This document shows, piece by piece, positions 1-35,843 of a DNA stretch of 35,843 nucleotides. Position numbers and translations under genes: made by a program. Origin of the DNA: Opitutaceae bacterium (GTDB lineage: Bacteria; Verrucomicrobiota; Verrucomicrobiia; Opitutales; Opitutaceae); assembly GCA_027482905.1 (NCBI GenBank), contig JAIXVP010000414.1:1-35843 (forward strand), read 5' to 3'. The notes beneath the pieces are model-generated. The model did not search any database and was not told where the DNA came from. It was given only the letters and a program-made list of their open reading frames with translations. Every line of letters starts with the position of its first letter. The first letter of the stretch is position 1.

Positions 1-195
1 CTCCGCCCCCGGTCCAGCCAGCACCGCCTCGTCAAGCTCGGCCCGATTCGCCAGCTCCGCCCGCGCCCGGGCCAGCCAGCGCGCCGTGTTGCCCTCCGCG
101 CCCGCCAGCGCCGCATTTAGAATAAAGATGCGCGGGCGCCCCGGCGGGGAATTCTCCGCCGCCCCCGCCTCGTTCGCTTCGCGCCCGGATGTCAT
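1..195 (-). CDS. NAD(P)H-dependent FMN reductase-like flavodoxin-fold protein (N-terminal part, cut by window edge)
   Basis: An open frame runs on the minus strand from an ATG at 193-195 to the left edge, giving 65 residues. After about 20 disordered residues comes a short hydrophobic beta strand (RIFILNAALAG) followed by GNTARWLARA. This resembles the first strand and phosphate-binding loop of NADPH-dependent FMN reductase/flavodoxin-like oxidoreductases, which often read I-N-x-S-x-x-x-x-N-T. In the family this loop binds the FMN phosphate. The usual Ser after the Asn is Ala here. The gene is divergent from the DAHP synthase gene at 317, with about 120 bases between the starts. An in-frame upward extension of the DAHP synthase reading frame would overlap this gene and is not needed. 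The rest of the protein lies outside the window, so the family call is moderate. Confidence 0.55.
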   Translation of the reverse strand, partial: MTSGREANEAGAAENSPPGRPRIFILNAALAGAEGNTARWLARARAELANRAELDEAVLAGPGAE

Positions 196-316
196 CCGCC
201 CAGCCCAGCCGCCACCGCCGCCGACCGCAACCCCCGGCTTATCCGCCTTCGCCCGACCACGCAAAACCATCGCCGCCGCGCCGGCGACCCTCCAGCCTCG
301 CCGCTTCCCCGTCGTC

Positions 317-1351
317 ATGATCCTGCCCAAAGCCCCCCGCCTCACGCCCGAGCAAGTCGCCATCGTCACCGAGATCGCCGCCGCCTTCGGCTGCCGCATC
401 CAGACCATCGTCGGCACCGAAAGGTCGATCTACGCCCTGGTCGGCGACGAACGCGACGACCTGTTGATCAATCGGCTGGAGGGCCTCGATTTCGTCGAAC
501 GCGTGGACCGCATCCAGTCGCCCCACAAGCTCATGGACCGCCGCTCCGACCTCGCCTCCCACCGCGTGCGCGTCGGCGGCGTCACCCTCGGCGCGGAATT
601 GTTCGTGATCGCCGGCGCCTGCACGATCGACCCGAAGAACCCGCAGCTCTTCCTCGAAACCGCCCACGCGGTGAAGGAGGCCGGCGCCCAGGCCCTGCGC
701 GGCGGCGTGTGGAAACCCCGCACCAACCCCTACTCGTTTCAGGGCGAGGTGAAATCGCTCGAGATTCTCATGGAGGCTCACCGCCAGACCGGCCTGCCGG
801 TCGACGCCGAGGTGATGGACGAGGAACAGCTCCGCCTCGCGCTCGACGCCGGGGTTCATACCCTCCAGGTCGGCGCCCGCAACGCCCTCAACTACTCCCT
901 CCTGCGCGCCATCGGCCGCGCCGTCGCCGACCGGCCCGTGGCGGTGTTGTTGAAACGCGGCCTGCACATGGGCCCGATCTCCGAATTCATCTCCGCCGCC
1001 GAATACATCGTGAGCCAGGGCAACCCGAACGTGCTGCTCTGCCCGCGCGGCACCGCCCCCGCGCTCGACGGCTACCGCAACCACCCGGACGAGAGCATCA
1101 CTCCGCTGCTGAAGGAGAAAACCTGGGCGCCCGTGGTCGTCGATCCATCCCACTCCGTCGGCAAGGCCGCCTACGTGCCGGCCTGCGCTCTCGCCGCCGT
1201 CGCCTACGGCGCCGACGGCCTCTGTATCGAGGCCCATGTCGAGCCCGGTCGCGGCATCGGCGACGACCCCAAGCAGGCCCTGACCCCCGCTGTGCTGAAG
1301 GAAACCATCGTCCGCGCCCGCGCCGTCTGGCGCCTGGTCCGGCCCGCTTGA
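317..1351 (+). CDS. DAHP synthase family protein, type I-beta (divergent active site)
   Basis: A 344-residue protein. Residues 1-75 look like the ferredoxin-like regulatory domain found in front of type I-beta DAHP synthases (TPEQVAIVTEI..., then GTERSIYALVGDER). Residues from about 95 form the TIM barrel with LRGGVWKPRTNPYSFQG, VAVLLKRG, VVVDPSHSVG and CIEAH. Family members condense PEP with erythrose 4-phosphate in the first shikimate-pathway step. All four likely metal ligands are present: Cys102, His279, Glu305 and Asp316 or 317. Several normally fixed motifs differ: GPCS is GACT, the LCERG motif is LCPRG, and SDGxQSL is GDDPKQAL. The start at 317 is chosen because family homology begins there; upstream in-frame codons are low-complexity and overlap the divergent gene. 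The next gene starts 8 bases after the stop, so cotranscription is likely. It could have a changed substrate; the family call is firm, the exact reaction less so. Confidence 0.8.
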   Translation: MILPKAPRLTPEQVAIVTEIAAAFGCRIQTIVGTERSIYALVGDERDDLLINRLEGLDFVERVDRIQSPHKLMDRRSDLASHRVRVGGVTLGAELFVIAGACTIDPKNPQLFLETAHAVKEAGAQALRGGVWKPRTNPYSFQGEVKSLEILMEAHRQTGLPVDAEVMDEEQLRLALDAGVHTLQVGARNALNYSLLRAIGRAVADRPVAVLLKRGLHMGPISEFISAAEYIVSQGNPNVLLCPRGTAPALDGYRNHPDESITPLLKEKTWAPVVVDPSHSVGKAAYVPACALAAVAYGADGLCIEAHVEPGRGIGDDPKQALTPAVLKETIVRARAVWRLVRPA

Positions 1352-1359
1352 GCCCCGTC

Positions 1360-2736
1360 ATGAGAGCACTCCCTTCCCGCCGAAAAGCCCTGCGGACGTT
1401 GGCGTTGTTCGGCGCCGGAGCGCTCGCCGGGCCCCTGGCCCGATCCGAGCCATCCGCAACCAAACCGGTCGCCAGGCCCCGCCCGGACCCGATGCGCCTG
1501 GCTTTCGTCGGCGTCGGCGGCCAGGGCGGCTCCAACCTCCGCGGCCTCGCCGGCCACCGCTTCGTCGCCTTCGCCGACGTGGACGACGCCATGGCCGCGC
1601 CCGTGTATCGGGATTTCCCCGACGTGCCGCGTTTACGCGATTTTCGCCGCCTGCTGGACGCGCACGCCGGCGGGCTCGACGGCGTGGTGGTCTCCACCCC
1701 CGACCACTCCCACCACCCGATCGCCCGCGCGGTCATGGCCGCCGGGCTGAACGTCTACGTCGAGAAACCACTCGCGACCACGATCTGGGAATGCCGCGAC
1801 CTGGCGGCCGCCGCACGCCGACATGGGGTCCGCTCCCAACTGGGCGTCCAGGGCCATCGCAACGGCGCGCTGCGCGTGCTCCGCGAGTGGCTCGACGCCG
1901 GCGCGATCGGCCCGGTGCGCGCCGTCCACCTCTGGACCGACCGCATGCAGCCCGCCCGCTACGGCTCCGCCGACGCCCTTGCGCCGGGCGAGATCCCGCC
2001 GCCGACCCTGGACTGGGGTCTCTGGCTGGCAGACCGCCCCTCCAGACCCTACAGCCCGCTCTACGTCCCCAACCGCTGGCGTAATTGGTGGGACCTCGGC
2101 ACCGGACCCCTCGGGGACATCGGAGCGCACATGTTCGACGTGATCGAGTTCGCCCTCGAGGCCGGTTTCCCTGACCTCGTCGAGGCCGAGACGCCCTGGC
2201 GCAACGCCTTCACCGCCCCACCCTGGTCGCGCGTTCGCTGGGATTTTCCCGCCCGTGGAGTCCGCCCGCCGCTCGTCGTCCACTGGTGCAACGGCACCCG
2301 TGACGGCGCCTTCTTACGGCCCGAATCCGTGCCCCGCCTGCCCGCCGAACTGATCGCCACCTCGCCGAACGGAATGGCCTTCGTCGGCGATGACGGCACG
2401 GCCTTCATCCCCGACATGCGCGCCAGCTCCACCCCGCGTATCTTCCCATCGGAGCGCGAGGCCGACGTCCTCGCCCACCGCCCGCCGGCCTACCTGCCCC
2501 GGCCCAAGGGCAGCCATTTCGACGACTGGCTCGATGCGATTCGCGACGGTCGTCAATCCGACGCGAATTTCGACTACGGCGCGCCCCTCACGGAGGTCGT
2601 GCTGCTCGGCCAACTCGCCCAGCGCACCGGCCACCCCGTCCGCTGGGACCGCGCGTCGATGCGCGCGATCGGCAACCCCGAGGCCGACGCCTTGGCCCGT
2701 CCTCCGCTGCGCGACGGCGTCGCCGCCTTCGCCTGA
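1360..2736 (+). CDS. Gfo/Idh/MocA family oxidoreductase with twin-arginine signal
   Basis: A 458-residue protein starting at ATG 1360, 8 bases after the DAHP synthase stop. The N-terminus carries a twin-arginine-type signal (SRRKALRTLALFGAGALAG), implying export folded with its cofactor. A Rossmann NAD(P)-binding motif follows (FVGVGGQGGSN, about residue 48), then STPDHSHHPIA and the hallmark EKP motif in NVYVEKPLA. The C-terminal half has the family's W-x-x-W-W-D-L-G-T-G-P-L-G-D-I-G-A-H-M-D segment, which supplies the substrate-side His and Asp. Family members oxidise or reduce sugar hydroxyls, here probably in the periplasm. It is followed by the double-DUF1080 gene and a second Gfo/Idh gene, suggesting oxidation of glycosides to 3-keto forms before cleavage. 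That role is inferred from neighbours and the known DUF1080 activity; the substrate is unknown. Confidence 0.88.
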   Translation: MRALPSRRKALRTLALFGAGALAGPLARSEPSATKPVARPRPDPMRLAFVGVGGQGGSNLRGLAGHRFVAFADVDDAMAAPVYRDFPDVPRLRDFRRLLDAHAGGLDGVVVSTPDHSHHPIARAVMAAGLNVYVEKPLATTIWECRDLAAAARRHGVRSQLGVQGHRNGALRVLREWLDAGAIGPVRAVHLWTDRMQPARYGSADALAPGEIPPPTLDWGLWLADRPSRPYSPLYVPNRWRNWWDLGTGPLGDIGAHMFDVIEFALEAGFPDLVEAETPWRNAFTAPPWSRVRWDFPARGVRPPLVVHWCNGTRDGAFLRPESVPRLPAELIATSPNGMAFVGDDGTAFIPDMRASSTPRIFPSEREADVLAHRPPAYLPRPKGSHFDDWLDAIRDGRQSDANFDYGAPLTEVVLLGQLAQRTGHPVRWDRASMRAIGNPEADALARPPLRDGVAAFA

Positions 2737-2818
2737 AAAGGTTGCCAGCTCCACTCCGCTGCCGGTCCCCGTCATCTCGGCCAGACCCAACTTTGTCCGC
2801 CCCTCGGTTCTTAACCCC

Positions 2819-4246
2819 ATGAAAATCCCCGCCTGGTTCGTTCTCGCGCTCGCCGCGCTCGCCTCACCCATCCACTCCGCCGCCGGCCCCGCCGTCGCCC
2901 TTTTCAACGGCCGCGACCTCTCGGGCTGGGTGCAGCGCGGCGGGAAAGCCGCCTACTCCGTCGAGGACGGCCAGATCGTCGGCCGCTCCGTGGTCGACAC
3001 GCCAAACTCCTTTCTCTGCACCGAAAAAACCTACGGCGACTTCGCCCTCGAATTCGAATTCAAGGTCGATCCCTCGCTCAACTCCGGCGTGCAGTTCCGC
3101 AGCCAGGCCCTCGACCGCGACCTCGAGTTCGACGCCCCTGGAAAAAAGGTCGTCAAAATTCCCGCCGGCCGAGTTCACGGCTATCAACTCGAGATCGACG
3201 TCGATCCAAAGAAAGACCGCTGGTGGACCGCCGGCGTCTACGACGAGGCCCGGCGCGGCTGGCTCTACCCCGGCCTCGCGGGCGGCGAGGCCTCCGCCTT
3301 CACCGCCCAAGGCCGCACGCATTCCAAAACCGACGGCTGGAACCACGTGCGTCTCGAGGCGGTGGGCCCCGTGATCAAGACCTGGCTCAACGGCGAACCC
3401 CGCGCCGTGTTCGGGGACGCCGTGACCCCTCGCGGTTTCATCGCGCTGCAGGTCCACTCCATCGGCAAGGACGTCGGCCGCGCCGGCGCCGAGGTCCGCT
3501 GGCGCAACCTGACCATCACCGAGCTCGAGCCCGCCGCGGCCGCTCCGGCCAACACCCTCACCGCCGCCGAAAAAGCCGAGGGCTGGCGCCTGCTCTGGGA
3601 CGGCGCCACCGACACCGGCTGGCGTGGCGCGCGCGACGAACGTTTTCCGACCCGCGGCTGGGTCATGCGCGACGGCGTGCTTTCGGTCGACCCGAGCGGC
3701 GGCGCGGAGTCGCGCGGCGGCGGCGACATCATCACCCGCGAACGGTTTTCCGAATTCGAGCTGACGTTCGAGTTCAAGCTCTCCGCCGGCGCGAACAGCG
3801 GCGTGAAATACTTCGTCCAGCCCGAGCTTCCCGCCATCTCCCCGGCCGGCGCGCCCGTCGCGGTCGGTTCCGCCATCGGCCTGGAGTTCCAGATGCTCGA
3901 CGACGCCCTTCATCCAGACGCCAAACTCGGCCGCGACGGCAACCGCACCCTTGGTTCCCTCTACGATCTCATCCCCGCCGACGCGGGCAAAAAGCCCAAC
4001 CCCGTCGGCGAGTGGAACGCCGGCCGCGTCATCGCGACCGGCCGGCGCGTCGAGCACTGGCTGAACGGCGCCCTCGTCGTCGCCTACGATCGCGACTCGA
4101 CCGCCTTCCGGGAAGCTGTCGCCAAAAGCAAATACAACAAAATCGCCGGCTTTGGCCTTTGGACCGACGGCCCCATCCTGCTCCAGGACCACGGGGACGC
4201 CGTATCGTTCCGCAACCTCAAGATCCGCGTCCCCGCCGCCCGCTAA
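2819..4246 (+). CDS. secreted protein with two DUF1080 (3-keto-disaccharide hydrolase) domains
   Basis: A 475-residue protein starting at ATG 2819 with a Sec-type signal (MKIPAWFVLALAALASPIHSA). It contains two tandem DUF1080 jelly-roll domains. Domain 1 (about 25-238) begins ALFNGRDLSGWV and holds FALEFEFKVDPSLNSGVQFRS, a GYQLEID core and DGWNHVRLEAVG with WLNGEP. Domain 2 (about 255-474) begins LLWDGATDTGWRG and holds FELTFEFKLSAGANSGVKYF, GLEFQMLDD and VEHWLNGALVV. Pfam names the family 3-keto-disaccharide hydrolase; characterised members cleave glycosidic bonds next to a 3-keto sugar. It sits between two twin-arginine Gfo/Idh oxidoreductases, 82 bases after the first and 11 before the second. 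Most family members carry one such domain, so the duplication is notable. The two copies are clearly diverged, which argues against a recent duplication. Confidence 0.88.
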   Translation: MKIPAWFVLALAALASPIHSAAGPAVALFNGRDLSGWVQRGGKAAYSVEDGQIVGRSVVDTPNSFLCTEKTYGDFALEFEFKVDPSLNSGVQFRSQALDRDLEFDAPGKKVVKIPAGRVHGYQLEIDVDPKKDRWWTAGVYDEARRGWLYPGLAGGEASAFTAQGRTHSKTDGWNHVRLEAVGPVIKTWLNGEPRAVFGDAVTPRGFIALQVHSIGKDVGRAGAEVRWRNLTITELEPAAAAPANTLTAAEKAEGWRLLWDGATDTGWRGARDERFPTRGWVMRDGVLSVDPSGGAESRGGGDIITRERFSEFELTFEFKLSAGANSGVKYFVQPELPAISPAGAPVAVGSAIGLEFQMLDDALHPDAKLGRDGNRTLGSLYDLIPADAGKKPNPVGEWNAGRVIATGRRVEHWLNGALVVAYDRDSTAFREAVAKSKYNKIAGFGLWTDGPILLQDHGDAVSFRNLKIRVPAAR

Positions 4247-4257
4247 CCCCCGCCCCC

Positions 4258-5691
4258 ATGTCCTCCCGCCCCGCCTCCCCGCCCCGCCGCGCCTTCCTCC
4301 GCGGCACCCTCGCCGCCGGCGCCGTCGCCGTCCTCGCCCCGCGCGTCCTCCGGGCCGCCTCGTCCGACGCCCCCGCCGGCCTGAAAACCGGCCCCGGCCA
4401 AAAGGTGAAACTCGCCTGCGTCGGCATCGGCAACCGCGGTCGCGACATCATCAAGGCCCTCCACGCCACCGGCCTGGCCGAGATCGTCGCGCTCTGCGAT
4501 ACCCACCTCGGCGCGCCTCACACCGAGGAGATAATGAAGCTGTTCCCCGACGCGCGACGCTTCCAGGATTTCCGCCGCATGTTCGACCAAATGGGCGACG
4601 GCATAGAGGCGGTGAGCGTCGGCACGCCGGACTTTTCCCACTTCCCGGTGACCATGCTCGCGATGTCGCTCGGCAAGCACGTCTACGTCGAGAAGCCGAT
4701 GGCCCACAGCTACCGCCAGCTCGAACTCATGATGGCGGCCGAGCGGAAATACAAAGTCGCCGCGCAAATGGGTAACCAGGGCCATTCCGAGGCGAACTAC
4801 TTCCAGTTCAAGGCCTGGACCGAGGCCGGCGTGATCAAGAACGTCACCAAGATCACCGCGTTCATGAACAACTCGCGCCGCTGGCACGGGATGAACGTCG
4901 CGGACTACCTGCCCGAGCAACCCGTGCCGGCCGCGTTGGATTGGGACGCCTGGCTCGCCACCGCCGCGCCCCACCGCTACAACGTCGGCTATCAAAACGG
5001 CGACTGGCGCTCATGGTTCGACTTTGGCAACGGCGCCCTCGGCGACTGGGGCGCGCACATCTTCGACACCGCCCACGAGTTCCTCCGGCTCGGTTTGCCA
5101 ACCGAGATCAAGGCCACGCTCGAGGGCCACAGCCCGCTCATCTTCCCCCAGGCCTCGACCCTCGTATTCAAGTTTCCCGCACGCGGCCCCCTGCCCCCGG
5201 TGGAGCTCGCCTGGTATGACGGCCGGAAAAACCTCCCGCCCCTGCCGGAAAACTTCGGCGCCGCCGTGGTCGACCCGAACATCCCGCCGCCCTCCGCCGG
5301 CGCGAACGCCCCGGTGACGCTCCCGCCCGGCAAGGTGATCTACGGCGAGGGCCTGACCTTCAAGGGCGGCAGCCACGGGAGCACCTTGTCCATTCTCCCC
5401 TCGGAACAGGCCAAGGACATCGCGTCCCGCCTCCCCGAGGTCCCGAAGAGCCCGTCCAACCACTTCGCCAATTTCCTGCTCGCCTGCCAGAGCCGGGAAA
5501 AGACCCGCTCGAACTTCGCCGTCGCCGGTCCGCTCTGCCAGGCCATGGCCCTCGGCATCATCGCCCAACGGGTCAACGCGGACCTCACCTTCGATCCCGC
5601 CACCCGGCGCATCACGAACCACGCCGTGGCCGACGCCCTCCTCGACGGCCCGCCGCCGCGCCCGGATTGGGAGCAATTCTACAAACTCTGA
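4258..5691 (+). CDS. Gfo/Idh/MocA family oxidoreductase with twin-arginine signal (second copy)
   Basis: A 477-residue protein starting at ATG 4258, 11 bases after the DUF1080 stop. The twin-arginine signal reads PPRRAFLRGTLAAGAVAVLAP. The NAD(P)-binding motif is CVGIGNRGRD, followed by VGTPDFSHFPV, HVYVEKPMAHSY and an AQMGNQGHS segment. The C-terminal domain has WRSWFDFGNGALGDWGAHIFDTAHE, the usual substrate-side motif, and continues to NHFANFLLAC near the end. It belongs to the exported Gfo/Idh subgroup common in Verrucomicrobiota and Planctomycetota. It is related to the first oxidoreductase of the cassette but clearly divergent, so the two may act on different sugars or catalyse opposite steps (3-dehydrogenation before cleavage and 3-keto reduction after it). 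That split of labour is inference. Transcription probably ends at the hairpin at 5705-5742. Confidence 0.9.
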   Translation: MSSRPASPPRRAFLRGTLAAGAVAVLAPRVLRAASSDAPAGLKTGPGQKVKLACVGIGNRGRDIIKALHATGLAEIVALCDTHLGAPHTEEIMKLFPDARRFQDFRRMFDQMGDGIEAVSVGTPDFSHFPVTMLAMSLGKHVYVEKPMAHSYRQLELMMAAERKYKVAAQMGNQGHSEANYFQFKAWTEAGVIKNVTKITAFMNNSRRWHGMNVADYLPEQPVPAALDWDAWLATAAPHRYNVGYQNGDWRSWFDFGNGALGDWGAHIFDTAHEFLRLGLPTEIKATLEGHSPLIFPQASTLVFKFPARGPLPPVELAWYDGRKNLPPLPENFGAAVVDPNIPPPSAGANAPVTLPPGKVIYGEGLTFKGGSHGSTLSILPSEQAKDIASRLPEVPKSPSNHFANFLLACQSREKTRSNFAVAGPLCQAMALGIIAQRVNADLTFDPATRRITNHAVADALLDGPPPRPDWEQFYKL

Positions 5692-5704
5692 TCCGCCCCG
5701 GTCC

Positions 5705-5742
5705 CCCACGGACGGCGGCATGGCCACGTCGCCGTCCGTGGG
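5705..5742. terminator. strong hairpin between convergent genes, probable bidirectional terminator
   Basis: A perfect 13-base stem (CCCACGGACGGCG at 5705-5717, complement at 5730-5742) encloses a 12-base loop that can pair two further bases. It sits 13 bases after the second Gfo/Idh stop and 16 bases before the dnaJ stop on the other strand. There is no long T-tract on the plus side; on the minus side the following sequence is GC-rich. It could stop transcription in both directions or protect the 3' ends. Confidence 0.65.
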
Positions 5743-5758
5743 CCGGCCCGGTTTGGCC

Positions 5759-6919
5759 CTAGAAAAACTTTTTCGCCTTCTCGAACCAGCCCGCGCCGGT
5801 GGGGTGGTCCGCGTCCCCGCTCACGCGGGCGAACTCCTTCAGCAGTTTTTCCTGTTCGGAGCTCAGCTTGGTCGGGACCTCAACTTGGACACGCACGAGC
5901 TGGTCGCCCTGTGCGCCGCGCTGTCGAAGGGAAGGCATGCCTTTGCCGCGCAGGCGGAAAGTGGTGCCGCTCTGAGTGCCGGCGGGGACTTTGACGGTGG
6001 CCTTGCCGAAGAGCGTCGGCACCTCGAGCGAACCACCGAGGGTGGCGAGGGTGAACTTGATCGGGATCTCGCAGAAGAGGTCGTCGTCCTGGCGCTCGAA
6101 CAGCTCGTGCGCCTTCACGCTGAGCACGATGTAGAGATCGCCGTTCTGGCCCCCGGCGAGGCCGGATTCTCCGTTGCCGGACGAGCGCAGACGCGTGCCG
6201 GTGTCGACCCCGGGCGGGATGCGGACGTTGACCTTGGCGGCCTTGGGCACGCGGCCCTCGCCGCGGCAGGCGGTGCAGGCCTTCTCGATCTTCTGACCGG
6301 CGCCGCCGCAGGTCGGGCAGGCCTGGGCGAAGGTGATGATGCCGCCACTACGGCGGATCTGGCCGGAGCCGCGACAGGTCGGGCAGGTGACTTTCTTCGA
6401 GCCGGGCTCGGCCCCGGAGCCGTCGCACCGCTCGCAGGCGTGCAGACGGCGGAAAGAGATTTCCTTTTCGATGCCGTTGGCGGCCTCCTCGAGGGTGATC
6501 TCGAGGTCGTAGCGCAGGTCGGAGCCGTCGCGGTCCGAACCGCCGCCCCCGCCGCCGAACATCTGGTCGAAAATGCCGCCACCTCCGCCGCCCCCGCCCT
6601 GCTGGCCGAAGACCTCGCGGAAGATGTCGAAGGGATCGTGGAAACCCCCGCCGCCACCGCCGCCGGGCCCACGCGGGCCGGCCCCGCCCTGCTGGGTGAA
6701 GGCGCGGTGGCCGTATTGGTCGTAGGCGGCGCGTTTCTGCGGGTCCTTCAGCACCTCGTAGGCCTCGGAGACCTTCTTGAACATCTCCTCGGCCTCCTTG
6801 TTGCCGGGATTTTTGTCCGGGTGGAATTGGACGGCCTTCTTGCGGTAGGCCTTCTTGAGTTCCTCCTCCGTGACGCCCTTTTCGACGCCAAGGAGGGTGT
6901 AGTAGTTTTCTTCGGCCAT
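5759..6919 (-). CDS. dnaJ: chaperone protein DnaJ
   Basis: A 386-residue type I J-protein. It delivers substrates to DnaK and stimulates its ATPase through the J-domain (residues 1-72), where the HPD motif is at 33-35. A very glycine-rich G/F linker covers about 78-128, with two runs of five or more glycines. The zinc-finger region at 162-222 holds four C-x-x-C-x-G-x-G repeats ([32 protein letters not shown]). The C-terminal substrate-binding domain follows. Length and domain order match canonical DnaJ. It lies 44 bases downstream of grpE on the same strand and is probably cotranscribed with it. dnaK is not in the window. Confidence 0.97.
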
Positions 6920-6963
6920 GACGGAGGGCGGCGTGGTTGAAAAAGGACGGGCTCGGGGATCGA

Positions 6964-7563
6964 TCAGACGACCACGCCGACGGCGGGATCGGCGGGGGCG
7001 CCGGTGGAAACGACCACGCTGGCGGCGCGCACCAGGCGGCCGTTCAAGGTGTAGCCGGTGCGGACTACGGCGGCGATGTGGTCGACGGCGAAGTCGGCGT
7101 GGGGCTGCTGGGCGATGGCCTCGTGGAGGTTGGGGTCGAAGGGTTTGCCGAGGGGCGCGATCTCGACCAGGCCGTGACCGGCGAGGGCGGTTTTGAGCTG
7201 CTGACCGACCATCTCGACGCCGCCGACGAGGGTCTTCAGGTCGGCGGTGGAGGCCTTGGCGGCCTGCAGGCCGAGCGCGAGGTTGTCCAGCACGGGCAGC
7301 AGGTCCTCAAGGATGCGGGTGGCGGCGCGGTGGGCGGCGTCCTCGCGGTCGCGGACGGCGCGCTTGCGGTAGTTGTCGAGGTCGGCGACGGAGCGAACGT
7401 AGCGATCGTAGTTGTCGGCGGCCTCCTTCTTGGCGGCGGCGAGTTTGGCCTCGAAATCGGCGGCCGGCGCGGGCGCGGGTTCCGGCGCGGCGGCGGCCGG
7501 CTCGGGGGCGGGCGCGGGTTCCGGTTGGGCGGGGGACGGTTGGGCGGATTCGTTCTGGCTCAT
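6964..7563 (-). CDS. grpE: nucleotide exchange factor GrpE
   Basis: A 199-residue protein starting at ATG 7561-7563. GrpE releases ADP from DnaK, resetting the DnaK-DnaJ cycle. Residues 1-37 are a low-complexity Ala/Pro/Glu tail. The long dimerisation helix follows ([27 protein letters not shown]), then [16 protein letters not shown] and the beta-wing domain with [15 protein letters not shown] and a closing [17 protein letters not shown], all typical of the family. It is followed 44 bases later by dnaJ. I see no CIRCE inverted repeat (TTAGCACTC-N9-GAGTGCTAA) upstream, so HrcA control is not supported here. No clear Shine-Dalgarno sequence precedes the start. A weak minus-strand -10-like TATCTT lies at 7578-7583. 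Confidence 0.96.
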
Positions 7564-7594
7564 GGAAAAAGGCCGAGAAGATAACAACAATTCG

Positions 7595-7622
7595 GCCCGC
7601 GCAAGGGCGCAGGCGCGCGGGC
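7595..7622 (-). terminator. hairpin between AsmA-like gene and grpE, possible terminator
   Basis: An 8-base perfect stem (GCCCGCGC at 7595-7602 with 7615-7622) encloses a 12-base loop. Read on the minus strand it is followed by a T-rich stretch (CGAATTGTTGTTATC). It may end or attenuate transcription from manA and the AsmA-like gene before grpE. A possible -10 for grpE lies just downstream, so the region may both terminate and restart transcription. Evidence is structural only. Confidence 0.35.
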
Positions 7623-7652
7623 TGCGGGCCGGCTCTCCACCCCGCTTTCCCT

Positions 7653-8306
7653 TCAATCCCGCCGGGCGGCGGCGAGGAGGGCGGCGACGACGGGCCGGGC
7701 GTGGTCGAGATCGCGAAACTCCCCGCTCCAGGCGATGGGCCGGGCCACCTCGCGACCGGTGGCGGCGTCGCGCACCACGACCGTGTTGACCGTGAGACGC
7801 AGGCGGACAATGCGCAGAGGCGCGACGTCGGAACCGATTCGACCGCCGGCCTCGTAGGGCAGGCCGAGCGCGGCCAGGGCGGCGAGCAGAGGCCAACGGC
7901 CTTGCGCGTCGGGCGCGAGCCGGGCCTCGGCGAGATGGAGGTCGAGGGACTCGATCACGAGCGGCACGGCGGTCTCGGCGGTCCAGGCGGCACGCCAGCC
8001 GGGGGCGATCAATTCGGCCGCGCCGCCCAGGGCGAGCAGGGCGGAGCCCGGGGAAGGGTCGGCGCGCAGGGTCCAGCCGGTCACGGTGACTCGGCCGGCG
8101 AAAGGATCGCCCATCAGGCCTTGCAGCCGCAGGTCGGCCCCGGTCGCGGCGCTGAAACGCGATTGCGCCACGACGGGCAGGAGCAACATCCAGCCGAGGA
8201 CGACGCAGGCCGCCGCCACCGCCAGACCCGCGAGGACGGTCCCGAGCACGCCGCCTCGACGCGGGGCCCAAGGGATCGAAATCGAACCCGGCGCGGAAAC
8301 GGACAT
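7653..8306 (-). CDS. small AsmA-like membrane-anchored protein
   Basis: A 217-residue protein. I take the ATG at 8304-8306; a TTG one codon upstream is possible. The ATG overlaps the manA stop codon by one base (TGATG on the minus strand), so translation is probably coupled. A single transmembrane segment spans about residues 19-46, followed by a predicted periplasmic domain. The segment GDPFAGRVTVTGWTLRADPS, then IAPGWRAA and LVIESLDLHLAEARL, resembles the start of AsmA/DUF748-type proteins (membrane-tethered beta-groove proteins linked to lipid transport and outer-membrane assembly). Those are usually far longer, so this would be a minimal version. The family link is weak. Why it is coupled to a mannose-6-phosphate isomerase gene is unclear. 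Confidence 0.45.
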   Translation of the reverse strand: MSVSAPGSISIPWAPRRGGVLGTVLAGLAVAAACVVLGWMLLLPVVAQSRFSAATGADLRLQGLMGDPFAGRVTVTGWTLRADPSPGSALLALGGAAELIAPGWRAAWTAETAVPLVIESLDLHLAEARLAPDAQGRWPLLAALAALGLPYEAGGRIGSDVAPLRIVRLRLTVNTVVVRDAATGREVARPIAWSGEFRDLDHARPVVAALLAAARRD

Positions 8307-9265
8307 CAATCGACGTGGCCGGCGAAGTTTTCCGTCACCAGCACGAGCGAGGCGGCGACGGCCTTGAAGGTGAACTCGCCGGAGTGGGGCAGCACGGCGT
8401 TTTCCCCGCGGGCGAGGCCGCCCTTGCCGGAACCGGTGAGCTCCCCGGTCACGACGCTGAGAATGCGGGCCTGCTCGCCGGACGCGAAACGCAGGGTCTC
8501 GCCGGCATCAAGCACGACGCGGCGAATGCGGAACTCGGGGCATTCGGCGATCACGCCCGAGGTCGGCGCCCCCCGCACCGGCGCGGGCTCGAAGTCGTCC
8601 CACTTGATCGAGGCCAGCGACTGCTCGACGTGGAGCTGGCGGGGTTTGCCGTCGAGCCCAACCCGGCCCCAATCGTAGACGCGGTAGGTCGTGTCGGAGT
8701 TTTGTTGGATCTCGAGGATGAGGTTGCCGCCGTCGATGGCGTGGATCTGGCCGCTGCGCACGAGGATGCTGTCGCCCTCGGCGACCGGAAACCGATGCAC
8801 CAACAACTCCAAGGTATTGTCGGCCAAGCTCTTTTCAAACTGGGCGCGGGTGACGCCTTTTTTCAGGCCCACGATCAGGCCGGCCCCGGGTTGGGTGTCG
8901 GCGATGAACCAGGTCTCGGTCTTGGGCTCGCCCTTGAGACTTGGCGCGACCGAAGCGGGCGGATGGACCTGGAGGCTGAGGCGTTCGCGGCAATCGAGCC
9001 ATTTGACCAGGATGGGAAAAGGCCGATCGGGGTCCCAGCCGGGGCCGAGGATGGCGGTGGCGCGGGTCTTGATCGCTTCGCGGAGGGTTTTGCCGGCGAG
9101 AGCTCCGCCCTTGATCACGGACTGGGCCTCGGGGCGGTCGACAATCTCCCAGGCCTCGCCGATGGGGGCCCGGCCGGGTAATTCGCGTCCGAGCGCGGTT
9201 TCAAAGCCACGTCCACCCCAGACTCGTTCTTGGTAAAGGGGTTGAAAACGTAAAACGTCATTCAT
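8306..9265 (-). CDS. manA: mannose-6-phosphate isomerase, class I
   Basis: A 319-residue protein starting at ATG 9263-9265. It interconverts mannose 6-phosphate and fructose 6-phosphate in the cytoplasm, feeding mannose into glycolysis or supplying mannose units for polysaccharides. The zinc ligands are visible: Gln99 and His101 (LSLQVHPPA), Glu117 (KTETW) and His175 (SGQIHAI). The catalytic arginine region (YDWGR, Arg201) is present. Length matches the short Bacillus-type ManA. The start is set by homology (MNDVLRFQPLYQERVWGG); upstream in-frame codons would run into the divergent ftsK leader. It heads a minus-strand run with the AsmA-like gene, grpE and dnaJ. The gap to ftsK (9266-9375) should hold both promoters, but I see no convincing -35/-10 pair. 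Confidence 0.92.
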   Translation of the reverse strand: MNDVLRFQPLYQERVWGGRGFETALGRELPGRAPIGEAWEIVDRPEAQSVIKGGALAGKTLREAIKTRATAILGPGWDPDRPFPILVKWLDCRERLSLQVHPPASVAPSLKGEPKTETWFIADTQPGAGLIVGLKKGVTRAQFEKSLADNTLELLVHRFPVAEGDSILVRSGQIHAIDGGNLILEIQQNSDTTYRVYDWGRVGLDGKPRQLHVEQSLASIKWDDFEPAPVRGAPTSGVIAECPEFRIRRVVLDAGETLRFASGEQARILSVVTGELTGSGKGGLARGENAVLPHSGEFTFKAVAASLVLVTENFAGHVD

Positions 9266-9375
9266 GGCGGAACGGGAAGGATAGGTAAGTGGAGGGAGGA
9301 ACGGAAAAGCCTTTGACCGGTCCGTGGAATGAGCCGAAATGTAAAAACCGGGCCGCGAAACGCGTCTCACGTCAC

Positions 9376-11886
9376 ATGTCGAAAGCCGCGAGTTCAAACC
9401 CAAACATCGGCCCCTCCTTCCAGGCTCCGCGCCACCGCCCGCGTTGGGCGACGGCCAGCGCGTGCTTTATCATCGGCATGTTGTTGGCGGTGGCCTTCCT
9501 CGACTACGAGCCGTCCCAGACCGAGTATGTGCGCATCCCGGCCTTGGAGAAAAACGCGGTCGGTTGGATCGGGGCGGATACGTCATTCATTTGCTTTTCG
9601 TGGTTCGGGGTCGTGTCGTGGTTCATTCCCGGCGGTCTTTTCTGGCTGACCTACATCTCGATCCGAAACGCAAAACAAGTCGGCGTGGCCCGCATCTGCG
9701 CCCTGTTCGTCGGCTTGTTCAGCGGCGCGGGCCTGGCGGCGATGTTCGCGACCGAGATCCACAGCTTCGAGGGCGACTATTTTACCCACGACCTGGGTGG
9801 GCACGTCGGCGGCTGGATTTACCGCGACATGCTCGCGGCCCCGCTGGGCGGCTTCGGCTCGGCGGTGGTGCTCGGGCTGATCTACTTTCTCAGCCTGATC
9901 TTTATCCTCACCGCCGACATCGGCGCGGAATTCGACAAGGCCCTGCACTTTTTCCAAAACTGGCGGGCGGAGCGCAAGGAGCTACGCGTGCAGGAGCAAA
10001 AACTTCGCGCCGAACTCCGCGCCGCCGAGGAAAAACGCAAAATCGACGCCGCCCGCGCCGTGCCCGCCGACCGCGTGCCCGCCCCGCCCGCGCCCAAAAA
10101 GCTTGAGATCGCCAAGGATCCCAACCGCCCGCCGTCCCGCTCGCCGTTCGCCAAACCCGCCGAAGCCGCCGCCCCGATCGAACCCGTCCCGCCTCCCGCC
10201 CGCCCCGCGCCGGAGCCCGCCCTTGAAGCCCGCCCGGTCACCGTCGCCCCCTTCCGGGCGGAACCGCTCGCCTCCCCCGTCCCGTCGCCCGCCGCCGGCG
10301 GCGCGGTTGCCATCGTAAAGCCCGAGGAGACCAAAAAGGCCAAGTCGCCGGCCCTGCCCGAATCCGACTCTGATTACCAGTTCCCGCCCCTCACCCTGCT
10401 GAAGGAGCAGGCCCGACCCGCCTCGGCCGACTCCGACACCGAGCACCTGCGCAACATGGAGGACCTCGTGCGCATCCTCGGCGAATTCGGCGTGACCGTA
10501 AGTCCGGGCGAGATCCACGTCGGCCCGGTCATCACCTGCTACGAAGTCGTCCCCGCCCCCGGCGTGCGGGTCGAGAAGATCGCCAACCTGGACAAAAACA
10601 TCGCCCTCGGCATGCGCGCCCAGTCGGTCCGCATCCTCGCCCCCATCCCGGGCAAGGCCGCCGTCGGCGTCGAAATCCCCAACCGCACGCCCACCCCGGT
10701 CGGCATGCGCGAGATCCTCGAGTCGGAGGACTGGGTGTCGGCCAAGGCCGAAATCCCCATCGCCCTCGGCAAGGACGTCTCCGGCAAACCCCTCATCTCC
10801 GACCTGGCCAAGATGCCCCACCTGCTCATCGCCGGCGCCACCGGCTCGGGCAAGTCGGTGTGCATCAACTCGATCATCGCCTCCATCGTCTACCGCAAGA
10901 GCCCCCGCGACCTGCGCCTGATCATGGTGGACCCGAAAGTGGTCGAGCTGAAGGTGTTCAACAGCCTGCCGCACATGCTGATCCCGGTGGTCACCGAACC
11001 GAAAAAGGTGCCGTCCGCGCTGAAGTGGCTACTCGGCGAGATGGAGATGCGCTACCAGATTTTCGCCAAGGTCGGGGTGCGCAACATCGTCGGCTTCAAC
11101 ACCCGCAAAAAATCCGCCGCCCCCGCGCCCGACGCCGCCCAGCCCGGCCTCGCCGGCCTGGATCCTGCGGCCGCCACCGACGAGGAAATCGCCGAGCTGC
11201 CCGCCCGCCTGCCCTACATCGTCGCGATCATCGACGAGCTCGCCGACCTGATGATGGTCGCCCCGGCCGAGATCGAGACCAGCATCGCCCGCCTCGCCCA
11301 ACTCGCCCGCGCCGCCGGCATCCACCTGATCATCGCCACCCAGCGCCCGTCAGTGAACGTCATCACTGGCGTAATCAAGGCCAACCTCCCCTCCCGCATC
11401 GCCTTCCAGGTCGCCTCGCAGGTCGACTCCCGCACCATCCTCGATGGCAAGGGCGCCGACACCCTGATCGGCCGCGGCGACATGCTGTTCTCGCCCCCCG
11501 GCAGCTCCCGTCTCGTCCGCGCCCAAGGCGCGTTTGTGTCCGACGAGGAGGTCGCCGAGTTCGTAGAGTTCCTGAAACGCAACGGCCCGCCGAAATACGC
11601 CGAGAACGTGCAAAACCAGATCGAGGACGACGCCGCCGCGAACTCCGACGACGAGGACGAGCCGGACGACGACGGAGACGGCGAGGACGACGAGAAGCTC
11701 TACAAGAAGGCCATGGGCGTGCTCCGCGCCACCAAGCGCGCCAGCACCAGCACGCTCCAGCGCCGCCTGCGCATCGGCTACAACCGCGCCGCCCGCATCA
11801 TGGACCTGATGGAGGAGCGCGGCGTGGTCGGCCCGGAAAACGGCTCCAGCCCGCGCGAGATCCTGATCGACCTCGACGCCGGCTGA
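9376..11886 (+). CDS. ftsK: DNA translocase FtsK
   Basis: An 836-residue protein starting at ATG 9376. FtsK sits at the septum and pumps chromosomal DNA, clearing and resolving the terminus during division. Four transmembrane segments lie at about 25-43, 70-95, 104-121 and 154-180. A charged helical stretch (185-215) and a Pro/Ala-rich linker (215-330) follow. The motor domain has Walker A GATGSGKS at 487-494 and Walker B IIDELADL around 618-625, with the FtsK hallmark IIATQRPSVNVITG. A short insert with AAPAPDAAQPGLAG lies between them. After an acidic linker (SDDEDEPDDDGDGEDDE) comes the winged-helix gamma domain (LQRRLRIGYNRAARIMDLME), which in the family reads KOPS sites. All parts are intact. 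The in-frame extension upstream of 9376 has no homology. Confidence 0.96.
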   Translation: MSKAASSNPNIGPSFQAPRHRPRWATASACFIIGMLLAVAFLDYEPSQTEYVRIPALEKNAVGWIGADTSFICFSWFGVVSWFIPGGLFWLTYISIRNAKQVGVARICALFVGLFSGAGLAAMFATEIHSFEGDYFTHDLGGHVGGWIYRDMLAAPLGGFGSAVVLGLIYFLSLIFILTADIGAEFDKALHFFQNWRAERKELRVQEQKLRAELRAAEEKRKIDAARAVPADRVPAPPAPKKLEIAKDPNRPPSRSPFAKPAEAAAPIEPVPPPARPAPEPALEARPVTVAPFRAEPLASPVPSPAAGGAVAIVKPEETKKAKSPALPESDSDYQFPPLTLLKEQARPASADSDTEHLRNMEDLVRILGEFGVTVSPGEIHVGPVITCYEVVPAPGVRVEKIANLDKNIALGMRAQSVRILAPIPGKAAVGVEIPNRTPTPVGMREILESEDWVSAKAEIPIALGKDVSGKPLISDLAKMPHLLIAGATGSGKSVCINSIIASIVYRKSPRDLRLIMVDPKVVELKVFNSLPHMLIPVVTEPKKVPSALKWLLGEMEMRYQIFAKVGVRNIVGFNTRKKSAAPAPDAAQPGLAGLDPAAATDEEIAELPARLPYIVAIIDELADLMMVAPAEIETSIARLAQLARAAGIHLIIATQRPSVNVITGVIKANLPSRIAFQVASQVDSRTILDGKGADTLIGRGDMLFSPPGSSRLVRAQGAFVSDEEVAEFVEFLKRNGPPKYAENVQNQIEDDAAANSDDEDEPDDDGDGEDDEKLYKKAMGVLRATKRASTSTLQRRLRIGYNRAARIMDLMEERGVVGPENGSSPREILIDLDAG

Positions 11887-11914
11887 GCGAAGGGCGCGGC
11901 GCCCGACGACCCGC

Positions 11915-13216
11915 TCAGGCCCAGGGATCGCGGCCGAGCAACAGTTCGCTCAGCTGCACCGCGCTGAGGAAAGCGTCCTCGTGGAAACCGTAGCGGAAAT
12001 AGCTGCCGGCGAAATACGTCTCCGTCGCGCCGCGCGCGGCGGCGTTGAGCGCGGGCAGCTCGCCCTGCGCGGCCAGCGCCCCGAGATCGAAGAGCGGATG
12101 CGTGTAGTCGATGGTTTTGATCACCTTGGCCGGATCGATCTGCTCGGGCCGGTTGATCGAGACGAAGTAACGCTCGCGGTCGCTGACGCCCTGGAGGCGG
12201 TTCATCCAGTAGTGCGTGGCGGGGGTGATGCGGCCGGCGCGGTCGCGGGAAACCTGATACACCCAGCTCGCCCACGCGAGGCGCGCCCGGGGCATGACGC
12301 TCGCGTCGGTGTGCAGAGTGGCGACATTGGACTGGTAGTGGAAGGCCCCGAGCAGGCGGGTCTCGTCCGCGGTCGGATTGACCAGCAGGCGCAGGGCGTC
12401 GTCGGCGTGGGCCGCCACCACCGCGCGGTCGAAGGCGTGCGCCGCGCCGTCGGCGGTGAAGACCGTGACGCCGCGACCCGGACCATGCCGCACCACCCGG
12501 CTGACCGCGCAGCCGAGCCGTAGCCGGTCGGCGAAGGGCGCGACCAGCCGGCGCACGTATTCGCGCGAGCCGCCGGCGACCGTCCACCAGGGATGCTGGG
12601 TGTCGAGGCCGAGGAAACCGTGGTTGTGGAAAAACCGCAGCAGGCTCGCCGCCGGGAAGGCCAGCATGCGCTCCGGCGGCGTGCTCCAGACCGCGCTGCT
12701 CATCGGCACCAGATAAAGATCCCAAAAATCCTTCCCGTAGCCGCGCCGCCGCACGTATTCGGCCAGGCTCTCGGTGATGGGCGCGCCGCCGGCCTCGGCC
12801 GCCTTCAGCGCGGCGACGGCCTCCTCGTTGAAGCGTTTCACCGCGAGCAGCATCCGGATGAAGCGCGGGCTGAGGAGGTTTTTGCGCTGGGCGAAGAGGT
12901 GGTTGAGGGACGAGCCGCACCACTCCAGGCCGGTGTCGAGGTCCTTCACCGCGAAGCTCATGTCGGTGGGCTTCACCGGCACCTTCAGCTCCTCGAAAAG
13001 CCGGCAGAGCTGCGGGTAGGTGACGCGGTTGAACACCATGAACCCGGTGTCGATCGGCAGCGCGCGGCCGGTGCCGGGCTCGACCGCCTCGACCGTGTTG
13101 CTATGGCCGCCGGCATAGGCCTCGGGGCCGAAACAAGTCACCTCATCGCCCGCGCGGTGCAGGAAGTGGGCGGTGCCGAGGCCGGCGATGCCGGTGCCGA
13201 TGATCGCGGTGCGCAT
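11915..13216 (-). CDS. FAD/NAD(P)-binding amine oxidase-like oxidoreductase (COG2907 type)
   Basis: A 433-residue protein starting at ATG 13214-13216. The N-terminus has the dinucleotide-binding fold (AIIGTGIAGLGTAHFLHRAG) followed by the FAD-binding GGHSNTV and DTGFMVFN motifs. Inner segments such as STPPERMLAFPAASLLRFFHNHG and WWTVAGGSREYV, and the C-terminal TYFAGSYFRYGFHEDA, fit the COG2907-like flavoproteins. These are usually encoded beside a DUF1365 protein and a cyclopropane-fatty-acid synthase-like methyltransferase. Those two partners are in the window, but about 9.5 kb away (22724-24975). Here the neighbour is a fatty acid desaturase, upstream on the same strand. A role in modifying acyl chains is plausible but unproven. 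It is convergent with ftsK, with a 28-base gap holding only a short 5-base stem at 11892-11904. Confidence 0.85.
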   Translation of the reverse strand: MRTAIIGTGIAGLGTAHFLHRAGDEVTCFGPEAYAGGHSNTVEAVEPGTGRALPIDTGFMVFNRVTYPQLCRLFEELKVPVKPTDMSFAVKDLDTGLEWCGSSLNHLFAQRKNLLSPRFIRMLLAVKRFNEEAVAALKAAEAGGAPITESLAEYVRRRGYGKDFWDLYLVPMSSAVWSTPPERMLAFPAASLLRFFHNHGFLGLDTQHPWWTVAGGSREYVRRLVAPFADRLRLGCAVSRVVRHGPGRGVTVFTADGAAHAFDRAVVAAHADDALRLLVNPTADETRLLGAFHYQSNVATLHTDASVMPRARLAWASWVYQVSRDRAGRITPATHYWMNRLQGVSDRERYFVSINRPEQIDPAKVIKTIDYTHPLFDLGALAAQGELPALNAAARGATETYFAGSYFRYGFHEDAFLSAVQLSELLLGRDPWA

Positions 13217-13278
13217 GAAAGGGAGAGAAGGAGCAATCAGTGCCGTCGCCGGGCGCGTTCGGCAATCCGTGAGCGCAC

Positions 13279-13302
13279 AAAAAAGGGGGCCGCGCGGCCC
13301 CC
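13279..13302 (-). terminator. intrinsic terminator downstream of the desaturase gene
   Basis: A perfect palindrome GGGGGCCGCGCGGCCCCC at 13285-13302 forms a 7-base stem with a GCGC loop. On the minus strand it is followed by six T (A-run at 13279-13284). This is a textbook rho-independent terminator placed 45 bases after the desaturase stop and 63 bases before the FAD oxidoreductase start. The two minus-strand genes are therefore probably separate transcription units, or read-through is limited. Confidence 0.85.
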
Positions 13303-13346
13303 TGCTTGAAAACGCCGTGCCCTGTCGCGCCGGTCGCGCCGGAGAA

Positions 13347-14540
13347 TCAGGCCGTCGGGCCGGAAGGGTTGTTGGGTTTTACCAACTCGCTGCTGAGATC
13401 CTTGTGGATGGCGGGGCCATCGGCCTTCTTGGGCAGGTCGGCTTGGGCGGCGGTCGCGGTGGCCACCGCGATGGCGGCGGCGGCGGGAATGACCTGGCGC
13501 AGGGAAACATTGGCGTGGACCTCGGTGGCGCGCTCGGAGGCGGCCACGGAGCGATGGTGGTCGGCGTGCATACCCTCCTCGAGGATGGACTGCGGCACGG
13601 GTTTGAGGCCCCAGATCAGACCGGTGTAGGAGAGAAGCTTCAGGCCGTAGTAGGTGGGATCGATCTCCCACCAGTAAAAGCCGTTGCGGGTGCAGCTCTG
13701 GTAGCGGTGGTGGTTGTTGTGCCAGCCCTCGCCGAGACAGATGATCGCGAGGATAAAACTGTTGCGCGAGTCGTCGTCGGTCTTGAATCGGCGTTTGCCC
13801 ATGAGGTGGGCCATCGAGTTGATGCAGGCGGTGCCGTGGAAAAGCGCGGTGGTGCTGATGAAGAAGCCCCACACCAACATCTGCGGGCCGTTGGTGCCGA
13901 GGCCGGGGGCGAAACGCTCCAACAGCATGCCCAAGCCGAGCATCGAGAGAGCGTAGAGGATGGGCACCACGAGGTCGAAGCGGTTGAGCCAGACCAGCTC
14001 GGGGAACTTGGCTAGGTCCTTGATCTTGGTGTAGTCGGTGGGGAAATTGCGGCGCGAGGTGATCCAGCCGATGTGCGACCAAAGGAAACCATGCACATGG
14101 GGCGAGTGCGCGTCCTCGGGGTCATCCGAGTGCTGGTGGTGGTGGCGGTGGTGGTAGGCCCACCAGAGCGAACCGCGCTGCACCGTGGTGCCGGCCCAAA
14201 GGGCGAGGAAAAACTGGCCCGCGCGCGAGGTGGAGTAGGTCTTGTGCGAGAAATACCGGTGATGGATGCCGGTCACCGCGAACATGCGGATGAAATAGAG
14301 AAACACGGCCGCCCACGCGGCGAAGGCGCTGAACCCGACCCAGATCACGCCGAGACAGCCGAGGTGGAGGATGACGAAGGGCATCACGCGCACCCAATCG
14401 ACCTTGTCGGGCTCGGCCCGCATCTTCTCCGCCCCGTCGGGACAGTAGTCGGAATCGATCCATTGCGTCACGGCGGTCGTGAGGCGGCGCAGCAAACTGG
14501 GAGGGCTGGAGACGGCGGAGGAAGAGGCGGGCGCGGACAT
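13347..14540 (-). CDS. delta-9-type fatty acid desaturase
   Basis: A 397-residue membrane di-iron desaturase starting at ATG 14538-14540. The three histidine boxes are clear: HRYFSH (94-99), HHRHHH (130-135) and HNNHH (274-278), with an extra WEIDPTYYGLKLLSYTGLIW segment typical of acyl-CoA delta-9 desaturases. Hydrophobic pairs lie around 53-90 and 188-240. The family inserts a cis double bond into saturated acyl chains, using O2 and an electron donor. After the expected end near residue 318 there is a tail of about 75 residues with MHADHHR, an Ala/Val/Thr-rich hydrophobic stretch and a Pro/Lys-rich end, which is not part of the core fold. The 130-base gap upstream, shared with the divergent transporter gene, contains an AT-rich patch with an ATACGTAT palindrome 5 bases before the start. 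An intrinsic terminator follows the gene. Confidence 0.93.
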   Translation of the reverse strand: MSAPASSSAVSSPPSLLRRLTTAVTQWIDSDYCPDGAEKMRAEPDKVDWVRVMPFVILHLGCLGVIWVGFSAFAAWAAVFLYFIRMFAVTGIHHRYFSHKTYSTSRAGQFFLALWAGTTVQRGSLWWAYHHRHHHQHSDDPEDAHSPHVHGFLWSHIGWITSRRNFPTDYTKIKDLAKFPELVWLNRFDLVVPILYALSMLGLGMLLERFAPGLGTNGPQMLVWGFFISTTALFHGTACINSMAHLMGKRRFKTDDDSRNSFILAIICLGEGWHNNHHRYQSCTRNGFYWWEIDPTYYGLKLLSYTGLIWGLKPVPQSILEEGMHADHHRSVAASERATEVHANVSLRQVIPAAAAIAVATATAAQADLPKKADGPAIHKDLSSELVKPNNPSGPTA

Positions 14541-14671
14541 AATTTATACGTATCGAAGCGCACAGGGTCCGACTTTAGCGGGAACGCAAGCAAGCCCGGT
14601 TTCAGCGTAGGGTTTGAACAAAAGTCACCAACGTTTGCCAGCGGGGCGCGCGCCGCCACGCTCCCACCGCG

Positions 14672-15955
14672 ATGAACGCCTCCGACCCGACCGCCGACCC
14701 GGCGCCGACCGCGCCCGAGTATCCGCCGGTCAAACGCAGCGAGATCTTCGGTTGGTGCTGCTTCGATTTCGCGAACTCGTCGTTCACCACCATCATCATC
14801 ACGGTCGTCTACGCGGTGTATTTCACCCAGGTCGTCGCCGCCGGCGACGCCCATGCGGCCGGCTGGTGGGGCACCGCCCTCGCCGTCTCCCAACTCGGCG
14901 CCATCCTGCTCGGACCCCTGCTCGGCGCCCTCGCCGACGCCACCGCGCGCAAAAAGGCCTTCCTGCTCGCCTCCGCCATCGTGTGCTCGCTCGGCACCGC
15001 CGCGCTGGCCTTCGTCGGCCCGGGCGAGATCGCCCTCGCCCTCGGGCTGGTCATCGTGGCCAACCTCGCCTTTTCGCTCAGCGAGAATCTCTGCTCCGCC
15101 TTCCTGCCCGAGATCAGCACGCCGGAGAACGCCGGCCGCATCTCCGGCTACGGTTGGAGCTTCGGCTACTGCGGCGGCCTGCTCAGCCTCGTTCTCGCGC
15201 TCGTCATGCTCCAGGTCCTGGACTGGCCGGCGACGTGGACCTTCCTGATGACCGGCGTCTTTTTCTTCGGGGCGAGCCTGCCGACCCAGTTCTTGCTGCG
15301 CGAGCGCGCCCGCCCTCGCCGGCTCGCGCCCGGCGAGACCTTCGCCGGCCTGGCCTTCGCGCAGCTCGGCGAAATGCGCCGCGAACTCCCGCGTCACCGC
15401 GTCCTGGCGGTGTTTTTCGGCGCGATGACGCTCTTTCTCGCCGGCCTGTCCGCCGTCGTGGCCTTCGCGGCGGTGTTCGCGACCCAGGCCCTCGGCATGA
15501 CCCAGGCGGAGATCATCCAGCTCTTCATCGTCCTCCAAATCGCGGGCGTGGCCGGCGCGCTGGGCTTCGGCTACCTCCAGGACAAGATCGGCGCCAAGAT
15601 CGCCCTGATCGGCTCGCTGGCGCTGTGGATCGTGGTCTGCGTCTGGGCCTGGCGCTGCGCCGGCAAGACCGAGTTTTTCCTCGTCGGCATCCTCGCCGGC
15701 GCGGCCATGGGCTCGCTGCAATCGGCCGGCCGCGCGGTGGTCGCGACGCTCACGCCCCCGGGCCGGTCGGGGGAGTTTTTCGGTTACTGGGGCTTTTTCG
15801 GCAAACTCGCCGGCATCGTGGGCCCGTTGGTCTTCGGTTGGGTCGCCACCGCCACCGACGTGCGCCAGGCCATCCTGCTCAACGCCGGCTTCTTCCTCGC
15901 CGGCCTGCTCGTCCTGCTCCCGCTCTCGTTGAAGCCGGCCGCGCCCGGTGTTTGA
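14672..15955 (+). CDS. MFS transporter, UMF1/Atg22-like family
   Basis: A 427-residue integral membrane protein with about 12 hydrophobic segments. The N-terminal FGWCCFDFANSSFTTIIITVVYAVYF is characteristic of the UMF1/Atg22-like branch of the major facilitator superfamily (family hallmark DxANSxFxT). The MFS loop 2-3 motif appears as GALADATARKKAFLL, and the family signature NLCSAFLPEISTPENAGRISG follows. Eukaryotic Atg22 exports amino acids from vacuoles; the bacterial members have no settled substrate. The start at 14672 gives a short polar N-terminal tail before the first membrane segment. The helicase gene starts 33 bases after the stop, so the three plus-strand genes here may form one transcript. 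Confidence 0.88.
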   Translation: MNASDPTADPAPTAPEYPPVKRSEIFGWCCFDFANSSFTTIIITVVYAVYFTQVVAAGDAHAAGWWGTALAVSQLGAILLGPLLGALADATARKKAFLLASAIVCSLGTAALAFVGPGEIALALGLVIVANLAFSLSENLCSAFLPEISTPENAGRISGYGWSFGYCGGLLSLVLALVMLQVLDWPATWTFLMTGVFFFGASLPTQFLLRERARPRRLAPGETFAGLAFAQLGEMRRELPRHRVLAVFFGAMTLFLAGLSAVVAFAAVFATQALGMTQAEIIQLFIVLQIAGVAGALGFGYLQDKIGAKIALIGSLALWIVVCVWAWRCAGKTEFFLVGILAGAAMGSLQSAGRAVVATLTPPGRSGEFFGYWGFFGKLAGIVGPLVFGWVATATDVRQAILLNAGFFLAGLLVLLPLSLKPAAPGV

Positions 15956-15988
15956 CCACACCGCGTCCGGGCCTACGGTTCGCGCCCC

Positions 15989-18067
15989 ATGCGGCTCGGC
16001 GATCTCGAAGGCCTGCAAACGCTAATGCTGCCGGACGCCTGGCAGCGCGACGCCGTGCACGCCCTCCAGGCCGGCCGCGACGTGGTGGTCGACGCCCCCA
16101 CCGGCGCAGGCAAGACCCACGTGTTCGAGCGCTTCGTCGAGCAGGGCAACTTCGCCCGCCGCGCGGTGTTCACCGTCCCCACCCGCGCCCTCGCCAACGA
16201 CAAATACGCCGAGTGGCTGGCCCGCGGCTGGCGCGTGGGCATCACCACCGGCGACCTCTCCGTCTCGCCCCACGCGCCCGTGGTCGTCGCCACCCTCGAG
16301 GCCGCGCAAGGCACCCTGCTCCGCGCCGCCGGCGCCCCGCCCGACCTGCTGGTGATCGACGAATACCAGTGGCTCGGCGACCCCGCCCGGGGCAACCACT
16401 ACGAGGGCGTGATCGCCACCCTGTCCGCCTCGGTGCAGCTGCTATTCCTCTCCGGTTCGGTGGCCAATCCCGAGGACGTCGCCGCCTGGCTGACCCGCCT
16501 CGGCCGCGACGTCGAGGTGGTGCGCACCGCCACGCGCCCGGTGCCATTGGAGGAGGTCGAGGTGGACGACCTCGCCCGGGGCTTCCCGCGCGAGATCGAG
16601 GGCTTCTGGACGCGGCGCGTGGCCGGTGCGCTGCGCGAGGGCCTGGGCCCGGTGCTGGTGTTCGCCCCGCACCGGACCGACGCCGAGCGCCTGGCGCGGG
16701 AATTCGCCCGCGAACTGCCGCTCGGCGACCCGCTGCCGCTCACCCCCGAGCAGGAGTCGATGGCCGGGCCCGTGCTGGCCAAGCTCCTCCAGCGCCGCGT
16801 CGCCTACCACCACAGCGGCCTGGGCTACGTGCAACGCGCGGGCCTGGTCGAGCCGCTGGCCAAGGCCGGACAACTCCGCGTGGTCGTGGCCACGCTCGGG
16901 CTGGCGGCGGGCATCAATTTTTCCCTTCGCTCCGTCATGCTCACCGCCGCCGCCTACCGGGTCGGCGCGTTGGAACGCGACATCGCCCCGCACGAACTGC
17001 TCCAGATGATCGGCCGCGCCGGCCGCCGCGGCCTCGACGAAACCGGCTACGTGCTCGTTTCGGGCCGCACTCCTCGCCTGCGACGCGCCGCCCCGCTGCG
17101 CCTGAAACGCGCCGCGCCCCTGCCCTGGGCCGCCCTGCTGCGCGGCCTGCCACCCGGCGAATCAGCCCTCGCCCTGGCGCGCGGCGCCGCCGGCCGGCTG
17201 TTCACGGCGGAACCCTTTCCCATGGGCGCCGAGGTCACCGCCGCGCTCGATCCGGCCGCGCTGCCTTGTCGCCAACTCACGGATACGGGCCGCGCCCGCC
17301 TGGTCCGCCGCCGCCGCGAGCCCTTCGCCGGCTGCGCCGACTGCGCCCTGCGCCCGGACTGCCTCGCCCTGTCGCCCGAACCGACCCCGCTCTGGCGCTG
17401 GCAGCGCGTCGGGCTGCTCGACAAACACCTGCTCCTCACCGCGCGCGGCGCGATCGCGTCGATCTTCCTCGGCCCGGAGGGGCTGGCCCTCGCCGCCGGC
17501 TTGGAGGATCGCCGCTACCCGGTCGAGGCGCTCCTGCATGACTGTGCGAATCTCTTCGCGGGCGACCGCTTCGCCGGCACGAACCCCCGCCGCCTTGGCC
17601 GCCTCGTGCAGGTCTGCGAAAAAACCTACCGCCGCGAAAACGCCGAGGGCTACCTCGAGGAGGGCCTGCCGCCCGGCTACGGCCACGGCGCGAGCGACAT
17701 CGTCCGCGCCGTCGCGGAGGGCACCGCCAGCCGGGGTGCGCTGGCCCACGGCCTCGCGGCCGAATTCGCCCAGGCGGGGCGCGGCGACATCGACCGCCTG
17801 CTGACCGAGTGGCGGGGCTTCCTGCGCGGGCTCGCCGCCGCCGGCCCGCTCGCGTCCGGCCTGCCCTTCGCCACCGAGCCGCTGCGGGCGCGCTGGGACG
17901 AGGCCCGCGCCGTCGCCGCCCGCCTGCTGGGCGACGCCCGTGCCGCCGAGCTCCCCGCGCTGCCGCCGCTCACTCCGGAGCAACGCCGCCCGGTGCAACA
18001 CCGGCTGGGTCGAATCATCGCCGGCCGCGCATCGGGCTCGCCATCCCCCCGGCCGGCGCGAGCCTGA
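15989..18067 (+). CDS. Ski2-like superfamily 2 helicase with a four-cysteine motif
   Basis: A 692-residue ATP-dependent helicase. Motif I is APTGAGKT (about 36-43), motif Ia VPTRALANDK, motif II IDEYQWLGDPARGNHYE, motif III SGSVANPEDVAAWL, motif V VVVATLGLAAGINFSLRS and motif VI QMIGRAGRRGLDETG. The D-x-x-R-G-x-x-x-E signature after motif II and the motif VI sequence place it with Ski2-like helicases (Hel308, HelY, Ski2/Mtr4). The usual DExH is DEYQ. Between the RecA core and the C-terminal helical part there are four cysteines, Cys427, Cys449, Cys452 and Cys458. They form C-x21-C-x2-C-x5-C, the same spacing as the Fe-S motif of Cas4 and AddB. No nuclease motif is visible. The TPR gene begins 9 bases after the stop. 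Substrate (RNA or DNA) is unknown. Confidence 0.88.
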   Translation: MRLGDLEGLQTLMLPDAWQRDAVHALQAGRDVVVDAPTGAGKTHVFERFVEQGNFARRAVFTVPTRALANDKYAEWLARGWRVGITTGDLSVSPHAPVVVATLEAAQGTLLRAAGAPPDLLVIDEYQWLGDPARGNHYEGVIATLSASVQLLFLSGSVANPEDVAAWLTRLGRDVEVVRTATRPVPLEEVEVDDLARGFPREIEGFWTRRVAGALREGLGPVLVFAPHRTDAERLAREFARELPLGDPLPLTPEQESMAGPVLAKLLQRRVAYHHSGLGYVQRAGLVEPLAKAGQLRVVVATLGLAAGINFSLRSVMLTAAAYRVGALERDIAPHELLQMIGRAGRRGLDETGYVLVSGRTPRLRRAAPLRLKRAAPLPWAALLRGLPPGESALALARGAAGRLFTAEPFPMGAEVTAALDPAALPCRQLTDTGRARLVRRRREPFAGCADCALRPDCLALSPEPTPLWRWQRVGLLDKHLLLTARGAIASIFLGPEGLALAAGLEDRRYPVEALLHDCANLFAGDRFAGTNPRRLGRLVQVCEKTYRRENAEGYLEEGLPPGYGHGASDIVRAVAEGTASRGALAHGLAAEFAQAGRGDIDRLLTEWRGFLRGLAAAGPLASGLPFATEPLRARWDEARAVAARLLGDARAAELPALPPLTPEQRRPVQHRLGRIIAGRASGSPSPRPARA

Positions 18068-18076
18068 GGCGACCGC

Positions 18077-19876
18077 ATGGCGATGCCTCCTTCCTCGAAC
18101 GAATCCCCCGACTCCGCGTCCCGCCCGACCTGGGGCCGGCGCCTTGCCGCCTGGCGCGCGATGCCGCCCCGGGAATTGTGGTGGGAACTGCCCGACGCCT
18201 GGGACGACCACCGCCGCCTGCGCCGCGTCGTCTACGGCATCGCCCTCGGGGCGGCCCTGATCGGGATCGCCAGCGTCTGGGTTTACCCGTGGTGGCGCGA
18301 ACGCTCGACGGTGCGGATCGCCCGCGAATGGCTGGAGACCGGCCGGCTCGACTACGCCGCCGCCGAGGTGCGCCGCGCGCTAATCTCCCATCCGACGCTG
18401 CCCGAGGTGTGGCGCCTCGCGGCCGAGCTGGAGCGCCGCGCCGGCCGACACGACCTCGCGGCGGATCGCTCCGCACGCGCGTCCGACCTCGCGCCCGGCG
18501 ACGCCGCCGTCGCGCTGGAGTGGGCCACCGACGCGCTCCGCGCCGACCGGCCCGAATTCGCGCGCCGGGCGATCGCGCGCCTGACGCCCGAGACCCGCGA
18601 CGCCTCCGCCCCGGCCCAGCGTCTGCTCGGCGAACTGGCGCGCCGTGCGGGCGACCGGGACGGCGCGCTTTCCCGCTACGCCACCGCCCGGCGCATCGCC
18701 GGCCCCGGCCCGCTCGACGAAGTCCCCATCGGCCGCCTGCTCCTGCTCTCGACCGACGCGGCCGAAAAGAACCGCGGCCGCGAATTGTTGGCCAAGTTCG
18801 CCGCCGATCCCGAATGGGGCGCGATCGCGCTGCGCGCCCTGCTCGGCGACGCCCTCGCGAACGGCACCCCGGCCGAGCGCCTGCGGCTGGCCGACGCCCT
18901 ACGCGAACACCCGCGCTGCGCGATCGAAGACATGCCGGTCTGCCTCCGCCAACTCGCCGCCGGCGACCCGGAACGCTTCGCGGAGGTGTTGACCAAGCTC
19001 GAGCAGACCCGCGCGCGCGACGCCGACCGGGCCCTGGGATTGGTCGGCTGGTTGAACCAGATCGACCGGCCGCGCGACGCCCTGCGCTGGCTGGCCACCC
19101 TGGAGCCCGCGGTGGCCGCCTCGCCCGCCTTGAGGGTCGCGTGGGCGGAATCGTTTCGCCTCGAAGGGGACTGGTCCGGCCTCACCGCGCACACCGAATT
19201 CGGCGACTGGGGCGAGGAATACGAATTCCTCCGCCAGGCCTACGCGGTCGAGGCCGCCCGCCGGCGCGGCGACGAGACGCGGCGGGCGCAGCTATGGCAG
19301 TTCCTTCGGGCCAAACTCGCCACCAACGGCGTCCACGCCTACTACGCCGCCGGCGCGCTCTACCTTTGGGGCATGACCGGCGAGGCGGTCGCCCTGGCCG
19401 AGGGCGCGAGCACCGATCCAAGGGTAGCCGTGCCCGCGCTCGGCTTCCTGGCGCGGCATTACCAGACGCAGCGCGACGCGCTCGGCCAATACCGAGTCTT
19501 CCGGCGCCTGCACGCGCTCCGTCCGGACGACGCCGAGATCGCCAACAACCTCGCCTACTTCGCGGCCCTGACCGGCGAGAACTCCGGTCTGGCCGAAAGC
19601 CTGGCTCGCAAAAATCTCGCGGCCCGGCCGGGCGACGAAAAACGCGTGGCCACCTACGCCTTCGTGCTGGCCCTGCAGGGCCGGTCGGCGGAGGCGCTCA
19701 CGCTGATCGAGCCGCTCCGCGCCCAGCTGGCCAACGACCCCGGCCTGGCCCTCGCCTACGGCCTGGCGCTGGCCCGCGAGCGGCGGAGGACGGAGGCGCG
19801 CGTCGTGCTCGCGCCCCTGCTGGACCGCGCCCAGACGGAGCGCGAGGCGGAGCTCATTCGCGCCGTGTTGGAGTAG
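18077..19876 (+). CDS. membrane-anchored tetratricopeptide-repeat protein
   Basis: A 599-residue protein with one transmembrane segment at about 51-70 after a cytoplasmic, Arg/Trp-rich tail. The remaining 530 residues are alpha-helical repeats with TPR-like patterns, for example WLETGRLDYAAAEVRRALISHP, LERRAGRHDLAADRSARASDLAPGD, and near the end DDAEIANNLAYFAAL and ALQGRSAEALTLIEPL. The repeat domain probably faces the periplasm, judging from the positive charges before the membrane segment. TPR domains scaffold protein complexes. It starts 9 bases after the helicase stop, suggesting translational linkage, although a functional link is not obvious. A second ATG two codons downstream (18083) is an alternative start. 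Its 3' end overlaps the convergent PEP-CTERM gene by 23 bases. I do not recognise a specific family. Confidence 0.8.
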   Translation: MAMPPSSNESPDSASRPTWGRRLAAWRAMPPRELWWELPDAWDDHRRLRRVVYGIALGAALIGIASVWVYPWWRERSTVRIAREWLETGRLDYAAAEVRRALISHPTLPEVWRLAAELERRAGRHDLAADRSARASDLAPGDAAVALEWATDALRADRPEFARRAIARLTPETRDASAPAQRLLGELARRAGDRDGALSRYATARRIAGPGPLDEVPIGRLLLLSTDAAEKNRGRELLAKFAADPEWGAIALRALLGDALANGTPAERLRLADALREHPRCAIEDMPVCLRQLAAGDPERFAEVLTKLEQTRARDADRALGLVGWLNQIDRPRDALRWLATLEPAVAASPALRVAWAESFRLEGDWSGLTAHTEFGDWGEEYEFLRQAYAVEAARRRGDETRRAQLWQFLRAKLATNGVHAYYAAGALYLWGMTGEAVALAEGASTDPRVAVPALGFLARHYQTQRDALGQYRVFRRLHALRPDDAEIANNLAYFAALTGENSGLAESLARKNLAARPGDEKRVATYAFVLALQGRSAEALTLIEPLRAQLANDPGLALAYGLALARERRRTEARVVLAPLLDRAQTEREAELIRAVLE

Positions 19877-20786
19877 ACACGGCCGAAGCGGCCGCCGCGC
19901 GGCGCCGACGCCGCCAGGTCAGCAGGCCGGCGAAAAGACCCACCGCGCCGAACGAGGCGAGGGTGCCGGGCTCGGGCACGGGACGGCCGTCGATGGTCGC
20001 AAGCGCGCCGACCTGATACATCAGAAAACCGCTCGGGTTGATCGCGGTCGCGGTGCTGGTTCCAGTGACGCTGTTGGTGTTGTCCACCACCACCACGAGG
20101 CGATTTGTCCCCACCACGAACACCGAATTGCCCGAGGTGCCGGTGCCGTTGGTGCCGTTCTGCAAGGTGGCCGAAGTGGTGTTGGTCCAGGCGCTCAGAC
20201 GGGTGAAGGCCGGGGTCTGGCCGGCGGCGATGCTGCCGTTGGCGTTCAGGGTCGGGTTGACGTAGATGCTGTATTGGTCGTCGGCCGCGATGGTCAGGTC
20301 GATCACGATGGCGTTGGTGATCGTGCCCGAACCGGTGCCGGAGACGTTGAATCCGAGGGTGTAGATGTATTGGGCGCGATTTGTCCCGGTGGTGCCGTTG
20401 CCCGGGAGCAACACGCCTCCGACATTGCTGGTTCCCGACGGGTTTTGCGCGCCCGGGGTGGTGATCCATTGGGCCGTGGCGGTGTTCTGCACCCACGCGT
20501 AGTCGATGTAGTTGGTCGCCGCGCTGCTGTTCGCGGTGCTGCTGACCACATAAGCCGCACCTTGGTAGGTCGCGTTGCCGGATACGCCGTTGGCCCGGGC
20601 ATAGGTGACGCTCCAATGGGGATCGGTGGCGCCGCCGGCCAGCAAGGAGCCGGCGTTATTGATACCGGTGTAGTAAAGGCCGTTGATATCCGTGGCCAGG
20701 CCGGCGCACGAGACTTGCGCCCATCCAAAACCGACCACCGCCATGGCGAGGCGGAGCCAAATCGGAATCAAGGAGCGAACATCCAT
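19854..20786 (-). CDS. PEP-CTERM sorting domain surface protein
   Basis: A 310-residue exported protein. A signal peptide (about 1-28, ending near VSCAG) is followed by a Thr/Asn/Ser/Gly-rich beta-type region. The C-terminus has the PEP-CTERM signal: VPEPGT at 270, a hydrophobic helix (FGAVGLFAGLLTW) and an Arg cluster. In known systems an exosortase recognises this signal and attaches or releases the protein at the cell surface, often with extracellular polysaccharide. No exosortase gene is in the window. After the Arg cluster a further 14 residues continue (ending TPTRRE), longer than usual; this part lies over the 3' end of the TPR gene. Base composition is visibly less GC-rich than its neighbours. 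The body matches no family I recognise. The start is supported by AGGAAGG 12 bases upstream. Confidence 0.85.
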   Translation of the reverse strand: MDVRSLIPIWLRLAMAVVGFGWAQVSCAGLATDINGLYYTGINNAGSLLAGGATDPHWSVTYARANGVSGNATYQGAAYVVSSTANSSAATNYIDYAWVQNTATAQWITTPGAQNPSGTSNVGGVLLPGNGTTGTNRAQYIYTLGFNVSGTGSGTITNAIVIDLTIAADDQYSIYVNPTLNANGSIAAGQTPAFTRLSAWTNTTSATLQNGTNGTGTSGNSVFVVGTNRLVVVVDNTNSVTGTSTATAINPSGFLMYQVGALATIDGRPVPEPGTLASFGAVGLFAGLLTWRRRRRAAAASAVSTPTRRE

Positions 20787-20798
20787 GCCTCATTTGAA

Positions 20799-20805
20799 CC
20801 TTCCT
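20799..20805 (-). promoter_or_regulatory. Shine-Dalgarno-like site of the PEP-CTERM gene
   Basis: AGGAAGG on the minus strand, 12 bases before the ATG at 20786. It is one of very few recognisable ribosome-binding sites in the window, where most starts lack one. It supports this start over an out-of-frame ATG between the two. Confidence 0.5.
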
Positions 20806-20929
20806 AATCTCATAACACAAAGCGGGATGCTACGCACCGCAAGGACACCTAGGGACGATTCGGGTGCCGGGCCGGGCTTTAATCGCAAATACATTCACAA
20901 ACCACGTAATCCCTGTTCCTGATTGCGAA

Positions 20930-22087
20930 ATGGCCCCAATCACGGACTCCCCTCGCGTGCTACTTGTCTACCGTCGCCACGCCAGTTCGTTCGTCTACTA
21001 CCCCGCCCTGCTGGCACGGGCTGGTCTGGCCGTCGATATCTTGACCGCGCCGAACCATCCGGCGCGCCACTCGCGGCACGTGCGGGAGCGGTTCACCGCC
21101 GCGGATTCCGATGTGGCCTTCCAAGATGCGCTCGCGGAACGCCTCGCGGCCGAAGTTTACGCGGAGGTGCTTTTCATCGACGAACCGGCCCGCCGGCTCG
21201 CCTATGGTCTGCCCGCCGACCCGGCGCGCGACGCCCGGCTCCCGATTCCGCGCACCAACCCGCTGTCCGAGGTCGTCGAGGACAAAATCCTTTTCCAAGC
21301 CTGGTGCGAACAACACGGGCTGCCCGTCCCCCGGGTCCGACTGCCGGTCGACGCCGAGGCCGCCGTGCGCGCCGCCGCCGCCCTGGGCTACCCCGTGGTG
21401 CTGAAGGGGGCCGCCGGCGCGGGCGGCCAGGCCGTGCGCATCTGCGCGGACGAAAACGCCGTGCGGGAAGGCTTCGCCCCGCTCGCCATTCTCGGCGGGC
21501 GCGTGATGGCGCAGGAGTTCGTCGCCGGACCGGTCGGCTCCGTCACCTTTGCCGCCCGGCGCGGGCGCGTCGGCGCCTGGGACGCCGGAGAAAAACTCCT
21601 CGCCCTCAAGGACGGCCTCGGACCTTCCGTCGTTCGTCGCACCCGGGCGGACCCGGAGCTGGGCCGGCTCGCCCTCGCGGTGGCCGCCGCCGGGGAGGTC
21701 AGCGGCATCACGGGGTTCGACTGGATGGAGACCGCGCCGGGGCGTTTTGTGATCATCGACCCCCATTTCGGCCGGTGCACGCCGCCCGCGGTCATCGGCG
21801 CCAGTTCGGGCGTGGAGTTCGGGGACGCGCTGCGCCGGCTGATCGACGGCGACCATCGGGTCGTTTCACCGAGCTGCGGCGGCAAACGCGTCGCGCTGTT
21901 TCCCCAGATCATCGAAGTCGTTTTCCAGGGCCGGCTTTTCGGCCTGCTCCGGGCCGCGCCCCCCTTCGCGAGAGGGGTGCGCTATTTTTTCGGTCCGGCC
22001 GACGAGTGGCGGCTGACGGTGCGCCTCGCCGCCCACTACCTCGCGGCCGGCTGCCGTGTGCTCGCCGGACGCCTGCGCCGACGCTGA
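20930..22087 (+). CDS. ATP-grasp domain protein
   Basis: A 385-residue protein starting at ATG 20930, chosen because residues upstream have no homology. Residues 10-110 form an alpha/beta pre-ATP-grasp domain (VLLVYRRHASSFVYYPALL). The ATP-grasp part follows: SEVVEDKILFQAWCEQHGLPVPRV, then the nucleotide-binding strand and Gly-rich loop LGYPVVLKGAAGAGGQAV with Lys159, and MAQEFVAGPVGSV. ATP-grasp ligases join a carboxylate, through an acyl phosphate, to an amine or thiol. The magnesium-binding motif, normally E-x-N-x-R, appears as DPHFGR (277-282), with Asp for Glu and His for Asn. The last 90 residues include a segment (FQGRLFGLLRAAPPFARGV) that may be membrane-associated. It precedes a small membrane protein and the DUF1365/CFA pair on the same strand. 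The substrate is unknown. Confidence 0.8.
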   Translation: MAPITDSPRVLLVYRRHASSFVYYPALLARAGLAVDILTAPNHPARHSRHVRERFTAADSDVAFQDALAERLAAEVYAEVLFIDEPARRLAYGLPADPARDARLPIPRTNPLSEVVEDKILFQAWCEQHGLPVPRVRLPVDAEAAVRAAAALGYPVVLKGAAGAGGQAVRICADENAVREGFAPLAILGGRVMAQEFVAGPVGSVTFAARRGRVGAWDAGEKLLALKDGLGPSVVRRTRADPELGRLALAVAAAGEVSGITGFDWMETAPGRFVIIDPHFGRCTPPAVIGASSGVEFGDALRRLIDGDHRVVSPSCGGKRVALFPQIIEVVFQGRLFGLLRAAPPFARGVRYFFGPADEWRLTVRLAAHYLAAGCRVLAGRLRRR

Positions 22088-22149
22088 GCGCCGCGACCCC
22101 GCGATTGCCCTTCGCCAAAACCCGGCCAAGGTCGCACCCACCCGCCACC

Positions 22150-22626
22150 ATGAACACCTTTTCCGACGAACCCATCCTGGTGAAACCCACCGCGCGCGGC
22201 GCTTGGAAACGCTGGGTCGCCATCGCCATCGCCCTGATCGTGACCGGCTCCGTCCTCTACATTCCCTTCGACAAGGCCCGCATGGAGGAGCTCGCCCATG
22301 ACGCCAAGCGCGGCTCCCACCAAGGCGCGCTCTATGAGATCTCCGTGGACGGCGCGCCCCACACCCTTGAGCTAACCTGGATGAAAGGCGGTTTCGCCCC
22401 CGTGCTCGACCCCGCCCCCGCCGATGGCGTCACCCTGCGGCTCAAAGCCACCCCCGGTTCCGAGGACCTCCGCTGGAACCCCGAGACCAAGTGCTTCGGC
22501 CCGACCAACTTCAAGGTGGACCCCTACGCCCACTACAAACTCAAGCTCCGCCTCGAAAAAGAAGGCCGCATCCTTTGGCGGGACACCCTCTGGGCACTCG
22601 GCGTGCACGACTCGCACGGACACTGA
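22150..22626 (+). CDS. small membrane-anchored protein of unknown function
   Basis: A 158-residue protein starting at ATG 22150 (context CCACC-ATG, no Shine-Dalgarno). A single transmembrane segment (WVAIAIALIVTGSVLYIPF, about 22-40) follows a short polar N-terminus. The remaining 118 residues look like a periplasmic beta-rich domain with LYEISVDGAPHTLELTWMKG, a conserved-looking TKCFGPTNFKVDPYAHYKLKL and a His-rich end (GVHDSHGH). Only one Cys is present. I do not recognise a family. It lies 62 bases after the ATP-grasp gene and 97 bases before the DUF1365 gene, all on one strand, so it may belong to the same transcript. Confidence 0.7.
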   Translation: MNTFSDEPILVKPTARGAWKRWVAIAIALIVTGSVLYIPFDKARMEELAHDAKRGSHQGALYEISVDGAPHTLELTWMKGGFAPVLDPAPADGVTLRLKATPGSEDLRWNPETKCFGPTNFKVDPYAHYKLKLRLEKEGRILWRDTLWALGVHDSHGH

Positions 22627-22723
22627 ACGGCGAAGGCCGCCTTATCGCGTATTTTACCACCGATTGATCCGGCCCATTCGACCTCCACGCTGTCCGAGCC
22701 CGTTGCCGTCGTCCCGCCCGCGC

Positions 22724-23644
22724 ATGTTTTCCCGCCTTTACGAGTGCCATGTCGTCCACGCCCGCCTGCATCCGCGGGCGCACCGCTTCGCATATCGGCT
22801 GTTTTTCCTCGCCCTCGATCTCGATGAACTACCCGCGCTGAGCGCCCGCCTGCGCCTCCTGCGTATCGACCGCCCCGGCCTGCTTTCATTTCGCCAGTCC
22901 GACTACCTGCCGACCCACGACCCCCTGCACAACCCGTCCGCACCCCAGGTCCCACCGTCCGCGCCCGCCGCCGCGACACCGCTCGCCCCGCTCAAAACCC
23001 GCGTGCTCGCCCGCCTCGCCGCCGACGGCCTCGAGCCCGGCCCCGGCGCCCGCGTGCTCCTGCTCACCCTGCCACGCGTGCTCGGCTACCAATTCAACCC
23101 CGTCTCGTTCTACTTCGTCTCGACCGCCGACGGCCGCGCCTTCGCCGCCATCGCCGAGGTCACCAACACTTTCCGCGAAACCAAACCCTACGTGCTCGGC
23201 CCCGCCACCTTGGAAAACACCGCCGCCGGCGGACCGGTTTTCCACCGGCGCGTGACCAAACACTTCTACGTCTCGCCCTTCGCCGACGTCGACCTGGCGT
23301 TCGACTTTCGCCTGCGCCCGCCCGGCGAACGCCTGGTTTTCCAGATCGACGACTACGCCGGCGAACGCCGCGACCTGCTCAGCACCGTCACGGGCCTGGG
23401 TCCGCCCCGCCCCCTACGGGACCGCACCCTGGCGTGGTTCTCGCTCAAATACCCGCTTGTCACCCTCAAGGTCATCGCCGCGATTCACTGGGAGGCGCTT
23501 CGCCTTTATCTAAAACGTGTGCCTTGGTTCCCCAAGGCCGCCCGCGCCGCGGACCAACGCGACCTTTATCACCCGCACGCCTCCCTCACCCACCCGCCCG
23601 CCGGTCCCGCCACGCCCGCCCAACCCGCCCCCTCCGCGCCATGA
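22724..23644 (+). CDS. DUF1365 domain protein
   Basis: A 306-residue protein starting at ATG 22724 (MFSRLYECHVVHARLHPRAHRF). DUF1365 features are present throughout: YRLFFLALDLDELP, LSFRQSDYLPTHD, RVLGYQFNPVSFYF, EVTNTFRETKPYVL, and RVTKHFYVSPFADVDLAFDF. Its stop overlaps the start of the cyclopropane-fatty-acid synthase gene by four bases (ATGA), so the two are translationally coupled. The biochemical role of DUF1365 is not settled. Its steady association with CFA-type methyltransferases and COG2907 flavoproteins points to acyl-chain modification of membrane lipids. An Ala/Pro-rich insert (about 67-88) and a Pro-rich C-terminal tail are low-complexity additions. Confidence 0.9.
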   Translation: MFSRLYECHVVHARLHPRAHRFAYRLFFLALDLDELPALSARLRLLRIDRPGLLSFRQSDYLPTHDPLHNPSAPQVPPSAPAAATPLAPLKTRVLARLAADGLEPGPGARVLLLTLPRVLGYQFNPVSFYFVSTADGRAFAAIAEVTNTFRETKPYVLGPATLENTAAGGPVFHRRVTKHFYVSPFADVDLAFDFRLRPPGERLVFQIDDYAGERRDLLSTVTGLGPPRPLRDRTLAWFSLKYPLVTLKVIAAIHWEALRLYLKRVPWFPKAARAADQRDLYHPHASLTHPPAGPATPAQPAPSAP

Positions 23645-24975
23645 GCGACGAACCCTCCTCCCCTTTTACCAGCGGCTCCACCCGCGCCGCGCCCGCCTTC
23701 CTCGCCCCCGCCGACGGCTGCGGGCCGCTCTGCCGACGGCTGGTGCTGAGCACCTTCCGGGACATGCGCCTGGGTCACCTTCGCATGGAGCTACCCGAGG
23801 GCGGCTTTGTCGAGTTCGGCACCCACGCGGACGCCCTCGCCCGCCGCCTCCCGGCCGGGTTGTCCGCCTCCGCCCACATCCGCGTGCGCCGGGATGCGTT
23901 CTTCCGCAAATGCCTGCTCGCCGGAGATATCGGTTTCGCCGAAGCCTACCTCGACGGCGACTGGGACACCCCCGATCTGACCAGCCTGATCGGCTGGTTC
24001 ATTCTAAACGTCGAACACGCCCCCACCCTATCCGGCTCGGCCAAAAAATCCGGCCAGGCCCTCTTCCTCAACTGCCTGCGCTTCGCCAACCGCCTCGGCC
24101 ACCTCCTGCGGCCCAATTCCCGCGCCACCGCCCGCCGCAACATCGCCGAGCACTACGACCTCTCGAACGAGTTCTTCCAGCTCTTCCTCGATCCCTCGAT
24201 GATGTATTCGAGCGCGCGCTGGCCGGCCGACGCCCAGGGGCTCTCGCTCGAGGCCGCCCAGCGCGAGAAAAACGACGCCCTCTGCCGCTCCCTCCGCCTC
24301 GCCCCGGCCGACCACGTGCTCGAGATCGGCACCGGCTGGGGCGGCTTCTGTATCCACGCCGCCCGCACCTACGGCTGCCGCGTCACCAGCCTCACCATCT
24401 CGAAACAACAACACGACCTCGCGCGCGCCCGGGTCCAGGCCGCCGGTCTCGCGGACCGGGTGGAGGTGCGCCTCGAGGACTACCGCGACCACCCCGGCAC
24501 CTACGACAAGATCGTCTCCATCGAGATGATGGAAGCCCTCGGCCACGACTACCTGCCGGTCTACTGCGACACCCTCGCCGCCCGCCTGAAGGCCGACGGC
24601 CTGCTCGCGCTCCAGTTCATCACCTGCCCGGACCACCGCTACGCCGAGCTGCGCCGCGGGGTGGATTTCATCCAGAAGCACATCTTCCCCGGGTCGCTCC
24701 TGCTCTCCCTGAACCGCGTCAACCAACAGCTCGCGCGCGCCGGCGGCTTCATGCTCCACCACATCGAGGACTTCGGCCCCGACTACGCCCGGACGCTCCG
24801 CACCTGGCACGACGCCTTCCAGGCCAAGCGTGAAGCCGTGCTGGCCCTCGGTTTCGACGAACGTTTCCTGCGCAAATGGAGCTACTACCTGCGCTACTGC
24901 GAGGCCGCCTTCGCCATGCGCAACATCTCCGTCGTGCAAACCCTGCACACCCGGCCCAACAACCTGGCGCTCTGA
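23641..24975 (+). CDS. cfa: cyclopropane-fatty-acid-phospholipid synthase family methyltransferase
   Basis: A 444-residue SAM-dependent methyltransferase starting at ATG 23641 inside the DUF1365 stop codon (ATGA overlap). The N-terminal lipid-binding part includes DIGFAEAYLDGDWDTPDLTSL. The catalytic part has NIAEHYDLSNEFFQLFLDPSMMYS, SAM motif VLEIGTGWGGFCIHAA (Glu228 onward), KIVSIEMMEALGHDYL, QFITCPDHRY, FIQKHIFPG and KWSYYLRYCEAAF. These match the CFA synthase/mycolic methyltransferase family, whose members transfer the SAM methyl carbon to a double bond of phospholipid acyl chains. Pairing with DUF1365 suggests a variant of the simple cyclopropanation enzyme. The unsaturated substrate could come from the desaturase encoded at 13347-14540. 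Transcription likely stops at the hairpin at 24991-25024. Confidence 0.93.
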   Translation: MSDEPSSPFTSGSTRAAPAFLAPADGCGPLCRRLVLSTFRDMRLGHLRMELPEGGFVEFGTHADALARRLPAGLSASAHIRVRRDAFFRKCLLAGDIGFAEAYLDGDWDTPDLTSLIGWFILNVEHAPTLSGSAKKSGQALFLNCLRFANRLGHLLRPNSRATARRNIAEHYDLSNEFFQLFLDPSMMYSSARWPADAQGLSLEAAQREKNDALCRSLRLAPADHVLEIGTGWGGFCIHAARTYGCRVTSLTISKQQHDLARARVQAAGLADRVEVRLEDYRDHPGTYDKIVSIEMMEALGHDYLPVYCDTLAARLKADGLLALQFITCPDHRYAELRRGVDFIQKHIFPGSLLLSLNRVNQQLARAGGFMLHHIEDFGPDYARTLRTWHDAFQAKREAVLALGFDERFLRKWSYYLRYCEAAFAMRNISVVQTLHTRPNNLAL

Positions 24976-24987
24976 GCCGAAAAAACG

Positions 24988-25032
24988 AAACCGCCCCGGA
25001 TCCAGAAAACGGATACCGGGGCGGGGCGGTTT
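24988..25032. terminator. hairpin between cfa and gnd, probable bidirectional terminator
   Basis: CCGCCCCGG (24991-24999) pairs with 25016-25024 and ATCC (25000-25003) with GGAT (25011-25014), leaving one bulged A and an AGAAAAC loop. An alternative 11-base stem pairs 24988-24998 with 25022-25032. On the minus strand the hairpin is followed by a T-rich tract (A-run 24980-24990), giving a good intrinsic terminator for gnd. On the plus side only a short T-run follows (25030-25032). Confidence 0.75.
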
Positions 25033-25061
25033 ACCGGGCGGACGACGTCGTCCGCGGGCGG

Positions 25062-26570
25062 TCAGGCCTCCAGCTGGGGACGGACGGCCTCGGGCCAGTC
25101 GATGTGGAAGAACTTCCCGCGGGGCTGGTCGACGCGCTCGTAGGTGTGGGCGCCGAAGTAGTCGCGCTGGGCCTGGAGCAGGTTGGCGGGCAGGCGGGCG
25201 GAGCGGTAGGCGTCGTAGTAGCTCAGGGCCGAGGCGAACGTCGGCACGCTGATGCCGCTCTCCACCGCGAGGGCGATGACCTTGCGCCAGTTGGCCTGGG
25301 CCTTCTGGATGGTGGCGTTGAAATACTCGTCGAGCAGGAGGTTCGCGAGCTTGGGGTCGCGGGCGTAGGCCTCGGTGATCTTCTGCAGGAAGGCGGCGCG
25401 GATGATGCAACCGCCGCGGAAGATCTGGGCGATCTGGCCGAAATTGAGTTTCCAGCCGTATTCGCCCTGGGCGGTGCGCATGAGCTGGAAGCCCTGCGCG
25501 TAGGAGCAGATCTTCGAGCAGTAGAGGGCGTCGTGGATGGCCTTGATGAGGGCCTTCTTCTGGGCGGGGCCGACCTTCTTCACCTTCGGGCCCTTGAGGA
25601 CCTTCGAGGCGGCGACGCGCTCGTCCTTGATCGCGGAGATGCAGCGGGCGAAGACGGACTCGGCGATGGTCGGGGCGGGCACGCCCATGTCGAGGGCGTT
25701 GACCGAGGTCCACTTGCCCGTGCCCTTCTGGCCGGCGGTGTCGAGGACGACGTCGACGAAGGGCTTCTTCGTGACCGGGTCCTTCTGCTTGAGGATGTCG
25801 GCGGTGATCTCGACGAGGAAGCTGTCGAGCGCGCCCTTGTTCCACTGGGAGAAGATCTCGCCCATCTCGGCTGGCTTGAGGCCGAGGAGGCCCTGCATGA
25901 GGGAGTAGGCCTCGCAGATCATCTGCATGTCGCCATACTCGATGCCGTTGTGGACCATCTTCACGTAGTGGCCGGCGCCGTTTTCACCGATGTAGGTGGT
26001 GCAGGGCACGCCGCCCTTGACGGGCTTGCCGGGCTTGGCGCCCATGATCGGCTTGCCGGTCTTCTTGTCGACCTTGGCGGCGATGGCCTTCCAGATCGGC
26101 TCGAGGTGCTTGAAGGCGGCCTTGTCGCCGCCGGGCATGAGGGAGGGGCCGAAACGCGCGCCTTCTTCGCCGCCGGACACGCCGGAGCCGATGAAGAGGA
26201 AACCCTTTTCCTTGAGCGCCTTTTCACGGCGGATGGTGTCGGTCCAGAGGGCGTTGCCGCCGTCGATGATGATGTCGCCGGGTTCGAACACCTGGGTGAG
26301 GCCGTCGATCACGGCATCGGTGGGCTTGCCGGCCTGGACGAGGATGATGGCCTTGCGGGGCTTGGAGAGGGAGGCGGCGAACTCCTGGAGGGTCTTGGTG
26401 CCGACGACGCCGCCGGGGGTGTTCGGGTTTTCCGCGGCGAACTTGTCGGTCTTCTCGACGGTGCGGTTGTAGACCGAGATCTGGAAGCCGTGGTCGGCGA
26501 TGTTGAGGGCGAGGTTCTGACCCATGACGGCGAGGCCGATGAGTCCGATGTCGGATTGCTTCGTGGACAT
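25062..26570 (-). CDS. gnd: 6-phosphogluconate dehydrogenase, decarboxylating
   Basis: A 502-residue protein starting at ATG 26568-26570. It oxidatively decarboxylates 6-phosphogluconate to ribulose 5-phosphate with NADP+, a step of the oxidative pentose phosphate pathway. The coenzyme fold has [20 protein letters not shown] and the NRT segment after it. [34 protein letters not shown] and the catalytic [13 protein letters not shown] are intact, and the C-terminal helical domain has [24 protein letters not shown] and the tail with the substrate-contacting THTYERVD-type segment (AHTYERVD). Length is slightly above the usual 470-490 because of a Lys/Gly/Pro-rich insert between KVDKK and CTTYIG. 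A strong hairpin lies downstream. Confidence 0.96.
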
Positions 26571-26781
26571 GTGGAGAAAGTTAAAAGGGTAAGCGCTAGG
26601 GACCGCCCGGGCGCGGGCCAACCTCAATTTCCCGCAAACGTGCTCATTCCGACCGTGAGCCGCGCTAATAATCGGCTCCGTGCTACTTGGTCGGGCTGAA
26701 GCTCCAACTGTAAGCCCGGCGCAGGCTGGCGGCGCGCCACCCGCGCCGAGATGCTGCAAATCAGCCCCTCCTTAGCCCCTC
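26571..26781. other. divergent intergenic region between gnd and the lyase gene
   Basis: At about 210 bases this is the longest non-coding gap in the window. It separates two divergent genes, so it should hold both promoters. Local AT-rich patches lie at 26579-26590 and 26665-26673, but I find no convincing -35/-10 pair, operator palindrome, riboswitch or small gene. Confidence 0.5.
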
Positions 26782-29700
26782 ATGTTGTTTCCCAGCCGCT
26801 TCCGGCCGGCTCGTGCGTCACGTCTCGTGGCGACGGCGCTTGGCATCCTCCATCTGGCCGCGGCTGTCCTCGCCGCCAACGACCCCGGCGGCGGCGCGGC
26901 CGGGGTCGGCGCCAACGTCACCTTGTCCGCCACGTCGACCACCGCCACCCTCGACAACGGCGTCATCAACGCGGTCGTCGACAAGGCCACCGGCCGCGTC
27001 ACGAGCTACAAGCTCAACGGCGTCCAGATGGTGGATCCGAGCAATCCCATCTATTACAGCATGGACGGGGGCGCGAGCTACGAGCAGCCGAGCGGCTGCG
27101 TCTACTCGGTCGTCACCCAGACCACCGACATGGTGGAGATCTCGTGCAAACGCACCTGGAACGCGACCGCCGGCTACAAGCACGTCTTCGACATCGATCT
27201 GCGCTGGGTGCTGCGCCGCGGCGACACCGGGCTCTACGCCTACGCCATCCTCGACCACCCGGCCTCGTATCCGGCCGCCACCGTCGGCGAGTGGCGCATC
27301 GTCTGGAAGCTCCCGCGCACGTCCACGACCTTCACCTTCGAGCGGGCCTACGTCGACGCGCTGCGCAACTGGGAGATGCCGTCCTACTACGACTATCAGC
27401 AGTCCTCGCCCACCTCCATCGCCGAGATCGTGAAGCTCAACACCGGCGTGCGCGCCGGCAAATACGACGGCAAGTATTCCTACTCCGCGCGCTACTTCGA
27501 CATCGGGACCTGGGGCCACGCCAGCAACATCGCCAAAAAGGGCGTGTGGTTCGTGCTCGGCGGCCACGACTACTTCAACGACGGCCCGACCAAGCAGGAT
27601 CTCACCACCTCGGAGAGCTACATCCTGATGCACTTCGGGCGAAACCACTACGACGGCTCCGGCATCGGCGTCGCCGCCGGCGAGTCGTGGCGAAAGATGT
27701 TCGGCCCCTTCCTGCTGTATTGCAACAGCACTACGGCGACGAGCAACGCCGGCGACGCGCTCTGGGCCGACGCCAAGGCCCAGGTCGCCGCCGAGAAGGC
27801 CGCCTGGCCCTACTCCTGGCTCGTCAACGCCGACCATCCCGCCGCCACCGGCCGCGGCACCGTGACGGGCAAACTCGTGATCGCCGACGCGCTCAAATCC
27901 GGCGTGAGCGGCGCCGGCGCCCGCGTCGGCCTCGCCGCCCCGGAGGACGTGGCCGGAAACTGGCAATTCCAGGGCAAGGGCTACCAATACTGGACCGTCG
28001 CCGACGCCGCGGGAAATTTCACGATCCCCGGCGTCCGCCCCGGCTCCTACACGCTCTACGCGTTCAACGACGGCGTGGTCGGCGAGTTTTCCAAGACCGC
28101 CGTGACCGTCGCCGCCGGCGGCACCAACGCCCAGGGCACGCTCACGTGGACCGTCGCCCATCCGGGATCGAGCATCGCGTGGGAAATCGGCACGCCCGAC
28201 CGCACCGCGAAGGAGTTCCGCCACGGCAACGACTACTTCGAGCCCTTCCTCTGGAACGGCTTCTCCGCCGAGCTGCCCAACCCGCTCGTCTACACCGTCG
28301 GCACGAGCAACCCCGCCACCGATTGGAACTACGTCCACACCCTCTACGCCACCACCGACGCCAACGGCGCCGTCACGACTGTCCCTTGGAATTGGAAGGT
28401 GAACTTCACCCTCCCCGCCGTGCCCGCCAGCGGCAACGCCGTGCTCACCGTCGCCTTCGCCGGCTCCAACTACTCCCGCCTCTGGCTTTACCTCAACGAC
28501 GAGCCCAACTCCTTCACGCGCATCTCCCCGCCCGTCGACGGCGGCAACGCCCTCCTTCGCCAGGGCATCCACGCCAAATACAGCCGCGTCGACATCAGCA
28601 TCCCCGTCTCCCGCCTCAAGGTCGGCGCCAACACCTTCACCTTCAGCTTCAGCGGCTCGGACCAGTCGACGCATGTGATGTATGATTACCTGCGGCTCGA
28701 GCTGCCGGCCTTTCCGCCGCCCCCGCCCTCCTCGGGGCGCACCGTGACGTGGAAGGGCGGCTCCACCTCCGCCGCCAACACCTGGGACAACGGCGCCACC
28801 GTCGCCTGGACCGATGCCGCCACGCTCGCCGCCGCGCCTTTCGGCGCCGGGGACAAGGTGGTGTTCGACGACACGGGCTCCAACGTCACCGGCCTCACGC
28901 TGGCCGCCTCCGTCGAGCCGGAGAAAATCACCGTTTCGGGCGCGAAAAACTACGCCCTCGCCGGCGTCGGCGAGCTGCGCGGCCAGATGAGCCTGACGAA
29001 GTCTGGCGCGGGCGTCTTTACGCTCACGCCCGCCTCGCTCTCGCTCGCCGGCGGCTCCACCGCCGCCGGCAGCCCGGTCGTCGCCGTCTCCAGCACCGCC
29101 GGCGCGCTCCCCGGCCTGCTCATCGCCGGCGCGGGCATCCCGGCGGGGACTCGTATCCAGACGGTGGATTCAGCCACCCAGCTCACGCTCACCGCCGGCG
29201 CCACCGCCACCGGCTCGGCCGTGGCCTTCGCCGTCGGCGGCGCGCACACCTTCACCGGCACCACCACCATCAGCGGCGGAGCGATCGCCTTTGGCAGCGA
29301 CGCCGCCAACACCAACGGCCTCGGCGCGAGCGACGTCAGCCTCCAGGGCGGCGCGCTCACGATGTTTACCAGGACCAACAACGCCGTGAGCAGCACCGGC
29401 TCGTGGAACATCGACGTTCCCACCGGCAAGGCCGGCACGCTCAACGTCGGCTGGCGCTGCACGCTGACCGGCAAGCTCACCGGCGGCGGCGTCTTTACCT
29501 ACGCCCTGCCCTCCGGCTCCATCCGCGCCGATATCAAGGGCGACTGGTCCGGCTTCGCCGGCCGCGTCAACGCCACCGCGCCGACCGGCTCGACCGCCGA
29601 CTTTCGCATGGCGCTCGACTACTCCTGGCCCGGCCTGCCCGCCGGCGCGCTTAACCTTGGCCCGGGCGTCATCGCCTACTACTCGGGCAACCTCAACACC

Positions 29701-30906
29701 GGCCTCGGCACCTTCGTGAGCCTCGGCGAACTGTCCGGCTCCGGAAGCCTGAAGGGCGGCGCGATCGGCGGCCGCCAGATCACCTACCGTATCGGCGGAA
29801 TTGCTACAGATGCCGTGTTCTCGGGCGCGATCACCGAGCAGGTCAACGGCATCACGAATCTCGTCAAGGTCGGCGCCGGAACCTGGACCTACTCCGGCGC
29901 CGCCGTCACCAACGGGTCCCTCGGCGTGCAGGCCGGCGCGCTCCGCCTCGCCGGCTCCTTCGCCGCCTCCGCCTCGTCCGTCACCGAGATTGGCGACGCC
30001 GCCACGCTGGCCCTGGCCGGCGGCTCCCACGCCGCCGGCTCCGTCCACATCGGCACCGGCGGGACGCTTGCCGGCCGCGGCGCGCTGACCGCCGCCGTCG
30101 TCAACGACGAGGCCGTCGCCGTCTCCGGCGGCACGCTGTCCGTTTCCGGCGATTTCGCGCACAACGGCTCCCTGGTCGTCGCCGGCGGCTCCCGGCTCTC
30201 GATCACGGGCGCCCTCGCGGTAGACGGCGCCGCGACGTGGCGCGCCGAGCTCGCCGCCAACGCCGCGACCGCCGACGCCCTGGGCCTCGTCGCCGCCGGC
30301 GTAGCCACGCTGGGGTCGGGCGCCACGCTCGACCTCGGGTTTTCCGCCGCCGGCTCCACCGTCGATTTCTCCGCCCCCTTCTGGACCGCGGCGCGCTCGT
30401 GGCCCGTGCTTTCCGCCGGCTCCGTCTCCGGCTCTCTCTCGCTCGGCTCGATCGGCAACGATTCGTCCGGGCGCGCCGCCTCGGCCTACGGCGAGTTTGC
30501 CCTGCAGGCCGCCGCGACCGGCGTCACGCTTTCCTGGACGCCGCTGTCCGCCTTTGAGCGCTGGCAGATCCAGTGGTTCGGCTCCACCGCCGCCGAGGCC
30601 GCCGCGCCGGGCGCCGATCCCGACGGCGACGGCCAGGCCAACGCCGCCGAGCAGATCGCCGGCACCGATCCCACCGATCCGCGCTCGCGCTTCGTCCTCT
30701 CCATCGCCTCCGCCTCGGGCGCTTTGCAGCTCTCCTGGCCCGCCGTCGTGGGCCAGACTTACCAGGTGCAGTCTTGCTCCGATCTCGCCGTCGCCGGCTG
30801 GGCGCCGCTGGCCAGTCTGACCGCCACCGCTTCCACCGCGACCTACGCCCCCGCGCCCTCGGGCGACGCGCGGCGTTTTTATCGCGTCACGACGCCCGCG
30901 CCCTGA
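26782..30906 (+). CDS. secreted rhamnogalacturonan lyase-like protein (PL4) fused to autotransporter-associated beta repeats
   Basis: A 1374-residue exported protein with a signal peptide at about 1-34 (ATALGILHLAAAVLAAN). Residues 38-340 resemble the PL4 catalytic beta-sandwich: TATLDNGVINAVVDKATGRV, then GKYDGKYSYSARYFDIGTWG with Lys227, Lys231, His246 and His262 as candidate catalytic residues. Residues 365-455 form a Fn3/carboxypeptidase-regulatory-like domain (GNFTIPGVRPGSYTLYAF), and 465-645 a carbohydrate-binding-like domain (WEIGTPDRTAKEFRHG, then SRLWLYLNDEP). PL4 enzymes cut rhamnogalacturonan I of pectin by beta-elimination. From residue 654 (WKGGSTSAANTWDNG) to about 1230 there are autotransporter-associated beta-strand repeats, such as VKVGAGTWTYSGAAVTNGSL. 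A calcium-type DPDGDGQANAAEQIAGTDPTD follows at about 1278. No beta-barrel or PEP-CTERM signal closes the protein. The lyase call is by fold pattern and moderate. Confidence 0.78.
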   Translation: MLFPSRFRPARASRLVATALGILHLAAAVLAANDPGGGAAGVGANVTLSATSTTATLDNGVINAVVDKATGRVTSYKLNGVQMVDPSNPIYYSMDGGASYEQPSGCVYSVVTQTTDMVEISCKRTWNATAGYKHVFDIDLRWVLRRGDTGLYAYAILDHPASYPAATVGEWRIVWKLPRTSTTFTFERAYVDALRNWEMPSYYDYQQSSPTSIAEIVKLNTGVRAGKYDGKYSYSARYFDIGTWGHASNIAKKGVWFVLGGHDYFNDGPTKQDLTTSESYILMHFGRNHYDGSGIGVAAGESWRKMFGPFLLYCNSTTATSNAGDALWADAKAQVAAEKAAWPYSWLVNADHPAATGRGTVTGKLVIADALKSGVSGAGARVGLAAPEDVAGNWQFQGKGYQYWTVADAAGNFTIPGVRPGSYTLYAFNDGVVGEFSKTAVTVAAGGTNAQGTLTWTVAHPGSSIAWEIGTPDRTAKEFRHGNDYFEPFLWNGFSAELPNPLVYTVGTSNPATDWNYVHTLYATTDANGAVTTVPWNWKVNFTLPAVPASGNAVLTVAFAGSNYSRLWLYLNDEPNSFTRISPPVDGGNALLRQGIHAKYSRVDISIPVSRLKVGANTFTFSFSGSDQSTHVMYDYLRLELPAFPPPPPSSGRTVTWKGGSTSAANTWDNGATVAWTDAATLAAAPFGAGDKVVFDDTGSNVTGLTLAASVEPEKITVSGAKNYALAGVGELRGQMSLTKSGAGVFTLTPASLSLAGGSTAAGSPVVAVSSTAGALPGLLIAGAGIPAGTRIQTVDSATQLTLTAGATATGSAVAFAVGGAHTFTGTTTISGGAIAFGSDAANTNGLGASDVSLQGGALTMFTRTNNAVSSTGSWNIDVPTGKAGTLNVGWRCTLTGKLTGGGVFTYALPSGSIRADIKGDWSGFAGRVNATAPTGSTADFRMALDYSWPGLPAGALNLGPGVIAYYSGNLNTGLGTFVSLGELSGSGSLKGGAIGGRQITYRIGGIATDAVFSGAITEQVNGITNLVKVGAGTWTYSGAAVTNGSLGVQAGALRLAGSFAASASSVTEIGDAATLALAGGSHAAGSVHIGTGGTLAGRGALTAAVVNDEAVAVSGGTLSVSGDFAHNGSLVVAGGSRLSITGALAVDGAATWRAELAANAATADALGLVAAGVATLGSGATLDLGFSAAGSTVDFSAPFWTAARSWPVLSAGSVSGSLSLGSIGNDSSGRAASAYGEFALQAAATGVTLSWTPLSAFERWQIQWFGSTAAEAAAPGADPDGDGQANAAEQIAGTDPTDPRSRFVLSIASASGALQLSWPAVVGQTYQVQSCSDLAVAGWAPLASLTATASTATYAPAPSGDARRFYRVTTPAP

Positions 30907-30910
30907 ACGG

Positions 30911-30955
30911 GGCCGGCCGCGCGCCTTTGGCCTTTCGCCCCGCGGCCCGCCGGCC
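30911..30955 (+). terminator. weak inverted repeat after the lyase gene
   Basis: GGCCGGC (30911-30917) pairs with GCCGGCC (30949-30955) across a 31-base loop, starting 5 bases after the lyase stop. No T-run follows, so it is at best a weak terminator. The 64-base gap to the next gene holds nothing else I can identify. Confidence 0.25.
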
Positions 30956-30970
30956 TATCGTCCTCGCGTC

Positions 30971-32053
30971 ATGGTTGAAGAACGCGAATCGCCGGACGCC
31001 CCGCGCCAGCAGATGAAGAAGCCCGCCTTTCCGGTTGGCGACGCCCTCCGCGCCTACCTGCGGCGGGTGCGGCGCGAGCGCGAGCTGCCCGCCACCTACG
31101 AGCGTCTGCGGCGCTTCGCCGACTCGGTCCCGCTCTCCGACCGGCTGGGCAAGCCCACGCTCTGGGAGAGCGTGTTCTACGATCGCCTCGACATGCAGGC
31201 CCTGCACGACGACCTGAAGCGCGTCTACGCCATCCTGCGCGTCGACGGCGATCTCTCGGTGATGCAGCACCTCTACATCGACCGCATCGACTTCTGCGCC
31301 TTCGGCAACTCCGCGCCCTTCCGCGTGCGGATCGTCAACGCCTACAACGACAATCCCGACCACTTCTACATCAAGCGCGGCGACGCCTCGCGCATCTACG
31401 GACTGGAGCTCGAGCACCTGCTCTCGCCCAACCGCCTCAACTATCTCACCTGCGGCTCCACGCTCGTCGAGGAGCACATCGCCGGCATCCCGGGCAACGA
31501 GTTCATCGACCGCTGGCTCGACAACCCCGAGATCCGCGGCGTGCGCCTGGCCAAGGAACTGGTCAAATTCAACGAGCGCTGCTTCATCCGCCTGCTCGGC
31601 GACATGCGCGCCTACAACTTCGTGGTCGTCGTGACGCCCGACTTCGAGGGCGCGCAGATCCGGGTGCGCGCGATGGACTTCGACCAGCAGAGCTACGAGG
31701 GCCGGCTCAACCTCTACAAGCCGCAGTTTTTCAAGGACAACGCGCCCTTCGCGCTCTTTTGCGCGAAGCACCTGCGCATCGAGACCGCGCACCAGTATCA
31801 GCGCGAGGAGCAGGTGCTCATCCTCCAGCGCGCGGCCATCATCGAGGAGCGCCTCGGCCTGCTCCTGCACGCCATGTCGCTCGATCCGCTGGCGCCGCCC
31901 GAGAACGTGCGCCAGCTCCGCGAGTCGCTCGCCGAGCACTACAAGCGCCGCGAATACCTCGCCTGCGAATCGATGGGCGCGCTGGTGCGCGAAAACCTCG
32001 AAAGCATCCGCCGGCTCGTGGCCGTCGGCGGCGGCGCGCCCGGGGCGGCCTGA
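30971..32053 (+). CDS. kinase-like protein of unknown function
   Basis: A 360-residue soluble protein with no signal peptide. The order of its motifs suggests a protein-kinase-like fold. HFYIKRGD has Lys135 in the place of the ATP-binding Lys. RIYGLELEHL has Glu148 where the helix-C Glu would lie. STLVEEHIAGIPGNEFI (163-179) looks like a hinge region of aminoglycoside-phosphotransferase type. RLLGDMRAYNFVV has Asp211 and Asn216 in an H-G-D-x-x-x-x-N-like catalytic loop, with Leu replacing the usual His. VRAMDFDQQS (233-241) supplies the metal-binding DFD. I recognise no named family and the N-terminal 100 residues are novel to me. It lies 5 bases before a DUF3592 membrane protein gene, with a second small membrane protein after that. 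Activity on a protein, sugar or lipid is open. Confidence 0.6.
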   Translation: MVEERESPDAPRQQMKKPAFPVGDALRAYLRRVRRERELPATYERLRRFADSVPLSDRLGKPTLWESVFYDRLDMQALHDDLKRVYAILRVDGDLSVMQHLYIDRIDFCAFGNSAPFRVRIVNAYNDNPDHFYIKRGDASRIYGLELEHLLSPNRLNYLTCGSTLVEEHIAGIPGNEFIDRWLDNPEIRGVRLAKELVKFNERCFIRLLGDMRAYNFVVVVTPDFEGAQIRVRAMDFDQQSYEGRLNLYKPQFFKDNAPFALFCAKHLRIETAHQYQREEQVLILQRAAIIEERLGLLLHAMSLDPLAPPENVRQLRESLAEHYKRREYLACESMGALVRENLESIRRLVAVGGGAPGAA

Positions 32054-32058
32054 CGCCC

Positions 32059-33243
32059 ATGGCCTACGCGCGCCCCAGTCTAGGTTCAGGTCTGTTGGTC
32101 GCGCTTTTCGCGCTGCCTTTCTTCGGCGTCGGCGCGGGCATGACCTGGTGGCAATGGCGCGAGTTCTCGCGCAGCCGCGAGATCCTGTCGGAATGGACGT
32201 CCGTTCCCGCCCGGATCGAGTCGGCCGAGCTTGAGCGCAGCCGCGGCTCCAAGGGCGGCACGACCTACCGTGCCGTCGGCTCTTTCAGCTACGAGGCGGG
32301 TGGGCGCGAGCGGCGTTCCGAGACCCTGACCCTCGGCCAGGGGGCGGACAACATCGGCGGGTTCCAGCACGCGTTGCACCGCGAGATGAGCGCGGCGCTG
32401 AAATCCGGCCGGCCGCTCACCGCCTACGTGAACCCGGCCGATCCCGCCGAGGCCGTGCTGCGGCCCGCGTGGCGCGCGGAGATGGGCCTTTTCAAGGCGC
32501 TGTTCGGCGTGGTTTTCGGCGGCGTGGGCGGGGCCATCTTGCTCGGGTCGGCGTTTGCCCTGGCCTCGGCCTGGCGCGACCGCGGACTGAGGGAGCGCCA
32601 TCCCGGCGAGCCCTGGCGCTGGCGGGCCGACTGGGCGGCGGGCGTGTTGAGGCCCTCCTTTCCCGCCAAGGTCGCGACCGCGCTCGCGGCGCTCGCGATG
32701 CTAAACGCCTCCACCCTGCCGCTCTGGACCGCGCTGCCCGGGGAGTGGGCGGCGGGGGGAGGATTTCGCTGGATGCTGGCGGGCGCGCTGCTCGGCGTGG
32801 CGACGGGCTGCGCCTTCTGCGTCCGCACCCTGGTCCGGGCTTGGAGCCATCGCGGCTTCTCGGTCGCGCTGGGCGCGTCGCCCTTGCGTCCGGGCGAGCC
32901 GGCGCGGCTGGAGCTGCGCCTGCCGGGCGGTCTGGCGTCGGGTTCGGTTCTCCGGGCGGAGATCGTGTGCGATCACCTGGTGACGACGGGCCACGGCAAG
33001 CGACGCCGCACCGAGCGCAGCACGGTGTGGCGGCACGAGCAGGAGATCGCGGAGCGGGTGTTCGCCGGCCAGACGGTCGCGATCGTCGCCGACTTGCCCG
33101 CCGGACTGCCGTCCAGCTCGCCGGAGATTTCCGACGATCGCCACGTGTGGGAACTCCGCCTGAAGGGTCGCGGGCCGGGTCCGGATTTGGCGACGAAGAT
33201 CGAGCTGCCGGTCTTCTCGCGGGCGGCCGGCGGGGCCGCTTGA
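32059..33243 (+). CDS. DUF3592 membrane protein
   Basis: A 394-residue membrane protein starting at ATG 32059, 5 bases after the kinase-like gene. The first transmembrane segment (about 10-30) is followed by a DUF3592-like extracytoplasmic domain: SEWTSVPARIESAELERSR, YRAVGSFSYEAGGRE, and LTAYVNPADPAEAVLRP. That V-P-A-x-I ... Y-x-Y ... V-x-Y-N-P-x-x-P pattern is diagnostic. Three more membrane segments lie at about 143-171, 203-222 and 235-257. The C-terminal 130 residues form a beta-rich soluble domain (LRPGEPARLELRLPGG, HVWELRLKGRG), similar in style to immunoglobulin-like domains in other DUF3592 proteins. Function of the family is unknown. Spacing suggests cotranscription with the kinase-like gene. 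Confidence 0.82.
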   Translation: MAYARPSLGSGLLVALFALPFFGVGAGMTWWQWREFSRSREILSEWTSVPARIESAELERSRGSKGGTTYRAVGSFSYEAGGRERRSETLTLGQGADNIGGFQHALHREMSAALKSGRPLTAYVNPADPAEAVLRPAWRAEMGLFKALFGVVFGGVGGAILLGSAFALASAWRDRGLRERHPGEPWRWRADWAAGVLRPSFPAKVATALAALAMLNASTLPLWTALPGEWAAGGGFRWMLAGALLGVATGCAFCVRTLVRAWSHRGFSVALGASPLRPGEPARLELRLPGGLASGSVLRAEIVCDHLVTTGHGKRRRTERSTVWRHEQEIAERVFAGQTVAIVADLPAGLPSSSPEISDDRHVWELRLKGRGPGPDLATKIELPVFSRAAGGAA

Positions 33244-33294
33244 GGCTTGGCGCGTCGGTCCGGCCGTCTCTGACTCGACGCATTCCCGGCCAAC

Positions 33295-33768
33295 ATGCCC
33301 TCTCCCGCTCCCGAATCCCCCGTCGCCGCGCATCACGAGGAGGCGCGCCATCTGCTCGCCGTGGGCGGCGGCCTGCGCGGCGCGCTGGAGTTGCTGCTGT
33401 CGCAGTTCAACGTGCTGCAAACGCGCGCGCAGCTGCTTTTGACCGTCTCGACCCTGGCGCTCACCATCACCGGTTTCTCCGGGCCAAAGATCGCGCAGGC
33501 GGGCGCGTTTCCCCGGCTGGCGATGGCGGGCGGCCTGTCGCTCGTGCTCGCCTCGATGCTGCTGATCCTTGGCGGCTCGCTGCGCATCCGCTGGGTCACG
33601 CAGTTTCGCGCGCCCCCGGGCGGGGGCGACGAGGCGCTGCTGGCCCAGATCGTATGCTACCGCGAGCGCAAGACGCGGCTGTTTTTCCTCGAGGTGTGCC
33701 TGCTGCTGGGCGGGCTGAGCGCCTACGTGGCGGCGATCGTCACCTACTTTCTCGCCGGCGCGCCGTAG
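33295..33768 (+). CDS. small three-span membrane protein of unknown function
   Basis: A 157-residue protein starting at ATG 33295, 51 bases after the DUF3592 gene. Hydrophobic segments lie at about 46-64 (QLLLTVSTLALTITGF), 74-95 (LAMAGGLSLVLASMLLILGG) and 130-153 (FLEVCLLLGGLSAYVAAIVTY). The amphipathic stretch before the first span (LRGALELLLSQFNVLQTRAQ) could form a helix lying along the membrane or packing with partners. Charged loop residues IRWVTQFRAP and CYRERKTR face one side. I recognise no family. It is the third gene of the kinase-like/DUF3592 run and may be part of the same unit. Confidence 0.72.
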   Translation: MPSPAPESPVAAHHEEARHLLAVGGGLRGALELLLSQFNVLQTRAQLLLTVSTLALTITGFSGPKIAQAGAFPRLAMAGGLSLVLASMLLILGGSLRIRWVTQFRAPPGGGDEALLAQIVCYRERKTRLFFLEVCLLLGGLSAYVAAIVTYFLAGAP

Positions 33769-33780
33769 CGCCTTCGCCCC

Positions 33781-33805
33781 GCGCCGGCCGCGCGCGTCCC
33801 GGCGC
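33781..33805. terminator. hairpin between convergent genes, possible terminator
   Basis: A 7-base perfect stem (GCGCCGG at 33781-33787 with 33799-33805) encloses an 11-base GC-rich loop in the 37-base gap between two convergent stop codons. No T-run follows on either strand, so termination would be weak or need Rho. Confidence 0.35.
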
Positions 33806-35464
33806 TCACACCGCGTCGTGGAAGGGCGCGTATTTCGCGAGCTCGTCGGCGATCAGGCGGTCGCCGCGGCAGCGCGGCATCTTGTTCTGGCCGCCCCATT
33901 TTCCGTGGTCGCGCATCCAGCGTTCGAATACGCCGGGCATGACGAGGCGCACGGTGGGCGGCAGCAGGCCGCCGCCCTGGCGCTTGGCCTCGTAGTCGTC
34001 GTTCAGGCGCGCGAGCTCGACGTCGAGCAGCGGGGCCATGACGGGACCGGTGGGGTTGATCTCGCTGCCGGCGTGCAGCTCGACCCACCATTCGTGGCTG
34101 CCGCGCTTCTGGCCGGTGAGCGAGTTCATGAAAATCGGCGCGACGTGGAAGTTGACCACCCGCCAGCCCTGGCGGGAGCAGACCGTGGTCAGCGCGTCGG
34201 TGAGCTCCTTCTCGATCACGTGCTCGCCGAAGGCGCTGAGCTGGAGCCTGGTGCGGCCGGCGTAGACCAGGCGCGGCGGCTCGGTGGAGACGAAGCGCAC
34301 CACGTCGCCGATCACGTAGCGGGCCAGGCCGGCCGGCGTGGTCATGATGAGCACGTAGTCGACCCCGGCGCGCACGCCCTCCAGCGGCACGGCGCGCGGG
34401 CCGAGCTGGGAGAGCCGGGCCTCGTCGAAATCGGCGAGCGGCAGAAACTCGTAGTGGATGCCGGCGTCGGTCATGAGACGCAGGCCGGCCTCGGGCCCGG
34501 CGTCCTGCGCCGCGATGAAGCCCTCGGACGCGGGATAAACCTCGTGGAAATTCACGCCCTGGCCGCAGACCGCGTGCAGCTCGGCGGCGAAGGGGCCCAC
34601 GGGGACGCCGCCGTGCACAAGACACTCGAAATTCGGCCAGACTTCGCGCAGCGAGCGGGCTTTTTTCCCCGTGCGCCTGGCGTGCTCCTCGAGGACGGCC
34701 GCGGCGAGGATGAGCACCCAGCTCGGGATGCCGGCGAGCATGCGGATGTCGCGGTCGACGCAGCGTTTCGCGATGGCCTGGATCTTGGCCGGCCAGTCGG
34801 CCATCTGCGCGATCTCGGCGCCGGGCTCGTAGAGATGGCGCTCGGCCCAGGCGGGAAGATGAAGCGCGGTGATGCCGCTGAGATCCCCGGCGTAGGCGGG
34901 GTGGTCCTTCGCCTCGGGCAAGGCTTGCAGCGCGGTGGCGCCGCCGAGGAAGAGGTGTTTGCCGCGGAAAATCCCGGCGCCGGCGCGCGCCCCGTAGTAG
35001 AAGAGCGAATCGAGCCCGGCCTTGCGGAAGTGCGCGAGCATCCCGTCGGTGACCGGCAGGTATTTCGTCCGGCCCGCGGTGGTGCCGGAGGAGACGGCGA
35101 AGTAGCCGCACCGTCCGGGCCAGAGCACGTCGGCCTCGCCGCGCCGCATGCGCTCGACGAAGGGCGCGAAGCCCTCGTAGGCGAGCAGCGGCACGCGCTC
35201 GCGCCAGGCGCGGTCGTCCATGCCCGCCTCCACCCCGTGGGCGCGCCCGTAGGCGGTCCCGGAGATCACGCGTCGCAGCTCGGCCGCGGCGCGGGTCTGG
35301 GCCTTCACGGCGGCGCCGCGGGCGCGCAGGCGGCGCGCGGTTTGGGCGCTGAGGAAACGGGCGCCCAGCGCGACCAGGGATTGGGGCGGTTGCAGCATCG
35401 GCTCCGACTTGCCAGCCGGCGCTTTCAGCACAGGCGAGGCGCAGGGTGTCGCAAGTGAATTCAT
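33806..35464 (-). CDS. GH3-family adenylating enzyme (acyl-amide synthetase-like)
   Basis: A 552-residue protein. The ATG at 35462-35464 is chosen because it overlaps the upstream hydrolase stop by four bases (ATGA); an internal ATG at 35396-35398 is an alternative. GH3 features are ISGTAYGRAHG, the ATP-binding SSGTTAGRTKYLPVT (about 125-139), NFHEVYPASEGFIAAQ (motif II), VDYVLIMTTPAGLARYVIGDVVRF (motif III) and LSAFGEHVIEKELTDAL. Plant GH3 enzymes adenylate hormone carboxylates such as indoleacetate or jasmonate and conjugate them to amino acids. Bacterial homologues are widespread in Bacteroidota and Verrucomicrobiota, but their substrates are mostly unknown. All adenylation motifs look intact, so it is probably active. 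Coupling to an alpha/beta hydrolase gene suggests the two make and break, or sequentially process, an acyl conjugate. Confidence 0.9.
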   Translation of the reverse strand: MNSLATPCASPVLKAPAGKSEPMLQPPQSLVALGARFLSAQTARRLRARGAAVKAQTRAAAELRRVISGTAYGRAHGVEAGMDDRAWRERVPLLAYEGFAPFVERMRRGEADVLWPGRCGYFAVSSGTTAGRTKYLPVTDGMLAHFRKAGLDSLFYYGARAGAGIFRGKHLFLGGATALQALPEAKDHPAYAGDLSGITALHLPAWAERHLYEPGAEIAQMADWPAKIQAIAKRCVDRDIRMLAGIPSWVLILAAAVLEEHARRTGKKARSLREVWPNFECLVHGGVPVGPFAAELHAVCGQGVNFHEVYPASEGFIAAQDAGPEAGLRLMTDAGIHYEFLPLADFDEARLSQLGPRAVPLEGVRAGVDYVLIMTTPAGLARYVIGDVVRFVSTEPPRLVYAGRTRLQLSAFGEHVIEKELTDALTTVCSRQGWRVVNFHVAPIFMNSLTGQKRGSHEWWVELHAGSEINPTGPVMAPLLDVELARLNDDYEAKRQGGGLLPPTVRLVMPGVFERWMRDHGKWGGQNKMPRCRGDRLIADELAKYAPFHDAV

Positions 35465-35843
35465 CCGCCGCCCAAGGCCTTGCGCGGTTTCAAGGCGCGG
35501 TAAAAATCGCCTATCCACGGCAGGAAGTTCTCCGCGTGGAAGACCAGCGAGGCGTGTTGCACCGGCGGTCCGCCGGGGTTGCGCACGGTGTGCACCCGGC
35601 CGCGCGGAAAAAACGCCCGGCCGGCGCGTTCGAGCGCGGCTCGGGCCGGGGAGTCCGCGCGCACCACGGCGTCCTCTTTTTCCGCGTAGAGCACGAGCGC
35701 GGGCGCCTCGGTGAGGGGCAGAAGCTCGGGGGTGAGGTAGGTGGACGGGCACGCCATCTCGCGCAGGGCCCTCACCCGGGCCACGGCGCCGCGCGGGCTC
35801 ACGCCGGCGATGGTCGCGCGCACCGCGGCCCGCAGCTCCGCGA
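35461..35843 (-). CDS. alpha/beta hydrolase (C-terminal part, cut by window edge)
   Basis: An open minus-strand frame enters from the right edge and ends at 35461; 127 codons are visible. A GTG at 35821-35823 is not taken as the start because the frame continues open to the edge and the fold is incomplete. The sequence APALVLYAEKEDAVVRAD has the strand and acidic residue expected before the catalytic Asp loop of alpha/beta hydrolases. VQHASLVFHAENFLPWIGDFYRAL fits the C-terminal catalytic His (His in QHASLV) and last helix. The nucleophile elbow lies outside the window. The stop overlaps the GH3 start by four bases (ATGA), so the two proteins are translationally coupled. Specificity cannot be told. 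Confidence 0.7.
   Translation of the reverse strand, partial: AELRAAVRATIAGVSPRGAVARVRALREMACPSTYLTPELLPLTEAPALVLYAEKEDAVVRADSPARAALERAGRAFFPRGRVHTVRNPGGPPVQHASLVFHAENFLPWIGDFYRALKPRKALGGG

Follow-up and report, generated by a model that had tools for sequence, protein, structure and literature searches.

The window, by which we mean the whole 35,843-nucleotide stretch of Opitutaceae DNA analysed here, encodes a 360-residue protein that is most probably (at roughly three chances in four) an active, soluble phosphotransferase that depends on ATP and belongs to a kinase-like family not described before. This is the best reading of the protein because every residue expected in an active kinase is present and unchanged among its homologues. 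The gene, which ends with its stop codon at position 32053, is a genuine one, and strong purifying selection acts on it. Codon differences from close relatives fall mostly at third positions (19, 16 and 93 differences at positions 1, 2 and 3, respectively, for the relative L003), and this bias, together with homologues in hundreds of genomes and the invariance of the residues named below, shows that it represents more than a chance open reading frame. The source genome is a draft of 4.35 Mb in 457 contigs, with an estimated completeness of 86.9% and contamination of 4.8%.

Conserved residues of the kinase-like protein

The gene and the motifs of its product are located in the window as follows.

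30971..32053, plus strand: gene for the kinase-like protein, 360 aa (open reading frame, homologue family, third-position bias of codon changes)
31301..31324, plus strand: FGNSAPFR, residues 111-118 (N113, P116 and R118 invariant, G112 conserved in at least 90%)
31373..31375, plus strand: Lys135, the putative beta3 lysine, in YIKRGD (invariant in 69/69; modelled strand 129-136)
31412..31414, plus strand: Glu148, the putative alphaC glutamate (invariant in 69/69; modelled helix 139-151)
31466..31486, plus strand: VEEHIAG, residues 166-172, hinge-like (E167, H169 and G172 invariant; follows strand 164-168)
31598..31618, plus strand: GDMRAYN, residues 210-216, catalytic-loop motif with Asp211 and Asn216 (G210, D211, M212, R213 and N216 invariant)
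31673..31690, plus strand: MDFDQQ, residues 235-240, DFG-like metal-binding motif with Asp236 and Asp238 (D236, F237, D238 and Q239 invariant)

The first-pass annotation of this DNA had recognised the reading frame and, in kinase-like order, YIKRGD, Glu148, VEEHIAGIPG, GDMRAYN and MDFDQQS, with Leu in place of the usual His, and all of these were found as it had described them. In an alignment of 69 non-redundant homologues with 44-82% identity to the window protein, 64 columns are invariant. Free variation of Lys135, Asp211, Asn216 and Asp236 had been named as the observation that would speak against the kinase-like reading; these four residues, as well as Glu148, Glu167 and Asp238, are identical in all 69 sequences. 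The conserved blocks read FGNSxPFR, NxxNxNxDxxYxKxxDxSRxxGLExE, ExHxxGxPG, GDMRxxN, TPD and [IM]DFDQ. The residue set of the superfamily, i.e. beta3 Lys, alphaC Glu, catalytic Asp, Asn at Asp+5 and metal-binding Asp, is thus present in order and conserved throughout the alignment. The spacing from hinge to Asp211 is 44 residues, as expected for a kinase, and that from Asp211 to Asp236 is 25, a little above the usual value.

The kinase-like working of the protein is supported by these residues and by the predicted fold. Mg-ATP would be bound between the two lobes by the Lys135-Glu148 pair, the hinge at residues 166-172 and the metal ligands Asn216 and Asp236, and phosphate would be transferred with Asp211 as the catalytic base to either a protein or a small molecule. 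FGNSAPFR, which the AlphaFold2 model puts between strand 101-109 and strand 117-123, probably serves as the phosphate-binding loop that joins beta1 to beta2, replacing the Gly-rich loop of other kinases. The catalytic loop, LGDMRxxN, carries the nearly invariant Leu209 at the place usually taken by His. With no His before the Asp, and with the K-x2-D-x2-R arrangement, the protein looks closer to the PI3K/PI4K and HipA styles than to the HRD or HGD styles.

Such departures from the usual pattern could also mean that a kinase fold has been put to other chemistry, such as the transfer of AMP as in SelO, or that the protein is a nucleotide-binding regulator. The odd catalytic loop, in which Leu stands for His and Arg213 occupies the DxH position, is compatible with this, as is the replacement of the Gly-rich loop by the conserved FGNSxPFR, and fold predictions are silent on chemistry. 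A non-catalytic regulator, however, would have no need of the complete and invariant Lys, Glu, Asp, Asn, Asp set, and we regard this explanation as unlikely.

Predicted structure and structural matches

The phosphotransferase reading calls for a bilobal kinase fold, which the first-pass annotation had proposed should be sought by structure prediction and Foldseek. Two AlphaFold2 models were obtained, the first from 70 homologues (mean pLDDT 67.8) and the second from 77 sequences with trimmed ends (mean pLDDT 70.4). Both are mostly confident up to about residue 165 and show an N-lobe of kinase type in this part, in which a core strand bears Lys135, the helix after it Glu148 and the hinge Glu167. 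The predicted order is strands 101-109, 117-123 and 129-136 (with Lys135), helix 139-151 (with Glu148) and strands 158-161 and 164-168. The C-lobe would continue with helices 175-182 and 195-208, the loop of Asp211 and Asn216, a hairpin (218-224/227-233), Asp236 and further helices. About residues 170-261, which include the GDMRAYN and MDFDQQ stretches and hence the catalytic and metal motifs, pLDDT is below 50 in both models, and the trimmed ends and 77 sequences of the second did not rescue it; the secondary structure of this stretch nevertheless follows the kinase order. The kinase N-lobe is a confident prediction; the C-lobe fold, the use of ATP and the activity of the protein are inferred.

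For both models, the 50 best Foldseek rows were without exception chains of the kinase superfamily, led by Vps34 and p110 PI3-kinases. The best matches were weak, with an E-value of 1.6e-3 and a probability of 0.93 for the first model, and of 3.6e-2 and 0.35 for the second. PI3K was likewise dominant among the matches listed by VIA-align (Z of 5.2 and 6.0 for the two models; 6.0 for p110delta). The clearest local match was to the N-lobe of p110delta alone (113 residues at 3.6 A), and the N-lobe match of residues 39-172 of the window protein to residues 686-831 of p110delta (5vlr_A) supports the position of the hinge. The N-lobe also aligned with the choline kinase LicA (84 residues, Z 4.9) and with APH(2'')-Ia (90 residues, Z 5.5), at 3.7-3.8 A. 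Z values of this size can arise without kinship, as the tool itself notes, so they support the motif reading without proving it.

It could be argued that the protein is an enzyme of another kind, with motifs that resemble those of kinases by chance and a Foldseek list that reflects the common mixed beta-sheet and helix architecture of its N-terminal part. The low confidence of the C-lobe in both models, the weak structural matches with a worse E-value for the second model, and the lack of profile-level homology to kinases (see below) are all in line with such a view. Set against this are the order of the motifs, the hinge-to-Asp spacing and the predicted secondary structure, all of which fit a kinase fold, as well as the agreement of every top match for both models; we consider a non-kinase enzyme improbable, and somewhat more so than a kinase fold with other chemistry. 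With invariant residues, secondary structure in kinase order and top structural matches that are all kinases, the earlier motif reading is supported.

Comparison with known kinase families

Sequence and profile searches against Pfam, NCBIfam, PADLOC and PDB gave no relevant match for the window protein, in agreement with the first-pass annotation, which had assigned it to no known family. None of the 69 family members matched the Pfam kinase models, and literature searches returned nothing on such a family. The first-pass annotation had also suggested profile-profile comparison with kinase clans. For this purpose hhalign was applied to sets of 30 proteins of HipA, four of APH and four kinase domains of the PI3K family, each verified by its PDB sequence. 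With the shallow query profile (Neff 2.7), scores against HipA, APH and PI3K/PI4K/mTOR were no better than those of nine unrelated neighbour families used as controls, so that no profile-level link was found and membership of the PI3K, HipA or APH families is not claimed. An alignment of the core with HipA, which placed Asp211 and Asn216 on the HipA Asp and Asn, scored below the controls and was discarded as evidence. Kinase folds are known to persist after similarity in sequence has faded.

Among characterised groups, the PI3K/PI4K/PIKK kinases (PF00454; p110, Vps34) provide the best fold matches for both models. The K-x2-D-x2-R that follows the beta3 Lys recalls the KxGDDLR of this group, and the DF after a beta hairpin is shared with it, as is a GD-x4-N catalytic loop that lacks the His in front. 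Unlike these kinases, the window protein has R for H in DxHxxN, DFD for DFG, neither eukaryote-type accessory domains nor profile-level similarity, and only 76 residues between Lys and Asp, compared with about 113 in p110alpha. Membership of PF00454 was rejected, in that neither the window protein nor its relatives match the model and DMRxxN and DFD are invariant in place of DRHxxN and DFG.

HipA kinases (PF07804) are, like the window protein, bacterial, with a D-x4-N loop and a later Asp. They belong to a mobile toxin-antitoxin module, whereas the gene discussed here is a single-copy core gene for which no neighbour was seen to recur across clades in the loci examined, and HipA_C proteins occur separately in related genomes. 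Assignment to HipA was likewise dismissed, there being no HipA_C match, no DxHxxN motif and hhalign scores at control level. APH and the choline kinase LicA (PF01636, PF01633) resemble the window protein in the N-lobe alignment and in the order of D-x4-N and an IDxE-like motif. APH (PF01636) was set aside in view of the absence of a Pfam or profile match and the presence of LGDMRxxN instead of a His-Gly-Asp (HGDxxxxN) loop.

Neighbouring genes

Three further genes of the window are relevant to the genomic context of the kinase-like gene.

25062..26567, minus strand: 6-phosphogluconate dehydrogenase gene, presumably gnd (named from its sequence), found upstream in divergent orientation in many Opitutaceae (46 loci)
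32059..33243, plus strand: DUF3592 membrane protein, 394 aa (Pfam PF12158, E 2.7e-11)
33295..33768, plus strand: three-span hydrophobic protein, 157 aa, no family in Pfam or NCBIfam

The DUF3592 gene begins with an ATG at 32059, on the same strand and 5 bases beyond the stop of the kinase-like gene, and the small membrane protein gene follows at 33295-33768, as previously noted. From this arrangement it had been suggested that a cytoplasmic kinase and the two membrane proteins could form a small module for signalling or envelope modification. The short gap in the window and the occurrence of the three-span gene about 45 bases downstream of the kinase-like gene in several close relatives would suit such a module. 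Conservation of gene order tells against it. Among the loci examined, the window is the only one in which the DUF3592 gene lies next to the kinase-like gene; the DUF3592 gene is sporadic in relatives, and the best relative of its product, 50% identical, comes from another genome of the genus, where it is encoded at a different place. Downstream of the kinase-like gene, L003 and L004, the nearest relatives (93%), carry different genes. The three-span gene, found in 12 of 14 other genomes of the genus and once, weakly, outside it, lies beside the kinase-like gene only in the nearest relatives, and in one genome of the same genus (G075) about 0.85 Mb away from it. Finally, the kinase-like gene occurs in different families without either membrane gene. 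The three genes are not kept adjacent and neighbourhoods vary, so that the membrane-partner module is largely refuted and very improbable, and the two membrane-protein genes are best taken as neighbours by chance; of the original interpretation, the kinase-like part is supported and the module is not.

The commonest neighbour of the kinase-like gene in Opitutaceae is a divergent upstream gnd (the 46 loci mentioned above), sometimes with a small membrane-protein gene in between. In the window, a large gene of secreted type (26782-30906) separates the two. Its 1374-aa product, judged from sequence only, has a polysaccharide-lyase-like N-terminus and a repeat-rich C-terminus. In part of the genus, a gene of this type separates gnd from the kinase-like gene, and other relatives have gnd directly divergent. 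In one Opitutaceae clade (L030-L039 and similar loci), the kinase-like gene follows an apparent dnaN and a phosphatidylserine-synthase-like gene rather than gnd, both names being taken from the sequences. Beyond Opitutaceae, no neighbour was widely recurrent in the loci examined. The association with gnd may reflect shared ancestry rather than function, and the kinase-like gene is best seen as acting alone, without partner genes.

Distribution of the gene family

A scan of species genomes yielded 342 relatives of the protein, and the best 80 of these 342, which were retained, are mostly from Verrucomicrobiota/Verrucomicrobia, Opitutae or Opitutaceae where the record gives the organism. The gene is present in 91 of 100 Opitutaceae genomes, nearly always in one copy (77 of 81 genomes of good quality); one homologue, at locus L022, is that of Geminisphaera colitermitum. 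Across the phylum it was found in 82 of 387 genomes. These belong to the same order, to a small number of further families in the class and, outside the class, to a single family; identity among genome homologues ranges from 44 to 94%, with 44-58% for those at the level of order and class. A profile built from 69 diverse members again recovered 82 of the 387 genomes and nothing weaker up to an E-value of 0.1, which gives the family a sharp edge. No match was found in the viral, phage and plasmid collections searched, and the gene tree mostly resembles the taxonomy within the order, with some lineages displaced. Vertical inheritance of the gene, as a single copy, in Opitutales and some relatives forms part of the explanation preferred here.

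Two near-complete Opitutaceae genomes (G021 and G096; 97% and 100%) lack the gene, which is therefore not strictly essential in this family. In the source draft genome (G000), contig C106 carries at its end a second arrangement of gnd, large secreted gene and kinase-like gene (L002, L300; 92-94% identical), and contig C333 a second three-span gene. These second copies probably stem from DNA of a related strain that was included in the assembly.

Significance

Taken further, the data allow the tentative proposal that the protein represents an undescribed kinase-like branch in the style of PI3K and HipA, a core enzyme present as a single copy in nearly all Opitutales, whose substrate would belong to a pathway peculiar to this lineage. 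Should the protein prove to be a kinase, the kinase-like superfamily would gain a divergent family with the signature FGNSxPFR, KxxDxSR, GDMRxxN and [IM]DFDQ. A core gene that nearly all Opitutaceae genomes share, that has 64 invariant positions and that matches no family in the libraries searched points to a basic and as yet unassigned function of this lineage.
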